From positions 1 to 64,000 of the forward strand of contig JAFTDW010000004.1 of assembly GCA_017454015.1 (NCBI GenBank): a stretch of 64,000 bases of DNA, given 5' to 3'. Position 1 is the first letter of the stretch; every line of letters begins with the position of its first letter. The translations under genes and the position numbers were made by a program. Below are positions 1 through 64,000 of this stretch, one piece after another. The notes beneath the pieces are model-generated. The model had not been told where the DNA came from, made no database searches, and worked only from the letters and a program-made list of their open reading frames with translations. The stretch is from Bacteroidales bacterium. Lineage in GTDB: Bacteria; Bacteroidota; Bacteroidia; Bacteroidales; P3.

Positions 1-428
1 CCTATTTCTCAAGAAGCAAGGACAGGAACGTCCTTTACCTTGCCCGTTCTCTGAAAACGCGCTCCGCCTTCCAAGGTATATGGACTTCTTTGGATTATTT
101 CAACTTACCATATAAAGTCTAATGACCGATTTGGGATAAATGATGACGCAGATTCCACATGAGGGGGGATGCTCCATTTCGCTCTCCCTTTGTGCCGTCC
201 TTCTCTACTTGTTTTTCAACGTAACTGTGTCTGCCTAACGAAAAATAATTAGGACACTATTGGCTTCAGTTGGTGGGACGGATTAGTCCTGTCGAGGTTA
301 AAGCCGAGGAGAATGTGAAAAGTAAATCGCTCAGAACTTTCGTGCAGGAAAGGGGTTAGGTTTTCAATGAAACCTTACGAGGGGCAGGACTGGATGGTCA
401 ATGTCCCGTTGTATTCCGTTGAACCGAA
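1..428. other. Intergenic/edge region, no gene recognised
   Basis: No convincing coding region or RNA gene could be recognised here. A short open frame runs in from the left edge (positions 2-118), but 38 codons open at an edge is not significant. The stretch around 260-305 contains complementary GGCTT/AAGCC and GGACA/TGTCC segments that could fold, but there is no promoter or terminator to support an RNA gene. It ends at a copy of the dispersed repeat. Confidence 0.4.
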
Positions 429-471
429 GGTCATGAGCACATTATGAAAATAAAAACATGGACAGCGAATA
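429..471 (+). repeat. Dispersed intergenic repeat, copy a
   Basis: This copy carries GGTCATGAGCAC and ACATGGACAGCGAATA, the two core blocks shared by eight or more spacers in this window. It lies 8 bp beyond the hydE stop codon. With the upstream AACCGAA it resembles the copy at 63175-63221 more than the three copies near 6.7-6.9 kb, so there may be two subtypes. Confidence 0.75.
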
Positions 472-478
472 GCCGTTT

Positions 479-1531
479 CTAATTGCCCTGGCTGGTAGGG
501 ATCAGTGAGTCGCCGCGGTCGGTGGTGAGCTCGTTGCCTGTGGAGCGGATACGCTGGTCGAGGCAGCCGCGGCATTCGGCGGCTTCGTGGCCGGTGCACA
601 GCTTGTTGTCGTATATGCTGTAGTCCTTGCGGTGCTCGGTGGGCGAGAGGTTGGGCATGACCACGTTGGCTCCTGCCATTATGCCGAGTTCGCGTCCCTG
701 CGGGTGCAGGGTGCCGAGTGCCGTGGTGGCAGGCAGCAGCACCTGCGGGTGTATGAGTCTGATGAGCGACAGCAGTCGCAGCGTGGTGTCGACGCTGCCT
801 GCCTTGTGGTCGGCCAGCGGCGTGCCGCTGGCCGGTATGAACGGCCCTATGCCCACCATGTGGGGGCGGAAGGAGCGTATGAACTGCAGGTCTTCGTAGA
901 GGGTTTCCACGGTCTGCCACGGCGAGCCGACCATGAAGCCGCAGCCCACTTGGTAGCCTATCTCGCGGAGCTGCCGCAGGCACTGCATGCGGTTGTCAAA
1001 CGACATCTCCGGCGGGTGGAGGCGGCTGTAGTGCGCCGCGTTGGCTGTCTCGTGGCGCAGCAGGTAGCGGTTGGCTCCGGCCTGAAAAAGCTTGCGGTAG
1101 CTCTCTTCGGTGCGTTCACCGAGCGAGAGGGTTATGGCGCAGTCGGCAAAACGTTGGCGCAGCCGTGCTATGAGGGGCACCAGCCTGTCGTCGGTGAACC
1201 AGCCGTCCTCGCCGCCCTGCAACACAAAGGTGCGGAAGCCGAGGCGGTAGCCTTTGTCGCAGCACTGCTCTATCTCGTCGGGGGTGAGGCGATAGCGCAC
1301 AGCCTGTTCGTTGCTGCGGCGCAGCCCGCAGTAGAGACAGTCGTTGCGGCAGTAGCTGGTCATCTCCACGAGTCCGCGCATGAAGACCCGTTTGCCGTAG
1401 ACCTCGTCGCACACGCGCCGCGCGGTGGCGAAGAGTTCTTTGAGCAGGGTGTCGTCGTTGGCGGTAAGTATCTGGGCCAGCTCCTGCGGAGTGATGTCGT
1501 GGCGGTCGGCTATGGTCTCTACTATGGTCAT
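479..1531 (-). CDS. hydE: [FeFe]-hydrogenase H-cluster maturase, radical SAM HydE
   Basis: HydE is a radical SAM enzyme that helps assemble the di-iron subcluster of [FeFe] hydrogenases, together with HydF and HydG. The 350-residue product has the radical SAM cysteine triad C61-x3-C65-x2-C68 directly after an ELFATARRVCDEVYGKRVFM-type N-terminus typical of the HydE/PylB/BioB group, and full family length. HydF, HydG and the hydrogenase are not in the window and are presumably elsewhere. It is the last gene of the minus-strand cluster, 162 bp after the HdrA-like gene, with repeat debris in the gap, so co-transcription with the Hdr genes is likely but not certain. PylB is the main alternative; pyrrolysine genes are absent here and the Hdr context favours HydE. 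Confidence 0.88.
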   Translation of the reverse strand: MTIVETIADRHDITPQELAQILTANDDTLLKELFATARRVCDEVYGKRVFMRGLVEMTSYCRNDCLYCGLRRSNEQAVRYRLTPDEIEQCCDKGYRLGFRTFVLQGGEDGWFTDDRLVPLIARLRQRFADCAITLSLGERTEESYRKLFQAGANRYLLRHETANAAHYSRLHPPEMSFDNRMQCLRQLREIGYQVGCGFMVGSPWQTVETLYEDLQFIRSFRPHMVGIGPFIPASGTPLADHKAGSVDTTLRLLSLIRLIHPQVLLPATTALGTLHPQGRELGIMAGANVVMPNLSPTEHRKDYSIYDNKLCTGHEAAECRGCLDQRIRSTGNELTTDRGDSLIPTSQGN

Positions 1532-1584
1532 TTATAGATTGTTGGTTTAAAGTGTACTATAACACCCATGATAAAATCTTATTC

Positions 1585-1715
1585 AACTGAGGTCATGAAC
1601 TGAGGTCATGTGGCGAGCCTGCGAATACCTTGAAATCAAAATAATGAAATGAGCAGCACCCGTAAAAATAAAAACATGGACAGCGAATAGCACCTATGAA
1701 TTAAAAACTAAGGGT
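1585..1715. repeat. Decayed dispersed repeats, copy b, with 13-bp tandem duplication
   Basis: AACTGAGGTCATG occurs twice head to tail at 1585-1610, and the ACATGGACAGCGAATA block follows at 1674-1689. A second partial copy (CACCTATGAATTAAAAAC, then AGCGAATAA) occupies 1691-1715 and runs into the 3' end of the HdrA-like gene. It appears to be a mosaic of repeat fragments filling the hydE-hdrA gap. Confidence 0.65.
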
Positions 1716-2719
1716 AGCGAATAACTGCAAAGTATCTCGCAGGCGGCGGAGCGTCCGTCGTTGATGGCGTCGGTGAGGGTCATGGGACGTTTGCAGGCTC
1801 CTGCTGCCAGCAGGTTGGGTGCCAGGGTGCTGTTGTCGTTGAGGTGTGGGTCGGATGACTGTACGAAGCCGTATTCGCCGCAGATGCCGCACATCTGCGA
1901 CAGTTTCCGTGTGCCGTCGGAGGCCTCCATGCCTACCATGAGCACCAGCAGGTCGGTGGTGATGCGCAGGGGCAGTCCCAGTAGCGTGTCTTCGGCCTTT
2001 ATCTGCACGCGCCCGTCGTAGGTGCCAGCGGCTTCCGAGATGCGCCCGCGCACAAATTTCACACCATATACCTCCTGCGCGCTGCGGTACAGCTCCTCGA
2101 AGTGCTGTCCCCACATGCGGAGGTCCATATAGAAGATGTAGACCTCGGTGTCGGGCAGCATCTTGCTAACCTCTATGGCTTGCTTCACCGCCGTGACGCA
2201 GCACAGCTTGGAGCAGTAGTGGTTGCCCGTCTTCTCGTCGCGCGAGCCCACGCATTGCAGGAACACCACACGGCGGGGCTTGTCGCCTATGCTGTTGACT
2301 ATGCGCCCTTCGCGCAGCATGCGCTCCATATCGAGCGAGGTGTGGACACCGGCGTATATGCCGTAGCCCAACTCCTCCTTCCGGTGCGCGTCGAATGGGG
2401 TGTAGCCCGAGGCGAGGATTACGGCGTCGTATTGCCTGCCGTCGACAGTCCAGCTGCTCTCCTTGCCTTTATTACGTTCCAGCTGCTGCACCTCGTGGCC
2501 GCTTATGAGGCTGATGTTCTCGTGGCGTAGTTTCTGGAGGAGTGCTTCCGCTATCGTGTCGGCTTTCTCAAAGTTGGGAAACAGCAGCGCTTTGTCCCTT
2601 ATGTTGCAGAGAGGCTCTTCCTGCTTCTCGTACAGGTCCACTTTGCAGCCCTGGCGTGCCATTACCGAGGCTGCCTCTATGCCCGCGGGCCCCGCTCCTA
2701 TAACAGCTATGGTTTTCAT
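1694..2719 (-). CDS. HdrA-like FAD-binding oxidoreductase
   Basis: This is a 341-residue FAD protein related to the core of heterodisulfide reductase subunit A. GAGPAG at residues 8-13 is the dinucleotide-binding motif, and the CSKLCC cluster near residue 170, followed by the AVKQA helix, matches the HdrA cysteine motif for a [4Fe-4S] cluster. The extra ferredoxin domains of full-length HdrA are absent. It follows the HdrB-like gene by 42 bp, so it is probably the flavin subunit of the complex encoded upstream. The last nine or so codons and the TAG stop lie inside a copy of the dispersed repeat, so the natural C-terminus seems to have been replaced. Electron donor and acceptor cannot be told from sequence. 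Confidence 0.8.
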   Translation of the reverse strand: MKTIAVIGAGPAGIEAASVMARQGCKVDLYEKQEEPLCNIRDKALLFPNFEKADTIAEALLQKLRHENISLISGHEVQQLERNKGKESSWTVDGRQYDAVILASGYTPFDAHRKEELGYGIYAGVHTSLDMERMLREGRIVNSIGDKPRRVVFLQCVGSRDEKTGNHYCSKLCCVTAVKQAIEVSKMLPDTEVYIFYMDLRMWGQHFEELYRSAQEVYGVKFVRGRISEAAGTYDGRVQIKAEDTLLGLPLRITTDLLVLMVGMEASDGTRKLSQMCGICGEYGFVQSSDPHLNDNSTLAPNLLAAGACKRPMTLTDAINDGRSAACEILCSYSLPLVFNS

Positions 2720-2723
2720 ATAT

Positions 2724-2743
2724 ATGAATGCTAAATGTTATAA
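2724..2743 (-). repeat. Fragment of the dispersed repeat (TGAATGCTAAATGTTAT block)
   Basis: The block GAATGCTAAATGTTAT also borders the repeat copies at 6659 and 15645. Here it sits alone in the 42-bp gap between the HdrB-like and HdrA-like genes, just before the HdrA-like start codon. Confidence 0.5.
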
Positions 2744-2761
2744 ATCCTAACCGTGCATTGG

Positions 2762-3817
2762 TCACACTTTAAGGCACGAGGGTTTGGCCGGCATGGGGTT
2801 GATGCGGCCGCTTATGCCTTTGTATTTCTCTGTTGGGTTGTAGGCTATGCCTATCTTGTCGAGCAGTCTCTCGCACTGCACTTGGTGGAGCTGAAGGCCC
2901 AGCTGCCAGGGGTCGCGGCCGAGGAGCAGACCGGTGAGCTCCTCGTAGGTGAGCACGGGAATGCCGTAGCCTTCGGTGTCGTAGGTCTTGTTTTGCATCT
3001 CCGAGATGGTGTACTGCCATTTGTCGAGGAACATGGCGCAGCCCGGGCAGTTGGTGAGTATGAAGTCCGGCTCGTAGGGCTCCATCGACTCGAATTTCTT
3101 CTTGGTGTTGGCGATGCTGTAGCCGCGGTTTTCGCGCACCAGATACTGGCGGAAGCCGAAGCCGCAGCAGTGGCGCCGCTCGGGATAGTCGACCACCTCG
3201 CCGCCCCACGCCTCTATCATGCCTGCCAGCACGTATGGAAACTCGGCTTTGCCAACCCCCTTGTCGGGGAATATCTTGGCGTAGTGGCACCCTATATGCT
3301 CCACCGCGCGCAGCGGCTTGCCGTTGAAGCGGTTCACCAGCTGGTAGCGCATCTTGGGCTTGAGTTCGAAGCGGAACTTGTAGATGATGTCGCTGGGATG
3401 GGCTATGTTCTCGGGCTCTTCGAACTCGCGTTTGCAAGCCTCCCACAGGTAGGCGCGAGCCTGCTCTTTCAGTGCCGGGTTCTCGTGCCATTTGGCCACC
3501 ATCTCCGAGAATACGCCGAAGCTGGTGACACACGAGGGCACGTAGTTCTTGTATCCGCTCTCTTTCATGAGCGAGAAGAGGCGTGCCACCACGGTCATGG
3601 TGGTCTCGAAAGGCACCACGTCGCTGTGGTAGCCTATGCCGGTGCAGGTGTGCTGGTGGGGGCTGTCGCAGATGTCCTTGCCAAGCTCGTTGCGCAGTAT
3701 GCTCAGAAAAGCCGCCTCGGACCCCGGGAAGAAGGTCTGGCGTATGCAGCTCCGCTCGTAGAAATAGTGGTCGTCGGCTATCTCTTTCTGGTACTCGTTC
3801 CAATATCTGTTGGCCAT
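2762..3817 (-). CDS. HdrB-like protein, CCG domain
   Basis: The 351-residue product resembles subunit B of heterodisulfide reductase. A CCG domain is visible in the second half: GCHY, then RHCCGFGF, then NCPGC, the cysteine pattern that binds an unusual Fe-S cluster in HdrB. The N-terminal half has a second, degenerate CCG-like set (SCIRQ, TCTGIGYHS, PSCVTSFG). There is no signal peptide or membrane span, so it is cytoplasmic and presumably docks onto the membrane subunit encoded upstream. It lies between the 599-residue membrane Fe-S protein (73 bp upstream) and the HdrA-like gene. The real substrate is unknown; a disulfide or quinone-linked thiol reaction is only inferred from the family. 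Confidence 0.82.
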   Translation of the reverse strand: MANRYWNEYQKEIADDHYFYERSCIRQTFFPGSEAAFLSILRNELGKDICDSPHQHTCTGIGYHSDVVPFETTMTVVARLFSLMKESGYKNYVPSCVTSFGVFSEMVAKWHENPALKEQARAYLWEACKREFEEPENIAHPSDIIYKFRFELKPKMRYQLVNRFNGKPLRAVEHIGCHYAKIFPDKGVGKAEFPYVLAGMIEAWGGEVVDYPERRHCCGFGFRQYLVRENRGYSIANTKKKFESMEPYEPDFILTNCPGCAMFLDKWQYTISEMQNKTYDTEGYGIPVLTYEELTGLLLGRDPWQLGLQLHQVQCERLLDKIGIAYNPTEKYKGISGRINPMPAKPSCLKV

Positions 3818-3890
3818 ACTATTGTTAGTCCTGTGTTGTGAGTTTTATAGTTATTTTATTGTTGGCTGTTGCACTATGCCATGTGTCTCG

Positions 3891-5690
3891 TCAATCCTGC
3901 ACCAAGGAGTCGGCCACTATCTCGGCAATGTCTTTCACGGGTATGGCGTTGGCGCGTGCAAAGGAGCGTTTGCACATGGGGCAGGCGGTGGCTATGGTGT
4001 CGGGGTTGGGGGCGAGCAGGTTGCCGAGGGCGGCGTCGCGCACGAGCTGTTGTTGGTCGGTGCTTATCGATATGTTGCCCAGGTTATAGCCGCAGCAGAG
4101 GCTGTTGGCTCTCTCCTCCTTGGTTTTCAGGAGGGTGCCCACGCTGCCCAGCACGTCGCGCGGCGCCTGGTATATGCCGCAGCCGCGCCCCAGCTCGCAG
4201 GGGTCGTGGTAGGCTATACGCTCGCTGCCGGCTTTCACCTTTAGCTTGCCGCTACGCAGCAGCATGTCGATGTACTCGGTGTGGTGCATCACCTTGATGG
4301 ACAGCTGGTATTCTTTGACAAACGACTGGTAGCATATAGGGCACGACGTTACAAGCATCGTGGCCCCCGACCGCGTTATCATGTCGCGGTTTTTGCGGCG
4401 CAGCACCTCGGCCTGTTTTACCAGGCCCTGTTGCAGCAGCGGGCGGCCGCAGCAGATGCTCTGCTCCTTGTCCATATACCAGTAGGGCTGGCCTGCGGCT
4501 TTGAATATCTGTTCCATGGCACTGGTGATGCCGGGGGTGAGGTGCGACATGCATCCGCCAAAATAGGCTATGCGCCCTATGGCGTTGAAGGGGTGCACAC
4601 GCTCCAAATAGTTGTAACCAACAGGTTTGTCGATGGCGGTATGTGCCTCCGAGCGTACCTGGCGACGTATTGTGGCGAGGTCGATGCCCACGGGGCACTC
4701 CACCTGGCAGCGGTCGCACACCATGCAGTTTGCCGCTATCTGCTCGGCACGGTGCCACAGGTCTTTGTTGCGTATGGTCTGCAGCAGATACACTCCCTGC
4801 GTGTTGCTTATGCCGAGCTCGCGGTTGACGGGGCAGTGGTCTATGCAGATGCCGCAGCGCGAGCAGGCGCTGAGCTCGAACTTGGTGTAGCCGCTCGGTT
4901 TGTTGCCCTCTATCACGCCGTTTTTGCGGAAGTATATGAGGAACACCTCGGTGAAGATGTGCATGTAGCGAGTGAACGGCATCAGTGTGAAGAAGGTGCC
5001 GAGAGCCAGTGAATAGAGCACCCACAGCAGGTACTCTATCTCGGCGCTGTCGAGTCCTATGGCAGCTATCACCGTGCCTACCCATCTTACAAGGAAACCA
5101 CCGTTGCCATATATTGACGAAGTGGCGCCTTCGGCGAGCAGCCGCAACGGGAAAATGCACCATAACGAGAATTTGGCTATGCGGTCGGTGAGGTTGTGCT
5201 TGGTGGTGCGTTTCATCCCTAACGGTTTAGACCACACCTTCTTGAGCATTGCAAGGAAGAGTCCGCTGAGCACGTATAGCAGCAACACATCCATCAGTGT
5301 GGCTATCTGTTGCGAATGGGCAAACTCCACTATGCGTTCGGACCTTGGCTCGAAGTAGTTGAAGAATATGGCGGCATAGAATGGATGTCCGCCAGGGCAG
5401 GCCATCAGTGCCTGCACAAAGCCCACCACTATGAGCAGGAACCAGCCAAAGGCGAGGCTGCGGTGCATGTAGCCCAGCAGCAGGTTGCGCTGTGTGATGC
5501 GCCAGTGCAGCAGACACTCGCGAAACATCTCCCAGATGGCTGGCAAAATCTTTATCGACAGGATATTGCGACGTATGGTTATCTGTTGCCGCTTGCTGAA
5601 ACTGTTAATCCAGCGTATATATTTCATCAGCGAGACAGCCAGCAGGGCAACGACACCTGCGCAGAATGGCAATACAAAAATATCAAACAC
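3891..5690 (-). CDS. Membrane-bound Fe-S oxidoreductase, HdrE/HdrD (DsrM/DsrK)-like fusion
   Basis: This 599-residue protein combines a membrane domain and an HdrD-like domain. About five hydrophobic segments fill residues 1-270 (first span FVLPFCAGVVALLAVSLM), as in DsrM or nitrate-reductase gamma-like subunits. Two [4Fe-4S] motifs follow (CSRCGICIDHCP and CMVCDRCQVECP), then two CCG modules (GGCMS...CCGRPLL...CPICYQSF and DPCELGRGCG...CCGYN...CPMCKRSF). It is the likely link between the quinone pool and the soluble Hdr-like subunits. The start is GTG, 2 bp after the stop of the preceding ferredoxin-like gene, so translation is probably coupled. Fused membrane plus HdrD domains are known in Hmc/Dsr-type complexes; the physiological partner here is unknown. 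Confidence 0.83.
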   Translation of the reverse strand: MFDIFVLPFCAGVVALLAVSLMKYIRWINSFSKRQQITIRRNILSIKILPAIWEMFRECLLHWRITQRNLLLGYMHRSLAFGWFLLIVVGFVQALMACPGGHPFYAAIFFNYFEPRSERIVEFAHSQQIATLMDVLLLYVLSGLFLAMLKKVWSKPLGMKRTTKHNLTDRIAKFSLWCIFPLRLLAEGATSSIYGNGGFLVRWVGTVIAAIGLDSAEIEYLLWVLYSLALGTFFTLMPFTRYMHIFTEVFLIYFRKNGVIEGNKPSGYTKFELSACSRCGICIDHCPVNRELGISNTQGVYLLQTIRNKDLWHRAEQIAANCMVCDRCQVECPVGIDLATIRRQVRSEAHTAIDKPVGYNYLERVHPFNAIGRIAYFGGCMSHLTPGITSAMEQIFKAAGQPYWYMDKEQSICCGRPLLQQGLVKQAEVLRRKNRDMITRSGATMLVTSCPICYQSFVKEYQLSIKVMHHTEYIDMLLRSGKLKVKAGSERIAYHDPCELGRGCGIYQAPRDVLGSVGTLLKTKEERANSLCCGYNLGNISISTDQQQLVRDAALGNLLAPNPDTIATACPMCKRSFARANAIPVKDIAEIVADSLVQD

Positions 5691-5692
5691 TT

Positions 5693-6028
5693 TTAGCTCT
5701 CCTCCAGTAGTTTACGCATGTTTACTATGAGTGCTCTGGTGTTGACGCCGCGGGGGCACACCAGCACACATTTGCCGCAGAGCATGCATTTGTTGAGTTC
5801 GTCGGCGAGCCCCTCGTATTGTCCGCGACTGAATTTGAGGTGGGTGGCTCTTATGTTGAAACCTGTCATGCCGCCTGCTGTGCATGTGGCTGTGCAGTTG
5901 CCGCAGGCTATGCAGTACTTGTACGAGGGCACGCGGCTCAGCAGCTCTTCATAGCGTTGCCGGTTGGCGGCGTCGAAGTCCACTATCCTCGTGGTGCTTA
6001 TCGTAAATCCAAAATCTGTTGCACTCAT
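5693..6028 (-). CDS. HdrC-like 4Fe-4S dicluster protein, small
   Basis: This is a 111-residue ferredoxin-like subunit. It has two cluster motifs, CIACGNCTATC near residue 40 and CMLCGKCVLVCPRG near residue 80; the first lacks the usual proline after the fourth cysteine. It has no signal peptide. The ATG overlaps the stop of the upstream HdrC-like gene (ATGA) and it is followed after 2 bp by the membrane subunit, so the three genes are translationally coupled. It most likely wires electrons between the larger HdrC-like subunit and the membrane HdrD-like protein. Confidence 0.82.
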   Translation of the reverse strand: MSATDFGFTISTTRIVDFDAANRQRYEELLSRVPSYKYCIACGNCTATCTAGGMTGFNIRATHLKFSRGQYEGLADELNKCMLCGKCVLVCPRGVNTRALIVNMRKLLEES

Positions 6029-6630
6029 TGTCTTTCCACATTTTCTTTAAGATCCATGCCGCCAGTCACTTCAAAGATGCGCCGCACCTCGTCGAGGTCT
6101 TCTTGCGGTATGTTGCGCAGTGCGCCGCTGCCCTCGCCGTGGTAGTTGGCGCCGAGTTTGGGTGCAATGTCTTCTATGTGTTGGCGGTACCAGCGCCACA
6201 CAGGTCCCTGCTCGGGGTGATAATCGGGGTCTACCTTGTCGGGGTGCACGCAGTAGCCTATCTCGAGTATGTTGCGCTGTATGGTGTCCATGAGCTGTTT
6301 CTGCTGACGCCCTTTCTCACTGCTGTTGAAGTAGCCAAACTCCTGCGACGCCTTGCGCAGCACGCTTATAAGCTCTCCCGGCACGTTGCCACGCGGACAG
6401 CGCGGCTTGCATGACATGCACTGGCCGCAGTACCAGATGGTTTCACTCTTCAGCAACTCCTCAATCTCCTGTTCATCGCCACGTTGCACCGTCTCGCAGA
6501 TACGGCGTGGGTCGTAGTCGTAGAACTCTGCCGCGGGGCACACCGCAGTGCATACACCGCAGTTCATGCAGGCTTTGAGCGCCTCGCCAAAGCGTACGTC
6601 CTGCCGCAGATAGTCAATGATATTGTTCAT
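6025..6630 (-). CDS. HdrC-like 4Fe-4S dicluster protein, first gene of Hdr-like operon
   Basis: A 201-residue Fe-S protein with C21-x2-C24-x2-C27-x3-C31-P and a second CGQCMSCKPRCP motif near residues 67-78, the standard HdrC pair. The remaining C-terminal 100 residues are charged and tryptophan/tyrosine-containing with no recognised domain. ATG at 6630 was chosen; the longer frame would start with TTG at 6651. The stop overlaps the next gene as ATGA. It is the first gene of the minus-strand Hdr-like cluster, and the region upstream is a 350-bp spacer made largely of dispersed repeats, so its promoter may lie in repeat sequence. Confidence 0.82.
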   Translation of the reverse strand: MNNIIDYLRQDVRFGEALKACMNCGVCTAVCPAAEFYDYDPRRICETVQRGDEQEIEELLKSETIWYCGQCMSCKPRCPRGNVPGELISVLRKASQEFGYFNSSEKGRQQKQLMDTIQRNILEIGYCVHPDKVDPDYHPEQGPVWRWYRQHIEDIAPKLGANYHGEGSGALRNIPQEDLDEVRRIFEVTGGMDLKENVERQ

Positions 6631-6658
6631 ACTTGTCGGAAACGTGATCAATTTTATG

Positions 6659-6908
6659 ATTGCTAAATGTTATTCGCTGTCCTTGTTTTTAATTCATAGG
6701 TGCTCATGACCTTAGTTATACCTAAAATTGATTTTGCCCTTTATTCGCTGCCATGTTTATAATTCATAGGTGCTCATGACCTCAGTTCAGGGCGCATATA
6801 TTTTGATGCCGTTTATACCCAGGGCGGTGCCCTGGGCTGTTGGATTTATGCCCTTTATTCGCTGTCATGTTTTTAATTTCATAGGTGCTCATGACCTCAG
6901 TTCAGGGC
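6659..6908 (-). repeat. Three copies of the dispersed repeat in one spacer (c, d, e)
   Basis: Copies lie at 6659-6714, 6739-6793 and 6851-6908, all in the same orientation. Each reads TTATTCGCTG, then a TGTTTTTAAT-like stretch, then CATAGGTGCTCATGACC, and the last two end CTCAGTTCAGGGC. The first copy is preceded by TGCTAAATGTTAT. Copies differ by small indels, so they are old. They fill the spacer between the VOC gene and the Hdr operon. Confidence 0.85.
6818..6836. repeat. Perfect 8-bp hairpin between repeat copies
   Basis: CCCAGGGC-GGT-GCCCTGGG forms a perfect 8-bp stem with a 3-base loop. It is not followed by a T-run in either direction, so it is not a normal terminator. It sits between repeat copies d and e. 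Confidence 0.7.
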
Positions 6909-6980
6909 ATTCCAGAATAATTAGGTAAAGAATTTAGTATTCATATTAATTTTTAACCAAACAGACATAGTATCTATTAT

Positions 6981-8051
6981 TTACAATTTTACCTTGTTCA
7001 GGGCCATGAGCCGGAAGAAGAGTTTCGGGAAAGCTTTCTCGCGGTCGCGCTTCAGCATGTCGATGGTTATATGGGGGTGTTTCATTATGGTTAGCTTGTG
7101 GGCCTCGACAAACTCTATCAGAGTTCCGTCGGGGTCTTCAATGTAGGTGAAGTGGCCGCTGGCCTCGCCCATGTCGAAGTGGCCGTTGTCTTTGCAGCTG
7201 TCCACTGTGAAGGGGTATCCCAGCTCGTTGGCACGCTGCTCAAGGGCCCGCATGTTGGTGACGTCGAAGCATATCTGTATGAATCCGGGGTCGCCCCAGT
7301 AGCGCCCCTCAAAAGTCTTGCGTGGCTGTCTGTCGAGGGCCTGCACCAGCTCTATGCTCCCCGGGCCGTAGAGCGGCGCGAAAGCGCCGCGGCGCCTGCT
7401 GCTCTCGCGCAGCAGCACCCGGCGGAAACGCCCGTCGCCACCGGCCATGAACCCCAGGTCGTCAAAGCTGCCGGTCTGGTCGTATACCATCTGGTCGTAG
7501 CCCAGCAGGTCGCGGTACAGCTTCGTGGATTTCTCTATGTCGCTGCAGCCTATCATTGAGCCCACGATGCCGCCGCCCAGCTTGCCCTGGTCTATGAATA
7601 TGTAGTTGTCCTCTACAACCTTGAAGTGGTTGCCCCAGGGGTCGCGCACCATGAAGGTCTGGCTTCCGTCGGGTGCGGTGCACAGCGGGCTTATGTCTTT
7701 GTATTTGGCGCTCAGCTCCTTGTGGTAGCTTGCCACGTCGCGGCTCTTTATCTTGGCGGCAAACACGCCCAGGTCGCCCGCCGCCACCTCGAAGGGGCAG
7801 GGCACAGGCTTGCGCTCCGAGTACTGCCATATCTCGAAGCCGCCACCGCCTTGCAGGTTGACAGCTATGCAGGCATGGCGTTTCTGTGCCTTGCCTCCCG
7901 TGTAGGGCAGCATGCGCTCCGCCACGGTGTCGTCCTCCAGTATACGCACATCCATGCCGAACATGTCGATGTACCAGCGCCACGAGGCTGCAAAGTCCTC
8001 GCAGCCCACGCCGGTCTGCTGTATGCCCGAAATCAGGAAATCATTGCTCAT
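6981..8051 (-). CDS. VOC (glyoxalase/dioxygenase superfamily) protein, two domains
   Basis: The 356-residue protein has two vicinal-oxygen-chelate modules, about residues 5-145 (ending PWGNHFKVVED) and 160-325 (ending EDPDGTLIEFVEAH), the arrangement of metal-dependent dioxygenases and glyoxalase-like enzymes. Candidate metal ligands are the E of LIEFVEA and histidines such as those in ASGHFTYIED. There is no signal peptide. The ATG at 8051 is preferred because the longer frame begins with TTG at 8084, inside what would be the promoter's start region (a TATCTTTG box lies at 8103-8096). The substrate is not evident, and a role with the Hdr genes downstream is only suggested by proximity. Confidence 0.75.
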   Translation of the reverse strand: MSNDFLISGIQQTGVGCEDFAASWRWYIDMFGMDVRILEDDTVAERMLPYTGGKAQKRHACIAVNLQGGGGFEIWQYSERKPVPCPFEVAAGDLGVFAAKIKSRDVASYHKELSAKYKDISPLCTAPDGSQTFMVRDPWGNHFKVVEDNYIFIDQGKLGGGIVGSMIGCSDIEKSTKLYRDLLGYDQMVYDQTGSFDDLGFMAGGDGRFRRVLLRESSRRRGAFAPLYGPGSIELVQALDRQPRKTFEGRYWGDPGFIQICFDVTNMRALEQRANELGYPFTVDSCKDNGHFDMGEASGHFTYIEDPDGTLIEFVEAHKLTIMKHPHITIDMLKRDREKAFPKLFFRLMALNKVKL

Positions 8052-8095
8052 TGTTGTATTGACTTTTGCGTGTGTTTTTGACAAAACTTTTTTTG

Positions 8096-8103
8096 CAAAG
8101 ATA
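8096..8103 (-). promoter_or_regulatory. Bacteroidota-type -7 box (TATCTTTG) for VOC gene
   Basis: TATCTTTGC on the minus strand matches the TAnnTTTG -7 consensus of Bacteroidota. It would start transcription near 8090, giving about a 40-base leader to the ATG at 8051. No clear TTTG-type upstream element at the usual 19-21 bp spacing was found. Confidence 0.6.
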
Positions 8104-8242
8104 GCATTTTGTTGTCTATATGTAATGGCAATTGGTAAAAAGATATTAAACTACTCCATTTGCTTCTTTTTTTATATGCTGATATTTAGGCTGATGGGGA
8201 TGTAATTGTTTTTTTGTTACGAGAGCTTTTTATTTTATTTCG

Positions 8243-8250
8243 TATCTTTG
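8243..8250 (+). promoter_or_regulatory. Bacteroidota-type -7 box (TATCTTTG) for AraC gene
   Basis: TATCTTTGC lies only 10 bp before the ATG at 8260, so a transcript from here would have almost no leader, or translation would begin at the next methionine at 8305. Confidence 0.5.
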
Positions 8251-8259
8251 CATTTTGTT

Positions 8260-9360
8260 ATGCATGACATTCCGACAGCCCAGTATGTATTGTGCGGAGC
8301 CTATATGATGCTTCTTGCCGTCAGTGCTTCGGTCCTGTTTTTCCGTTCGCGTGCGGCAGTTCCGGCGGAAAAGGGAAGGGGGGCAAAAGCGGGCCGCTCA
8401 AGGCTGCACCTGCTCGTGGCAGGTTTGGTGCTTCTTGAGCTGTGCTATGTCTTGTTAGCTGTCATCTACGACTTCAGGTCTCCGGCAGGCTTGCCGTTGC
8501 ATTTTTTCGACATGCTGTCGATAACACTATTGTCGCCAGTGTTTTACCTAATCACCCACACGCTTCGTTACAAAACGCTTCCATCGTTCTACAAGGTAGT
8601 GTTGCATTACCTTCCTTTTGTGGCGATGTTTGCGGTGTTCCTTCTTGATCCAGATGGTCGGGTGTTTTATTTATTGGCGCTATATGTCGCTGTCTATTAC
8701 TCTGTTCTGCTCTCATACCATGCCCTCTGGTTCTTGCGGTACCGCGATGTGTGGTCCAATTATGACGATGCATACAGGAGGCAGCATCTGTGGCAGCTCT
8801 GGCTCATTGTTGTCCCGATACAGATACACATGTTAATATATGTGTACTATGCTGTTATGCCGTCTTCAGAGAGCCGCATGATTTACTTTGCCTCTGCCAT
8901 AGTGTTGCTTGTTGTGGCAACTCTGAGCACATATCACGACAGGCGAGCCCCGTCGAGCGAGGCGGAGTGCATAGAGCAGCTTGACCCGGCATCTCATGAT
9001 GTCTCGTCGACAGCCCTGCCAGAGGCTGTCAAGATGCAGATAGCAAAGCGGTTGAAGCAGGCAGAACAGCAGAATATGCATCTCCAGCATGAGGTAAACC
9101 TCGATGCTTACGCGCAATATGTAGGCACCAACCGCTCGTATCTCTCACGCTATCTTAACCAAGAGCTTAACACTACTTTCTACGATTACCTTAACAACAA
9201 ACGCCTCGACCACGCCATCGACCTTATGAAAACATCGAGGGCGCGGATAAGCGACGTGGCTTTTGCATCGGGATATGCCGACACCTCAACGTTCCGTCGC
9301 AACTTCAAAAAGTACAAAGGGTTGCCGCCTCGCCGCTATTTGTCGGCCAATCCACAATAA
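8260..9360 (+). CDS. Membrane-anchored AraC-family transcriptional regulator
   Basis: The product (366 residues from this start) has about six hydrophobic segments in residues 8-230 and a C-terminal AraC/XylS DNA-binding domain at about 270-360, with NLDAYAQYVGTNRSYLSRYLN as first helix-turn-helix and ISDVAFASGYADTSTFRRNFKKYKG as the conserved second one. Membrane-spanning AraC proteins of this kind are frequent in Bacteroidota and are thought to sense an envelope or membrane signal, but the signal here is unknown. The frame is open from 8206 (TTG); ATG 8260 is preferred because a TATCTTTG box ends at 8250. MM at 8305 is an alternative start. Neighbours give no clear target. Confidence 0.8.
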   Translation: MHDIPTAQYVLCGAYMMLLAVSASVLFFRSRAAVPAEKGRGAKAGRSRLHLLVAGLVLLELCYVLLAVIYDFRSPAGLPLHFFDMLSITLLSPVFYLITHTLRYKTLPSFYKVVLHYLPFVAMFAVFLLDPDGRVFYLLALYVAVYYSVLLSYHALWFLRYRDVWSNYDDAYRRQHLWQLWLIVVPIQIHMLIYVYYAVMPSSESRMIYFASAIVLLVVATLSTYHDRRAPSSEAECIEQLDPASHDVSSTALPEAVKMQIAKRLKQAEQQNMHLQHEVNLDAYAQYVGTNRSYLSRYLNQELNTTFYDYLNNKRLDHAIDLMKTSRARISDVAFASGYADTSTFRRNFKKYKGLPPRRYLSANPQ

Positions 9361-9411
9361 AAACAGCCTTTCGTTGTTATACCTTATTGCGAAACTAAAA
9401 CAAACAAGTAT

Positions 9412-11148
9412 ATGACCATTGACAACACAGCAAAAAAGAATATGCAGGCGTGGCTCGACGGCGCCTACGACGAGCAGACCAAGCAGGCCATACGCGAGCT
9501 TGCCGAGCACAACCCCGAAGAGCTCAACGAGAGCTTCTACCGCCATCTGGAGTTTGGCACCGGCGGACTGCGTGGCATCATGGGTGTGGGCACCAACCGC
9601 ATGAACAAGTACACAGTGGGTATGGCTACACAAGGTCTTGCCAACTACGTAAAACGCTGTTTCCAAGGCGTGAGCGAGCTGAAAGCCGCTGTGTCGTTCG
9701 ACAGTCGCAACAACAGCCGCGACTTTGCCGCTATCACTGCCAACGTGCTGGCAGCAAACGGTTTCACGGTGTATCTTTTCAACGACATGCGTCCCACCCC
9801 GGAACTCTCCTTTGCCATACGCCACCTGCATTGCAACACCGGTGTGATGATTACAGCCTCACACAACCCCAAGGAGTACAACGGCTACAAGGCCTATTGG
9901 GACGACGGCTGCCAACTCACCGCTCCCCACGATGTCAACGTGATCGACGAGGTGCTTAAAATCAAACAGATAACCGATGTGCAGTGGAGTGGCGGCACGG
10001 GCAAGATAGTGAGTATCGGCGAAGATGTCGACGAGGCTTTTATCAAGCATGTGGAAGCCAATGTGTTGCACCCAGAGTGCATCAAGGCCCACCACGATGT
10101 CAAGATAGTCTATACCCCGCTCCACGGAACTGGTATCACTATGATACCAAAGACTTTGCAGCGTCTTGGATTTACCAATGTCAACATCGTGGAGCCGCAG
10201 GCGGTGCCCGACGGCAATTTTCCCACCACCCCGTCGCCCAACCCCGAGGAACATGCGGCAATGAGCATGGCCGTGGAACTTGCCCGGAAGATCGATGCCG
10301 ACATAGTCTTTGCCAGCGACCCCGACGCCGACCGTGTGGGTGTGGCGGTGAAGAAACCCGACGGCAGCTGGATGCTCCTCAACGGCAACCAGACACTCAG
10401 CGTGTTGCTTTACTACCTCCTCAAGTCGCATAGCGACAAAGGTACGCTCAAAGGCAACGATTATATTATCAAGACCATTGTCACCAGCGAGTTGCCTGCC
10501 GCCATCGCCAAGCGCTACGGCGCCAAGGTCTACGACGTTCTTACAGGCTTCAAGTGGATAGGCTCCAAGATACGTAGCCTCGAGGGCAAGGAACATTTCA
10601 TTGGCGGCGGCGAGGAGAGCTACGGCTATATGATTGGCGACTTTGTGCGCGACAAGGATGCCATAGGCTCGTGCTGCATGATTGCCGAGATTGCCGCATG
10701 GGCGGCTTCGCAGGGCAAGACTTTCTTCGATGTGCTCACCGACATCTACAAGGAATTCGGCTTCTACAAAGAGGGGCTGCTCAGTGTGGTCCGCAAGGGC
10801 AGGAGCGGCGCCGAGGAGATACAGCAGATGATGGCCGACTACCGCAAGAATCCGCCTGCCGAGATATGTGGCAGCGCGGTGGTGCGCATACGCGACATCA
10901 AGTCGCTGGAAGACAAGGATATGGTCACGGGTGCCACCACGCCTATCGACCTGCCGGAGAGCAACGTGCTGCAGTTCTTCACTGCCGACGGCTGCAAGGT
11001 CACGGTGCGCCCCAGCGGCACCGAGCCCAAGATAAAGTTCTATTTCAGCGTTAAAGGCGAGCTCTCATGTGCCCAGAAGTTCGACGAGGTGGAGTCGTCG
11101 CTCAACGCAAAGATAGAGGCTCTGAAAAAGTCGCTCAACCTGCTCTGA
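9412..11148 (+). CDS. Phosphoglucomutase/phosphomannomutase family
   Basis: A 578-residue alpha-D-phosphohexomutase that interconverts hexose 1- and 6-phosphates. All landmark motifs are present: the phosphoserine loop MITASHNP near residue 145, the Mg-binding DPDADRVG near 303, the sugar-specificity loop GGGEESYGY near 400 and the phosphate-binding RPSGTEPK near 533. The length fits the large two-activity PGM/PMM group found in Bacteroidota rather than the short PMM/GlmM type. It may feed sugar nucleotide synthesis such as the rhamnose genes at the far end of the window, but it is not in an operon with them. Cytoplasmic. Confidence 0.92.
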   Translation: MTIDNTAKKNMQAWLDGAYDEQTKQAIRELAEHNPEELNESFYRHLEFGTGGLRGIMGVGTNRMNKYTVGMATQGLANYVKRCFQGVSELKAAVSFDSRNNSRDFAAITANVLAANGFTVYLFNDMRPTPELSFAIRHLHCNTGVMITASHNPKEYNGYKAYWDDGCQLTAPHDVNVIDEVLKIKQITDVQWSGGTGKIVSIGEDVDEAFIKHVEANVLHPECIKAHHDVKIVYTPLHGTGITMIPKTLQRLGFTNVNIVEPQAVPDGNFPTTPSPNPEEHAAMSMAVELARKIDADIVFASDPDADRVGVAVKKPDGSWMLLNGNQTLSVLLYYLLKSHSDKGTLKGNDYIIKTIVTSELPAAIAKRYGAKVYDVLTGFKWIGSKIRSLEGKEHFIGGGEESYGYMIGDFVRDKDAIGSCCMIAEIAAWAASQGKTFFDVLTDIYKEFGFYKEGLLSVVRKGRSGAEEIQQMMADYRKNPPAEICGSAVVRIRDIKSLEDKDMVTGATTPIDLPESNVLQFFTADGCKVTVRPSGTEPKIKFYFSVKGELSCAQKFDEVESSLNAKIEALKKSLNLL

Positions 11149-11194
11149 ACCATATAATACAAATAGAACCTACCTCAAATAAAAAATCAAAATT

Positions 11195-11437
11195 ATGGGT
11201 ATTATCATCACAATCCTCATCGGTGCGCTGGCAGGATTTCTGGCTGGCAAAATCATGAAAGGTGCTGGCTTCGGCTTTTGGGTCAACCTGTTGGTCGGTA
11301 TAGTCGGCGGTTTCATCGGCGGCAATGTGCTGTCGTGGTTAGGCATCCACTGGGCCGGCATCGTCGGCCAGATAGTCACCGCCGTAATCGGCGCAGTGAT
11401 ACTGCTCTGGGTTGTTTCTTTGATCAAGAAGAAATAA
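11195..11437 (+). CDS. GlsB/YeaQ/YmgE-family small membrane protein
   Basis: The 80-residue protein is almost entirely hydrophobic and glycine-rich, with three predicted spans (residues 2-20, 28-48, 55-76) and the family pattern GxLAGFLAGKIMKGAGFGFWVNLLVGIVGGFIGG. This family (transglycosylase-associated/YeaQ) is linked to stress response, without a known activity. It starts 46 bp after the PGM gene and is followed by a strong hairpin, so it may end the transcript. Confidence 0.85.
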   Translation: MGIIITILIGALAGFLAGKIMKGAGFGFWVNLLVGIVGGFIGGNVLSWLGIHWAGIVGQIVTAVIGAVILLWVVSLIKKK

Positions 11438-11470
11438 GAGAGAACCACAGACGCTCCAACTTCAGACAAA

Positions 11471-11508
11471 CCTTCCCCTCATTCAGAAACTTCTGGATGT
11501 GGGGAAGG
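11471..11508 (+). terminator. Hairpin terminator after GlsB-like gene
   Basis: CCTTCCCC at 11471-11478 pairs with GGGGAAGG at 11501-11508, and the inner ATTCAGAA/TTCTGGAT segments extend the stem. CTTGTTTGTACTCTTTC follows. It is a good rho-independent terminator with only a moderate T-run. Confidence 0.7.
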
Positions 11509-11595
11509 CTTGTTTGTACTCTTTCATTTTCAATGTCTTTACGGTGAAGATATCGTGGCGTGATATATCTTATTGTGTAATTTGGCTGTTTTTTT

Positions 11596-11982
11596 ATGAT
11601 TAATTAATGGCAATTAATGTTTAAAAACACACGTCAGCGTATATTTCTGGAAATTAGTGTTGCTCTCCTTTGAAAAAACATTAATCTCCGTACAAGACTA
11701 TTTGTGTTATTTGTGCTATTCGTGTTCAAAAGATTTTGTGGTCGCCTTAATAGAAGTCAATTAAGTAGCTGATATTTAATGATTAATTAATGGCAATTAA
11801 TGTTTAAAAACACACGTCAGCGTATATTTCGGGAAATTAGTGTTACTCTCCTATGAAAAAACATTAATTCCCGTTAATTGTCCATATAATGTGGCATTAA
11901 TTAAGTAGCTGATATTTAATGATTAATTAATGACAATTAATGTTTAAAAACATACGCCTGCGTATATTTCGGGAATTTTATG
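11596..11982 (+). repeat. Three direct repeats, about 60-95 bp each
   Basis: Copies begin at 11596, 11779 and 11919 with ATGATTAATTAATG, followed by CAATTAATGTTTAAAAACA and CGTATATTTC. Copies 2 and 3 are in an exact 140-bp register that includes TTAAGTAGCTGATATTTAATG upstream. Copies 1 and 2 continue into CTCTCCT..TGAAAAAACATTAAT, while copy 3 diverges and runs into a TAATTTTG promoter box. Between copies 1 and 2 is an AT-rich segment with ATTTGTGTTATTTGTGCTATTC-like text. No ORF is present in this 560-bp stretch. Confidence 0.85.
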
Positions 11983-11990
11983 TAATTTTG
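11983..11990 (+). promoter_or_regulatory. -7 box (TAATTTTG) for the candidate structured RNA
   Basis: TAATTTTGC fits TAnnTTTG and stands at the end of the third direct repeat, immediately before the structured region. No strong TTTG element is visible 19-21 bp upstream. Predicted start near 11997. Confidence 0.55.
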
Positions 11991-11996
11991 CACCGT

Positions 11997-12314
11997 CGTT
12001 TCAACCAAAGCCGAAGCGGGGGTTTTTCCGACGCCAGTCGGAAAAACGTTCTGTTAAGAACGTGCTTGCCGAGGCAGCGGGCGGGGCGGCAAGACATATA
12101 AGAAAGACGTTGTAACAGCGTTTATCTGCGGCATAGAGAACTTCGCAAATTCATTAGGCTTAGCAGTAACGCAATGTCAACGTCCATGGTTTGGTATACA
12201 TAATTCTGTATATCATAACGCGTGGGCTTCGGCATTGCTTATTCTAAGCCAAAGGCAATGCGAAGGCCTTCTATGCGGGATAAGCAAAGTGGCAGATTCC
12301 CGCGCTTCTTTTTT
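11997..12314 (+). ncRNA. Candidate structured RNA, about 320 nt, or long attenuated leader
   Basis: This stretch has no ORF but is dense in perfect hairpins. They are: 12022-12032 with 12037-12047 (11 bp, GCCA loop); 12046-12052 with 12057-12063 (ACGTTCT/AGAACGT), sharing two bases with the first; 12065-12071 with 12087-12093 (CTTGCCG/CGGCAAG); 12193-12200 with 12207-12214 (one G-U pair); 12232-12238 with 12255-12261 (GCATTGC/GCAATGC), extended by CTTC/GAAG with a bulge; and 12275-12280 with 12298-12303 followed by six Ts. A TAATTTTG box precedes it and a terminator ends it. It lacks the ends of tmRNA and the conserved core of RNase P RNA. It may be free-standing or a leader that attenuates the lipoprotein genes downstream. 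Confidence 0.6.
12275..12314 (+). terminator. Rho-independent terminator ending the structured RNA
   Basis: GCGGGA (12275-12280) pairs with TCCCGC (12298-12303), then GCTTC and a run of six Ts (12309-12314). The loop is long (17 nt). Because genes on the same strand follow within 90 bp, it could also act as an attenuator. Confidence 0.6.
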
Positions 12315-12402
12315 ATATGTCTCATGGTAAAAATAAGACAACGGCGTTTTCGGGAATCAACGTCAGCAAAAGTTGCACCCGACACGAATCAGGGGTAATA
12401 TT

Positions 12403-13095
12403 ATGAGACATTTTTCTCTGCTTTTAATGTTTTCTATTTCCTTCTTTGCAGTAGGATGTGGAGCTTTACAAAAAATCGTGAAAATTACCGTAGACCAAGA
12501 TGATGCAAAAATCTATGTGGATAATAACTATGTGGCTACAGGTACATACGCAGCACACATAAAATGTGGAGAAGGACATATACGCGTAAAGATTGAGAAA
12601 GAAGGATATGTGACACGGAGATTCAAAATAAGAGAAGACGATACAAGAAATGCTATAGATGTTACTTTAGATCCTGACGAATCATGGAACCAGTCTATAG
12701 CCACCGAAATGGCAAACAAATTTTTCACTGTACCAGTTTCCAAAGCCTACATTGAGCATGCAGGAAGCGAATCAGAAGCAGCAAAACTTGTATGGAAAAC
12801 ATTGCATCAGATACTTATGAATTACATTGAAGAAATAGAAGAGTCGAACCAAATGGGTGGTTATATTCAGTCTGCTTGGGTAGTCAAAGAATTTCCAGGT
12901 GCAGAGGTTAAAGTACGTACACGTGTCATTATCAAAGAAACTAATGCCGGAGGTGATTTGACGTATCGAATAAAATTATGTTCAGAGATTGCACCATACA
13001 ATGGCACAAATGACCAATATGTTGAGTGGTCTAGAATATTGAAAACATATGAACCAATGATATCTGAATTTCAAGCCCGTATAGGTAAAATGTAA
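12403..13095 (+). CDS. PEGA-like domain lipoprotein, function unknown
   Basis: The 230-residue protein has a lipoprotein signal (FSISFFAVGC, cysteine near residue 19) and an N-terminal PEGA-like beta domain, visible as KITVDQDDAKIYVDNNYVATGTY and RVKIEKEGYVTRRFKIRED. The C-terminal half is not recognised. ATG 12403 gives a proper signal peptide; the longer frame starts at TTG 12373. The gene and the one after it are clearly AT-richer than the rest of the window, which suggests transfer. It starts 88 bp after the terminator-like hairpin of the structured RNA. Likely sits in the outer membrane or periplasm. Confidence 0.6.
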   Translation: MRHFSLLLMFSISFFAVGCGALQKIVKITVDQDDAKIYVDNNYVATGTYAAHIKCGEGHIRVKIEKEGYVTRRFKIREDDTRNAIDVTLDPDESWNQSIATEMANKFFTVPVSKAYIEHAGSESEAAKLVWKTLHQILMNYIEEIEESNQMGGYIQSAWVVKEFPGAEVKVRTRVIIKETNAGGDLTYRIKLCSEIAPYNGTNDQYVEWSRILKTYEPMISEFQARIGKM

Positions 13096-13112
13096 ATATG
13101 GAGAGTTTGATA

Positions 13113-13724
13113 ATGAAAAAACTATTAGTAGTAACAGCGCTTTTACTTTATTCAGCAGAGTGGAACCTAAATGCTCAAAGAGTTATTTGGCAGGATGATT
13201 TCGAGACAAGCAAGGGCTGGTCAGAATTTGAAGATGAGGATGGTAAGGCAGTCGTCAGGGATGGAATGCTTATAATTAAAAGTAATGAGGGATGGAGCTA
13301 CATAAGCCGGTGTAAAACTAATCTTGACGGAAATAAGAACTTTACAATCAGTGTGGAAGTTAATGCGAAAGATGGCATAGAGAAAGATCGTTACGTTGGA
13401 ATAATATTCGACTTTAATGATAGGAAGAACTATAAGGTCTTTTATATAGAAAAAGACATGGTCCGGTTTGCTGAATGTCGAGATGGTGTAATCGTGCGCG
13501 ATGAGAAAGATGTGTTGAAAAAACAGAAAAAGGATAAAAAAAATCGCGATAAGAGCATATCGTTGACCTTTGAGGTTCAGAAAAAAGGGCAAAGTGCTAT
13601 GTTTATTGTGAACGAAGAAGAGGCTCTTGAGATGGACGGTATAGAAGTCAAGTCTAACCGAATTGGATTTTTGGTGTCAGGGAATCAGGAAGTGTCTTTT
13701 GACAATGTGAAGATAGTGCAATAA
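13113..13724 (+). CDS. Exported protein with laminin-G/concanavalin-like fold, unknown function
   Basis: The 203-residue product (from ATG 13113) has a signal peptide, KKLLVVTALLLYSAEWNLNA, then a beta-rich domain beginning WQDDFETSKGWSEFEDEDG and ending FLVSGNQEVSFDNVKIVQ, the pattern of secreted concanavalin-A-like (DUF1080-type) domains. No catalytic residues can be assigned. ATG 13098 is an alternative start that adds MESLI before the signal peptide. It follows the PEGA-like lipoprotein by a few bases and shares its low GC, so the two form one operon and were probably acquired together. Confidence 0.6.
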   Translation: MKKLLVVTALLLYSAEWNLNAQRVIWQDDFETSKGWSEFEDEDGKAVVRDGMLIIKSNEGWSYISRCKTNLDGNKNFTISVEVNAKDGIEKDRYVGIIFDFNDRKNYKVFYIEKDMVRFAECRDGVIVRDEKDVLKKQKKDKKNRDKSISLTFEVQKKGQSAMFIVNEEEALEMDGIEVKSNRIGFLVSGNQEVSFDNVKIVQ

Positions 13725-13887
13725 TACCACAAGTAATATCAATGCGAGTTACTATGTATTGTCTCGCGAAATTTTGGTGTTTCTTGTTTGTGATTTTGCT
13801 ATAGTCCACTGCTTTACAAGGTGTTTTACGACACAGCATGTGTAAACCATAATATTCACGACATAAGTATATACCATATAGCAAGGA

Positions 13888-14098
13888 ATAGAAGATGCCA
13901 GCGTGATAGACGCGAAGGTGTACAGCTGCGACGGGCGTATAGTGGTGGAGGGTGCCGACGGCAACAGCGTGACGCTCTACGACATCGCAGGCCGCATCCT
14001 CGCCACGCGCCGCGACGAGCAGGGACGTGCCGGCCTCCGGCGCATATATCATAAAGATAGGACACCTCGCCCCCCGCAAGGTGGTGGTGATAAAGTAG
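13888..14098 (+). pseudogene. Remnant of a T9SS C-terminal sorting domain (frameshifted)
   Basis: The frame reads VYSCDGRIVVEGADGNSV then TLYDIAGRILATR, a typical T9SS type A C-terminal domain, then shifts frame and continues as DVPASGAYIIKIG and ends KVVVIK followed by TAG at 14096. Comparison with the copy at 15469-15642 shows 14 nt missing (the APLRF codons), which causes the frameshift. No N-terminal protein body is present, so this is a broken fragment. Confidence 0.75.
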
Positions 14099-14115
14099 CA
14101 AAGAGACAAGACCTG

Positions 14116-15357
14116 CTATTGGTCTATGCTGTTGGCATCTGTCAGAAACTGATAGATGCCAATAGTTGTTATGCCGTCTTCGTCGTGGCTCGGGGCATGA
14201 TAGCCCGCAGTAAGGATTATCTTGCGGAAAGAATCATTAACGTGTAGCAGCGACCGTTTCTCTTGTGCTGTCTTGTCATCGGAAAGCATCTGGTATGCTG
14301 ACTGAATATAATACTTCCGGCTTCCCTTGTTTGCCACAAAATCAATCTCCAGCGTCTGTCGAGGAGCCCCTTGCGGTCGTATCGTCACATTCCCAACATC
14401 AATAGAGAAACCTCTTGACCGTAATTCGTTGTATATTATATTCTCCATTATGCTGCCTCTGTCTGATTGCCTAAATGAAAGCAAGGCATTCCGAAGCCCC
14501 ACATCTTGAAAATAATACTTGGATTGGGCACCGATATACTGCTTTCCCCGAATGTCATAGCGCAGACAGCGTTCTATCAAAAACGCCTCCTCAAGGTATT
14601 TGAGATATTTGGTTATTGTATTGTCTGACAATGTGATTTTCTTCTTGCTCTTGAAGGTGTTGGCAAGGCTGGTGGCATTGGTAAGAGACCCTATGGATGA
14701 GGCGAGTACACGTGTCAGCTCACGCAATTCTGACGTGTTTTCGACATTGTACCGTTCAATTATGTCACGCAAATATACTGTGACCGTTAGTTGTTTAAGA
14801 TATTCTTCCCTGTCAGCGACGCCTATTGAGACAAGTGCAGGAAGCCCGCCATAGTGTAGATAATAGTCCCATGCTTCATCTATTGAGCCCTCCGTTGCAG
14901 ACACATATTCAGCAAAAGACAATGGCCACAGGTGGATTTCAAAGCTTCGACCTCTGAACTCCGTAGCAATATCTGTTGACAAAAACCGTGAGTTGCTGCC
15001 AGTTACATAGACATCCACATTGGGGATGTGCAACAAACTATTGAGCAACTCTGTAAAGTCCTCCACCAGTTGCACTTCATCAATAATCACATAGTGTATA
15101 TTCTTGGATGTTGAGCAGAACGTTTCCACCGTATCGAGCAGTATCTCTGGATTCCTTAATTTACGACTTTTCAGATTGTCCATATTGACAAAAAAAATGT
15201 CTTGGCTTTGCACCCCATCCTGTTTTAATTTTTCTATGAAAAGGGTGTTTAACAGGAATGATTTCCCACAGCGACGGATGCCTGTAACTACTTTTATCAG
15301 TCCGTTACCCCTTGCATTCATCAGTTTATCAATATATTGCTGGCGTTCTATTATCAT
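14116..15357 (-). CDS. AAA-family ATPase with DUF4143 domain
   Basis: The 413-residue protein belongs to the widespread ATP-binding/DUF4143 family, whose role is unclear. Walker A is GIRRCGKSFLL near residue 28, Walker B is HYVIIDEVQLVEDF, and VTGSNSRFL is a sensor-type motif; the C-terminal half, with LSDNTITKYLKYLEEAFLIERCLRYD and DVGLRNALL, is DUF4143. ATG 15357 fits family starts; ATG 15387 is an alternative with a very short leader from the promoter at 15400-15434. The annotated frame can extend far upstream through non-coding sequence and this was rejected. The gene lies between two sorting-domain remnants, and such genes are often multicopy in Bacteroidales, so it may have been inserted. 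Confidence 0.82.
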   Translation of the reverse strand: MIIERQQYIDKLMNARGNGLIKVVTGIRRCGKSFLLNTLFIEKLKQDGVQSQDIFFVNMDNLKSRKLRNPEILLDTVETFCSTSKNIHYVIIDEVQLVEDFTELLNSLLHIPNVDVYVTGSNSRFLSTDIATEFRGRSFEIHLWPLSFAEYVSATEGSIDEAWDYYLHYGGLPALVSIGVADREEYLKQLTVTVYLRDIIERYNVENTSELRELTRVLASSIGSLTNATSLANTFKSKKKITLSDNTITKYLKYLEEAFLIERCLRYDIRGKQYIGAQSKYYFQDVGLRNALLSFRQSDRGSIMENIIYNELRSRGFSIDVGNVTIRPQGAPRQTLEIDFVANKGSRKYYIQSAYQMLSDDKTAQEKRSLLHVNDSFRKIILTAGYHAPSHDEDGITTIGIYQFLTDANSIDQ

Positions 15358-15399
15358 TTCATTTCGATTTTTTGGCAAATAATCCATTTTTTCGAAATG

Positions 15400-15434
15400 C
15401 AAAGTTACAATTTTTTTTGTAATTATAACAAAAA
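15400..15434 (-). promoter_or_regulatory. Consensus Bacteroidota promoter for AAA ATPase
   Basis: On the minus strand TTTTTG (15434-15429), then 21 bp, then TAACTTTG (15407-15400). This is a close match to the TTTG/TAnnTTTG consensus at the right spacing. Start predicted near 15394, giving about 37 bases of leader to ATG 15357. Confidence 0.75.
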
Positions 15435-15468
15435 TAATTAGTTTGGCACTAATATTTATATTAGAAAA

Positions 15469-15642
15469 ATGCATTGGGAAGGTGCCGACGACAACGCGGT
15501 GACGCTCTACGACATCACAGGCCGCCTGCTCGCCACGCGCAGCGGCGAGCAGGCTCCGCTGCGCTTCGACGTGTCGGCCTCCGGCGCATACATCATAAAA
15601 ATAGGTCACCTCGCCCCCCGCAAGGTGGTGGTGATAAAATAA
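15469..15642 (+). pseudogene. Second T9SS sorting-domain remnant (57 codons)
   Basis: An open frame from ATG 15469 encodes EGADDNAVTLYDITGRLLA, then APLRFDVSASGAYIIKIG and ends KVVVIK. It is nearly identical to the fragment at 13888-14098 but without the 14-nt deletion. There is no signal peptide or protein body, so it cannot act as a secreted protein. It is followed at once by a copy of the dispersed repeat. Confidence 0.72.
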
Positions 15643-15644
15643 TA

Positions 15645-15701
15645 TGAATGCTAAATGTTATTCGCTGTAATGTTTTTAATTTCATAGATGCTGCTCATGT
15701 C
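15645..15701 (-). repeat. Dispersed intergenic repeat, copy f
   Basis: GAATGCTAAATGTTATTCGC, then TGTTTTTAATTTCATAGATG and GCTCATGTCATT, in the same orientation as copies c-e. It begins 2 bp after the stop of the sorting-domain remnant. The rest of 15702-15785 shows nothing recognisable. Confidence 0.75.
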
Positions 15702-15785
15702 ATTATTTGTGCTGGTAGGGTGCAAACTATGATTACTGGGCAAAGTGGAAGGATACGCAGGCAGGGGTGGGCGGTGTGGCCGCCG

Positions 15786-16472
15786 TCAGGCTTTTGAGGC
15801 GGAAGCCAGTGTCACTATGCTGACCGTGGTGCCCGGCACCTGTAGTATTGCTTTGCAGCACGACTCTATGGTGGCGCCTGTCGTGACCACGTCGTCGACA
15901 ACCAGCACATGGCGGCCCGTCAACGCATCGGGCTGTATGACGGCGAAGACGTTGGCCATGTTCTCAACTCTCTCTATCCGTGAATGGTGTGTCTGCGACG
16001 AGGTGTTGCGTGTGCGCTGTACGGATGTTGTGTCTATGGGGCGGTTGAAGACGGTGGCAATGCCTTTGCAGAGCTCTTCGCTCTGGTTGTATCCTCGCTT
16101 TCTTTGTTTCTTTTTGTGCAACGGCACGGGGAGCAGCATGTCGCAGTCGTCGAAGCGGTTCGACCGGGCCAGTTGGTGCCCTATCATAGTCCCCATCATC
16201 TTGGCCAGCCGCAAGTCGCCGCTGTATTTAATGCGGTGTACAATGTGCTGCGAGATGGTCTCGGCGCGAAAGGTGAGCAGAGCCCCTGCGCTCACCACGG
16301 GGATCCTGCCCATGAAAAGCTCCTCTATGGGGTTGTGTGCCATCTCGATGGAGTAGTTGTGCGGCAGCTCCAGAGAGCAACCTACGCATAGAAGGTCTTC
16401 CTGTGCCACCAGTATTCTTCCGCATACGTGGCAGCGGCGCGGAAACAGGATGCTGAGCAGTTTGTGTATCAT
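15786..16472 (-). CDS. comF: ComF-family phosphoribosyltransferase-like protein
   Basis: The 228-residue product has an N-terminal zinc-binding pair (CHVCGR and CVGC) and a C-terminal phosphoribosyltransferase domain with the PRPP-binding motif VLVVDDVVTTGAT near residue 200. ComF proteins are tied to DNA uptake in competent bacteria, and homologues are widespread in non-competent ones. ATG 16472 overlaps the queA stop codon as ATGA, so translation is coupled. The longer upstream frame is out of the family and was rejected. Cytoplasmic. Confidence 0.87.
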   Translation of the reverse strand: MIHKLLSILFPRRCHVCGRILVAQEDLLCVGCSLELPHNYSIEMAHNPIEELFMGRIPVVSAGALLTFRAETISQHIVHRIKYSGDLRLAKMMGTMIGHQLARSNRFDDCDMLLPVPLHKKKQRKRGYNQSEELCKGIATVFNRPIDTTSVQRTRNTSSQTHHSRIERVENMANVFAVIQPDALTGRHVLVVDDVVTTGATIESCCKAILQVPGTTVSIVTLASASKA

Positions 16473-17686
16473 GGCAAAAACAGGCAGCTGTCGCCATAGC
16501 TCAGGAACCGGAAGTCGTGGTCGAGCGCATAGCGGTAGCATTCGCGCCAGTCGTCGCCGATAAGAGCCGACACGAGCAGCAGCAGGGTGCTGCGTGGCTG
16601 GTGGAAGTTGGTTACCAACCCATTTATTACATGGAACTTATAGCTTGGTGCTATGAGCAGCCGTGTGTCGCCTTGCAGCGTGTCGGTATCGTTGCGCTCC
16701 ATCCATTGCAGCACATTGCCCAGAGCTTCCGCAGTGCTTATTGTCTTTTGTGCGTTTTCGTAGGGTTCCCATTGTCCTACGTGCATGGCTTCGAGGTGTG
16801 GTGCCGAAGCGAGTTGTACGCCAAACCAATAGACTGATTCCAAGGTGCGTACCGATGTGGTGCCAACAGCCACTATGGGGTTGGGCAGGTGGTGGAGCAG
16901 GTGACGCAGGTTCTGGCAGGTGACGACGACTTTCTCGGTGTGCATGTCGTGTTCGCCAACGAGGTCGCTGCCTACAGGCTTGAAAGTGCCGGCTCCCACG
17001 TGGAGGGTGACGTATTCGGTGGCTATGTGCCTTGCTCCAAGGTCGTTGAAGACCTGCTCGGTGAAGTGCAGCCCGGCGGTAGGGGCTGCCACCGACCCTT
17101 GCGGGTTGGCGTAGATGGTCTGGTAGCGGCTGTTGTCCGACGTCTCCGCCTTGCGGTTAAGGTAGGGCGGCAGCGGTATGACACCGGCGTGCTCCACCAC
17201 TTCGGCAAACGACACCTCGCCGTCCCACATGAAATCCACTACCCACGCATTGCCTACGGCTTGTCTGCGCATAGCGTTTAGAACCAGCTGCTTGTCGCCT
17301 ATGGCGAAAGGCAGCTCCAGCTGTGTGTCGGCTTTCCATTTCTTGTTGTTGCCGACAAAGCAGAGCCAGCTGCAGCGGGAGCGTTGCTCGAAGGACTGTG
17401 CGAAGGGCATCTGCCACGGTTCGAGGCAGAAAATCTCTATATGCGACCCCGTGGCCTTGCGGAAAAGCAGACGGGCGTGGATGACCTTGGTGTTGTTGAA
17501 CACCAGCATGGTGTCGGGCGGGAGCAGGGCGGGGAGTTTGCGGAAATGGCTCTCGTCAATACTGCCCTTGTTGTATACCAGCAACTTGGAAGCGTCGCGT
17601 TCCTGTAGCGGGAATTTGGCTATGCGGTGTTCGGGCAGTGGGTAGTCGTAGTCGGCTATGGCTATCAGTCTGGGGTCGGTATGCAT
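16469..17686 (-). CDS. queA: S-adenosylmethionine:tRNA ribosyltransferase-isomerase QueA
   Basis: QueA transfers and rearranges the ribosyl part of SAM onto the queuosine precursor in tRNA, giving epoxyqueuosine. The 405-residue protein shows the conserved DYDYPLPEHRIAKFPLQERD start, LVFNNTKVIHARL, and the hallmark AAPTAGLHFTEQV and YVTLHVGAGTFKPV segments. It is somewhat longer than the usual 340-350 residues, with insertions rather than a tail. It is followed by comF through an ATGA overlap and starts 7 bp after pssA, so the three genes form one transcription unit. Confidence 0.93.
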   Translation of the reverse strand: MHTDPRLIAIADYDYPLPEHRIAKFPLQERDASKLLVYNKGSIDESHFRKLPALLPPDTMLVFNNTKVIHARLLFRKATGSHIEIFCLEPWQMPFAQSFEQRSRCSWLCFVGNNKKWKADTQLELPFAIGDKQLVLNAMRRQAVGNAWVVDFMWDGEVSFAEVVEHAGVIPLPPYLNRKAETSDNSRYQTIYANPQGSVAAPTAGLHFTEQVFNDLGARHIATEYVTLHVGAGTFKPVGSDLVGEHDMHTEKVVVTCQNLRHLLHHLPNPIVAVGTTSVRTLESVYWFGVQLASAPHLEAMHVGQWEPYENAQKTISTAEALGNVLQWMERNDTDTLQGDTRLLIAPSYKFHVINGLVTNFHQPRSTLLLLVSALIGDDWRECYRYALDHDFRFLSYGDSCLFLP

Positions 17687-17693
17687 GGGCGGT

Positions 17694-18389
17694 TCAGGAG
17701 CGTTTTTGTGCCGAGGTGAAGCACGAGAGCATTACGTACCACAGTATTATGCAGGGCAGGGCCAGTGTGCGCAGAGCAGCGAGCAGCACGGCGCAACCTA
17801 TGAGGAAGCAGTATCGTGTGCTGTTGTGGTGCCAGTCCATCTGCTTGAAGTTGAACTTCAGTGAGAACATGGGCAGCTCGCTCACCATTAGTATGGCCAC
17901 CACGAGTGAGAGTGTGGCGAGTGATATGGCGCCAGCCGTCGTGGTAAGCCATTGATAGTGTGTGCCGTTGCCGTAGGCTATGGCTATGCCTACCCATACG
18001 AGCGCAGCGGCGGGTGCCGGCAGGCCTATGAACGACGAATGCTGGCGCTCGTCGAGGTTGAACTTGGCGAGCCGGTAGGCGGCAAAGGCTGGGGTGAGGA
18101 AAGCCACGTAGCGCAGTTGTGGCAGCGGCGAGGCGTTGAGCAGTGCGAAGAGTATGAAGGCGGGAGCCACGCCCGATGTCACGAGGTCGGCCAGCGAGTC
18201 GAGCTCCTTGCCAAGCGGCGAGGAGACGCCGAGCAGCCGCGCGGCCATGCCATCGAAGAAGTCGAAGAAGATGCCGGCAAGAATGAATGCAGCGGCGCCA
18301 AGGGTGTGCCCTTGCGATGCCAGCCATGTGGCGACAACCCCGCTCACCAGGTTGCAGAGGGTTATGATATTGGGTATTTGCCGCCGCAT
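17694..18389 (-). CDS. pssA: CDP-diacylglycerol--serine O-phosphatidyltransferase
   Basis: PssA makes phosphatidylserine, the precursor of phosphatidylethanolamine. The 231-residue integral membrane protein carries the CDP-alcohol phosphatidyltransferase signature DG-x2-AR-x8-G-x3-D-x3-D, seen as DGMAARLLGVSSPLGKELD and then SLAD, at residues 44-66, and six or so hydrophobic spans. It starts 35 bp downstream of the TPR lipoprotein gene and precedes queA by 7 bp. Confidence 0.92.
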   Translation of the reverse strand: MRRQIPNIITLCNLVSGVVATWLASQGHTLGAAAFILAGIFFDFFDGMAARLLGVSSPLGKELDSLADLVTSGVAPAFILFALLNASPLPQLRYVAFLTPAFAAYRLAKFNLDERQHSSFIGLPAPAAALVWVGIAIAYGNGTHYQWLTTTAGAISLATLSLVVAILMVSELPMFSLKFNFKQMDWHHNSTRYCFLIGCAVLLAALRTLALPCIILWYVMLSCFTSAQKRS

Positions 18390-18423
18390 TGGCAGTCAGG
18401 GTTTAATACACAGGGTTCCCGTC

Positions 18424-20295
18424 TTAGTAGAGCTTGACGATAAGCTTGAAGTCGGGGTCGTCCCAGTAGGCGCGGAACTCAGTGTCGACGGCGGCTTTCT
18501 CCTTGTATTCGTATTTCTCGTCGATGGAGGCTTTGAGGTTCTTGAGGCAGTTGGTGCGGTCGCCAAGGCGTGCGTAGGCCACGGCGCGCAGGTAGTTGAC
18601 TTCCGAGTTCTGGTCGAGGCAGCAGTCCAGCGTGCGTATAGAGGTGCTCGTCTCGCCGTTCATGAGTTGCGCAAAGGCGAGGTTGAAGCTGCAGGTGCTT
18701 TTCTTGAGCTGTTTCTCGGCCTCTTTGTAGTTGCCTTTCTTGAGGTTGAGGATGGGCAGGTTGGTGGCGGCATCCGAAGAGCCTTGGCGCTGAGCCTCTT
18801 CGAAGTAGTATTTGGCGAGGTTGTAGTCTTTCTTGGCGAGGCACAGCAGGCCGGTGTTGTTGAGCACGTCGGGGTTGTGGGGGTTGATTTCGCGGGCTAC
18901 GTTGAGGAAACGCTCGGCTTCGCCGTAGTCTTCAAGGTAGAACGCCACGGCTCCTGCGTTGTTCCAGGCGGCCCACTCGGAGCTGTGGTTCTCGGTGGCC
19001 CACTTGTAGTATTTCAGCTTGGTGGGGTAGCTGTAGTTGATGTAGGCGGCATACATAAGCTCGTCGAACGAGAGCTTGGAGGGCTTGAGGGTGGCCTGTT
19101 TGGCCAGCTCCACGTCGTCCATGCGGGCCTCGGAGTAGTAGAGGGCTATCTGGGCGCGGCGCAGGTTGGGGAAGATCTCGGTGTTCAGTATGGAGTAGGA
19201 GTCGGCCATGTGCTTTATCATCTGTTCGCGCTTGATGAGGTTCTGCTGCGTCTCCACAATATTGATTATGGCGTTCTTGTCCTGTATGTCGGACTCTTCG
19301 ACCATGATTACGAAGTGCACCCAGTCTTCGCCTGCGGAGCGGGTGGTCATAATGACTTTCTTGAGCTGGCTGTACTTCCAGTACTCCAGTTCGTGGGCTT
19401 GCACGTTGGCGCGGCGGGCCATTATGGTGAGGGCGTCGTCGAGCACGCGGCGGATCTGCACTGTGGCCACTTCGGCGCGGTTTTTGGACACGCCCACGTT
19501 GTTGGTCTCCTCGCCTTCGGGCGAAGCCCATCCGGTAACGTTTATCTGCTTGGGCAGGCCGTTTTCAAGAATGATGCGTTTGAGGTTCTCGAGGTTGTTC
19601 TTGGCGTCGAACTTGCGGTTCATGTAGAGGTTCCAGTCCAGAGTGGAGAGGCCGTTGGGGAAGTAGATGTCGGAGGTCTCCACCACGCCCTGCTCTTTGT
19701 TGTAGTTGATGGGGGCTATGGAGATGTTGCCGCGTATGTTGACCCATGCCGAGGTGTTGTTCACGCCGTCGGAGATAAGCACGGTGGGGAAGCGTTTGCC
19801 TTTGCGTTTCACTGGGGGCTGGTAGCCGGTGACATCCTTGCCGTCGCGGCGCGACACGCGGAACTCCTCGGCGAACTTCGCCTCGTCGTCGGTTGTGGCT
19901 GTCGTGTAGCCCACTGGGGTCAGTGTGACGCGCCCCGTCTCCATGCCGGGCTTGAAGTCAAACTCGTCGCTGTACGTGAACCTGCCGCCGTTGTCGTAGC
20001 TTATGGCTATGCCTTCGCCGTTGACGTTCTCACCCTTGAGGGTGATGGGGTTGAGCGGTATCACGCCGCCTTCCCATGTAAACACAGGCTGGAGAAAGAG
20101 GGCCACGTTCTTTGCAAAATATTTCTCGGGCACTGAGCCGGTGAATTTCACCATCACCTTGTCGTCCATCGTCTCCACCGGATTAGGGGTGGCCTGGTAG
20201 CGGATTTTTTTGCTCTGGGTCTTCATTTTTGCCAGTCCGCTGCAGCCCGTAAGCAACACAGAGGCCAAAAGGAACACGAATAAGGTTCTCTTCAT
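18424..20295 (-). CDS. Lipoprotein with OmpA-like and TPR regions
   Basis: The 623-residue product has a lipoprotein signal (LFVFLLASVLLTGC, cysteine at about residue 18). A beta-rich N-terminal region follows, then an OmpA-like peptidoglycan-binding region near residues 230-320 (NGLPKQINVTGWASPEGEE, SKNRAEVATVQIRRVL), and TPR units from about 420 (AWNNAGAVAFYLEDYGEAERFL, DVLNNTGLLCLAKKDYNLAKYYF). This layout suggests an outer-membrane lipoprotein that binds cell wall and assembles with partners. ATG 20295 gives the signal peptide; the upstream extension was rejected. A TATCTTTG box lies at 20399-20392. It recalls T9SS-associated OmpA/TPR proteins, but it lacks their usual order of domains, so no specific name is given. 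Confidence 0.75.
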   Translation of the reverse strand: MKRTLFVFLLASVLLTGCSGLAKMKTQSKKIRYQATPNPVETMDDKVMVKFTGSVPEKYFAKNVALFLQPVFTWEGGVIPLNPITLKGENVNGEGIAISYDNGGRFTYSDEFDFKPGMETGRVTLTPVGYTTATTDDEAKFAEEFRVSRRDGKDVTGYQPPVKRKGKRFPTVLISDGVNNTSAWVNIRGNISIAPINYNKEQGVVETSDIYFPNGLSTLDWNLYMNRKFDAKNNLENLKRIILENGLPKQINVTGWASPEGEETNNVGVSKNRAEVATVQIRRVLDDALTIMARRANVQAHELEYWKYSQLKKVIMTTRSAGEDWVHFVIMVEESDIQDKNAIINIVETQQNLIKREQMIKHMADSYSILNTEIFPNLRRAQIALYYSEARMDDVELAKQATLKPSKLSFDELMYAAYINYSYPTKLKYYKWATENHSSEWAAWNNAGAVAFYLEDYGEAERFLNVAREINPHNPDVLNNTGLLCLAKKDYNLAKYYFEEAQRQGSSDAATNLPILNLKKGNYKEAEKQLKKSTCSFNLAFAQLMNGETSTSIRTLDCCLDQNSEVNYLRAVAYARLGDRTNCLKNLKASIDEKYEYKEKAAVDTEFRAYWDDPDFKLIVKLY

Positions 20296-20391
20296 TGATA
20301 TAAGGTATTTGTTCTTTATGTTTGATATATAATTAAATACACGCACCTACGGACACGCTCCGCAAGTGTGTGGGATACAATATCCCGTCTG

Positions 20392-20399
20392 CAAAGATA
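20392..20399 (-). promoter_or_regulatory. -7 box (TATCTTTG) for the OmpA/TPR lipoprotein gene
   Basis: TATCTTTGC on the minus strand, about 97 bp before ATG 20295. No good -33 element is visible. Confidence 0.6.
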
Positions 20400-20446
20400 C
20401 GATTTTTTTTCGTAACGGCACGATATTTTTTTAATAAGGCATATTA

Positions 20447-20618
20447 AGAAACTGTTTTGATTTCGTTCAATAAATTCCTTATGCCATTATGACTCGGTGT
20501 TTTTTTTACAGCCCTTTGGTTACAATGGCACCCCATTGCGCCCTCAGTGCCGCAAAAAAAATCCCTCGATTATATGTCCAATTGTTCTTGTCAATTCAAT
20601 AAAATCAAAACAGTTTCT
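20447..20618. mobile_element. MITE-like element, 172 bp with 16-bp perfect terminal inverted repeats
   Basis: AGAAACTGTTTTGATT at 20447-20462 is repeated as its exact reverse complement at 20603-20618, and a further 15 bp inside are similar. The interior has no credible ORF. No target-site duplication could be seen. A related half-site (AGAAACTGTTTGAAAT on the minus strand) occurs at 49771-49786. The remaining sequence to 20720 shows nothing else recognisable. Confidence 0.6.
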
Positions 20619-20720
20619 GAGTCCGATTATTCGCTACATGGTGCAGCCCCTGTTTTTCAGGAAACGACGCGGAGCGTATGCCTATTGGGGGCGCGGCAAG
20701 GGTTTGGCATAACGGTATGC

Positions 20721-20758
20721 CGAAAAGGGGGAAAAGCCTCGGCCTTCCCCCCTTTTCG
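20721..20758 (-). terminator. Strong hairpin after the 46-codon small gene
   Basis: CGAAAAGGGGGAA (20721-20733) pairs with TTCCCCCCTTTTCG (20745-20758), with an 11-base loop. It stands 29 bp beyond the stop of the small minus-strand gene. The stem itself is A/T-rich at its base, but no long T-run follows on the minus strand. Confidence 0.6.
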
Positions 20759-20786
20759 TTTAGAGCGCTGTGTGATTAGTGGCAAA

Positions 20787-20927
20787 CTATTGCTCGTCCT
20801 TAGCTATGACGGCTTTGTGAACGGCATTCCAACCTGCTGCGTTAAGACCCCAGTTGTTGGTCGAATTCTTGTTGCCGGTTACTCTCACTTTTCTTCTCTT
20901 GACCTTTTTGTTAGCGTTTATACCCAT
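20787..20927 (-). CDS. Small basic protein, 46 residues, unknown function
   Basis: An ATG-started frame encodes 46 residues beginning MGINANKKVKRRKVRVTGNK and ending NAVHKAVIAKDEQ. The N-terminal half is strongly basic (KKVKRRKVRV), the second half contains NNWGLNAAGWNAV, and there is no signal or membrane segment. It is supported as a real gene by a consensus promoter at 21007-21040, a leader of about 75 bases and a hairpin after the stop. The base-rich start suggests nucleic-acid or ribosome binding, which is inference only. It is too short for ordinary ORF filters. Confidence 0.65.
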   Translation of the reverse strand: MGINANKKVKRRKVRVTGNKNSTNNWGLNAAGWNAVHKAVIAKDEQ

Positions 20928-21006
20928 GACTTTAAGTGTTTATACTTGGTTTAACTTATTGAAATTCTGCGTAAGATGTGTTTACATCCACATTGCTTTG
21001 GTTTTG

Positions 21007-21040
21007 CAAAGATACACTAAAAATTTGTATTAACCAAAAA
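21007..21040 (-). promoter_or_regulatory. Consensus Bacteroidota promoter for the small gene
   Basis: On the minus strand TTTTTG (21040-21035), 20 bp, then TATCTTTG (21014-21007). Spacing and both boxes fit the Bacteroidota consensus. It lies directly downstream of the DUF4301 gene on the same strand. Confidence 0.8.
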
Positions 21041-21044
21041 AAAA

Positions 21045-22598
21045 TCAGTCGCCCTCCCTGTGTTCCTTGCGTAGCAGGTCGTTGACGGTTTTCACCGGGT
21101 TGAATGTGGCGAGAGGCACCTCCACGAATACCGTGTTCCAGAATGCCATGGCGCCGTTCCACAGTCCCGGCAGCTCCTGCGACTTCAGCGTGGTGGCCCC
21201 TTTGGATTTCTTTGATATAAAACCTGTCTTGGGGTCTACATATTTGCGTAGGTCGAACCGGCGGCCGCGGTAGTCCCTGGTGGAGCATACGAGGTCGACG
21301 GGGTTGAAGTGGGTGGACTGTGTAAAGAGCTCCTGTTGTGCTGGGTTGCGCAGGTTTACCTGTGCCGACTCCACAATCTGCAGGCTGCGGTGACCTGCAT
21401 TGTCGACAACAAAGAACGGACCTCCGCCTGGTTCTCCTTGGTTTTTCACCATGCCGCACACGCGCAACGGTCTGTTGAGCATCTGCAACAGCAGTTTGCG
21501 GCGTTGCACTATGCTTTGCGGCATTGGGTCGGGCAGGTCGATATGAAGCTGTTTGCTGCAGAAGCGAGCTATCTCCTGTACCTTCTGCTCGTCGGCACGC
21601 GTCTTGAGCTCGCGTATATATCCGTAGGATTTCTCGCGCAACTGCAGAAGCAGTCCGGCGAGAGCTTTCTTATATACTATAGTGGTGTGTTTCAGCCAGT
21701 CGGGGACTACGTTGTCGATGTTCTTTATGAATATTATGTCGGCGTTGCACTCGCCGAGGTTCTCTATCAGAGCCCCGTGGCCGCCGGGACGGAATACAAG
21801 CCGGCCATCCTCGTCGCGTAGCAATTCGTTGCGTTCGTTGACGGCTATTGTGTCAGTGTAATGCTTTTGCTCCGAATAGCTTACATTGAGTTTGATGTTG
21901 TACTCCTCCTCGTAGTGGCTGGCTACCTCTTTTATTTTTTTGCGGAAGAGATCGCGGTGTTCGGGCGACACGGTGAAATGCAGCCTCACCGTGCCGTCGG
22001 CGTTGCGTGCGTAGCCCGCCCCTTCCACTATATGCTCCTCTATAGGGGTTCGTGCATAGCCGTCGTAGCGGTGGAACTTGAGCAATGCCTTGGGCAGGGA
22101 GCCGTAGGCAAGATAGCGTTCGCCGAGCAGGTAGTTGATAACCGTGGTGTAGTCGCCGCTCTTGAGGTACTCGTTGATGTCGAGGCCGCTGCTCTCCATT
22201 TTCTTCCCGAGGTCGTCCCAGAAAGCGAAGCTGCGGATGTTTTCCAGAAACTCTTTCACCGAAGGGAACTCCTTCTCAAAGTTGTGGCTCACACCGAAAT
22301 AGGTGGACGAGAACTCAAAGAGTTCCTTGAACATTCGAGTGGCGGCCCCCGATGCGGGCACGAATTTCAGCACATCCAGTCCTTTCTTGGCCACCTGCTT
22401 GTCGTAGAGGTCTATACAACGAGCTATCTCCTTGTCGGACAGCTGTGTGATGCCTCCATTGGCGATAGTGGCTGGTTCGGAAAGCTGGATAGGAGGGAAG
22501 CCTTCCCGAAAATTCTCTATCTGACGAGCAAGCTCTTCGGTGCTGATACCCTGTGCGGCAATCTGCTCAAGGTCGTCGGGCGACAAACTGGGCAACAT
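21045..22598 (-). CDS. DUF4301 family protein
   Basis: The 517-residue cytoplasmic protein matches the Bacteroidota family DUF4301, of unknown function. Recognisable features are FVPASGAATRMFKELFEF near residue 80, GAGYARNADGTVRLHFTVSP near 190 and FRPGGHGALIENLGECNADIIFIKNIDN near 270, which resemble nucleotide-sugar pyrophosphorylase-like folds. The N-terminus begins LSPDDLEQIAAQGIS, as is common in the family. It starts 2 bp beyond the stop of the small lipoprotein gene, so the two are probably co-transcribed. Confidence 0.82.
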   Translation of the reverse strand: MLPSLSPDDLEQIAAQGISTEELARQIENFREGFPPIQLSEPATIANGGITQLSDKEIARCIDLYDKQVAKKGLDVLKFVPASGAATRMFKELFEFSSTYFGVSHNFEKEFPSVKEFLENIRSFAFWDDLGKKMESSGLDINEYLKSGDYTTVINYLLGERYLAYGSLPKALLKFHRYDGYARTPIEEHIVEGAGYARNADGTVRLHFTVSPEHRDLFRKKIKEVASHYEEEYNIKLNVSYSEQKHYTDTIAVNERNELLRDEDGRLVFRPGGHGALIENLGECNADIIFIKNIDNVVPDWLKHTTIVYKKALAGLLLQLREKSYGYIRELKTRADEQKVQEIARFCSKQLHIDLPDPMPQSIVQRRKLLLQMLNRPLRVCGMVKNQGEPGGGPFFVVDNAGHRSLQIVESAQVNLRNPAQQELFTQSTHFNPVDLVCSTRDYRGRRFDLRKYVDPKTGFISKKSKGATTLKSQELPGLWNGAMAFWNTVFVEVPLATFNPVKTVNDLLRKEHREGD

Positions 22599-22600
22599 GA

Positions 22601-23008
22601 CTATCTCCTCTCCCTCACGATGCCGGGGTCGAGGGTGACCGTAGCCTCTACAATCTCGCCCTCCTTGAGTCTCACGGTGTTGCTCCCTTTTTGATAGCAG
22701 TAATAGTTGTCGGGAGTGTAGATCTCTGTGTAGAACGTGTCGTGCTCAAACTTGGCGTTGATGTTGAAGATGGCAGGGGCCTCGAACACTGTGTCGAAGC
22801 GTCCCGAGGCGTTGGTATACCCCTGACGCGACACATAACTGCTGTCGATATCCACCTTAACCCATGCGTGTGGCACCAATCCGCCCTTGCTGTCCTTCAC
22901 AGTGACCTGCAAGTAACAGTTCGTATCCTTGTCACAACTATTCATAAAGCACACCGCTAAACCGCTGATTAAAAGAATGCACGCGGCTACAAAAATTTTT
23001 TTCTTCAT
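22601..23008 (-). CDS. Small lipoprotein with Ig-like carboxypeptidase-regulatory domain
   Basis: The 135-residue protein has a lipoprotein-type signal (FVAACILLISGLAVCFMNSC, cysteine about residue 25) and one beta-sandwich domain: YLQVTVKDSKGGLVPHAWVK, GYTNASGRFDTVFE and TVRLKEGEIVEATVTLDPG. Such domains usually serve as binding or spacer modules at the cell surface. It is the first gene of a pair with DUF4301 and has a TAATTTTG box at 23070-23063. Confidence 0.7.
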   Translation of the reverse strand: MKKKIFVAACILLISGLAVCFMNSCDKDTNCYLQVTVKDSKGGLVPHAWVKVDIDSSYVSRQGYTNASGRFDTVFEAPAIFNINAKFEHDTFYTEIYTPDNYYCYQKGSNTVRLKEGEIVEATVTLDPGIVRERR

Positions 23009-23048
23009 GATTTGTTGTTTTTTTTCCGTTTATTTGGATTTTTTAGAC

Positions 23049-23056
23049 TACTTTTG
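23049..23056 (+). promoter_or_regulatory. -7 box (TACTTTTG) for the cyclophilin gene
   Basis: TACTTTTGC lies 30 bp before ATG 23086. It is only 6 bp from the opposing box at 23063-23070. Confidence 0.6.
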
Positions 23057-23062
23057 CATTTG

Positions 23063-23070
23063 CAAAATTA
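23063..23070 (-). promoter_or_regulatory. -7 box (TAATTTTG) for the lipoprotein-DUF4301 pair
   Basis: TAATTTTGC on the minus strand with TTTTTTTG 22 bp upstream. The start is predicted near 23057, so this promoter and the one for the cyclophilin gene overlap face to face. Confidence 0.65.
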
Positions 23071-23085
23071 ATAAATTTTCATGTC

Positions 23086-23778
23086 ATGAAAGCAAAAAAA
23101 CTCCTTTTCCTGAGCATTTTTTTCGGGCTGACATTCTGCTCGTGTGCTCAACATTCTGAAAACCAGGTGGCTCAGACTGAAACATCAGCCTATGTACTCA
23201 TAGAGACCGACTATGGCAATATGACTGTAAAGCTCTATAATGAGACCCCTCTGCACCGCGACAATTTCATAAAATTGGCAAAAGAGGGCTTCTACGACAG
23301 CCTTCTTTTCCATCGTGTGATCCGCAATTTCATGATACAAGGAGGCGATCCTTCCTCAAAGTATGCGCCTGCAGGCGTCATGCTTGGCAACGGCAACGTC
23401 GGCTACACCATCCCTGCCGAGTTCCGCTCCGACCTCATCCACAAGAAAGGCGCCCTCGCGGCGGCACGCACCGGCGACAATGTCAATCCGGAGAAACGCT
23501 CCTCGGGCTGCCAATTTTATATAGTACAAGGCAACCTCTGGAATGAAGGCACTTTCGGCGCACTCCAGCAGCAGACCGGCAAACAGCTCACCCCTGCCCA
23601 GAAGAACGTGTATTCCACAATAGGTGGCACCCCGTTCCTTGACGGAGACTACACCGTGTTCGGCGAAGTTGTGGAGGGCCTTGAGGTCATCGACAAGATT
23701 GCCGCAGCACAGTGCGACCGCCAGAACCGTCCGCTCCAGGATATACGCATGAAAATGACATACTTAGGGCAGAAATAG
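23086..23778 (+). CDS. Peptidyl-prolyl cis-trans isomerase, cyclophilin type, lipoprotein
   Basis: The 230-residue protein has a lipoprotein signal (LSIFFGLTFCSC) and a cyclophilin domain from about residue 40: MTVKLYNETPLHRDNFIKLA, FHRVIRNFMIQGGDP and FGEVVEGLEVIDKIA. The active-site arginine and phenylalanine of FHRVI and the QGGD motif are intact; the tryptophan that binds cyclosporin is not evident. It would speed proline isomerisation during folding of exported proteins. An insertion of about 20 residues (SSGCQFYIVQGNLWNEGTF onward) is typical of Bacteroidota members. Confidence 0.9.
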   Translation: MKAKKLLFLSIFFGLTFCSCAQHSENQVAQTETSAYVLIETDYGNMTVKLYNETPLHRDNFIKLAKEGFYDSLLFHRVIRNFMIQGGDPSSKYAPAGVMLGNGNVGYTIPAEFRSDLIHKKGALAAARTGDNVNPEKRSSGCQFYIVQGNLWNEGTFGALQQQTGKQLTPAQKNVYSTIGGTPFLDGDYTVFGEVVEGLEVIDKIAAAQCDRQNRPLQDIRMKMTYLGQK

Positions 23779-23827
23779 CATTGTTTCACACCTACCTGAC
23801 AACACCTTAACATCCATCGCATCTGCT

Positions 23828-24886
23828 ATGAAAGAGAAAATTCAACAATACATCCGCGACATTCAGGAAACCACCATTGACAACATACACGACCAAGCCG
23901 CGCAGGTCGAGATGTTCCGCGTCAAATATCTTGGCAAGAAAGGCATCATCAGCCAGCTTTTCGACGAGTTCAAGGCTGCCCCTTCCGACCAGAAACGGGA
24001 ACTTGGGCAGATACTCAACCAGCTCAAGAACGTTGCGCAGCAGAAAGTCGAGGAGTTCAAAAACCTTGTTGAGCAGCAGTCGGACACCGCCGTTTCCGCC
24101 GACCTCACCCGCCCCACCGACTTTTCCGCTCTCGGCAGTCGTCACCCGCTCTCTGTCGTCATGAATGAGATAACAGACATCTTCGGGCGTATAGGCTTCA
24201 CTGTGGCGGAGTCGGGAGAGATAGAGGACGATTGGCACCTCTTTTCCGCACTCAACTTCCCCCCCGACCATCCCGCCCGCGACATGCAGGACACCTTTTT
24301 CGTCCAGAAAGAGACAGACCCACGCACCCCATCGGGCGCACAGGAGATAGCGCTGCGAACTCATACCTCCTCTGTGCAGGTGCGCGTCATGGAGCACTCC
24401 AAGCCCCCTATCCGTATCATTGCCCCGGGACGCGTTTTCCGCAACGAGGCCATCTCAGCGCGCGCCCACTGCATCTTCCACCAGGTGGAGGCTCTCTATG
24501 TTGACCGTCATGTCACCTTTGCCGACCTCAAGCAGACCCTGCTGTACTTTGCCAAGGAGATGTTCGGCTCTCAAACCAAGATGCGTCTCCGCCCCTCTTA
24601 CTTCCCATTCACCGAGCCTTCGGCCGAGATGGACATCTCCTGCAACATCTGCGGCGGCAAAGGCTGCAACATCTGCAAAGGCACAGGGTGGCTCGAAATC
24701 CTCGGCTGCGGCATGGTCGACCCTAACGTCCTTGAATCATGCGGTATAGATAGCAAACAGTACTCCGGTTTTGCCCTCGGCATGGGTGTAGAGCGCATGG
24801 CTATGCTCAAATACCAGATACGCGACCTGAGGCTCTATTTTGAGAACGACCTGCGGTTCCTCAGCCAATTCGACAACATTATTTAA
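23828..24886 (+). CDS. pheS: Phenylalanyl-tRNA synthetase alpha subunit
   Basis: PheS is the catalytic subunit of the alpha2-beta2 enzyme that charges tRNA-Phe. The 352-residue protein has an N-terminal coiled coil (residues 1-90), then the class II core with motif 2 HTSSVQVRVMEHSKPPIRII and GRVFRNEAISARAHCIFHQVE, and motif 3 GFALGMGVERMAMLKY. The cysteine-rich SCNICGGKGCNICKGTGW insertion before motif 3 is typical of some Bacteroidota enzymes and may bind zinc. pheT is not adjacent. Confidence 0.95.
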   Translation: MKEKIQQYIRDIQETTIDNIHDQAAQVEMFRVKYLGKKGIISQLFDEFKAAPSDQKRELGQILNQLKNVAQQKVEEFKNLVEQQSDTAVSADLTRPTDFSALGSRHPLSVVMNEITDIFGRIGFTVAESGEIEDDWHLFSALNFPPDHPARDMQDTFFVQKETDPRTPSGAQEIALRTHTSSVQVRVMEHSKPPIRIIAPGRVFRNEAISARAHCIFHQVEALYVDRHVTFADLKQTLLYFAKEMFGSQTKMRLRPSYFPFTEPSAEMDISCNICGGKGCNICKGTGWLEILGCGMVDPNVLESCGIDSKQYSGFALGMGVERMAMLKYQIRDLRLYFENDLRFLSQFDNII

Positions 24887-24915
24887 GTCCCTAACTTCGG
24901 TCTATATAATTTGTT

Positions 24916-25272
24916 ATGGCTTTAATAAGACTCAACGGCATGCAGTTCTATGCGTACCATGGCTGTTTTGCGGAAGAGCGCAAGATAGGTACCCGTTTTG
25001 TTGCAGATGTCGAGTTGCAAGTCGACACCTCCGAGGCACAGTTAACCGATGAGATAACCTCCACGGTCAGTTACCTTGAGGTGTACCAACTTGTAAAGAA
25101 AGAGATGGACAAACCTTCGCACCTGTTGGAGAACGTGGTGTCGCGCATTGCCGACACCTTGCTTCAACAATTTGCCAGAATAGAGCAAGTGACTGTCAGG
25201 CTGAGCAAGCTGGCACCGCCCCTGGGAGGACCGGTGGCGTCGGCAAGTGTGGAGATAACAGTGAAACGCTAA
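24916..25272 (+). CDS. folB: Dihydroneopterin aldolase
   Basis: FolB converts 7,8-dihydroneopterin to 6-hydroxymethyl-7,8-dihydropterin in folate synthesis. The 118-residue protein has the expected length and motifs: RLNGMQFYAYHGCFAEERKIGTRF at the start, TVSYLEVYQLVKKEM, and a catalytic lysine in VRLSKLAPPLGGPV. It lies 29 bp after pheS and is probably transcribed with it. Confidence 0.92.
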   Translation: MALIRLNGMQFYAYHGCFAEERKIGTRFVADVELQVDTSEAQLTDEITSTVSYLEVYQLVKKEMDKPSHLLENVVSRIADTLLQQFARIEQVTVRLSKLAPPLGGPVASASVEITVKR

Positions 25273-25298
25273 AGGGGGCATTGCATTCCCTGCGGGTG

Positions 25299-26018
25299 TC
25301 ATAGTATGTTGCCGTTGTCGTGGTAACTGTAGTATGTCTGCTGCCCGCTTCCGTCAATTCCCACGATGATGTGGTCGATGAGCTCTATATTCATCAGCTT
25401 GCCGGCTTCATGCAGTTTGTAGGTCAGTTTGTTGTCCATTGAGCTTGGCTTGGTGTCGCCAGTAGGGTGGTTGTGTGCCACTGCTATGCGTACCGCGTTG
25501 TGCTCAAGGGCATATTTAAACAGGTGTCGCAGGTCTACAGGAGTGTCGGTAATTCCTCCCGAACTTATTTGTTGCGAGGATATTATTTTGTTTCTCACGT
25601 TTAGATATATGGCCCAAAACTCCTCGTACGGCTGGTCGATGATTTTCCCTGAAACATATTTGTAGAGATCCATGCTGTTTTTAGCGTATATGCTCTTGTC
25701 GTTGTCGATGTTGCTGCCGAGCCGGTAGCCGAGTTCAAGAGCCGCAATTATCTTTGCAGCCTTTGCCTTTTCTATCCCTTTGTAGTTTCTAATCAGTTCA
25801 GTAGCCTCTGCTCTCGACAGTCTGGAGAGAGAGTGTTCGTAGTCCTTTAGCATCTGCTGTGCCAGTTGTATCGCATTTTGCCCCTGCTGCCCGCTGCCTA
25901 TGATAATAGCAATAAGCTCGGCGTCCGACAGCGACTTCTTGCCATTCTTCAGCAGCTTTTCCCGTGGTTTGTTGTCTTCGGATAAATCAGGAATCGTAAG
26001 ATTGGTTTTTTCTATCAT
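25299..26018 (-). CDS. radC: RadC family JAB-domain protein
   Basis: The 239-residue protein has an N-terminal helix-hairpin-helix-like part (IRNYKGIEKAKAAKIIAALELG) and a C-terminal JAMM metalloprotease-like domain with the zinc motif AHNHPTGDTKPSSMD near residue 185. The family's role in DNA repair is doubtful and its biochemical activity is unsettled. A TACTTTTG box lies at 26058-26051. It is convergent with folB and divergent from secDF. Confidence 0.9.
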   Translation of the reverse strand: MIEKTNLTIPDLSEDNKPREKLLKNGKKSLSDAELIAIIIGSGQQGQNAIQLAQQMLKDYEHSLSRLSRAEATELIRNYKGIEKAKAAKIIAALELGYRLGSNIDNDKSIYAKNSMDLYKYVSGKIIDQPYEEFWAIYLNVRNKIISSQQISSGGITDTPVDLRHLFKYALEHNAVRIAVAHNHPTGDTKPSSMDNKLTYKLHEAGKLMNIELIDHIIVGIDGSGQQTYYSYHDNGNIL

Positions 26019-26050
26019 TTTTTCACATATTTATCAACATTTCTGGTTTG

Positions 26051-26058
26051 CAAAAGTA
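26051..26058 (-). promoter_or_regulatory. -7 box (TACTTTTG) for radC
   Basis: TACTTTTGC on the minus strand, 33 bp upstream of the radC ATG. Confidence 0.6.
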
Positions 26059-26111
26059 CCATTTTTTTCGCTTTTGAATAAGAAATTCGTGTGCGTGTCA
26101 ATAAAAATTGT

Positions 26112-26119
26112 TATCTTTG
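26112..26119 (+). promoter_or_regulatory. -7 box (TATCTTTG) for secDF
   Basis: TATCTTTGC, 47 bp upstream of the secDF ATG, with no clear -33 element. Confidence 0.6.
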
Positions 26120-26165
26120 CACATTCAAATAGTGTGCAGTATAAAACATTATTAACTTATAAAGT

Positions 26166-29100
26166 ATGCAAAATAAAGGACTTATCAGAGTTTTGGCAAT
26201 TGCGTTCTTTCTTGTGTGCCTCTTCCAATTGTCGTTTACGTTGGCAACGAGAAGCGTAGAACGCCATGCCAGAAAGTATGCCGCAACGCAGATAGAAAGC
26301 GCCGGTGTGAAGGATTATATCGCCAAGGCAGCTGCTGGCAATAGCGATTACGAGCAGACTTTGAGAGATTCCATCTACACCTCGAGCGAGACAATGTATC
26401 TCGACTCGATGGCCACCGAGAAAGTTCTCTATGGTTACACCTACAGGCAGTGCCAGGCAAGGGAAATCAATCTGGGTCTCGATCTCAAGGGCGGTATGAA
26501 CGTTATGGTAGAGGTCTCTACCGTCGATGTTGTGAGGGCTCTTGCAAACCATACCGACGACAGCGTGTTCAATGCCGCTATCAAGAAAGCCTTGGCAAAC
26601 CAAAAGACCACCACCAACCGCGATTTTGTGTCGCTTTTCTACGACGCTATCACCGATATTAATCCCCAAGTTGAACTGGCTCCGTATTTTAACGCTCAGC
26701 TGAGGGACAGAATCAAGCTTGGTGACAAGAATGATGATGTCATCAAAATCGTGAAGGAGGAGACCGATGGCGCTTATGACCGCACCTATGAGATTTTGCG
26801 CAAGCGTATCGATAAGTTCGGCGTTGCCCAGCCCACCATCCAGAAGTTGGAGGCGAGCGAGCGCATCCTTGTTGAGCTCCCCGGCGTGAAAGACCCCGAG
26901 CGCGTTCGCAAACTCCTGCAGGGTACAGCCCAACTTGAGTTCTGGCTCTGCTACGAGGCAAGCGAGGCTTTCCCGATGCTGGAAAAAGTCGACAGCTATG
27001 CCGCCGGCTTGGCCAATCTTGAAGGCGATGAGGAGGAGTCCTCCGAGGAAGAGACTTCCGACAACGACACAACTATCAGTTCGTCCGACTCGCTGCTCAA
27101 CGCACTAACTTCGGCAAAGAACGAAGATGCCGATGCCGACCAGTCGTTGGCCGATGACAAGAATCACCCGTTGTTTGCAGTGTTCCAGCCCAACGTGGAC
27201 CAGAATGGCCAGCTGGGTGTAGGCCCTGTTGTGGGTTATGCATTGGAGAAAAACCGTTCGGCTGTTGACAGAATGATACGCGAGGCCGAGGCAAGAAATA
27301 TCTTCGACCGCAGAAGTGTGAAATTCCTCTGGGGCGCCAAGCCGCTGGAAGAGGGTTCCAACGTTTATGCTCTCTATGCCATCAAAGTCAACCCCCGCGA
27401 CACCAATGCCCTGCTTGATGGCGGCGTTATCACCGATGCCCGTCAGGATTTCAGCAATGTTGGCGGCAATGAGATTTCGATGACCATGAACAACACCGGC
27501 GCCGAGAAGTGGAAACGCATCACAGGCAACAATGTCGGAAAGTGCGTGGCTATAGTTCTTGATGATATAGTATATAGCGCCCCTGTTGTGAGAGGCGAGA
27601 TTGCCGGTGGCCGTTCGTCGATTACTGGTGATTTCACTCTTGAGGAGGCCAAGGACCTTGCCAATATTCTCAAATCCGGTAAGCTGCCGGCTCCTGCTGT
27701 CATTGTGCAGGAGGCTGTGGTGGGTCCCTCGCTGGGTCAGGAGTCCATCCACAAAGGTCTCATCTCGTTCATTCTGGCCTTTGTCATTGTGCTGGTTTAC
27801 ATGGTGGTGTTCTACAACCGTGCCGGTTGGGTGTCGGTCATAGCCCTTATCACCAACGTGTTCCTGCTGCTCGGTGTGCTGGCTTCCATTGGTAGCGTGT
27901 TGACACTGCCTGGCATCGCCGGTATAGTGTTGACAATGGCAATGGCCGTCGACGGCAACGTTATTATTTATGAGCGTGTGAAGGAGGAGTTGCGTTCCGG
28001 CGCGAGCATGAGCAATGCCATAAGCAACGGTTTCAAGAATGCCTACTCGGCAATTATCGACGGTCAGGTCACCACATTCCTGCTGGGTGTGGTTCTCATC
28101 ATGTTCGGCAGCGGCCCTGTGCAGGGTTTTGCCGTAACGCTCTGCATAGGTATTGTGACTTCGCTGTTCACGAGTATCTTTATCACAAGACTTGTACTTG
28201 ACAGGATGCTTAACAAGCAGCGCAAGCTGTCGTTCTCCTATCCTTTCACGGAGAACTTCATGCGCAATGTCCACATCAATTTTGTCGACAACCGCAAGAC
28301 ATATTATATTATAGGTGTGTGTGCCATACTTATCTGCTTCGCGAGCATGGGCGTACGCAAACTTAACTATGGTATTGACTTCACCGGTGGTCGTACATAC
28401 GTTGTGCGTTTTGACCAAAATGTGAGTGCCAACGATGTGCGCGCCAGTCTGGCCAAAGAGTTTGAAGAGGCTCCCGAGGTGAAGACCTACGGCCCGAGCC
28501 GTCAGCTCAAGATTACCACCAAGTACAAGATCAACGAGGATGGTGACGAGGTCAAGAATGAGATCACGCAGAAGTTGTACGATGGCACCAAGGGCTACTT
28601 TGCCAATAAGAACATCACAATCGACGAGTTCCGCAGCACAGAGACCAATCCTATAGGTATTATCCAGTCGGAGCAGGTCGGTGCAACGATAGCTCATGAC
28701 CTGGTGCGTAACTCCATACTTGCCGTGATTGGCGGTCTGCTCATAATCTTTGTGTATGTGGCAATACGTTTCCGCAACTGGAAATTCGGTGTCGGTAGTG
28801 TTGCCGCCCTGGCTCACGATACCATACTGGTTATCGGTATGTTTGCCTTGTTGCACGGTTTGCTCCCCTTCAACCTTGAGGTTGACCAGAGCTTTATCGC
28901 AGCTGTCTTGACGGTTATCGGTTACTCCATCAATGCCACCGTGGTTATCTTCGACCGTGTGCGTGAGAACAAGAAACTCTATCCGAAGCGTGACCTCAAG
29001 ACGCAGATCAACGATGCCGTCAACGCCACTTTGGCGCGTACCATCAACACGAGCGGCACAACGTTCTTCACCTTGCTCATGATGTTCATATTCGGTGGCG

Positions 29101-29240
29101 AGGTTATCAGGGGATTCATCTTCGCATTGTTGGTCGGTGTGTTGTGCGGTGTGTTCTCGTCGGTATGTATTGCCAGCCCGCTGGTGTACGAGATAGAGAC
29201 GGCTGCCCAACGGAGAAAAGAGGCAAAAAGCAATAATTAA
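26166..29240 (+). CDS. secDF: Fused protein translocase SecDF
   Basis: SecDF uses the proton gradient to help Sec-exported proteins across the inner membrane. The 1024-residue fusion has a SecD half (span 1, then GLDLKGGMNVMVEV near residue 102, periplasmic P1 domain, and six-span core with TMAMAVDGNVIIYERVKEEL) and a SecF half from about 690 (GIDFTGGRTYVVRF near 737, GYSINATVVIFDRVREN). An acidic low-complexity insertion (EGDEEESSEEETSDNDTT) lies near residue 285. Fused SecDF is usual in Bacteroidota. T9SS substrates first need the Sec pathway, so it serves the exported proteins encoded downstream. Confidence 0.95.
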   Translation: MQNKGLIRVLAIAFFLVCLFQLSFTLATRSVERHARKYAATQIESAGVKDYIAKAAAGNSDYEQTLRDSIYTSSETMYLDSMATEKVLYGYTYRQCQAREINLGLDLKGGMNVMVEVSTVDVVRALANHTDDSVFNAAIKKALANQKTTTNRDFVSLFYDAITDINPQVELAPYFNAQLRDRIKLGDKNDDVIKIVKEETDGAYDRTYEILRKRIDKFGVAQPTIQKLEASERILVELPGVKDPERVRKLLQGTAQLEFWLCYEASEAFPMLEKVDSYAAGLANLEGDEEESSEEETSDNDTTISSSDSLLNALTSAKNEDADADQSLADDKNHPLFAVFQPNVDQNGQLGVGPVVGYALEKNRSAVDRMIREAEARNIFDRRSVKFLWGAKPLEEGSNVYALYAIKVNPRDTNALLDGGVITDARQDFSNVGGNEISMTMNNTGAEKWKRITGNNVGKCVAIVLDDIVYSAPVVRGEIAGGRSSITGDFTLEEAKDLANILKSGKLPAPAVIVQEAVVGPSLGQESIHKGLISFILAFVIVLVYMVVFYNRAGWVSVIALITNVFLLLGVLASIGSVLTLPGIAGIVLTMAMAVDGNVIIYERVKEELRSGASMSNAISNGFKNAYSAIIDGQVTTFLLGVVLIMFGSGPVQGFAVTLCIGIVTSLFTSIFITRLVLDRMLNKQRKLSFSYPFTENFMRNVHINFVDNRKTYYIIGVCAILICFASMGVRKLNYGIDFTGGRTYVVRFDQNVSANDVRASLAKEFEEAPEVKTYGPSRQLKITTKYKINEDGDEVKNEITQKLYDGTKGYFANKNITIDEFRSTETNPIGIIQSEQVGATIAHDLVRNSILAVIGGLLIIFVYVAIRFRNWKFGVGSVAALAHDTILVIGMFALLHGLLPFNLEVDQSFIAAVLTVIGYSINATVVIFDRVRENKKLYPKRDLKTQINDAVNATLARTINTSGTTFFTLLMMFIFGGEVIRGFIFALLVGVLCGVFSSVCIASPLVYEIETAAQRRKEAKSNN

Positions 29241-29285
29241 ATTATAGAAGGTTGAATTGTTGATTAGAGAAACAATCAAACAGCA

Positions 29286-29666
29286 ATGGACGCTTCGGAC
29301 ATCATATTCTATATAATCACAGCCTTGTTCATTGTGATGCCTTTTCTCAAGAAAGGGCGTCGCAAGTTGGAGGTGCCGGTGGCAGATGTTGCCGACGATT
29401 TCCAACAGCAGGGTTGTGACGAGCCGTCGGAAGAGGAGGATGCGTTTGTATGGGGCGGCAGTGAGAAGGCTACGAGTGATGCCCCGAGTTACTTCACTTA
29501 CGAAGCTCCTGACAGCGAGGTCAAGCAACCCGCAACGGAAACCCAGAGAGTGGAACCGGTAGTGGATGTACCCACGGTGATGCAGAGAGATGAGTCCGCG
29601 TTCAATGTGAGAGAAGCTATAATTTATCAAACTATACTTGAACCAAAGTTTTTAGTTAGGTGCTAA
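29286..29666 (+). CDS. Small membrane-anchored acidic protein, unknown function
   Basis: The 126-residue protein has one N-terminal membrane span (IIFYIITALFIVMPFLKK) followed by an acidic, poorly structured region and a short C-terminal motif NVREAIIYQTILEPKF. That motif, of the form DxRKAVIYxEIL, is a recurrent C-terminus of small Bacteroidota membrane proteins that I recognise only as conserved hypotheticals. It lies 45 bp after secDF on the same strand, so it is probably co-transcribed and could be an accessory to it. No enzymatic motif is visible. Confidence 0.6.
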   Translation: MDASDIIFYIITALFIVMPFLKKGRRKLEVPVADVADDFQQQGCDEPSEEEDAFVWGGSEKATSDAPSYFTYEAPDSEVKQPATETQRVEPVVDVPTVMQRDESAFNVREAIIYQTILEPKFLVRC

Positions 29667-29710
29667 CCACCATTCACTATTAAGTTGAATTAATCGTAAT
29701 AATAAAAGAT

Positions 29711-32700
29711 ATGTTGAAAAAAGTACTACTTACGCTGGGACTGCTTGTGGCTGCCAACATGATGGCATGGGCACAAGGTACGCTGAAAGGTACTGTTACC
29801 GATGCCAAGACGGGTGAGCCTATGCCGTTTGTCAATGTCATTGCCAAACTTGATGGGCAGCAGGTAGGCGGAGCGCAGACCGACTTTGATGGTATTTTTA
29901 CCATCCGCCCGTTGGAGGTTGGCACCTATAGCGTTGAGATATCCTATGTGGGATACCAGAAGTTTGTGAAAACCGGAGTGGTTGTGAAGGCTTCGGGTTT
30001 CACGGTATGCAACGCCGAGCTTGACAAAGCCACAGAGACGTTGAAAGAGGTCAAGGTTGTTGCCGAGCGTGTGCCGCTTATCGAGGTGGGTACACCTGAG
30101 AGCGGTCAGCGTATATCGGACGCCGACATTGCCCACATGCCGGGCACCTCGGTCGAGAGTATCGTTGCCGCCGTCGGTGGTGTGAGCTACGACGATGGTG
30201 GTACGGGTACTGCCCGTGGTGAAAGTGGCATGGTTACCATGCAGGGCGGTGTGCGTAAGCGTACGGGTATAACGGCGCCCAAGGAGGCTCTCGCCGAGAT
30301 TCAGGTTATCCTTGGCGGTACGCCGGCAAGCATTGGCGAGGCCATCGGTGGTACGCAGATTATCACCCTCAAGCCGCCTTCAAGCCAGTTCAAAGGCTTG
30401 GTGAAGTATGAGACTTTCCTCGACTATCGTCTGCGTAACACACTGACGGTCTATCTGACAGGTCCTATTGTGAAACAGAAGAAACAGCTCGAAGGCGGTG
30501 GCGTATCGGAGCGTGCCATTGTGGGATTCCGTCTGACCGGCCAGGCTACATATATTAATTCGAGCATGTATCGTGCCAAAGACCGTCGCTACCGTATGGT
30601 CAACGACGAGTTGGTTTATGCTATTGAGCAGGCTCCCATTAGCTATGACCCCCTCACAGGTGTTAACTATACCGCAGAGACTCAGTTGCATTCGAGTGAC
30701 TTTGTCGAGATAACCCGTCTGCGTAACAGCGATTTCGTCAGTGCCGACCGCAAACCCTCGCTGAGTACCTACTCGGTGGCTATGGAGGGTGCAGTCAATG
30801 TGCTATTTACAGAGAATGTCACTATGACCGTGACAGGTGAATTCAGCTACAGCCTCTCGCCGAGCGTGTCGACCTCTTATCTGCCTCTCAACATGAGCAG
30901 GGCTGGCAACGGTGTCTCGAAGGCTACCAATGCCGGCATAACCGTCGACTTCACGCAGCACTTCCCTGATCCTAAGACCACCGATGAGAGCTCGAAACCC
31001 ATCATCAGCAACGTCATGTACAACATCACCGCCATGTACAGCCGCTACAATGCCAACTCCTACAACGAGAACTTCGGCGACGATGTGTTCAAGTACGGTC
31101 ACATAGGAAAGTTTGTGACAGAGAAGCAGCGTACCTATGAGATGCAGTATAACTATAATTACAATGGTACCGAGCAGGTGGCCATGGTTCAGAACTCATG
31201 GTACGACTATGTTGATCCCAATGAGTTTGTGGCTTCCAAATGGAACCCCGTGTTGGCCAACTACACTGCGCAACTCTACACAATAGATGACTTGAGGGGT
31301 TATCTCTACTCTTTTGACAATATTCGCCAGTTCAAGGGTCTTGTCAACGGCGACTCCCCTCAGTCCATATACAGCCTGTTTTCCAATGTTGGTGTTCAGA
31401 GCTCCAGCTATGCCAAACAAGAGAACAACTACTATTATGTGCAGGCTAAGGCTTCGGCTCAGATCAAGAAGCACGACCTTGAGGTTGGTTTCCAATACGA
31501 CCAGTACACATCGGCCTACTATGGTCTGGGTGCCTATTCGCTCTGGACAATCATGCGCCAGAGTGCCAACGCCCACATCACCCAGTTGGACTATTCCAAT
31601 CCGCATGAGCATTTTGTGGGCTCGACACTGTATGTTGATTACGACCGCAAGGAAGGCGATGGCCAGACCTTGTTTGACCAGAAGCTCCGCGAGGCTTTGA
31701 ACGCTGGTTCCAAGGAATGGCTCGACATAGACCGCTACAGCCCTGAAGAGTACGAGAAGTTTGGCGGCCTCTCCATGTTCTCGACCAACGAGCTGTTCAA
31801 CAGCGGCCATTCCATTGTGAGTTTCTACGGCTACGACCATACCGGAGAGAAATATAGCGGCAAGAACTGGAACCTCGACGATTTCTTTGATCCCAAAGCG
31901 CGTGGTCACGAGAATTTCCAGTATCTCCCCGTTTTCTCGCCCATCTACATGGCTGGATACATTCAGGACAAGTTCTTCTTCCAAGACCTTATTTTCAATG
32001 TTGGTGTGCGTGTAGACCGTTTTGATGGCAACCAGATGGTGCTCAAGGATCCCTACCTGCTCTATGAGAGCTACACTGTGGGCGACCTCCGCAACGGTCA
32101 CATGTCCTACAATACGACACTCAATGGCAACGCCTTTGCCAACAACGCGCAAGACAGTTGGGTGGTTTATGTCGACGACCCGAGTGCCGCCACCCCCAAC
32201 ATCACCGGTTATCGTAACGGTTCGGTGTGGTACGATGCCAATGGTGTAGAGGTTTCGTCGCCCAGCGCCGTTGCTTCGCCCATCAGCGGCAAGCCCACCC
32301 CGTTCCGCACTGCCGACGGTCAGAAAGCCTACAACGGCAATGAGAGCGGCAACAAGATTAGCTCCAGTGCTTTCAAGGACTACGAGCCGCAGATTGTTGT
32401 CATGCCTCGTGTGGCTTTCTCGTTCCCCGTTGGCGTTGCTGCACAGTTCAAGGCCAGCTACGACATTATTGCCCGTCGTCCCTCCAGCAACTGGCAGGCC
32501 GACTACCTCAGCTACCTCTACATGACTCAGATTTCTTCCCTCAACAACCCCAACCTCAAGCCCGAGCGTATTACCAACTATGAGGTCGGTTTCCAGCAGA
32601 TGCTCAACAAGGTGTCGGCAATCAGCATTTCCGCTTATTATAAAGAGACGCGCGACCTTATACAGCTTGTGCAGTATGCCGGCGCCGACCCCAACCAGAA

Positions 32701-33448
32701 CTACTACTCCTACGACAACCTCGACTTCAAGACCATCAAAGGTTTCACTCTCAGCTACGACCTGCGTCAGTCAAAGAACATCCGTATCAATGCCAACTAC
32801 ACCCTCCAGTATGCCGAGGGTACAGGCTTGAGCAGCACCACCATGTCGGAGCTCATCAAAGAGGGTTACACGACCCTGAAGATGCTCAACCCCATCCGCG
32901 ACGACCGTCGTCATGAGTTCAAAGCCAACGTGGACTTCCGCTATGCCAAGAGCGAAGGTTTCAAGATGTCCCGCAAGGTTAAGGACGAGAATGGCCAGTA
33001 CCGTAAGAAAGACATCTATCCCCTTGAGAACTTTGGTGTCAACTTCATGGCTGTAGCCCAGTCGGGTCGTCCCTACACCAAGGCCTTCAGCAACACGCAG
33101 AGCACTATTGTGGGTAGTTACCGTGGTGCCCGTCTGCCTTGGGGCTTCTACTTCAATGTCATAGTCGACAAGAGCTGGTTTTTCAAGGTTGGCAAGCGTC
33201 AGACTATCCTCAATGCCGCCGTCACCGTGAACAATCTCTTCGACATTCGCAACGTGGTGGGTGTGTTCAGTGTTACCGGCAACCCCGACGACAACGGCTA
33301 CCTCACCGATCCCGAGACTCAGTCCACCATCAACTCCTACCTCGACCCGCAGTCCTACCGCGACCTTTACACCATCTATCTCATCAACAACGTTTGGAAC
33401 TACTGTAACCCGCGTACCATCAAACTCGGTCTCACTTATAGCTTCTAA
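29711..33448 (+). CDS. TonB-dependent receptor without SusD partner
   Basis: The 1245-residue outer-membrane receptor has a signal peptide (LLTLGLLVAANMMAWAQ), a carboxypeptidase-like beta-sandwich at residues 20-105 (GTVTDAKTGEPMPFVNV, VSYVGYQK-type motif), a plug domain (AHMPGTSVESIVAAVGGVSY; ILGGTPASIGEAIGGTQII) and a long 22-strand barrel ending in the terminal aromatic LGLTYSF. Unlike SusC it is followed not by a SusD gene but by a giant exported protein and a PorV-like barrel. The imported ligand, or whether it imports anything at all, cannot be told. A 51-bp gap to the next gene suggests one operon. Confidence 0.88.
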   Translation: MLKKVLLTLGLLVAANMMAWAQGTLKGTVTDAKTGEPMPFVNVIAKLDGQQVGGAQTDFDGIFTIRPLEVGTYSVEISYVGYQKFVKTGVVVKASGFTVCNAELDKATETLKEVKVVAERVPLIEVGTPESGQRISDADIAHMPGTSVESIVAAVGGVSYDDGGTGTARGESGMVTMQGGVRKRTGITAPKEALAEIQVILGGTPASIGEAIGGTQIITLKPPSSQFKGLVKYETFLDYRLRNTLTVYLTGPIVKQKKQLEGGGVSERAIVGFRLTGQATYINSSMYRAKDRRYRMVNDELVYAIEQAPISYDPLTGVNYTAETQLHSSDFVEITRLRNSDFVSADRKPSLSTYSVAMEGAVNVLFTENVTMTVTGEFSYSLSPSVSTSYLPLNMSRAGNGVSKATNAGITVDFTQHFPDPKTTDESSKPIISNVMYNITAMYSRYNANSYNENFGDDVFKYGHIGKFVTEKQRTYEMQYNYNYNGTEQVAMVQNSWYDYVDPNEFVASKWNPVLANYTAQLYTIDDLRGYLYSFDNIRQFKGLVNGDSPQSIYSLFSNVGVQSSSYAKQENNYYYVQAKASAQIKKHDLEVGFQYDQYTSAYYGLGAYSLWTIMRQSANAHITQLDYSNPHEHFVGSTLYVDYDRKEGDGQTLFDQKLREALNAGSKEWLDIDRYSPEEYEKFGGLSMFSTNELFNSGHSIVSFYGYDHTGEKYSGKNWNLDDFFDPKARGHENFQYLPVFSPIYMAGYIQDKFFFQDLIFNVGVRVDRFDGNQMVLKDPYLLYESYTVGDLRNGHMSYNTTLNGNAFANNAQDSWVVYVDDPSAATPNITGYRNGSVWYDANGVEVSSPSAVASPISGKPTPFRTADGQKAYNGNESGNKISSSAFKDYEPQIVVMPRVAFSFPVGVAAQFKASYDIIARRPSSNWQADYLSYLYMTQISSLNNPNLKPERITNYEVGFQQMLNKVSAISISAYYKETRDLIQLVQYAGADPNQNYYSYDNLDFKTIKGFTLSYDLRQSKNIRINANYTLQYAEGTGLSSTTMSELIKEGYTTLKMLNPIRDDRRHEFKANVDFRYAKSEGFKMSRKVKDENGQYRKKDIYPLENFGVNFMAVAQSGRPYTKAFSNTQSTIVGSYRGARLPWGFYFNVIVDKSWFFKVGKRQTILNAAVTVNNLFDIRNVVGVFSVTGNPDDNGYLTDPETQSTINSYLDPQSYRDLYTIYLINNVWNYCNPRTIKLGLTYSF

Positions 33449-33498
33449 TCATACTAATTTCTATTCACTAATTACCAAGACACGAAAATCCTCAGAAC

Positions 33499-36400
33499 AT
33501 GAAGAATATAGTCAGCAAATCCGTATTAGTGGCTTTCCTCCTCACCTCATTGTGGGGAACCGCTGCGGCGCGTGAGTGTACCACCTGTAAAACCTCGACT
33601 CTCAAGAGGACACAGGTGCAGTCAAAGGCCGCTGTCTGTAAAAGAGCTCAGAGTACTGCTGAGTTGAATATCAACAACGTGCGTGCCCTTATCAATGGCT
33701 ACGGCAACATGTGGTATGACGGAAGTATAACCCAGTATCACATACCCAAGGATGGTACTTCCACACCACTCTACTGCGCAGCCCTCTGGATTGGTGGCAC
33801 CGATGTCAACGACCAGCTTCGTATTGCGGCTCTCCGCTTTGGACAGGACGGCGACGATTACTGGCCGGGTCCCCTTACCATTGACGGTACTGCCGACGTT
33901 GACATAGTCACTTGCAACAAGTATGACAAACACTTCAAGATTAGTCAGGCTGAGGTGCAGGCATTCATGGCCATGTTCGACTACACGGAGACGGGTGCAA
34001 CACCCAATGCCAGCTATGACGACGGGGCAATAGCCCAGGTCATCAAAGAGTGGCCGGCTCACCCCGACTACTCCAACCAGTCGTTCTACCTTGCACCGTT
34101 CCGCGATGTTGACGGCGACGGTGTGTACAACTACCAGAACGGCGACTATCCCTACTATGATTTCGACAACGAACTCTGCCCGCGTACCCTCAAGGCGGCT
34201 CTCCGTCCGGGTGAGAAATATGCTCCCAAGCCCACCATGGAAGACTCCGCAGGAATAGTCAAGGGCGGCATACTCTCCGACCAGGTGCTCAAAGGCGACC
34301 AGACCATCTGGTGGGTGTTCAACGACATGGGCAACGTGCATACCGAGTCCAAAGGCCAGCCTATCGGTATGGAAATCCGTGCGCAAGCCTTTGCCTTTGC
34401 CACCAACAACGAGATCAACAACATGACTTTCTATAGCTACGAGATTATCAACCGCTCCACCTATGAGTTGCGCAACACCTATTTCAGCCAGTGGGTCGAC
34501 CCGGACCTGGGCTATGGCTTTGACGACTATATCGGGTGCGATGTCAAGCGCGGTCTCGGCTACTGCTACAATGGCAAGGCTACCGACGGTCCTGGTACGG
34601 GTGCTTACTCCGGTGTGCCGCCTGCCGTTGGTATTGACTTCTTCCAAGGCCCCTATATGGATGCCGACGGCAAGGACAATCCTAAAATCGACATTGAAAA
34701 GATGCGTCTCTACTATCCCGCACAGCTGGCCACCTATGCTCTTCCGGGCGGTGGATACGACACTATAAGCCTCACCGACGACGCAGACCTTTTCTACCCT
34801 CTGGCATGGTATTTCAAGGCTGACGATGCCATTGGCAACTGCGCCATCAACGGTGTCAACTTTGGTAACAATATTGTTGACGACGAGCGTTTCGGTATGC
34901 GTCGCTTCGTGTACTATGAAAACAGCAGCAACTCTATCAATGGTGAGCCCTCCAAGGCTACCGACTACTATAACTACCTCCAGGGTTATTGGAAAAACGG
35001 CACCCATATGAAGTATGGCGGAAATGCCATTAGCCAAGGTACCACCGAACTTGACTGCGACTTTATGTTCCCGGGCGACAGCGACCCGCTCCACTGGGGT
35101 ACCAACGGAGAAATCCCCGAGGTCAATCCCGAGAACTGGACCGAGGAGACCGCCGGTGAGAACGTTACCCCTGGCGACCGTCGTTTCATGCAGTCGGCAG
35201 GTCCCTTCACCCTCAAACCCGGTGCACTCAACTACATCACCGTGGGTATACCTTTTGCTCAGGCCACCAGCGGTTCGCCGTGGTCGAGTGTCGAGCTTCT
35301 CCGCGAGATTGACGATGTCTGCCAGGCACTCTTCGAGAACTGCTTCAAGGTGCTCGACGGCCCCGATGCCCCCACTCTCGTGGTTCAGGAGCTTAACAAC
35401 GAGGTGATCCTCTACATTACCTACGAAAACCCCGCATCCAACAACTACAACGAGCGCTACAAAGAGGTTGATCCCTCCATCGTCCGCGCCTATACCGACG
35501 AGAACCACACGCAGCACATGTACACCGACCTCCAGCGCAGCTACCTCTTTGAGGGCTACCAGATTTACCAGCTCAAGGATGCCAACGCCTCCATTGCCGA
35601 CATAGGCGACGAGACCAAGGCCCGCCTCGTGGCACAGTGCGACTTGGAAAACTACTACGACAGCACCAACGCCACGCTGCCTATAGGAACCCTTGTTAAC
35701 TACACCTCCAACTCCACAACAGGACTGCTCACCGGCGAGGTGATGGTTACCGGTGCCAACAAAGGCATACAGCACGTGTTCCGTGTTACGAGCGACCGTT
35801 TCGCCACAGGCAACAACACCAAGCTTGTCAACAACAAAGAATACTACTATATCTGCGTGGCTTACGCCCACAACCGCTACAAAGAGTACTCGCAGACCGA
35901 CGCCGCCAAGCTGGACGGTCAGAAAGAGCCCTACCTCGCCGGTCGTAAAAACGAGAACGGCGGCCCCATCACTGCTGTCAAGGCCGTCCCCCACGACCCG
36001 GCAGCCGAGAACGGCGGCACTGTGGCACAAGCCCAGTATGGACTTTGCCCCAACATTACCCGTATAGAGGGCTACGGCAACGGTGGCTTTGCACTCAAAC
36101 TCTCGGAGTCCTCTATCACCGAAATCATGGGTGAGCCCGGTCAAGAAGGCAAAGGCCCTGGAAAGATAGTGGAGCGTACCACAGGCGGTACCTATAGCGC
36201 CTCTATGGAAAACCCGTGCATCATAGACCATCCCCTCTATGAGCAGAACGCCGGCCCCGTCAACGTCAAGGTTATAGACCCGCTCAACATTAAACCCGGC
36301 AAGTTTTATATCAAGTTCACGGGTATTGACAACGACGCCCGCTGGGTAATCTCCCGTGTTGACGGCCAGCCGCTCTACGACGATGTCCTTACCGACACCT

Positions 36401-38265
36401 CCGACTTTGTCATTGGCCGTTACAATGAGCAACTCTTCCTCGACCTCGGCATCTCCGTCGGCATCTCCAACCCATTGCCTGTTGCCTCCAGTATCCGTTT
36501 GGACAACTCCACTCTCAAACCCGGCAAAGGCAGCGGCATTGTCAACGACGGTACCGTCCTACAGTCCACAATGACATTTGCAGATGTCAACAAGCAGTGG
36601 CTCTCGGGTATACCCGACAACGACAACTATATGATCTATAACTGGGTGCGTTCTGGTTCGCAGTATTCCGAGAATGCTCTCAACCAATTTAAGAGCGGCA
36701 CCACCAACTACTCGCTGGCGGAGGCTTATCTTGACGAAGACTACTATCGTGGAACCCGCAACAACGGCACGTTCCGTATGGAACTTGATCCTATCGACAA
36801 GTATCAGGTCTTCGAGAAAGTGGTCGGCGGCCTCTGGGCTCCTTACGGCATGACCTCTTCCCTTGAGTATCACCCCGCATTCTCGTTCCGCTATTATATC
36901 TCTGACTCTACCATCATTGACTCGCTCCGCCGCATCAATGTCCAGAACTCCCGTACCTATAAGAGCTATTTCTCCACACTCCGCTACATGATGGATCACA
37001 CCACTAACAAGTCCATCTCGTTCAACGACATGTCCAAACTGCCCAGCGTGCGTATTGTCATCACCGCCGACCAAAGCAAGTGGACCCGTTGTCCCGTCCT
37101 TGAGATGTGCGACGACTATACGCAGTCCGAGGGCAACGCCCGTCGTTTCCAGATACGTAAACACGCTTCTGTCGACAAGAACGGCGACACTGCAACCACC
37201 GCAGGTGCCTCGGAAGATCCCAACAGCCCCAACTACATCAGTGACCGTGGTATGGGTTGGTTCCCGGGCTATGCTATCTCGCTTGAGACAGGCGAGCGCC
37301 TCAACATCATGTTTGGTGAAGACTCCCGCTACGTGCAGTACAACGGTCGCGACATGATGTGGAACCCGGTCAACACTGTACAGGGTGGTACTCAGGACTA
37401 TGTCATGGGTGGTCGCCACTTTGTTTATGTCATGAACGCCATGACGCAGAGCTTCCCGCGCTACCACGCCAATAGCAGCACTATCGTGGATTACTCCACA
37501 CCTTCCTACGATGCCGGACGTTGGGCTATCCGTATGCTCCGCTCACTTGACCGCATCCTCGCCACCACCGATGCCAACGCCACCGCCGAGATCAACCGCG
37601 GACTTCTCAAACCCGAGAGTTCCAAGTTCATCCTCCCGCAGCGCGACAGCTCGGCCTTCCTCTTCTCTACCGTGGCGTGGGTCAACATGCCTCTTGTGTC
37701 GAGCAATTACATCTTCGACAATCCGCGCAACATTCCGTGCGATGTTACCATTGACATCAATGTGACCCGCCAGTATGGTATGTACATGGGCGACAACGGC
37801 ACCACACCGCAGAACTGCGGACACGACACCATCAACGCCAACAACCCCATGTTCATGTTTGAGCTTACGGACGACATTGCCACCCTGACAGGTCAGGCCA
37901 CCAAGGAAAATGCCGAGAAGGACTTCCGCGACTCGATACTTTCCATGATTGGCGTGGTCCCCAACCCCTACTACAGCTACGCAACATACGAGACAGCTAG
38001 CCAGCTTGAGACCAAGGTACGCTTCATCAATGTGCCAGCCAACTCCACTATCTCCATTTACACTGTGGACGGCACCCTTGTGCGTCGCCTCGGCCCCACA
38101 CCGTCCAACACCACTACCTACGACTGGGATCTCCACAACCACAACGGTATACCTATTGCCGGTGGTATGTATCTAATACACTTCCATGCCGAAGGTATCG
38201 GCGACCGTGTCGTCAAATGGTTTGGCACCATGAGACCTGTCGACCTCAACTCCTTCCAGTTCTAA
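33499..38265 (+). CDS. Very large exported protein with FlgD-like C-terminal domain, T9SS-type
   Basis: The 1588-residue protein has a signal peptide (KSVLVAFLLTSLWGTAAA) and a cysteine pair right after it (CTTC). The body is tyrosine-, aspartate- and asparagine-rich, with repeated beta motifs, calcium-binding-like segments such as DVDGDGVYNYQNGDY near residue 205, and no enzymatic motif that I recognise. The last 100 residues (VVPNPYYSYATYE, STISIYTVDGTLVRRLG, NGIPIAGGMYLIHF) form a FlgD-like/T9SS sorting fold, followed by an unusual extra tail KWFGTMRPVDLNSFQF. It sits between the TonB receptor and the PorV-like barrel, and is probably displayed on the cell surface as part of that assembly. 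Confidence 0.72.
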   Translation: MKNIVSKSVLVAFLLTSLWGTAAARECTTCKTSTLKRTQVQSKAAVCKRAQSTAELNINNVRALINGYGNMWYDGSITQYHIPKDGTSTPLYCAALWIGGTDVNDQLRIAALRFGQDGDDYWPGPLTIDGTADVDIVTCNKYDKHFKISQAEVQAFMAMFDYTETGATPNASYDDGAIAQVIKEWPAHPDYSNQSFYLAPFRDVDGDGVYNYQNGDYPYYDFDNELCPRTLKAALRPGEKYAPKPTMEDSAGIVKGGILSDQVLKGDQTIWWVFNDMGNVHTESKGQPIGMEIRAQAFAFATNNEINNMTFYSYEIINRSTYELRNTYFSQWVDPDLGYGFDDYIGCDVKRGLGYCYNGKATDGPGTGAYSGVPPAVGIDFFQGPYMDADGKDNPKIDIEKMRLYYPAQLATYALPGGGYDTISLTDDADLFYPLAWYFKADDAIGNCAINGVNFGNNIVDDERFGMRRFVYYENSSNSINGEPSKATDYYNYLQGYWKNGTHMKYGGNAISQGTTELDCDFMFPGDSDPLHWGTNGEIPEVNPENWTEETAGENVTPGDRRFMQSAGPFTLKPGALNYITVGIPFAQATSGSPWSSVELLREIDDVCQALFENCFKVLDGPDAPTLVVQELNNEVILYITYENPASNNYNERYKEVDPSIVRAYTDENHTQHMYTDLQRSYLFEGYQIYQLKDANASIADIGDETKARLVAQCDLENYYDSTNATLPIGTLVNYTSNSTTGLLTGEVMVTGANKGIQHVFRVTSDRFATGNNTKLVNNKEYYYICVAYAHNRYKEYSQTDAAKLDGQKEPYLAGRKNENGGPITAVKAVPHDPAAENGGTVAQAQYGLCPNITRIEGYGNGGFALKLSESSITEIMGEPGQEGKGPGKIVERTTGGTYSASMENPCIIDHPLYEQNAGPVNVKVIDPLNIKPGKFYIKFTGIDNDARWVISRVDGQPLYDDVLTDTSDFVIGRYNEQLFLDLGISVGISNPLPVASSIRLDNSTLKPGKGSGIVNDGTVLQSTMTFADVNKQWLSGIPDNDNYMIYNWVRSGSQYSENALNQFKSGTTNYSLAEAYLDEDYYRGTRNNGTFRMELDPIDKYQVFEKVVGGLWAPYGMTSSLEYHPAFSFRYYISDSTIIDSLRRINVQNSRTYKSYFSTLRYMMDHTTNKSISFNDMSKLPSVRIVITADQSKWTRCPVLEMCDDYTQSEGNARRFQIRKHASVDKNGDTATTAGASEDPNSPNYISDRGMGWFPGYAISLETGERLNIMFGEDSRYVQYNGRDMMWNPVNTVQGGTQDYVMGGRHFVYVMNAMTQSFPRYHANSSTIVDYSTPSYDAGRWAIRMLRSLDRILATTDANATAEINRGLLKPESSKFILPQRDSSAFLFSTVAWVNMPLVSSNYIFDNPRNIPCDVTIDINVTRQYGMYMGDNGTTPQNCGHDTINANNPMFMFELTDDIATLTGQATKENAEKDFRDSILSMIGVVPNPYYSYATYETASQLETKVRFINVPANSTISIYTVDGTLVRRLGPTPSNTTTYDWDLHNHNGIPIAGGMYLIHFHAEGIGDRVVKWFGTMRPVDLNSFQF

Positions 38266-38295
38266 TCTTTATTTAACGGAAAAATATTTAGTGCA

Positions 38296-39366
38296 ATGAA
38301 AAATATAGCAAGAGTAATTGTTGCAGTCGCGCTTGTGTCCGCATTGTCGGCAGAGAGTGTCATGGCAGGCAACGACGACCGTCGCGGTACAGCCGGTGCC
38401 ACCGAGCTGCTTATCAACCCATGGGCTCGCTCCTCGGGCTGGGGCAACGTCAACACCGCCTGCGGTCGCGGTATCGATGCGTTCTATACCAACATAGCAG
38501 GCTTGGCTTTCGTGACCAAGACAGAGATAGCCTACTCCAACACCATGTTCATGGGTGGCAAGAGCGGTCTTGTCAGTGCCGCATCCATCAACTCTTTCGG
38601 CCTCGCCCAGCGCGTGGGTGATCAGGGTGTGGTGGCTGCCTACGTCATGGCCATGAGCTTTGGCAACATCCCCATTCAGACCGAGGGTAGCCCCGAGGCG
38701 GGTAGCAACGGTACCTTCTCGCCCACCTATATGAATATCAATGTCGCCTATGCGCACTCCTTCACGCCAAGTATCCATGGTGGTGCCGTGTTGAAGGTAA
38801 TCAGCGAGGCTACCGACAACGTCACGGGCACGGGTGTTGCCCTCGACGCCGGCATCCAGTATGTCACCGGCGAGGATGATGAGCTCAAGTTCGGTATCTC
38901 TCTTAAGAATATCGGTCCTGCCATGAGTTTCGGCGGCACGGGTATGTCGTTCACAACTATCAACGATGCAGGCAACAACATGACTGTTGAGTTCCGCAGC
39001 GCAGAGATGGAGTTACCCACCTGTTTCAACATCGGTATATCTTACGACCTCCTCATCTCGCAGTGGGATCAGCGCATTACCATGGCCGGCAACTTCACCT
39101 CCAATGCGTTCCTCAAGGACAACATCTCTGCAGGTCTTGAGTACAGCTTGCTCAAGTTGTTCCAGGCCCGCGTAGGCTACGTATACCAGACAGACATATT
39201 CGATAACGACAACCGCACCACGGCTCTCACTGGCATTTGCGCCGGTGCCACAGTCTTCATTCCTCTCTCCAAGAAAAACGACAACACTATAGCTATCGAC
39301 TACTCCTACCGCACTGCCTCGCCAATGAAAGGCACTCACACCATTGGCGCCACTATCAAACTGTAG
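38296..39366 (+). CDS. PorV/PorQ-family outer-membrane beta-barrel
   Basis: The 356-residue protein has a signal peptide (VIVAVALVSALSAESVMA) and an amphipathic beta-strand body. The N-terminal motif NPWARSSGWGNVNTACGRGIDAFYTNIAGLAF is the diagnostic PorV/PorQ pattern (compare ARSSGMGNAFTALADDANAL..NPAGLA). PorV shuttles T9SS substrates from the translocon to the attachment complex. Being 30 bp downstream of the giant exported protein, this paralogue may be dedicated to it rather than the housekeeping PorV. A terminator follows at 39401. Confidence 0.83.
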   Translation: MKNIARVIVAVALVSALSAESVMAGNDDRRGTAGATELLINPWARSSGWGNVNTACGRGIDAFYTNIAGLAFVTKTEIAYSNTMFMGGKSGLVSAASINSFGLAQRVGDQGVVAAYVMAMSFGNIPIQTEGSPEAGSNGTFSPTYMNINVAYAHSFTPSIHGGAVLKVISEATDNVTGTGVALDAGIQYVTGEDDELKFGISLKNIGPAMSFGGTGMSFTTINDAGNNMTVEFRSAEMELPTCFNIGISYDLLISQWDQRITMAGNFTSNAFLKDNISAGLEYSLLKLFQARVGYVYQTDIFDNDNRTTALTGICAGATVFIPLSKKNDNTIAIDYSYRTASPMKGTHTIGATIKL

Positions 39367-39400
39367 TAACACTACATTAATTAACAAATAGAAATTAAAA

Positions 39401-39439
39401 GGGAAGGTTAGCCACCCGGCGAACCTTTCCCTGCTTTTT
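39401..39439 (+). terminator. Terminator after the PorV-like gene
   Basis: GGGAAGGTTAGC pairs with GCGAACCTTTCCC across a 6-base loop, with one bulge, then TGCTTTTTA. It closes the three-gene unit starting at 29711. Confidence 0.8.
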
Positions 39440-39461
39440 ACTAAAATCCATATCAATCATT

Positions 39462-39935
39462 ATGTCCGAAATCAAATACTATAGCGAGGAAGGCCTCCAA
39501 AAACTCAAAGACGAGCTCCACCAACTCATTGTCAAAGACCGTCCCGCCGCCTCGGCCGCCATTGCCGAGGCACGCGACAAAGGCGACCTCTCCGAAAACG
39601 CCGAGTATGACGCCGCCAAAGAGGCCCAGGGTTTGCTCGAGGCGCGTATCTCCAAGCTCCAAGACCTTATTGCCAATGCGAGGTTAATCGACGAGTCGAA
39701 AATTGACACATCCAAGGTGCTGCTCCTCTCAAAGATAAACATACGCAATACCAAGAACAACATGAAGCAGAGTTACCAGATAGTGCCCGAGAGCGAAGCC
39801 AACCTCAAGCAAGGCAAAATATCGGTAACCTCGCCCTTTGCCCAGGCTTTCCTCGGCAAGAAAGCCGGAGACACTGTCGAGGTGGTAGTCCCTGCCGGCA
39901 CAATGCATTTCGAGATACTCTCTGTTGAGCGCTAA
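39462..39935 (+). CDS. greA: Transcription elongation factor GreA
   Basis: GreA rescues backtracked RNA polymerase by stimulating transcript cleavage. The 157-residue protein has the N-terminal coiled-coil with acidic tip (DKGDLSENAEYDAAKEAQ near residue 45) and the C-terminal FKBP-like domain (KISVTSPFAQAFLGKKAGDTVEVVVPAG). Length and motifs are standard. Confidence 0.95.
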   Translation: MSEIKYYSEEGLQKLKDELHQLIVKDRPAASAAIAEARDKGDLSENAEYDAAKEAQGLLEARISKLQDLIANARLIDESKIDTSKVLLLSKINIRNTKNNMKQSYQIVPESEANLKQGKISVTSPFAQAFLGKKAGDTVEVVVPAGTMHFEILSVER

Positions 39936-39945
39936 GCAAAACATG

Positions 39946-39969
39946 AGCGCAACCAATATTGGTCGCGCT
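39946..39969. promoter_or_regulatory. 24-bp palindrome between greA and HIT gene
   Basis: AGCGCAACCAAT is followed directly by ATTGGTCGCGCT, a loop-less palindrome with one mismatch. With no loop and no T-run it is more like a protein-binding site or cruciform than a terminator. Confidence 0.45.
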
Positions 39970-39991
39970 ATTAACAAACAATAATAATACC

Positions 39992-40384
39992 ATGCCTTCG
40001 ATTTTTTCGCGCATAGTTGCGGGCGAGATACCCTGCTACAAAGTGGCCGAGACCGACGATTTCTTGGCTTTTCTCGATGTGAACCCAATAGTAAAGGGTC
40101 ACGTGCTGTGCATCCCCAAGAAAGAGGTGGATTACATCTTCGACCTCGACGATGATCTTTTCACGGGACTGCACCTTTTTAGCCGCAAGGTGGCTACTGC
40201 CCTGCGCAAGGTGTGCCCCTGCATCAAGGTCGGTGTGGCTGTTGTGGGTATAGATGTTCCTCATACCCATATCCATCTGGTGCCGCTCAACAACCCCGGA
40301 GACCTCAACTTCGCGCACCATATATCCATGCAACCCGACGAGATGCAAGCTCTTGCCAATAAGATAGCTGCACAAATACAATAA
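39992..40384 (+). CDS. HIT-family nucleotide-binding protein
   Basis: The 130-residue protein of the histidine-triad superfamily hydrolyses or transfers nucleotide monophosphates. It has the HIT motif HTHIHLVPL near residue 90 and the N-terminal SIFSRIVAGEIPCYKVAETDDFLAFLDVNP of the HinT type. The ATG at 39992 is preferred over the upstream TTG at 39959, which lies inside a palindrome. It is followed by purM after 9 bp. Confidence 0.92.
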   Translation: MPSIFSRIVAGEIPCYKVAETDDFLAFLDVNPIVKGHVLCIPKKEVDYIFDLDDDLFTGLHLFSRKVATALRKVCPCIKVGVAVVGIDVPHTHIHLVPLNNPGDLNFAHHISMQPDEMQALANKIAAQIQ

Positions 40385-40393
40385 TCATATATA

Positions 40394-41569
40394 ATGGCCG
40401 ACGCAGCAAAATACAACATGCGAGGTGTTTCGGCATCCAAAGAGGATGTCCACAACGCTATCAAAAACATCGACAAAGGCCTTTACCCCAAGGCTTTCTG
40501 CAAGATAATACCCGACGTGCTCGGAGGCGACAGCAGTTACTGCAACATCATGCACGCCGACGGAGCCGGAACCAAGTCGTCTTTGGCCTATATGTATTGG
40601 CGCGAGACAGGGGACCTCAGTGTGTGGAAAGGTGTTGCCATTGACGCCGTGGTCATGAACCTCGACGACCTGCTTTGCGTCGGAGCCACGGACAACATAT
40701 TGCTCTCCTCTACCATAGGCCGCAACAAGCGACTGATACCCGGCGAGGTCATCGCAGCCGTAATCAACGGCACGGAAGAGTTCTTGCAGCAGATGCGCGA
40801 CCTCGGCATAGGCATACATCTCACAGGAGGAGAGACTGCCGATGTGGGCGACCTTGTGCGCACCATAATTGTCGACAGCACTGTCACGGCGCGTATGCGG
40901 CGCGATCTGGTGGTTGACAATGCCAACATCAAGGCTGGCGATGTGGTGGTAGGCCTTGCCTCCTACGGGCAGGCAACATACGAGACCGCATATAACGGCG
41001 GCATGGGCAGCAACGGCCTTACCTCGGCGCGCCACGACGTGTTTGACCACCTATATGCTTCACGCTATGCTGAGAGTTTTGACAATGCGTTGCCACCGGA
41101 GGTGGTGTACTGCGGAAGCCGCAAGCTCACAGAAAGCAGCGCAGTTTCCGGGGTGGACTACGGCAAGATGGTCTTATCGCCAACACGTACTTATGCACCG
41201 GTTATACGGCGAGTCCTCGACACCTGCCGACCGGCTATACACGGCATGGTGCACTGCAGCGGCGGTGCTCAGACCAAGGTGCTCCATTTTGTAGACAACC
41301 TCCATGTTGTGAAAGACAACATGTTTGCAATACCGCCACTCTTTCAGGCCATTCAGCAGGAAAGTCACACTGACTGGCGCGAGATGTACAAGGTGTTCAA
41401 CATGGGTCACCGTATGGAAATTTATACCGACGAGCGTGCCGCTGCCGAAATAATAAGCATAGCCCGCAGTTTCAACATTGAAGCCCAAGTCATAGGTCAC
41501 TGCGAGCCCGCCGAACGTGCCACGGTGACGGTGGACACTCCCAACGGAACTTTTGTATATACCGAATAA
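40394..41569 (+). CDS. purM: Phosphoribosylformylglycinamidine cyclo-ligase (AIR synthase)
   Basis: PurM closes the imidazole ring to form aminoimidazole ribotide in purine synthesis. The 391-residue protein has the AIRS/PurM fold: HADGAGTKSSLAYMYW near residue 55, VAIDAVVMNLDDLLCVGA, HLTGGETADVGDLV near 140, and the C-terminal GMVHCSGGAQTKVL and FNMGHRMEIYTDE. It is longer than the usual 345 residues because of a Bacteroidota-type insertion (SARHDVFDHLYASRYAESFD). Cytoplasmic. Confidence 0.92.
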   Translation: MADAAKYNMRGVSASKEDVHNAIKNIDKGLYPKAFCKIIPDVLGGDSSYCNIMHADGAGTKSSLAYMYWRETGDLSVWKGVAIDAVVMNLDDLLCVGATDNILLSSTIGRNKRLIPGEVIAAVINGTEEFLQQMRDLGIGIHLTGGETADVGDLVRTIIVDSTVTARMRRDLVVDNANIKAGDVVVGLASYGQATYETAYNGGMGSNGLTSARHDVFDHLYASRYAESFDNALPPEVVYCGSRKLTESSAVSGVDYGKMVLSPTRTYAPVIRRVLDTCRPAIHGMVHCSGGAQTKVLHFVDNLHVVKDNMFAIPPLFQAIQQESHTDWREMYKVFNMGHRMEIYTDERAAAEIISIARSFNIEAQVIGHCEPAERATVTVDTPNGTFVYTE

Positions 41570-41587
41570 CCGAGGTTATAAGTTTTT

Positions 41588-41616
41588 TTGAAATCAAAAG
41601 CATGGACAACGAATAA
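41588..41616 (+). repeat. Dispersed intergenic repeat, truncated copy g
   Basis: TTGAAATCAAAAGCATGGAC then AACGAATAAC matches the second half of the dispersed repeat. It lies directly before the C25 peptidase start codon and creates a spurious N-terminal extension in the reading frame. Confidence 0.6.
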
Positions 41617-41620
41617 CGCG

Positions 41621-43783
41621 ATGAACGTCAGACGCCTTACATTCTTGCTGCTATTGTTTGTGGGCGTGGTTTCGTTGTCTGCGCAGCCACTGGTCTTTCG
41701 AGAAGAGGGAAGCAGTTGGCAATGTTACACTTTTTCGTTGACGGTTGCCGACACATCGCATAGTACCGACTATCTGGGAGGCAGCCTGCTTCTCATAGTG
41801 CCCGAAGGGGCTTTCCCCAGGCTGCATATAGAAACCGACGAGACGGAGTTGTGGCACGGTCCCGTCCATAGTCAGCGGATGTCGCACAGCAAGACCTCCG
41901 GCGCCGAACTGCCGTGGCAATGCGACAACTCCGTGCCAGTAAGCATGAGAGTCATAGGAACCATGCGAGGCGTAAGCATTGTGCAGGTAAACTATAGTGC
42001 CATCACTCTCGAGGGCGGTAAGGCGGTGCTCCATCGCCGCATGGAGGTGACAGTGGAGTTCGTTGGAGCCGACAAGGCGCGTTCCGAGCGTTCTTGGAGC
42101 CGCACGGCGAGCCGCCATTACGAGCCGCTCATGGCTATGGCGGCCAACGGCAGCCTGTATCAAACCTCCACGGCCAAAGTCCTTGAGGGTAGGGGAGAGA
42201 CTATGGCTCTGGTGGCTCCTGAGGCATGGCGTGCCGAACTTGGGCAATGGCTGCGCTGGCAAAGACAGCGCGGCATAGAGGTAAGGGAGCTCTATTTCGA
42301 CACTCTGACAGCCAACGCAGACACAATCCTCGGTAGGTTAAGCCAAATATATCACGACACATTGCAGCCCGCGCCATTGCCATCCATGTTGCTACTTGTA
42401 GGAAGTCCCAGCCTGTTGCCGCAGTTTCCCGCCAGGCACCGACCGTCGGGGCTGCCTTCCTACCGCACAGACCTGTATTACGCAGAGTTCACCGGAGATT
42501 GTCTGCCCGAGATGCTCATAGGCCGATGGTCGGTGGACGGTATTGAGCAACTGCGTGGCGTGGTGGCAAAGACATTAGCCTATGAGAAGCAGTCGACGGT
42601 CGACACTTCCACACTAAGTTCGGCCCTGCTTGTGGCCGGTCGCGAGGAGCGTGAGCCGGCCCCTGTGGTCACCAACGGCGTGGTGAACTATGTGGCACGC
42701 CTGCTCGACAGTCTCGGAATAGACACTGCGGCTTTCCGCAACCCGCAATCCGAGCTGCAACTCGGGCCCATTAAGCGCGCTCTCTCCGGCGGCAACGCTC
42801 TGGTGGGCTACACATCACATTGCACCACCATGGGGTGGCTCTATCCAACTGTAACCACCTTCGACATAGATACCATGCAGTTTCACGGGCATTCGGCCTT
42901 GTTTGTCAACAACTGTTGTCTCTCCAACCAGATTGGGAGCGACTGCTATGGCGAGCATTTGCTGCGCAAAGCCGATGGCGCCGCTGTGGGCGTTTTAGGC
43001 GCCGCCGGCGAGACGTTGTGGGAAGAGGACTACTATTGGGCCGTGGGTGGGCAGGCGGCCTCCCTCAGCCCCAGATATGTGCCCGGCAACCCGGGTGCTT
43101 ACGACATACTCCTGCGCCATGACACCTCGACGAGCCCCAGCCCTCTTGCGGCAGCCCGGCTGCTTGCCTCAGGCAACATGGCGGTGTCGCTCTCAGGCTC
43201 ACCCTACGACGCCTATTATTGGGAGGCATACAATCTGCTTGGCGACCCGTCGCTCTCGCCCTATATCGGCGTGCCGGGCACCATGACCGTGCAACTGCCA
43301 GCAACCCTTGCAGAGGGGACCCGTTGCGTAGAGGTGCACAGTGAGCCGCTGGCAACCGTAACCGTTGTGCAGTCCGACAGCCTTCTGGGGCTTGCCGTGT
43401 GCGACAGCACCGGGCGTGCCGCCGTGCATTGTCGCCGTGCAATATTGTCCGACAGTGTTGTCGTTACAGCCACCAAGCATCAGCACATACCTGCTGTGGC
43501 CGTTGTGGGGGTACGGCAAAACGGCATAGACGCCACACACCGAGGCATGGGGAATGCTCTGTGGCCCAACCCCGCCGCAGCAGGCTCCGTGGTCATGGCG
43601 GAAAGCAGTGAGCCAATAAGGAATGTCCAAATAGTTGACAGCCGCGGAGTCCCGCAACATACAGGGTGGCGGAGCACAGCGGAAAACAAATGCGCCATCA
43701 AAGCGCCATATACCAAAGGAGTGTATTTTGTAGTTATAACCACAGCAGTCGACCAGTCTATAATGAAGATGGTGGTGGAATAG
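41621..43783 (+). CDS. C25 (gingipain/PorU-like) cysteine peptidase with T9SS sorting domain
   Basis: The 720-residue protein has a signal peptide (TFLLLLFVGVVSLSAQ), a propeptide-like beta region to about residue 190, a C25 caspase-like catalytic domain at about 210-560 and a T9SS type A C-terminal domain (ALWPNPAAAGSVVM; GVYFVVITT; MKMVVE). The candidate catalytic pair is H400 in YTSHCTT and C432 or C433 in FVNNCCLSN; the 32-33 residue spacing equals that of gingipain R (His211/Cys244). It is much shorter than PorU (over 1100 residues), so it may be a secreted protease rather than the sortase. ATG 41621 is chosen; upstream codons come from a repeat copy. Confidence 0.82.
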   Translation: MNVRRLTFLLLLFVGVVSLSAQPLVFREEGSSWQCYTFSLTVADTSHSTDYLGGSLLLIVPEGAFPRLHIETDETELWHGPVHSQRMSHSKTSGAELPWQCDNSVPVSMRVIGTMRGVSIVQVNYSAITLEGGKAVLHRRMEVTVEFVGADKARSERSWSRTASRHYEPLMAMAANGSLYQTSTAKVLEGRGETMALVAPEAWRAELGQWLRWQRQRGIEVRELYFDTLTANADTILGRLSQIYHDTLQPAPLPSMLLLVGSPSLLPQFPARHRPSGLPSYRTDLYYAEFTGDCLPEMLIGRWSVDGIEQLRGVVAKTLAYEKQSTVDTSTLSSALLVAGREEREPAPVVTNGVVNYVARLLDSLGIDTAAFRNPQSELQLGPIKRALSGGNALVGYTSHCTTMGWLYPTVTTFDIDTMQFHGHSALFVNNCCLSNQIGSDCYGEHLLRKADGAAVGVLGAAGETLWEEDYYWAVGGQAASLSPRYVPGNPGAYDILLRHDTSTSPSPLAAARLLASGNMAVSLSGSPYDAYYWEAYNLLGDPSLSPYIGVPGTMTVQLPATLAEGTRCVEVHSEPLATVTVVQSDSLLGLAVCDSTGRAAVHCRRAILSDSVVVTATKHQHIPAVAVVGVRQNGIDATHRGMGNALWPNPAAAGSVVMAESSEPIRNVQIVDSRGVPQHTGWRSTAENKCAIKAPYTKGVYFVVITTAVDQSIMKMVVE

Positions 43784-43842
43784 CGGTCTCTCACCATGCC
43801 GGACAGTGAAGCCCGGCGAAAAAAACAAACAGCCAGCAAACC

Positions 43843-44706
43843 TTGACAGCAGATACCCTATCGACATATCGCCCGTTGCTCACCGCCTCCGACAGCGTTG
43901 CGCCCTGGCCTGTTGAGGCCCCGACCGATGTAGAGGTGCTATTTACCCAAGACTCCCTCTACAAACTCTGGAGCGGGTGCGACAGCTGTGAGCGGACAAG
44001 CCTTTTTGCCGGGCACAGCTTGCAGCCGAGCAGTGACGCCGCGGCGGTGCGTATCAACACCGTCTCGCCCGACTGGGTGTTTTTTGTCGTGGTCTTGCTT
44101 GTGGCAATGGTCAGTCTTTACCTCAACAGGCGTAAGATGAAATTGCTCGACCTAATAGTGGCTGGTTTCACCTCGCGCCGTCTTGAGCGCCTCGAGCGCG
44201 AGAGCGGCACCAAGTCCCTCTGGGGCTTCTTGCCGATGTCTATATTCTTTATATTCGAGGTGGCATTGGTGCTCCTCTATGCAAGCCAGAGCATGTCTTT
44301 GCAACTGCCGTCGAGCCATGCTTTTCTCAATTACATGCTACTCCTGCTGCTCACTATGCTTTTTGTGCTTCTGCGCAATGGACTTACGCTGCTGCTCGGG
44401 GCCACATACGACTGCCAGTCCCAGTCGCTGGCGTACCTTTCCAACAGCTGCGTGCACCACATGATTGGCTCGCTGCTCCTCATGCCCCTCCTCTGCCTGC
44501 TGTTTTACGGCAATGCATCAATGGAGATACCCATGTTTTTTGCGAGTATGGCAGCCATAATCCTGACCGAGGCGGTGCGTGTATTGAGAGGGGTGTATAT
44601 AATTTTTAGCAAGGTGGGTAACCGCAGTTTGTATCTTTTTTATTATCTTTGCATTTTGGAATTAGTACCAGCATTGGTCTTGGTAAAGTTACTTAACATA
44701 CTATAA
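43843..44706 (+). CDS. DUF4271 membrane protein
   Basis: The 287-residue protein has a long soluble N-terminus (about 80 residues) and six or so membrane spans, beginning DWVFFVVVLLVAMVSLYLNRRK. It matches Bacteroidota DUF4271, which is commonly encoded just before hemD; its function is unknown. The start is TTG at 43843, as no upstream ATG fits. A TATCTTTG box inside its 3' end probably serves hemD. Confidence 0.8.
   Translation: MTADTLSTYRPLLTASDSVAPWPVEAPTDVEVLFTQDSLYKLWSGCDSCERTSLFAGHSLQPSSDAAAVRINTVSPDWVFFVVVLLVAMVSLYLNRRKMKLLDLIVAGFTSRRLERLERESGTKSLWGFLPMSIFFIFEVALVLLYASQSMSLQLPSSHAFLNYMLLLLLTMLFVLLRNGLTLLLGATYDCQSQSLAYLSNSCVHHMIGSLLLMPLLCLLFYGNASMEIPMFFASMAAIILTEAVRVLRGVYIIFSKVGNRSLYLFYYLCILELVPALVLVKLLNIL
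44644..44651 (+). promoter_or_regulatory. -7 box (TATCTTTG) for hemD inside DUF4271
   Basis: TATCTTTGC within the last 20 codons of the DUF4271 gene, 87 bp before the hemD ATG. It would allow independent expression of hemD-rnpA-yidD. Confidence 0.5.
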
Positions 44707-44738
44707 CTCGGTGTGTTAAGATAAAATATATATATTGG

Positions 44739-45743
44739 ATGAAAGTCAAAAAAATACTGATTTCACAGCCCGAACCGGCCGATTTTGAGAATTCACCCTA
44801 CCGTAACCTGAAGGTCAACCACAATATTGACCTGACTTTTTTCAAGTTTTTTGAGATAGTAGGTATCAGTGCTTCGGATTTCCGCAAGACGCGTATCCAT
44901 ATCCGAGACTATTCGGCTGTGATTTTCAACAGCAAGAACTCTGTCGACCATTTCTTCCGCATGTGCAAAGAGTTGCGCGAGGCCCCGCCCGACGGCATGA
45001 AGTATTTCTGCTCCACGGAGGCTATAGCCCTCTACCTGCAGAACTACATACAGTATCGCAAGCGTAAAGTGTTTTTCGGCACGCAACAGTATTTTGGCGA
45101 CTTGGTAGAGATCATGCAGAAGCATCGCGACGAGCGTTACCTCTTTCCGTGTAGCAACGAGAAGCAGACGGAGTATACCAAGATGCTCGACAAGGCCAAG
45201 TTCAACTACACCAAGGCTCCCCTATACAAGGCTGTGCCGAGGGACATGAAGAACATCAATATAGAGGACTACGACATGGTGGCGCTCTTCTCTCCGATAG
45301 GAGTGCGCTCGCTGCTGCAGAACTATCCCGACATAAAGGACAAGTCTGTGCTCGTGGCCGCTTTCGGAACATCGACACACGCCGCGCTCAACGCCGCCGG
45401 TATCAAGCTCACTGTTGCGGCTCCCACGCGCACCACGCCATCCATGGCCATGGCCATAGAAAACTACCTCATGGGCAAGCCTCAGGATACAGTCATCAGC
45501 ACTCGTCAGGCATCGGCGCGTGCCATGCGGGCCAAACTGGCAAACACCGGCGGCCGCCCCAGCGGTTCGCGCAAGGGCAGGTCGGTATTTACCAGCAAGG
45601 CAAAGTACAAGCAGCTCATGGAGGAGAAGAAGGCCCGTGCCGCCGCACGCCGCGCCGCACGCGAAGCCGAGAAAGCACGCCGCGAAGCCGCCAAAGCCGC
45701 AGAAAACACCGCCAATGAAACCTCTGGGGCTAAGCTCGGATGA
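44739..45743 (+). CDS. hemD: Uroporphyrinogen-III synthase with basic C-terminal extension
   Basis: HemD cyclises hydroxymethylbilane to uroporphyrinogen III in tetrapyrrole synthesis. The family pattern is visible as ILISQPEPADFENSPY, FNSKNSVDHFFRMC, FCSTEAIALYLQNYI, FFGTQQYFGDLVEIM and ALFSPIGVRSLL, ending at about residue 255. A further 80 residues are lysine-, arginine- and alanine-rich (RKGRSVFTSKAKYKQLMEEK, then a KKARAAARRAAREAEKARRE helix) and are not part of the enzyme. The tail overlaps the rnpA start by 29 bp in another frame. Confidence 0.9.
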   Translation: MKVKKILISQPEPADFENSPYRNLKVNHNIDLTFFKFFEIVGISASDFRKTRIHIRDYSAVIFNSKNSVDHFFRMCKELREAPPDGMKYFCSTEAIALYLQNYIQYRKRKVFFGTQQYFGDLVEIMQKHRDERYLFPCSNEKQTEYTKMLDKAKFNYTKAPLYKAVPRDMKNINIEDYDMVALFSPIGVRSLLQNYPDIKDKSVLVAAFGTSTHAALNAAGIKLTVAAPTRTTPSMAMAIENYLMGKPQDTVISTRQASARAMRAKLANTGGRPSGSRKGRSVFTSKAKYKQLMEEKKARAAARRAAREAEKARREAAKAAENTANETSGAKLG

Positions 45744-46110
45744 GCGTATCAAAAGCCGCAAGCTGATTGAGCGGCTCTATGCTGAAGGCCGCAAACTCTA
45801 TGTATTCCCTTTCGCCGTTTGCTGGCTGGCTTGCGACGAGGCAGAGGCGCAGCGAGGCGCCAGGCTTATGGTAAGCGTCTCCAAGCGCCGCTTCAAGCAT
45901 GCCGTGGACCGCAACCGTGCCAAGCGTATCATGCGCGAGTGTTACCGTCTCGCCAAACCAGCGCTCTACGATGCCCTCGCCTCCAGCAACACCCATCTGC
46001 TTATAGCCATAAGCTACAGCCACAACCAGCTGCTCGACTACCATAGGCTGCAAGCCAGCTACACCAAACTACAGCAGAAGCTCATAGAGCGGATAAACGA
46101 GGAAAACTGA
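45715..46110 (+). CDS. rnpA: Ribonuclease P protein component
   Basis: RnpA is the protein subunit of RNase P, which matures tRNA 5' ends. The 131-residue protein has the signature [20 protein letters not shown] near residue 65 and the N-terminal [24 protein letters not shown] 45715 is preferred, giving a 29-bp overlap with hemD; the frame is open further upstream, but that is the alanine/arginine-rich shadow of the hemD tail. Confidence 0.92.
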
Positions 46111-46117
46111 CCATATC

Positions 46118-46327
46118 ATGTCGAAAATACTGATAGCACTGGTGCGGTTTTACCAAGTCTGTATATCGCCGCTTACGCCGCCGGCCTGCCGCTACACCCC
46201 TACCTGCTCGCAGTATGCCATAGAGGCCCTGCGCAAATACGGCGCTCTCAAGGGCTCCTGGCTGGCCTTGAGACGCATACTCCGCTGCAACCCGTGGGGC
46301 GGCTCCGGCTACGACCCTGTGCCGTAG
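46118..46327 (+). CDS. yidD: Membrane protein insertion efficiency factor YidD
   Basis: The 69-residue protein has the full YidD pattern: [54 protein letters not shown], ending GGSGYDPVP, with the conserved three cysteines. YidD helps YidC insert membrane proteins and is normally next to rnpA, as here (7 bp apart). Confidence 0.95.
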
Positions 46328-46421
46328 AATGCTTTTTTTTGCCATAGGCAAAATATTAAACCCGAAAGAGCGTTATTATGACAATAGTAATCCAAACAAT
46401 AATCTAAAACCTATTTAAAGT

Positions 46422-46976
46422 ATGAAAAAACACTTTTTAATGCTTTTTGCAGCTGCCATAACCATGGCTTTTGTATTCACCGGCTGCACCAAGGACGACG
46501 AGAAAGAAGGCATCGACTTCCAAACCGCCGAGCTTACCGCATCCAAACCCATAGAGATAACATATAAGACCAGCGATCCCAAGGCTGGATACCCCGTTGG
46601 CGTGCGCATCCGCCTGGAGGACGGCAAACTCATCGCCGAGGGCATGAGCACACGTCCCACCGATGAGGCCGTGGCCGCCGGTATTTCGGGCACCGCAGTG
46701 TGCATGAACGCCGCCACCATAGCCGACTATGGCAAAGCCAAGTCGCTCGCAGCCATCAAGACCATCCCCGAGGCATCGCAGTTTGGCACCGAGGCCACTG
46801 TCGCTGAGAACGAAGGCTATGTCCTGGAAGTCCACGGCGCAGCCCGTTACACCGAGTATTATGGCGCCTACGGCCTTAAAGACCCCGCCAAGACCTACAT
46901 CCGCATGTGTGTGCTGGAGCAGACCTCTGCCGGTGTCTACTCCGTGAAATACAGCGTTCCCTTTGTAGTGGAATAA
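46422..46976 (+). CDS. Small lipoprotein of unknown function
   Basis: The 184-residue protein has a lipoprotein signal (LFAAAITMAFVFTGC, cysteine about residue 22) and a beta-rich domain with no recognised family (ITYKTSDPKAGYPVGVRIRL; YVLEVHGAARYTEYYGAYGL; YSVKYSVPFVVE). It is 94 bp after yidD and is closed by a hairpin at 47005. Likely outer-membrane anchored. Confidence 0.65.
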   Translation: MKKHFLMLFAAAITMAFVFTGCTKDDEKEGIDFQTAELTASKPIEITYKTSDPKAGYPVGVRIRLEDGKLIAEGMSTRPTDEAVAAGISGTAVCMNAATIADYGKAKSLAAIKTIPEASQFGTEATVAENEGYVLEVHGAARYTEYYGAYGLKDPAKTYIRMCVLEQTSAGVYSVKYSVPFVVE

Positions 46977-47004
46977 AGTTTCCGACAATAGCGCGATAAA
47001 AAAG

Positions 47005-47040
47005 GCGGCCATGTTCTCAAGAACGTGGCCGCTCTGTTTT
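47005..47040. terminator. Bidirectional terminator between lipoprotein and TPR genes
   Basis: GCGGCCATGTTCT pairs with AGAACGTGGCCGC (one wobble) across two bases, followed by TCTGTTTT on the plus strand and preceded by TTTTTT on the minus strand. It serves two convergent genes. Confidence 0.8.
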
Positions 47041-47677
47041 AGTACTCCACGGCTGTCGTGGTGGGTCTCTCGCGCTGGTATATCTGCCTCGAAGGCGGTT
47101 CTACGGGGGCATCGTCCTCGTCGAGCGAGTAGCCGTATTCCGAAAGCCATTTGCGTGCCACCGCCGAGCCCAGTCGCGCGGCGCGTCGGAAGAGCGCTAC
47201 GGAGCGTGCCAAGTCGCCTTTGCTGTTGTACACCCAGCCAAGGTCAAAGTATGCGTCGGCGTAGTTGCTGTCTATTGCCAGGGCGCGTTCTATGCAGAGC
47301 ATGGCGGAGTCGTAGTGCATCCGGCGGTAGTGGATATGCCCCATGTTGAGGTACACCTTGGCGTATGAGGGATTCAGCCGTGCAGCGCGACGGTAGCACA
47401 TCATTGCGCTGTCGAGGTCGGCATAGGCGTCCTCGTAGATGTAGCCCATAAGGTTGTAGGCAGGGTGGAAGTTGCTGTCCACGGCAAGCAGCTGGCGCAG
47501 GCAAGCTATGGCCTCGTCAGCCTTGTATTCGGCCTGCAGCGCGAAAGCCTCCCCGTAGAGTTGACGCACCTGCGGCGGCTGCGCCTGCGGCGCAGCGCCG
47601 CAAGCCCCAACAAAAAGCAGCAAGAGCACTGTCGCCACAGTTTGCCGTTTAATGTTGTATCGTTGTCGCGTTGCCAC
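47039..47677 (-). CDS. TPR-repeat lipoprotein
   Basis: The 212-residue protein begins at a GTG, has a lipoprotein signal (VATVLLLLFVGAC) and four tetratricopeptide repeats between residues 35 and 175 (AYNLMGYIYEDAYADLDSAMM; VYLNMGHIHYRRMHYDSAML; AYFDLGWVYNSKGDLARSVAL). TPR lipoproteins act as scaffolds. It lies 9 bp downstream of the S9 peptidase and is probably co-transcribed with it. Confidence 0.75.
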   Translation of the reverse strand: MATRQRYNIKRQTVATVLLLLFVGACGAAPQAQPPQVRQLYGEAFALQAEYKADEAIACLRQLLAVDSNFHPAYNLMGYIYEDAYADLDSAMMCYRRAARLNPSYAKVYLNMGHIHYRRMHYDSAMLCIERALAIDSNYADAYFDLGWVYNSKGDLARSVALFRRAARLGSAVARKWLSEYGYSLDEDDAPVEPPSRQIYQRERPTTTAVEY

Positions 47678-47686
47678 GTCGTTGCG

Positions 47687-49678
47687 TTACTTCAGGTGTG
47701 TCTCGTAGTAGTCGAACATTTTGTAGTACAGGTGCAGGCGGTCGGTGCCGCGCACGTTGTGCTCGTGGTGCGGGTACACGAAATAGTCCACCTGCTTTCC
47801 GGCGCGGATGCAGGCGTCGATGAACTCCAGCGAATTCTGCCACACCACGGTGTTGTCCTCTGCGCCGTGTATCACCAGGAGCCTCCCCTCAAGGTCCTTG
47901 GCCTTGGCTATGAGCGAGGTGGCAGCGTAGCCCTCGGGGTTCTCCTGCGGGGTATCCATGTAGCGTTCGCCGTACATCACCTCGTACCATTTCCAGTCTA
48001 TGACGGGACCTCCGGCGCAGCCTACCTTGAACACCTCGGGGTGGGCAAGCTTGAGGCTGATGGTCATAAATCCCCCAAAGCTCCACCCCTCTACACCCAT
48101 GCGTTCAGCGTCAACGTAGGGCAGGCTCTTGAGGAAGCGCACGCCTTCCATCTGGTCGGCCATCTCTGTCTGTCCAAGCTTGCGGTGCGTGCAACTCTCA
48201 AACTCAAATCCGCGGTTGTCGGTGCCGCGGTTGTCCAGAGTGAACACCACATAGCCCTGCTGGGCGAGGAAGAGAAAGTACAGGTTGCCGCCGGCAAGCC
48301 AGCTGTCGGTGACCAGCTGCGAGTGGGGACCGCCGTAGACGTACACAAGTGTCGGGTATTTCTTGCCGGGCTCCATGTTGGGCGGCGTAATGAGGCGGTA
48401 GTACAGGTCGGTCTTGCCGTCGGCGGCCTTGATGGAGCCCAATGTGACGTTGGGCATAGCGTACGCGGCCAGCGGGTTCTCGGCGGCGTACATGTTGCGG
48501 GGCGGCTTGGCGTCGCCCAGCTTGCGGTATTCGGCGCGCGTGGGCGTGCCGTTGGCGTTCCAGATGTCGACGCAGTGGGTGCAGCCCTCGTTGAGGACTA
48601 TCGAGTGGGTGCCTTTGTGTTTGCCGTCGACAAGGGTGATGCATTCCATGCGCCCGCTGGCGAGATTCACGCGGTAGGCGTCGCGGCCCGTCGGGTTGTC
48701 TTGGTTGGCGTAGACGAAGATGTGCTGCCCCTTGGGGTCGAACTGTATGAAGTCCTCGACTTCGTATTCGCCTTTGGTGACTTGTTTTACCAGTGTGCCG
48801 TCAAGGTTGTACAGGTAGAGGTGTTTGTAGCCGTCGCGCATGGAGAACCATAGGAACTGGTCGCCTTTTGGGGTGAATATCATAGGGTCGCAGGGCTCCA
48901 CATAGCGTTTGTCGCGCTCCTCAAACAGCACCTTGTCCAGTTTCCCGCTCGCGGCGTCGTACTGTTCCAGCCACATGTGGTTCTGTTCGCGGTTGATTTT
49001 GGCAATGAACACCTTGCTTTCGTCGGGACTCCATGCGATGTTGGTGAGGTACATCTCGCGTTCGTGCAGCGTGGTGTCCTTGCGAGTCTTGAGGTAGGTG
49101 GTGCGGTGCGTCGCCGCGTCGTATACGCCCACCGTGACTTGGTGGCTGGCCATCCCGGCCATGGGGTATTTGAAAGGCTCGTGCGTGCTTATGCGCGAGG
49201 CTGTGTTGACCATCGGGTAGTCGGTGACCATGGTCTGGTCCATGCGGTAAAAGGCAAGCTGTGAGCCTTTGGGCGACCAGAAGAGGCCTCCGCTGATGCC
49301 GAACTCGTTGCGGTGCACGCTCTCGCCTACTACTATGCCGTAGCCGTTGCCAATCTCCACAAGGCGTCCGTCCACGTAGAGGATGCCCTCCTTGATCTCC
49401 GCACGCCCCTCGCCCACAGCGGTCTTCTTCAGGCTGCGGTATTGTTCACGCTCGGCAGCCGTAGCTTGGCGTGTGCTTTTGCCGTCAAAAAGGCTGCAGG
49501 TCGTGTCGGCCATGTACAGCAGCTTTGCGCTCCCCGGCACAAAGCGGAATCCCCGCATCGCCTGCTGGGGGTAGAGGTCGCGCTGCATCAGCTGGTCGGG
49601 CTTCAGCATCTTGTTCTGCGCCGTGGCGCTCACCATGGTCGCCACCAGCACCGTTAGTATTATGATAACTCTTTTCAA
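47687..49678 (-). CDS. Dipeptidyl-peptidase IV-like S9 family serine peptidase
   Basis: The 663-residue exported peptidase has a signal peptide (VIIILTVLVATMVSATAQ), a beta-propeller at about residues 30-400 and an alpha/beta-hydrolase domain at the end. The catalytic triad is visible: Ser in GWSFGG near residue 530, Asp in IHGAEDNTV and His in PHHEHNVRG near the C-terminus. It would cut dipeptides from peptide N-termini, in keeping with the peptide-using life of many Bacteroidales. The start is TTG at 49678, which gives a complete signal peptide. It is shorter than classic DPP IV (about 720 residues). Confidence 0.87.
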   Translation of the reverse strand: MKRVIIILTVLVATMVSATAQNKMLKPDQLMQRDLYPQQAMRGFRFVPGSAKLLYMADTTCSLFDGKSTRQATAAEREQYRSLKKTAVGEGRAEIKEGILYVDGRLVEIGNGYGIVVGESVHRNEFGISGGLFWSPKGSQLAFYRMDQTMVTDYPMVNTASRISTHEPFKYPMAGMASHQVTVGVYDAATHRTTYLKTRKDTTLHEREMYLTNIAWSPDESKVFIAKINREQNHMWLEQYDAASGKLDKVLFEERDKRYVEPCDPMIFTPKGDQFLWFSMRDGYKHLYLYNLDGTLVKQVTKGEYEVEDFIQFDPKGQHIFVYANQDNPTGRDAYRVNLASGRMECITLVDGKHKGTHSIVLNEGCTHCVDIWNANGTPTRAEYRKLGDAKPPRNMYAAENPLAAYAMPNVTLGSIKAADGKTDLYYRLITPPNMEPGKKYPTLVYVYGGPHSQLVTDSWLAGGNLYFLFLAQQGYVVFTLDNRGTDNRGFEFESCTHRKLGQTEMADQMEGVRFLKSLPYVDAERMGVEGWSFGGFMTISLKLAHPEVFKVGCAGGPVIDWKWYEVMYGERYMDTPQENPEGYAATSLIAKAKDLEGRLLVIHGAEDNTVVWQNSLEFIDACIRAGKQVDYFVYPHHEHNVRGTDRLHLYYKMFDYYETHLK

Positions 49679-49685
49679 GGCTTTT

Positions 49686-49757
49686 TAAGGTTTAAGGGTT
49701 AAAGGGTTAAAAAAACACGTAATAACGAAATGCCGAAAACACGAAGTCACAAAATCT
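49686..49757. repeat. Low-complexity AAGGGTTA-type spacer 1
   Basis: AAGGTTTAAGGGTTAAAGGG and then TTAAAAAAACACG, followed by ACGAAATGCCGAAAACACGA. Similar AGGGTTAA-rich text with CGAAAT units recurs at 50516-50581 and 53312-53398. Confidence 0.7.
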
Positions 49758-49787
49758 CCCGAGAATATTAGGATTTCAAACAGTTTC

Positions 49788-50513
49788 TCAATAGTGCTTC
49801 CAGTCACGCAGCCGCAGGTTGAACACCCCGAAGAATGCCTCCTTGAATATTTTCATGCTCATCTTGCTCACCCCCAGCACGCGGTCGGTGAACACTATAG
49901 GCACTTCGTATACCTTGAAGCCCAGCTTGGTGGCTGTGTATTTCATCTCTATCTGGAAAGCGTAGCCTACAAATTTCACCTTGTCGAATTTCATGGCTTC
50001 CAGCACGCGTCGGCTCCAGCACACAAACCCCGCCGTCGCATCCATCACCTTCATGCCCGTCACGGTGCGCACGTATTTGGAGGCATAGTAGCTCATTAGC
50101 AACCGCCCCATCGGCCAGTTCACCACACTTATCTTGCCGTCCACGTAGCGGCTTCCCACCACCACGTCGCCCTTGCCCTCGGCGCAGGCCTCGCGCAGGC
50201 GCGGGAGGTCGTCAGGATTGTGCGAGAAGTCCGCGTCCATCTCTATCATGTACTCGTAGCCCTGCTCCAGTCCCCAGCGGAAACCATCCAGATAGGCTGT
50301 CCCAAGCCCAAGCTTGCCTCGACGCTCTTTTATGAACAGGCGGTCTGGAAACTCCTGCATCAGCTGTTTCACTATCGCCGCGGTCCCGTCGGGCGAGTTG
50401 TCCTCCACTATCAGCATGTGGAAATTGCAGGGTAGCGAGAATACCTTGCGTATTATCTTTTCAATGTTCTCCCTCTCGTTGTAGGTCGGGGTTACTACCA
50501 GTGTGTCGGCCAT
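49788..50513 (-). CDS. Polyprenol monophosphomannose synthase-like glycosyltransferase (GT2)
   Basis: The 241-residue family 2 glycosyltransferase resembles Dpm1-type enzymes that load a sugar onto a polyprenyl phosphate carrier. The GT-A fold shows VVTPTYNERENIEKIIRKVF at the start, VEDNSPDGTA, the DxD motif in MIEMDADFSHNPDDLPRL near residue 93 and VVGSRYVDG. There are no C-terminal membrane spans, as in the short Dpm1 type. ATG 50513 is chosen over an upstream TTG. Possible roles are protein O-glycosylation or lipid A modification; neither is shown here. Confidence 0.87.
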   Translation of the reverse strand: MADTLVVTPTYNERENIEKIIRKVFSLPCNFHMLIVEDNSPDGTAAIVKQLMQEFPDRLFIKERRGKLGLGTAYLDGFRWGLEQGYEYMIEMDADFSHNPDDLPRLREACAEGKGDVVVGSRYVDGKISVVNWPMGRLLMSYYASKYVRTVTGMKVMDATAGFVCWSRRVLEAMKFDKVKFVGYAFQIEMKYTATKLGFKVYEVPIVFTDRVLGVSKMSMKIFKEAFFGVFNLRLRDWKHY

Positions 50514-50515
50514 AA

Positions 50516-50581
50516 GGTTCAAGGGTTAAAAGGTTAAAAAGTTATAGGGTTTGAAGGTTAAAAGGTTACGAAATTACGAAA
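50516..50581. repeat. Low-complexity AAGGGTTA-type spacer 2
   Basis: TTCAAGGGTTAAAAGGTTAA and further GAAGGTTAAAAGGTTACG units, then CGAAATTACGAAATC, filling most of the 92-bp gap between the transferase and the peptidase-VanZ gene. Confidence 0.7.
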
Positions 50582-50605
50582 TCTTCAGGTTTATAATTGT
50601 CATTG

Positions 50606-51394
50606 TCATTTGTCTGTTTTTAATTTTCTGCGCACCGTCAGCCAGCCTGCCGTTACGCCCATGAGGTTGGCTGCAAGGTCGTTGATGTCGAAGCCTCGGT
50701 AAGGCAGCAGGTATTGCACCCCTTCCGTGGTCATGGCCAGCAGGAGGGCCGTTATCAGTGAGGGGCGGCTGCGGTCGCTCCACCAGTGGGCAATGAACCA
50801 GGCCGCAGGCAGGTATACCGATGCATGAATCAAGTGGTCAAGGCGTATGCCTAACACAAAATTGTTGAGTGGTATGCCAAGCCCAGCCAGCGGTGCCCAC
50901 ATCAGCAATAGCAGTGCCACTATGTACAGAGGAGACAGCACTCGCCGTCTGCGCCGCCCTATGGTGTATGACAGGCCCCGACGCACACCTTTGGCGGTGA
51001 GGATAAGCGCCGAGCGCAGGCGCCACCGCGCCGACTGGCACGACGTGCATCGGCCGTTAGGGTATATCACGCTGTCGAGCTTCGCCACCACGTCGCAGCT
51101 CTCCACCTTCTCGCACGTGGCGCAGGCGTCGCCACGCATCGTGTAGTGCGTCCCCTCTCGTCTCACAACGCGGTGCAGTATGTGCCGACCGCCCATACGG
51201 AAAAGCACTATGTCGCCTCGTCGCGGCATGCGACCCTCGCCTACAGGCGCCAGGCGTATCTTCACCCTGCCGTCGCGCAGCGTGGGCTCCATGCTCTTGC
51301 CTGCAAAAGGTATCACCGTGGCCTCCCCTCGGGCCATTCGCTCTTCAACGGCTTCAAAGATAATCTCGTTAGGCAATGTCACGGTCTTTTCCAT
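50606..51394 (-). CDS. Fusion of S24/S26 signal-peptidase-like domain with VanZ-like membrane domain
   Basis: The 262-residue protein joins two domains. Residues 1-130 are signal-peptidase-like: GKSMEPTL supplies the catalytic serine, then RRGDIVLFR, HILHRVVRREG and YTMRGDA; the general base position looks like histidine (HRVV), as in the ER/SipW type. A cysteine-rich stretch (CATCEK, CTSC) follows. Residues 155-255 are four membrane spans of VanZ type (GLGIPLNNFVLGIRLDHLIH, TTEGVQYLLPYRGFDINDLAANL). It follows the HPr-kinase-like gene by 10 bp on the same strand, so it likely processes or responds to a product of that small operon. Confidence 0.72.
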   Translation of the reverse strand: MEKTVTLPNEIIFEAVEERMARGEATVIPFAGKSMEPTLRDGRVKIRLAPVGEGRMPRRGDIVLFRMGGRHILHRVVRREGTHYTMRGDACATCEKVESCDVVAKLDSVIYPNGRCTSCQSARWRLRSALILTAKGVRRGLSYTIGRRRRRVLSPLYIVALLLLMWAPLAGLGIPLNNFVLGIRLDHLIHASVYLPAAWFIAHWWSDRSRPSLITALLLAMTTEGVQYLLPYRGFDINDLAANLMGVTAGWLTVRRKLKTDK

Positions 51395-51404
51395 AGCTTT
51401 TCAT

Positions 51405-52301
51405 TCAAACCTTCCCGAACACCGTGTCTCGGCACAGCGTCGCCGCATCCTTGTCAGGCAGGCATTCAAGGTGGTATATGGGGGTATGTTGTATCACGTT
51501 TCCCAGCAAAGCCACCACGTGGTCTGTGTAGCCGCTGTCGTAGGCCAGAGCTGGAGGGCATGAAGGGTATAGCGCACCGAGGGCCTGAATGGTTCCAAGC
51601 CTCTCAATCTTGTTGTATGGAGCCTGCGACAGTCGCACTATGGCGGCCACGGGGGCCCCCACGTTGTGGTAGCACGGCGTCTTGCCGCTCCACGGCGAGC
51701 CGTACACCATAGTCTCCGCCGCCGTGGGACACAGTATTGGGCTGTCGTCGTTCAGCAGCCTGCTACCCTCTATGTTGTCCAGCCAAAGGCGCGTGTGCGT
51801 GCTCTTCCCCGTACCCGACTCCCCAAGGCATAGCACAGCTTTTCCATGCCATACCACTGTCGAGGCATGTATAGGGGTCATCCCCTTCGGCGTGGCGAAG
51901 AGCGTGAAAACCATCCACAGGGCAAAACGCAGCCACCCCATGTTGTCTGTCGCCGACATCAGTGCAGTGCCGTCGGGTCGGCATACCGCCGTCAGCCTGT
52001 CGGAACCCCGCAAATCGCTCCAGATGCACACAGTGTAGCTCTCGCCATCCCTGCCCAGACAGCAGTGCGAATGGTCTATCTCGAGATCGAAGCTGTGCAG
52101 CACGGAGCTGCGTCTGCGCGCCTCCTCAAGCATCGTTGCATCCCCAGCCTCGTCAGTCATCCGTATAGTCCAGTCATATCCTGCCCCCTCCTCAACCTCA
52201 AACACACCAAAACCCGGCACCTCGCGGAGCAATCCGGGCATTCCCGGCCCCTCCACGCGCATCCTTCGTCCCGCAATATCAAGCGTCAACCCCGTCACCA
52301 T
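51405..52301 (-). CDS. HPr-kinase-like P-loop protein
   Basis: The 298-residue protein has the HPr kinase/phosphorylase-like P-loop GESGTGKSTHTRLWL near residue 165 and a Walker B-like LLNDDSPIL, then GSPWSGKTPCYHN. In this superfamily, members next to PqqD-like genes are found in peptide-modification cassettes (for example ScmC with ScmD in SynChlorMet clusters), rather than in sugar regulation. The true HPr kinase context (ptsH) is missing. ATG 52301 lies 4 bp beyond the PqqD stop codon; a TTG at 52316 would overlap it. The substrate of the kinase is unknown. Confidence 0.75.
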   Translation of the reverse strand: MVTGLTLDIAGRRMRVEGPGMPGLLREVPGFGVFEVEEGAGYDWTIRMTDEAGDATMLEEARRRSSVLHSFDLEIDHSHCCLGRDGESYTVCIWSDLRGSDRLTAVCRPDGTALMSATDNMGWLRFALWMVFTLFATPKGMTPIHASTVVWHGKAVLCLGESGTGKSTHTRLWLDNIEGSRLLNDDSPILCPTAAETMVYGSPWSGKTPCYHNVGAPVAAIVRLSQAPYNKIERLGTIQALGALYPSCPPALAYDSGYTDHVVALLGNVIQHTPIYHLECLPDKDAATLCRDTVFGKV

Positions 52302-52305
52302 CCTG

Positions 52306-52575
52306 TCAATCCACAATAATTCCCGCGCCCCTCATCAGCTCAACCCAGCGTTCCACGTCGCGCGTCGCAGTCTCCCTGTCCACGTCATAGCGCTCCAAAA
52401 GCAGAGCCACTGCGTCGTCCACCACAAAATCTTTGTCGACCAAACTGTCCCACAAAAACACAGAAGTCTCGTTGAGAGCCACCACCTTGGTCATCTCCTC
52501 CCCTTGGCGGGGCTGCACCAGCACAAGGCTCTCACCTGCAACCTGACGCACCTTGTATGTGTTGTCTATCTTCAT
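52306..52575 (-). CDS. PqqD-like RRE-domain protein
   Basis: The 89-residue protein is a stand-alone PqqD-like domain, of the kind that binds the leader of ribosomally made peptides (RRE): YKVRQVAGESLVLVQ, VVALNETSVFLWDSL, DDAVALLLERYDVDRETATR and DVERWVELMRGAGIIV. ATG 52575 is used; a GTG at 52581 is possible. It is the first gene of the RRE-kinase-peptidase unit and has a consensus promoter at 52598-52631. No precursor peptide or modifying enzyme is visible nearby. Confidence 0.8.
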   Translation of the reverse strand: MKIDNTYKVRQVAGESLVLVQPRQGEEMTKVVALNETSVFLWDSLVDKDFVVDDAVALLLERYDVDRETATRDVERWVELMRGAGIIVD

Positions 52576-52597
52576 TTTCACTACTGTTAGAACAATG

Positions 52598-52631
52598 CAA
52601 AATTACAAAAAAAATACCACATATTCAAAAA
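52598..52631 (-). promoter_or_regulatory. Consensus Bacteroidota promoter for the RRE-kinase-peptidase operon
   Basis: On the minus strand TTTTTG (52631-52626), 20 bp, then TAATTTTG (52605-52598). Predicted start near 52592, only about 17 bases before ATG 52575. Confidence 0.78.
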
Positions 52632-52659
52632 AAACTTCCAACGTGTCAGAAAATCTTTG

Positions 52660-52667
52660 TAACTTTG
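52660..52667 (+). promoter_or_regulatory. -7 box (TAACTTTG) for rubrerythrin
   Basis: TAACTTTGCA, 42 bp before the rubrerythrin ATG. It diverges from the PqqD promoter. Confidence 0.65.
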
Positions 52668-52709
52668 CACTCCATTACACGAAAAAAAACAATTTAAAAC
52701 AAAAACATT

Positions 52710-53252
52710 ATGAGCAAAAAATTTATCTGCCCCGTCTGTGGATACGTCTATGAAGGCGACGAAATGCCCGAAAAATGCCCCATCTGCGGCAAACCCATGC
52801 AAGAAGTGCGCGAAGACATCAAGACTTGGGCCGCGGAACACATCGTCGGCGTGGCAAAGGATGCCCCCGAGGACATCAAGATGGACCTCCGTGCCAACTT
52901 TGAGGGTGAATGCAAAGAGGTTGGAATGTACCTCGCCATGGCTCGCGTAGCCCACCGCGAAGGCTACCCCGAGGTAGGCCTCTATTGGGAAAAGGCAGCC
53001 TTCGAGGAGGCCGAGCATGCCGCCAAATTTGCCGAACTCCTCGGCGAAGTGCTCACCGACAGCACTGCCCAGAATCTCAAGATGCGCGTTGACGCCGAAT
53101 ATGGCGCCACCGCTGGCAAGACCGACCTGGCCAAACGCGCCAAGGCTCTCAACCTCGACGCCATCCACGACACCGTCCACGAGATGGCTCGCGACGAGGC
53201 TCGCCACGGCAAAGCCCTCGAAGGCCTCCTCAAACGCTACTTTGAGAAATAA
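52710..53252 (+). CDS. Reverse rubrerythrin (N-terminal rubredoxin)
   Basis: The 180-residue protein has a rubredoxin domain first ([20 protein letters not shown], residues 7-26) and a ferritin-like di-iron domain after ([53 protein letters not shown]), the reverse of classical rubrerythrin. These enzymes reduce hydrogen peroxide in anaerobes, drawing electrons from NADH or a rubredoxin partner. It has its own promoter, fitting a stress gene, and a GC-rich hairpin follows at 53274. Confidence 0.92.
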
Positions 53253-53273
53253 GCCGCTACTCTGCCACCATCA

Positions 53274-53298
53274 AGGGCGCGTGCACCCCACGCGCCCT
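53274..53298 (+). terminator. GC-rich hairpin after rubrerythrin
   Basis: AGGGCGCGT pairs with ACGCGCCCT across seven bases. No T-run follows, so termination is uncertain. Confidence 0.5.
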
Positions 53299-53311
53299 AT
53301 CCAATCCCCAC

Positions 53312-53398
53312 CCCGAAATAAAGAAATTCCGAAAACCCAGAACCCCTTCAACCTTATAACCTTCCAACCTTTTAACCCTTAATTCTTTTAACCCTTTT
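53312..53398. repeat. Low-complexity AACCCTT-type spacer 3
   Basis: CGAAATAAAGAAATTCCGAA, then AACCCCTTCAACCTTATAAC with repeated CCTTTTAACCCTTAA units up to 10 bp before lpxK. In reverse complement it matches spacers 1 and 2. Confidence 0.7.
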
Positions 53399-53408
53399 TC
53401 CCCTCCAC

Positions 53409-54551
53409 ATGTCCACCCATCGCAAAAGCATCTTCTATCTCCTCTTCCCCTTCACCGTTTGGTACGCTGTCGGGGTCGCCATCCGCAACCTCTTGTGGGA
53501 TACCGGCATCCGTAAACAACAGACACCCCACATCACCACCATCGGCGTAGGCAACCTCGCCACAGGCGGCACCGGCAAGACCCCTATGGTAGAGTACATC
53601 CTCTCTCTCTTCTGCCACGAAATGCATGTCGCCATGCTCAGCCGCGGTTACGGCCGCGACACCAAGGGCTTCATTATCGCCGACCAGTACAACGCCGATG
53701 CCAATACCATCGGCGACGAGCCAGCCATGATGGCCCGCAAATTCCCCTCGGTAACCACCGTCGTTTCCGAAAACAGACTCCTCGCCATCTCCAACCTCCA
53801 AAATCTCAACAACCCTCCCGACATCGTCGTCCTCGACGACATCTACCAGCACCGCTGGCTCAAACCAACCGTCAACATACTCCTTACCGAATACAATCGC
53901 CCCTACTTCTCCGACCGCATACTCCCCTACGGCAACCTCCGCGAATTCCGCACAGCTCACTCCCGAGCCAACATCATAGTCGTCACCAAGTCACCTCTCG
54001 ACATCCCACCACTTGACCGCCGCAACTTCATCGCGCGTCTCGGCGTCAAGCCCCACCAGCGCGTGTTCTTCGCTCATATCCTCTACCACCAGCCCCAGCC
54101 ACTTTGGACCGAAACCCCTGACTGCCAGGTAACCACACTTGACCTCTCCCTGCCACACAACATACTCCTGCTCACAGGCATCGCCAACCCATCACCTCTG
54201 CTTGCCCATCTCAAACACACTCACTCCGTCACACACCTTTCCTTCCCAGACCATCACCAGTTCACCGCAGACGATATACAAACCATCGTCGACTCATTCG
54301 CCGCTCTGCCCAACGACCAGCCTCGCGCCATCGTCACAACAGAAAAAGACGCCGCACGGCTCGTCTCATCCCCCCATGCCGACCTGCTCCGTCAGCTACC
54401 CATCTATCAGCTACCCATAAGCATGGAGTTCAACTCCGCCAACGGCGAGACTTTCGACAACGCAATCTCCACCATAGTGCGCGAAAACATCTCCTTCCTC
54501 CAGCGACTCGCAGGCAGCCCCTACTTCCGCGACACACAGTTCGACGCCTGA
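53409..54551 (+). CDS. lpxK: Tetraacyldisaccharide 4'-kinase LpxK
   Basis: LpxK phosphorylates the 4' position of the lipid A disaccharide precursor at the inner membrane. The 380-residue protein has an N-terminal hydrophobic helix (FYLLFPFTVWYAVGVAI), the Walker A motif NLATGGTGKTPM near residue 53, LSRGYGRDTKGF and VVLDDIYQHRWLKP. The DDIYQH replaces the more usual DDGFQH. The 3' end overlaps the convergent AddB-like gene by 31 bp. Confidence 0.92.
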   Translation: MSTHRKSIFYLLFPFTVWYAVGVAIRNLLWDTGIRKQQTPHITTIGVGNLATGGTGKTPMVEYILSLFCHEMHVAMLSRGYGRDTKGFIIADQYNADANTIGDEPAMMARKFPSVTTVVSENRLLAISNLQNLNNPPDIVVLDDIYQHRWLKPTVNILLTEYNRPYFSDRILPYGNLREFRTAHSRANIIVVTKSPLDIPPLDRRNFIARLGVKPHQRVFFAHILYHQPQPLWTETPDCQVTTLDLSLPHNILLLTGIANPSPLLAHLKHTHSVTHLSFPDHHQFTADDIQTIVDSFAALPNDQPRAIVTTEKDAARLVSSPHADLLRQLPIYQLPISMEFNSANGETFDNAISTIVRENISFLQRLAGSPYFRDTQFDA

Positions 54552-57376
54552 CACACACCACTGCCCATAACACAATAATTACACATATCGCTCTTCTCGC
54601 CGCATCTCAGAGGGACACTGCGGTCCATCAGGTTCCCAAGCACACCGCTTAGGTACTTCTCAAACAGAGCCATCTCACCCCTCCCAAGAAGCTCCTCCCC
54701 GTCAATCTTCAATGCCATATAACCATCGCTGATCTTCCGTAGCGGATAAAGGCCCGCAACAATTTGTTTTGCCCACCCATTCTCTCGCATGTATATCCAT
54801 GCATAGATCAGCACTTGGAAGCACTTGTCGTCTATTTTTCCTTTCTCAACATTCTGGCTATCAACGCAAAGCTTCTTCCCGTCAACATTGCCAGTCTTGT
54901 AGTCCACAATCCGCGGCACCCCGTCCAACAAATCTATCCTGTCGGCAATACCTTTCACCTTCACCTCGAAGCACTCCTCCCCCTCTCCCTGTTTCACTAT
55001 TATGGGCACGACAGTCTCCAGTGTCTGTTCACATCCTATTATTTCCAAGTCGTGGTGTCCTGATTCCAAGAGTCCTATCTCCTTTTCCAGCATCTGTTGC
55101 AGCATAGTGCCCCCAATGCTCTCATAAAAAAGATTGCGGCCCTCGTGTGTCCTCCCGTATTCAAACAACTTCGCCCCCGCACTGTGTATCCTCTCGTCTA
55201 TGTGCTGAAGGTTGTATCTAAGGGAGTTCACGTCGACTTTTTTCCCGACAAACGGGCTGTAGATGTCGTACAGCGCCTTGTGTATCAAGTTGCCTAAGTC
55301 GCTGGCGTCAAGTGTGTCGCCAACCTCGTCCTTCTCCCTCAGCCTCAGCAGCGATTCATAATAGTACCTCATCGGACACGTCCTCAGATAACTCATCGGC
55401 GATGGGTAAAGCCCTTCTACAGTGGCTTTCTCCAACAATCTCTCCCACAGTATGCCTGTTTTGCCGACCTCGGTAAAATGATTTCCATCGCTTTTGTCAC
55501 CACAAGTGCTGTTCATCCCTATATTGTTGATAGTGATACTTATATTGTCGGGGTACTGTGGCTGTAACTCTTCCTCTATTTGCAATACATACCTGCTCGC
55601 TTCGGCTTTGTTCATGCTGTCGGTAGGGGTCGTGTATACTATCCAGCACTGCGTAGCCCGTTGTATAAGGCTATAGAAATGGTTCGCATACACCGCGTCT
55701 TTCTCTTTATATGTGGGTAGCCCAAAGGCCCGTTTTATTGCGAGTGGAATCAGTCCGCCTTCGTTGCGGCTCGACGGCAGTACTCCCTCATTGGCAGATA
55801 GCAGTATAACTCTTTTGAAATCAAGATTCCTTGCCTCCAACATTCCAAGGATCTGCAACCCGGCCAGAGGCTCACCTATCAGCGAGATCTTTCGCCGTCT
55901 TGCCAATCGACGCCATATCTTCTCGAACATCGTGACACTCTCTATTGCCGCCCCTCTCTCCATCAAGCTTTCAAAGTAGTCCGCCAGTTCATGCAGGCAA
56001 TTCACGGCCTGCTCCTCCTGCGGCACATTTTGTAGTGCTTTTTGCTCCATCACAATGTTGGCCAACCTTCTAAATATAGCGGGCAACTCTTTGACAGTAG
56101 GTAGGGTAGGGACAAAAAGAAACATAATGCTCCCAACAACCATTCCCCCGGCGTCGCAAGTTTGCCTTATAGTCTCGCCATCAGCCCTAATAATATGTTT
56201 GTCTGCAAATAGTTGGTCAATATTGTTGCGGTCGGAATTTTTCCCGTCATACAGTAGCCTGTTTATTATTGGCGACTTTAATATAGATACAATATCAGCA
56301 TGGTAATACATGCCGTTACGAAAGTTTATATATAGTTTTAATATATTGATAGTAAGACTATATACAAGACTTTGGTCGAAGGGGAAGCCCATTGACACAT
56401 TTGCTGTTGATACGCAATCGGGAAGGCTGTTGAGCACGGCTGGCAATAGTTTCTCGTCGGCAAGTACAATGGCAGTGTCGCTAAGTGTACTGTCATTGTG
56501 AGTGGCAAGTTGTTCGATAAGACTGCCTGCATACTTGGCTTGCAGGATGTTGCCCTGTGACGCCACGATAGTTATATCCTTTTTCCCTTGTGCAAAATGT
56601 TTGGTGTATTCTTTTGTATCGCACAGCCCCTCTTCGCGCAGTCTCCGCAGAAAAAGGCCGGCTTCTTGAAGTGGGTTATCCACGTAATATGCGTCCCCAT
56701 CGGTTATGAGTTTTCCTGTCCCTCGGCGTACAAACGCTTTGATAATGGTCTTCTCTGACGTAGACAATGCGTTGAATCCCACAAAGTAAATGTGTTCAAA
56801 AGGCAGTTTCTCGCATAGCTTGTCTATGTCTTCTGCCACTTGTCGGTAGGCCATGCCGCTATATGCCCTTTTTTGTTGGATTAACTGTACACGTAAAGAG
56901 CTGTAATATGTGTAAAGCGATTGGTAGAACTGCAGATATTTTTTTTGGAAAAGAGTAAGGTCTGATCCTTCTATGTCCCATTCGCCTATGGCCTTTATCT
57001 CATGTAGGTTGGCAAAGAGTTTTTTGGCGTCGGCCATGTACAGGTCTATTTCAGAGAAATCGGAAATCAGGGCATCGGCTAAAGGTATAAACTGCTCGAT
57101 AGATTCATCGCTACGTGTTGTTTCTATTGTCTTGTGTATATTGTATAATTCAAAAATAATTAGCTCATTGGGGATTATTTCAAGATTTCCGAGCCTTACA
57201 ATTAGGTCGTCCATGCCTACAATCTCTGGCAGGAAATAAGCCTCTTTCCCTAATTTGCACAGTTCTCGTCTCAGATAAGATGCAGGGCGCCTGTTGTTGA
57301 AGACAACCATTACTTTTTCCAGCTGGTCACCGTGTTCGTTTATTAAGCGAGCCGCCACCTCTTCAATAAAAGTCAT
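54521..57376 (-). CDS. AddB-like helicase/nuclease-family protein (PD-(D/E)XK)
   Basis: The 951-residue protein resembles AddB or RexB of the AddAB recombination complex, which resects double-strand breaks. The N-terminal half is helicase-like (VMVVFNNRRPASYLRREL; VILLSANEGVLPSSRNEGGL near residue 530). The C-terminal nuclease has IADRIDLLDGVPRIVDYKTG near residue 820, with the catalytic DYK. Cysteines in RTCPMRYYY and DMCNYC...GVC suggest a [4Fe-4S] cluster around the nuclease, as in AddB. Its addA partner is not in the window. The stop lies inside lpxK on the opposite strand. Confidence 0.82.
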   Translation of the reverse strand: MTFIEEVAARLINEHGDQLEKVMVVFNNRRPASYLRRELCKLGKEAYFLPEIVGMDDLIVRLGNLEIIPNELIIFELYNIHKTIETTRSDESIEQFIPLADALISDFSEIDLYMADAKKLFANLHEIKAIGEWDIEGSDLTLFQKKYLQFYQSLYTYYSSLRVQLIQQKRAYSGMAYRQVAEDIDKLCEKLPFEHIYFVGFNALSTSEKTIIKAFVRRGTGKLITDGDAYYVDNPLQEAGLFLRRLREEGLCDTKEYTKHFAQGKKDITIVASQGNILQAKYAGSLIEQLATHNDSTLSDTAIVLADEKLLPAVLNSLPDCVSTANVSMGFPFDQSLVYSLTINILKLYINFRNGMYYHADIVSILKSPIINRLLYDGKNSDRNNIDQLFADKHIIRADGETIRQTCDAGGMVVGSIMFLFVPTLPTVKELPAIFRRLANIVMEQKALQNVPQEEQAVNCLHELADYFESLMERGAAIESVTMFEKIWRRLARRRKISLIGEPLAGLQILGMLEARNLDFKRVILLSANEGVLPSSRNEGGLIPLAIKRAFGLPTYKEKDAVYANHFYSLIQRATQCWIVYTTPTDSMNKAEASRYVLQIEEELQPQYPDNISITINNIGMNSTCGDKSDGNHFTEVGKTGILWERLLEKATVEGLYPSPMSYLRTCPMRYYYESLLRLREKDEVGDTLDASDLGNLIHKALYDIYSPFVGKKVDVNSLRYNLQHIDERIHSAGAKLFEYGRTHEGRNLFYESIGGTMLQQMLEKEIGLLESGHHDLEIIGCEQTLETVVPIIVKQGEGEECFEVKVKGIADRIDLLDGVPRIVDYKTGNVDGKKLCVDSQNVEKGKIDDKCFQVLIYAWIYMRENGWAKQIVAGLYPLRKISDGYMALKIDGEELLGRGEMALFEKYLSGVLGNLMDRSVPLRCGEKSDMCNYCVMGSGVCQASNCVSRK

Positions 57377-57394
57377 GACTGAAGATATAGTTTG

Positions 57395-58123
57395 TTATTT
57401 TGTTATCAGTTTTTTAGCCAATGCAAGTGTCTCCGGTTTGCCAACATCGAGCCAAATTCCGGCGTCATGTTCGTAAGGGATGACAGAGTGGTTGGCTGCG
57501 GCTTTCAAGAGGCATGGCACCAAAGGATATGCCTGTGTGGCATTGGGCAGTGACTGTATGAATTGCCAACTAAGTACACTGATTCCACTGTAGGCCAGTT
57601 CGGTATGTTTGTTAGATTGTATCATTTGGGGCGTTGCCCATTGGTATTGGTCTGTGCGATTGTCGTGCCACCCAATCAGTTGGTTGTCGTTGAATAGTAA
57701 TTGCCTGTTTGTATGACGTTTGCTTACAGCAAGTGTGGCAAAAGGGGCATGTTTTTGGTGGTGAGACAACAGCTCTGAAATATCGATGGACGATATTATG
57801 TCTACATTATGTATAAGCACTGGCTTATTTGCCTCGAAGAGGCTGATAGCATGTGCAATAGCTCCGCCAGTGTCGAGCAAGGTGCCACTCTCGTCGGATA
57901 TGTATATATCTGCATTCCATGTGTGTGAGTTTATATAGTCAATTACCTTGTCGGCAAAATGATGCACATTGACGACGATGTGGTCTGCGCCATAACTTAT
58001 GAGTTTCTTAATATTGATTTCAAGCAATGTACGTCCTTCAATTTCTACCAGGGCTTTTGGCTTGCTGTCGGTAAGAGGACGAAGACGTGTACCCAAGCCG
58101 GCAGCCAGAATAAGAGCTTGCAT
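57395..58123 (-). CDS. Nucleotidyltransferase, MurU/RmlA-like
   Basis: The 242-residue protein is a sugar-1-phosphate nucleotidyltransferase: ALILAAGLGTRLRPLTDSKPKALVEI at the start, then VLIHNVDIISS as the metal-binding region. The short length and lack of a left-handed beta-helix resemble MurNAc-1-phosphate uridylyltransferase (MurU) or mannose-1-phosphate guanylyltransferase. ATG 58123 is preferred, since a TATCTTTG promoter lies at 58170-58163 and the longer frame runs through it. The stop is 18 bp from the AddB-like start, so the two genes form one transcript. Confidence 0.82.
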   Translation of the reverse strand: MQALILAAGLGTRLRPLTDSKPKALVEIEGRTLLEINIKKLISYGADHIVVNVHHFADKVIDYINSHTWNADIYISDESGTLLDTGGAIAHAISLFEANKPVLIHNVDIISSIDISELLSHHQKHAPFATLAVSKRHTNRQLLFNDNQLIGWHDNRTDQYQWATPQMIQSNKHTELAYSGISVLSWQFIQSLPNATQAYPLVPCLLKAAANHSVIPYEHDAGIWLDVGKPETLALAKKLITK

Positions 58124-58162
58124 AGAAGTTAGTGTTTGATTGTTAAACCGTAAAACCTTGTG

Positions 58163-58170
58163 CAAAGATA
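58163..58170 (-). promoter_or_regulatory. -7 box (TATCTTTG) for nucleotidyltransferase-AddB pair
   Basis: TATCTTTGC on the minus strand with a TTG 22 bp upstream. Predicted leader about 35 bases to ATG 58123. Confidence 0.65.
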
Positions 58171-58213
58171 CAAGTTTTTCGGCATAAAACAGCAATGATT
58201 GTTTTTTTTTTCG

Positions 58214-58221
58214 TAACTTTG
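58214..58221 (+). promoter_or_regulatory. -7 box (TAACTTTG) for the polysaccharide locus
   Basis: TAACTTTGC, 116 bp before the Wza-like ATG, with a short palindrome in the leader at 58237-58257. Confidence 0.6.
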
Positions 58222-58236
58222 CATAACTTAAAACAG

Positions 58237-58257
58237 GCACAGTCATCATGACTGTGC
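58237..58257. promoter_or_regulatory. 21-bp palindrome in the leader of the polysaccharide locus
   Basis: GCACAGTCAT-C-ATGACTGTGC is a perfect inverted repeat with a single central base, placed about 10-30 bases after the predicted transcription start. It could be an operator for a dimeric regulator. It is not a pair of inverted repeats flanking the promoter, so it is not the usual invertible-promoter arrangement. Confidence 0.55.
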
Positions 58258-58337
58258 TTGCAGAGTATAGATTTACAGTACAATAGTGCTGTAGGGTTTG
58301 TTTATATATTATTGTTATTTTTTATATTATTGTAGCG

Positions 58338-59174
58338 ATGTATCTAAAAAAATTAAGTCAAAAAATTGCCAGTGTGGCTGCAAGATTGGGTATAATGGCC
58401 ATGCTTGGTATTGTAATGGTGGGATGTGTGTCAAAGCGTGACATCATATATCTGGTTGATGCTGCGAGGGACTCGGCGATGGCCGTTGAGGCGATGAAGA
58501 TGAGGGGTATCGAAGTGGGTGATATTTTGGGTATTTATGTGGAGAGTGAGACACCTGAATCGGCTCTGCAGTTTAATCAGGAGACGAACAAAATTGCTGT
58601 TTCTGGTGGCGTTGTAATGAATCCTGCGACCAGCAACGTTCCCGGGTATCTTGTCAATGCCGACGGCGATATTATTTTTCCGGTGCTCGGCAAGATGCAT
58701 GTGGTTGGCATGACGTACACTGAGCTGGCGGCAACAATAGAGAGCAGACTGATAAAGGAGGGACATATCACGGACCCCGTGGTGACGGTGAAGTTGCTGA
58801 ATTTCAGAGTATGTGTGTTGGGTGAGGTGCGAACACCCCAAGTGCTCCATTCGGAGAGCAACAGGATGACGATTTTTGAGGCTTTAAGTGAGGCGGGTGA
58901 TGTCACGTTGTATGGCAAGCGCTCTAAGGTCACTGTGGTTAGAGAGGAGCGGGGACAGCGTACCATTGGCACACTGGACCTTTCGAACGACAGCGTATTC
59001 CAGTCCCCATATTATATGCTCCACCAGAACGATATAGTCTACGTTGAACCTATAAAAAGACGTCAGCGTGATGCCGCGAGGAACGGGGAAGTGTTGCGCT
59101 ACATTACGGCAACGACATCGGTTTTGTCGCTAATGGTAACAATGTATTATTATCGCGTGTTTAGAGGTCTGTAA
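58338..59174 (+). CDS. Wza-like polysaccharide export lipoprotein
   Basis: The 278-residue outer-membrane lipoprotein (signal ending MLGIVMVGC, cysteine near residue 30) has a polysaccharide-export domain (GIEVGDILGIYVESETPESA; GYLVNADGDIIFPVLGKMHVVGMTYTELAATI), a SLBB-like domain (FRVCVLGEVRTPQV; LSEAGDVTLYGKRSKVTVVRE) and a C-terminal hydrophobic segment. It would form the outer-membrane pore for a surface polysaccharide with the Wzc-like protein encoded 33 bp downstream. Confidence 0.9.
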   Translation: MYLKKLSQKIASVAARLGIMAMLGIVMVGCVSKRDIIYLVDAARDSAMAVEAMKMRGIEVGDILGIYVESETPESALQFNQETNKIAVSGGVVMNPATSNVPGYLVNADGDIIFPVLGKMHVVGMTYTELAATIESRLIKEGHITDPVVTVKLLNFRVCVLGEVRTPQVLHSESNRMTIFEALSEAGDVTLYGKRSKVTVVREERGQRTIGTLDLSNDSVFQSPYYMLHQNDIVYVEPIKRRQRDAARNGEVLRYITATTSVLSLMVTMYYYRVFRGL

Positions 59175-59207
59175 AAAAGTCAATAGTGTAATCTGACATT
59201 CAAATAT

Positions 59208-61685
59208 ATGGAAGTTACAAACAACAACAATGTTGCGACTGCCCCACAACAAGGGACGACTGCTCAGAAAAATGATAACGCCATTTCGATAAAAGACCTG
59301 GTGTTTATCGTCATTAACAGTTGGTATTGGTTTGCGATATCAGTGTTTATCTGTCTGGTGGTAGCTGCTTTTGTATACAAGTCTAAACCTAAGACATACT
59401 CGGCAAAGGCCACGATACTTGTGAGGGATGACGACAGCCGTTCGCGTCGTTCGTCGCGCAGTATGGACCAGATGCTCAATAATATGGGTTTGGATAACAG
59501 CAGTTTATCGCTGGAAAATGAGATGTACATTATCCGTTCCTCGGCGATGGCACTCAATGTGGTGGAGACGTTGGGTTTGAACACCACATGTGCAAGGAAT
59601 GACTATTTTCACAAGATTTCATACTACAAGGACGCACCGTTGCGAATGTATATGTATAATCTTGATCCGAGCTATGATCCGTCGCTTCTGGTAGAGGTCA
59701 CGCCGTTGGGAGGAAACAAGTATAGTTACCGTTTGCCGCAGGGCAGGCGCTATAGCGAGCCGAAAGAGGCTTCATTCAATGAGATAGTGCCTATATCCAA
59801 CAGTATTTCATTTACTATTGACAAAACGGAGTATTTCAACAGTCGTTGTAAGGGTGTGGCGTTCCGTCTTTCGCGCGTGCCGGCAGAGAGTGTGGCTCGT
59901 ATGCTCAGTGGGCGCCTCAATGTGGGGCGAGCCGCCGAGAAAGCATCGATATTGTCTATAAGTTATACCGATGGCAACGCCCTGCGGGCCATAGAGGTTA
60001 TCGACACACTGATAGAAGCATACAACCAGGATGTGGTCAAGGACAAAAATCTTGTAGCCCAGAAGACAGAGGCGTTTATTGACGACAGAATCCAGCTTAT
60101 ATACGGTGAGTTAAACGATGTTGACTCACAGGTGGAGCAGATACAGAAAGATTCTCGCTACCCCGACATACAGTATGCAGGCGGAACACTCATGCAGAGC
60201 AGCACACGCTATAATGAAGAGGTTGTGAGGCTTGAAATGGAGTTGATGCTTGTGAAGTACTTACAGGAATATATTACAGATCCAGCCAACAGCGAGGAAC
60301 TGATACCTGCCAACGTGGGTGTCAGCGACGGAACCATACAGTCGCTGATAAGTACCTATAATCAGCAATTGCTTACTTACAATAAGTTGCGCAAGACGGC
60401 AGGCGTAAACAACCCCACTCTTAAGAATCAGCAGGAGCAGCTTGCCGCCACACACAAGGTTATCTCCGAGTCGGTGAACAACCTTGTGCAGAATGCGACC
60501 ACGCGTCTGCAAACAGCGCGATCCCAGCAGCAGAGAGCTCAGGGGCAGATAATAGCTATGCCTACACAGAACAAGGCGGTCACGGAGATCACGCGTCAGC
60601 AGAAAATCAAGGAAGAGCTCTATCTCTACTTGCTGAGCAAACGTGAAGAGAATGCCATGAACCTTGCCGTGACGGTGGCTAATGCCAAGGTGGTGGAGAG
60701 TGCCCGTTTGGGTAGCGTAGGTCCAAGTTTTTCCAAGTTTATACTTGTGGGCTTCGCCCTCGGTTTGGCTCTACCCGCCGTTGTAATGTTCAGTATAAGC
60801 TTTTTCAACACCAAGCTGCGCTCTAAGATTGACGTGGAGAAGAACCTCACCATACCCCTCCTGGGTGAGATACCGCAGAAACCCAAAGGACGTGAGGACG
60901 ACGATATTCTGGTTACCGCCAAAGGCGTTGACTTGGTCACCGAATCGTTCCGCATACTGCATTCCAACCTGCCCTTCTTCCTCAACCAGAATGAGCATCA
61001 GGTTATCCAGACCGTATCGACCATCCCCGGCGAAGGTAAGTCGTACACCGCACTCAACCTTGCCCTCTCGTTGGCCTATTCAGGCAAGAAAACCATATTG
61101 GTAGACATGGACTTCCGCCGTCGAGGCCTCTCAAAGGTGATGGATCGCCACAACCGCATGGGAATCATCCATTACTTCCTTGGGCAGACCGATAGCGAAG
61201 AGGACATCATAATGCACAGCCAGTCGAGTGAAAACCTTGACTATGTGGTGTGCGAAAAAACTCCTCCCAATGCAACACAGCTTCTGATGGGAGAAAAACT
61301 TGAGGCCTTGACAGACTACCTGCGCCAGCACTACGACTACGTCATATACGACTCCACCCCTGCCCAGATAATTGCCGACGCCGTGGTTATCAACAGAGTC
61401 TCCGACATAACCCTATATATAATGCGCATAGGCGTGCTCAAGAAAGCCTCTTTCCCGTTTATTCAGGAGCTTTACGACAAGAAGAAATTCAAGAACATGG
61501 CTATAGTCCTCACCGACACACCCCTTATCAAGCGTCGCTACGGCGGCTACGGTTACGGTTATGGCTATGGTTACGGCTATGGTTACGGCTACGGTTACGG
61601 TTATGGCTACGGCTACGGTTACGGTTACGGCTATGGTTACGGCAGCCCCTACGGCTCGTCCGAGGAAGGTGTTGGCAACCAGTAA
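59208..61685 (+). CDS. Wzc-like chain-length regulator and bacterial tyrosine kinase
   Basis: The 825-residue inner-membrane protein has a Wzz domain with spans at about residues 35-60 and 505-530, a coiled-coil periplasmic region, and a C-terminal BY-kinase. Walker A is [19 protein letters not shown] near residue 608 and Walker A' is VDMDFRRRG. The tail, instead of a simple tyrosine cluster, is about 16 Gly-Tyr pairs at residues 780-812, then [13 protein letters not shown]. These proteins set polymer length through cycles of tyrosine autophosphorylation. Confidence 0.92.
61543..61641 (+). repeat. Hexamer microsatellite encoding (Gly-Tyr)n
   Basis: About sixteen units of GGYTAY (GGTTAC, GGTTAT, GGCTAC and similar) in a row, in frame within the Wzc-like gene. 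Each unit is 6 bp, so gain or loss of units keeps the frame. Confidence 0.9.
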
Positions 61686-61744
61686 GTCAAGTATCCACAC
61701 CGTCATACCAGATAATAATAAACTCTGCAAACCACTACGAAGAA

Positions 61745-62626
61745 ATGAAAGGCATAGTTCTCGCCGGCGGCTCCGGCACCCGGCTCTATCCTATAACAAA
61801 AGGTGTCAGCAAGCAACTGCTCCCTATCTACGACAAGCCCATGGTCTACTATCCTATCAGTGTGCTCATGCTTGCCGGTATTCGCGACATACTTGTTATA
61901 TCAACACCTGCAGACCTGCCCGCTTTCCAGCGACTGCTCGGCGACGGAAGCGATTACGGCATCCATCTCTCATACGCAGAGCAACCATCCCCCGACGGCC
62001 TTGCGCAGGCTTTTATAATAGGTGAAGAATTTGTTGGCGACGACGACGTATGCTTGGTGTTGGGAGACAATATCTTCCATGGCAACGGCCTCGGCTCCAT
62101 GCTTCGCGAAGCTGTCCGCACTGCTGCCGAGGAGCGCAAAGCCACCATCTTCGGCTATTGGGTGGCCGACCCCGAGCGCTACGGCGTGGCCGAATTCGAC
62201 AATCAAGGCAACGTCCTCAGTATTGAGGAAAAGCCCCTCCACCCCAAGAGCAACTACGCCGTCGTGGGCCTCTATTTCTACCCCAACAAAGTTTTGCAGG
62301 TAGCCAAGACCATCAAGCCGTCGGCTCGTGGCGAACTGGAAATTACCTCGGTAAATCAACACTTCCTTGCCGATGGTCAGCTCAAGGCGCAGCTCCTTGG
62401 TCGGGGCTTTGCATGGCTCGACACCGGCACCCACGACTCCCTCGCCGAAGCCTCCACCTTTATAGAAGTCATTGAGAAACGCCAAGGCCTCAAGGTGGCC
62501 TGCCTCGAAGCAATAGCGTTCTCCAGAGGCTGGATCACAGCAGAACAGTTGGAGCTCATAGCCCAGCCTATGGCCAAAAACCAATACGGCCAGTACCTCC
62601 TGCGCATAGCCAAAGAAAACAAATGA
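61745..62626 (+). CDS. rmlA: Glucose-1-phosphate thymidylyltransferase
   Basis: RmlA makes dTDP-glucose, the first step to dTDP-L-rhamnose. The 293-residue protein has full length and motifs: [52 protein letters not shown] near residue 108 and [20 protein letters not shown]. It overlaps rmlC as ATGA. Confidence 0.96.
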
Positions 62627-63174
62627 ATCTGATAACCACCGAAATACAAGGTCTCCTGATAATAGAGCCTGTAGTCCACGGCGACAGCCGCGGCTACTTC
62701 CTCGAGAGCTTCAACAGCCGCGATTTCCAAGAAGCCACAGGCATCTCGGCCCCCTTTGTCCAAGACAACGAGTCCAAGTCGTCTTACGGTGTCCTTCGCG
62801 GCCTCCACTACCAAAAACCGCCTCACGCTCAGAGCAAACTCGTGCGTGTCGTTCGCGGCAAAGTGCTCGATGTAGCCGTCGACCTCCGTCGCAACTCGCC
62901 AACCTACGGAAAACACGTCGCCGTCGAACTCAGCGAAGACAACCATCGCCAATTCTATATCCCCCAAGGATTCGCCCACGGTTTCGTAGTGCTTAGCAAA
63001 GAGGCTGTATTTCAATATAAATGCGACGCATACTACAACCCGCAAAGCGAAGGAGCCATAGCTTGGGACGACCCCACGCTCGCGATCAACTGGCAGATAC
63101 CACATTCCGATGTTATCCTCTCCCCCAAAGACTCCAGCCATCCCCGCCTTGCCGACACCGCCAGCCCTTTTTAA
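62623..63174 (+). CDS. rmlC: dTDP-4-dehydrorhamnose 3,5-epimerase
   Basis: RmlC epimerises dTDP-4-keto-6-deoxyglucose at C3 and C5. The 183-residue cupin has [18 protein letters not shown], the catalytic histidine in [13 protein letters not shown] near residue 62, and [16 protein letters not shown]. It begins within the rmlA stop (ATGA). rmlB is not seen between rmlA and rmlD; it may lie beyond the window. Confidence 0.96.
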
Positions 63175-63221
63175 CCGAAGGTCATGAGCACCTATGAAAT
63201 AAAAACATGGGCAGCGAATAA
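63175..63221 (+). repeat. Dispersed intergenic repeat, copy h
   Basis: CCGAAGGTCATGAGCACC, TATGAAATAAAAACATGG and GCAGCGAATAA. It splits rmlC from rmlD and matches copy a at 429-471 best. Confidence 0.8.
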
Positions 63222-63286
63222 GTGCAATTCCAACAGCGACAAAACCATACGCATCAGCTTACCCTAATAACTTATCTAATTAGAAG

Positions 63287-64000
63287 ATGGTAGTACTCGT
63301 CACAGGTGCCAACGGTCAACTCGGCTCGCACATAAGGCTACTCGCCTCCAACTCCCCGCATACATTTATCTTCACCGACATCGACACCCTCGACATCACC
63401 AATGCCGAAGCAGTGCAGTGCACCGTCGCCAGCCACAACGTCGAGTGCATCATCAACTGTGCAGCTTATACCAACGTCGACCGCGCCGAGGACGACGAAC
63501 CTGCCGCCCACCTCATCAACGCCACAGCCCCGCGCATACTGGCCGAAGCCATAAAAGCTCGCGGCGGATGGCTGATACATGTCTCTACCGACTACGTGTT
63601 CGGCGGCACCATCTCCAACACCCCCTGTAACGAACTCCAGCCCGTCAACCCCACTGGCGCCTACGGCCGCACCAAGCTCGCAGGCGAGCAGGCTGTCGTT
63701 GGCTCGGGCTGCAACTATCTGATAATCCGCACGGCATGGCTATATAGCGAGTATGGCAAGAATTTTGTTAAAACCATGCTCGCCCTCACTTCACAAAAAG
63801 ACTCTCTCAATGTGGTCTACGACCAAGTGGGCACCCCCACCTATGCCGCAGACCTCGCAAAGGCCATCTTCCACATCGTTGACAACCAGCTATACCACAA
63901 CCAACAAGGCATATACAACTATTCTGACGAAGGCGTGTGCAGCTGGTTCGACTTCGCCATGGCCATAGCTCGCATCGCAGGCAACACCAACTGCGCAATT
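63287..64000 (+). CDS. rmlD: dTDP-4-dehydrorhamnose reductase, partial (runs off the window)
   Basis: The visible 238 residues hold the start of RmlD, which reduces dTDP-4-keto-rhamnose to dTDP-rhamnose. LVTGANGQLGSHIRLLAS is the NAD(P)-binding motif, INCAAYTNVDRAEDDE and HVSTDYVFGG follow, and YxxxK is seen in GAYGRTKLAGE. No stop is reached by 64000; about 45-60 residues should be missing. The ATG at 63287 follows repeat copy h by 65 bp. Confidence 0.92.
   Translation, partial: MVVLVTGANGQLGSHIRLLASNSPHTFIFTDIDTLDITNAEAVQCTVASHNVECIINCAAYTNVDRAEDDEPAAHLINATAPRILAEAIKARGGWLIHVSTDYVFGGTISNTPCNELQPVNPTGAYGRTKLAGEQAVVGSGCNYLIIRTAWLYSEYGKNFVKTMLALTSQKDSLNVVYDQVGTPTYAADLAKAIFHIVDNQLYHNQQGIYNYSDEGVCSWFDFAMAIARIAGNTNCAI

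Follow-up and report, generated by a model that had tools for sequence, protein, structure and literature searches.

The window, by which we mean the whole 64,000-nt stretch of DNA that was analysed, holds a leader RNA of about 410 nt that extends from a promoter box (11983-11990) to a start codon at 12403 and is followed by two genes for exported proteins (Table 1). The segment 11995-12320 folded at -137.1 kcal/mol, lower than any of 100 dinucleotide shuffles (mean -92.9, S.D. 4.9; z -9.1). A perfect 11-bp hairpin was present at 12022-12047, and a stem followed by CTTCTTTTTT was read directly in the 3' part of the structured stretch; together with the TAATTTTG box, these bore out a preliminary description of a strongly structured RNA with a promoter and a terminator-like end. 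That description had set the RNA at 11997..12314 and had taken a stretch of six hairpins as its unit. The structured stretch proved real, but conserved, covarying sequence runs past 12314 up to the start codon, and the hairpins exist, but the two perfect ones at about 12022-12063 lie outside the conserved core (about 12106-12304). They belong to a 5' domain varying in length and sequence among copies, and their alignment columns are missing from most copies. The transcript would start near 11995, as judged from the promoter box. Three AT-rich 107-nt direct repeats (11585-12014) precede the window copy and overlap its promoter, and similar repeats stand upstream of another copy in the same genome (L007).

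A scan of Rfam, named beforehand as a check, gave 0 matches at gathering score across the whole window; at E<=10 only sub-threshold matches were seen (eukaryotic miRNA, snoRNA and snRNA families and one RAGATH-30 fragment). No gathering-level match to the core was obtained in the window or at 40 further loci, and neither the Rfam models nor ARAGORN found tmRNA, RNase P or SRP RNA in the window, in agreement with the earlier judgement by eye. A full-text literature search, with supplements outside its reach, returned no description of this leader RNA, and the passages available from PMC11109978 and PMC8632094 held no match for 'Bacteroid-'.

Table 1. Features of the window copy of the leader RNA and of its downstream genes (pairing values are from A7, an alignment of 100 diverse copies)
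Feature	Position	Strand	Description
Promoter -7 box	11983..11990	+	TAATTTTG; read directly
Whole leader RNA	11995..12402	+	Judged from the promoter box, core conservation, 3' elements and the start codon next to it; start inferred
5' domain	11996..12105	+	Variable among copies; two extra perfect hairpins (~12022-12063)
P3 local hairpin	12107..12121	+	ACGTTG/CAGCGT; both-side change in 6/6 pairs, 86.1% of cells paired; innermost pair weak
P4 5' strand	12122..12126	+	TTATC; partner 12279-12283; both-side change in 5/5 pairs, 93.4% of cells paired
PA 5' strand	12131..12137	+	GCATAGA; partner 12270-12276 (TCTATGC); hypervariable yet complementary; 98.3% of cells paired
PC 5' strand	12141..12147	+	CTTCGCA; partner 12259-12265; 99.9% of cells paired
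PB 5' strand	12157..12163	+	GGCTTAG; partner 12244-12250; second hypervariable helix
P5 5' strand	12171..12176	+	GCAATG; partner 12233-12238; 96.6% of cells paired, both-side change in 3/6 pairs
P6 5' strand	12182..12187	+	GTCCAT; partner 12222-12227; 95.4% of cells paired, both-side change in 4/6 pairs
P7 terminal hairpin	12193..12214	+	GGTATACA/TGTATATC; both-side change in 8/8 pairs
W	12221..12226	+	CGTGGG; rival partner of E; overlaps P6 3' strand
H8 5' strand	12275..12280	+	GCGGGA; partner 12298-12303; terminator-like hairpin; overlaps PA and P4
E, putative switch segment	12295..12304	+	GATTCCCGCG; three possible partners: H8 5' strand, W and L
U-tract	12306..12314	+	
Start-proximal hairpin	12343..12364	+	Stem 12343-12348/12359-12364; loop L CGGGAATC (12351-12358) complementary to E; read directly
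Start-proximal module	12370..12395	+	AAGTTGCACCCGACACGAATCAGGGG; recurs before other starts in the genus
First gene	12403..13095	+	Lipoprotein (lipobox by eye); weak PEGA match, E 0.0011, 19.3 bits vs. cut-off 20.8
Second gene	13098..13724	+	Predicted exported protein; no Pfam family over its cut-off

The genome that holds the window carried 6 copies by DNA search and still 6 with fuller model scoring. DNA search found copies in 40 of 99 genomes, reaching a single genome outside the genus by a weak match. A covariance model (R1) built from 32 copies matched 64 of the 393 Bacteroidales genomes scanned, in 35 of 206 genera and 25 families by our own tally, and since the filters were strict and at most 6 candidates were scored per genome this figure is a floor. 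With fuller scoring, one genome of the genus had up to 9 matches, short forms included. Beyond Bacteroidales the leader was rare: a phylum-level search hit 3 of 395 genomes. Besides the window's own genome, these were a second Bacteroidales genome and one from a different order of the class, whose short copy (L347) has the same parts by eye. A pattern scan of genome contigs returned at least 114 stretches, and of 12 checked with the model 9 held the RNA and 3 did not (L130, L181, L207). Because of these failures, Parcubacteria and Rhodobiaceae titles among the pattern matches were put down to chance. Named carriers confirmed by the model include metagenome-assembled genomes titled Alistipes sp., Rikenellaceae, Bacteroidaceae and Candidatus Avibacteroides. 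One pattern match among viral contigs (L235) was rejected by the model. For comparison, 185 copies were collected, 86 from the genus of the window's genome (the genus set) and 99 others, one of which (L270) belongs to the same genus; the distant copies came from the best-scoring places of the R1 scan, at most 6 candidates being scored per genome. From 108 distant copies 9 were left out of A7.

The fold was then judged by shuffle and covariation tests, all of which ignore kinship among copies. With sequence anchors to locate the strands, PA was fully paired in 72 of 80 parsed genus copies (6 of the 86 could not be parsed for PA and PB) through 52 distinct 5' sequences, versus a mean of 3.6 and a maximum of 11 with swapped partners (1000 shuffles). 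PB formed runs of at least 7 bp in 70 of the 80 (swapped mean 6.0, maximum 15; 300 shuffles), its last two model pairs failing in many distant copies of A7, and PC occurred among the 80 in compensated variants such as CTTCGCA/TGCGAAG, TCTCGCA/TGCGAGA, TCTGGTA/TACCAGA and CTTAGCA/TGCTAAG. The long-range hypervariable helices PA and PB differ between copies yet stay complementary within each. Because the hypervariable stretches pair inside the molecule, the guide or template RNA raised in the preliminary description found no support, and no partner protein was noticed. In alignments fitted to the model, which lean toward structure, 93.9% of cells paired among the 86 genus copies, with change on both sides at 28 of 52 pairs (score 0.436 vs. 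0.154; 0/500 shuffles), and 92.1% paired in A7, with both-side change at 46 of 52 (0.643 vs. 0.229; 0/500 shuffles). Sliding A7 by 1-3 columns lowered the covariation score to 0.058-0.125. The leader thus has a conserved and covarying, aptamer-like fold, and the covarying pairs anticipated as support were found.

Several further pairings were considered. A hairpin of GAA and UUC around PC was supported outside the genus set by 66 of 98 copies, some rows being misplaced by the parser (shuffled mean 37.2, maximum 51), and had no support inside it (40/86 vs. 34.1, maximum 46). A closing helix, ACATATAA/TTATATGT (12094-12101/12313-12320), was attractive by eye and in the energy fold; it was dismissed on 6-bp runs in 70 of 184 copies versus 61.4 shuffled, maximum 78. 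Two helices proposed by eye, GACGUUG/CAACGUC and a CUUAU/AUAAG kissing loop, were dropped once PA, PC and PB emerged, and the RNAalifold fold of a first MAFFT alignment was poor.

The promoter and the position of the leader were conserved along with its fold. A TAnnTTTG box, which we take to be the Bacteroidota-type -7 promoter box, stood upstream of 172 of 185 copies; it was present in 30 of 561 control windows and, after shuffling, in 88 of 925 upstream sequences. A U-tract (6 or more T in a stretch of 8, no further than 14 nt beyond E) was found in 182 of 185 copies versus 5.3% of 1473 control windows; a GC-rich hairpin with a U-tract, as in intrinsic terminators, therefore lies within the leader, the H8 hairpin being formed in part of the copies. 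Such a box and a terminator-like hairpin with its U-tract in nearly all copies, together with the multicopy occurrence, would also suit a separate gene for a trans-acting small RNA that stands upstream of genes by chance. We regard this as quite unlikely, because the nearest downstream ORF of at least 150 aa in the genus set (n=78) was on the same strand in 74 cases and never on the opposite strand (4 copies had no such ORF), and because covariation extends beyond the U-tract as far as loop L, next to the start codon. The nearest upstream ORF, by comparison, was on the same strand in 48 cases, on the opposite strand in 33 and absent in 1. In 61 of 78 genus copies and 82 of 94 others having an ORF, no more than 110 nt separated the core from the start codon. 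No ORF of 80 aa was in reach of 8 of the 86 genus copies (7 of them within 340 nt of a sequence end) and 5 of the 99 others; one genus copy (L066) had none in the next 480 nt, with 3 kb read. The structured RNA is a 5' leader on the coding strand of the downstream gene, not a stand-alone RNA.

This fixed orientation and distance also bear on whether the copies are a mobile or repeat element, such as a MITE-like hairpin spread by transposition. The number of copies per genome, the unrelated neighbours and the repeats upstream of the window copy could be read in that way, but an element of this kind would be expected to vary in orientation and place relative to genes, and its spread would not account for the promoter upstream or the compensatory changes in the helices. 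Phage and plasmid collections gave no match. We therefore hold a mobile origin very unlikely, and the mobile RNA gene of the preliminary description was not supported. Among relatives, the upstream 80-aa gene had the leader beside it at the own genome's locus only, where gene order turns over too fast for the comparison to tell.

The genes behind the leader share no evident function. The Pfam search took 72 of 78 downstream proteins of the genus set, of which 26 were BspA-type repeat proteins (LRR_5), and 89 of 94 from outside it, which matched at least 47 families, the largest with 6 members; the copies beside unrelated genes that had been expected as support were thereby found. The genes outside the genus include kinases, a D12 methyltransferase, an MBOAT acyltransferase and a glycosyl transferase, and small HTH proteins were also seen by eye. 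There was thus no coherent gene set of the type regulated by a riboswitch. By a crude signal-peptide rule, products looked exported in 58 of 77 genus and 55 of 94 other cases versus 15 of 48 control ORFs of the window. An earlier impression of similar text before exported-protein genes therefore stands as a bias but not as a rule. Of the two exported-protein genes for which a leader had been suggested, it adjoins only the first. PADLOC matched single downstream proteins to methyltransferase models and two to PD-T4-6 models, and showed no general link to defence among them. By sequence, the gene behind the leader in L401 resembles a type I methylase subunit, and those in L397 and L270 resemble D12-type DNA methyltransferases. 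In a subclass of the genus set, a small ORF of 51-59 aa comes first and a gene for a fimbrillin-like lipoprotein next. Such small ORFs were seen in L079, L082, L093, L096, L105, L107, L110, L114, L115 and L120, with 51-59 aa where complete and the pattern KxYxAPMVEVxxARVERGF... An anti-start inverted repeat, sought in 23 copies before BspA genes, was not established (mean run 8.70, shuffled maximum 8.70; 18 vs. 14.1, maximum 19).

Between the U-tract and the start codon the leader carries modules which also occur elsewhere. There are also short forms, about 160 nt in length, in which the parts of the long leader are preserved. Of 13 genomes searched, 8 contained the exact pattern AAGTTGCACCCGACACGAATCAGGGG and 0 the reversed pattern used as a control; in G006 it also occurs within an operon. 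On one stretch of that genome (L041; G006:C44 535, 3021, 3619) the GTTGYRCCCGACACG module stands at three places, as if before successive genes. In one compact leader (L389) the start-proximal module is the DUF805b RNA (Rfam RF02914, cis-regulatory, 35 nt), with E 1.6e-10 and the gathering score reached; a second locus with DUF805b and the core was found with the model (L427) and a third by eye only (L434). The compact core of L434, upstream of a DUF805b match, was missed by the model, suggesting that the count understates the family. DUF805b, which reportedly comes from a 2017 paper, resembles the present modules in lying directly before start codons in Bacteroidales and in serving as the start-proximal module of the compact-core leaders at L389 and L427. 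It differs in its length of 35 nt, in being far commoner and in occurring mostly without this core; it matched in 168 of 247 genomes at E<=0.001, in 114 over the cut-off, and the window copy has 0 matches at gathering score. Up to 23 matches were seen in one genome and 4 in the window's own, G187, G140 and G244 being among the carriers, mostly with no core upstream. Being so common and mostly core-free, DUF805b deserves study as a start-proximal element. The compact relative with DUF805b at its 3' end could hint that the leader is a known class (DUF805b, another Rfam family, tmRNA, RNase P or SRP RNA) diverged past recognition, but 29 of 30 DUF805b loci had no core detectable with the model (1 of 30 had one), and with the Rfam results for the core given above this reading is scarcely credible. 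Since DUF805b takes this place in some relatives and AAGTTGCACCCGACACGAATCAGGGG recurs elsewhere, also before core-free starts, the start-proximal modules look exchangeable.

Segment E, at the 3' end of the core, can pair with three partners. Pairing with loop L in runs of at least 6 bp occurred in 87 of 185 copies versus 27.3 in shuffles (maximum 38; 200 shuffles) and outside the genus set in 42 versus 14.2 (maximum 25). H8 paired with E in 114 of 185 (shuffled 72.4, maximum 86) and in 55 of 99 outside the genus set (31.8, maximum 41), with no clear excess inside it (59/86 vs. 54.6, maximum 62). For W and E the counts were 160 of 182 overall (148.9 shuffled, maximum 153) and 79 of 98 outside the genus set (70.9, maximum 77), with no excess over shuffled partners inside it. 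The lack of excess for W:E and H8:E in the genus set is explained by both strands barely varying there, where E:L was the sole pairing of E above shuffles. A handful of paired changes of W and E were seen in other families (CGTAGG/CCTACG, CGTGAG/CTCACG, CGTGGA/TCCACG), and copies L298 and L320 mismatch. Since W doubles as the 3' strand of P6, and since H8 shares positions with PA and P4, these helices compete by geometry. Mutually exclusive helices, as in an expression platform, were thus supported for three partners of E outside the genus set and for E:L inside it. A plain fold of the 3' end of the window copy favoured E:L, at an energy that is not unusual (z -1.5). E:L, the best supported of the three pairings, lies beside the start codon, and the modules near the start look exchangeable and also precede starts without the core; both points would fit a leader that acts mainly at translation, as a folded scaffold of the start region or an element that recruits ribosomes, the U-tract being no more than a linker. 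We consider this unlikely, since in nearly all copies the H8 hairpin and the U-tract together have the shape of an intrinsic terminator, and since covariation of H8 is seen outside the genus.

At the level of sequence, comparison of the copies showed the architecture of the leader: a promoter is followed by a long core, a branched rod that covarying helices close, then by E, the U-tract and, near the start codon, a hairpin whose loop can pair with E, all on one strand. The window copy probably belongs to a new class of cis-regulatory leaders that are switchable and serve both to attenuate transcription and to shape the start region. The attenuating leader of the preliminary description is supported in that orientation and distance to the start are fixed, the terminator-like hairpin has its U-tract, and E has rival covarying partners. 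During transcription, E would fold back on GCGGGA and form a terminator hairpin with the U-tract. Alternatively, W would hold E in a pseudoknot and transcription would read through, after which pairing of E with loop L, near the start codon, could set the access of ribosomes. A ligand, a protein or another cell-wide signal that stabilised the conserved core would choose between the folds. Since the genes have no common function, a cell-wide signal or a general expression device would be favoured over a pathway metabolite, and a cell-wide signal as the input is our guess. A wider reading, which we offer as possible but doubtful, is that of a Bacteroidales-wide RNA switch through which one cell-wide signal would set the expression of accessory and surface genes that are changeable (adhesin-like repeats, fimbrillin-like lipoproteins, DNA methyltransferases, kinases). 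Start-proximal modules would then be exchangeable, the hypervariable helices would diverge so that leaders in one cell do not cross-pair, and one segment would choose between terminator, pseudoknot and start-codon clamp.

The leader is a large RNA with strong covariation, common in a major gut order and yet without an Rfam family for its core, and it offers many ready-made test loci per genome. The sharp prediction is that expression is decided by a single segment of ten letters that has three partners. Since the leader stands before surface and accessory genes, a real switch, if the reading is true, would give access to the way in which the surface of these bacteria is changed. A place is also found for DUF805b, an orphan motif of 35 nt, as a start-proximal module that can be attached to a far larger RNA.

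Large orphan bacterial RNAs such as OLE, ROOL, GOLLD and HEARO are mostly stand-alone. The present RNA resembles them in its several hundred nucleotides, its complex fold and its orphan status, whereas it is a leader fixed to a start codon and has no Rfam match to any of them. Transcription-attenuating riboswitches have a conserved folded leader, rival helices sharing a segment beside a U-tract, and many copies per genome, and the present leader is like them as a kind, sequences aside, in its fold, its rival helices by the U-tract and its multicopy occurrence. It differs from them in having no known ligand and no coherent metabolic gene set, and in possessing three rival partners, one of them beside the start codon, and hypervariable helices that remain complementary.
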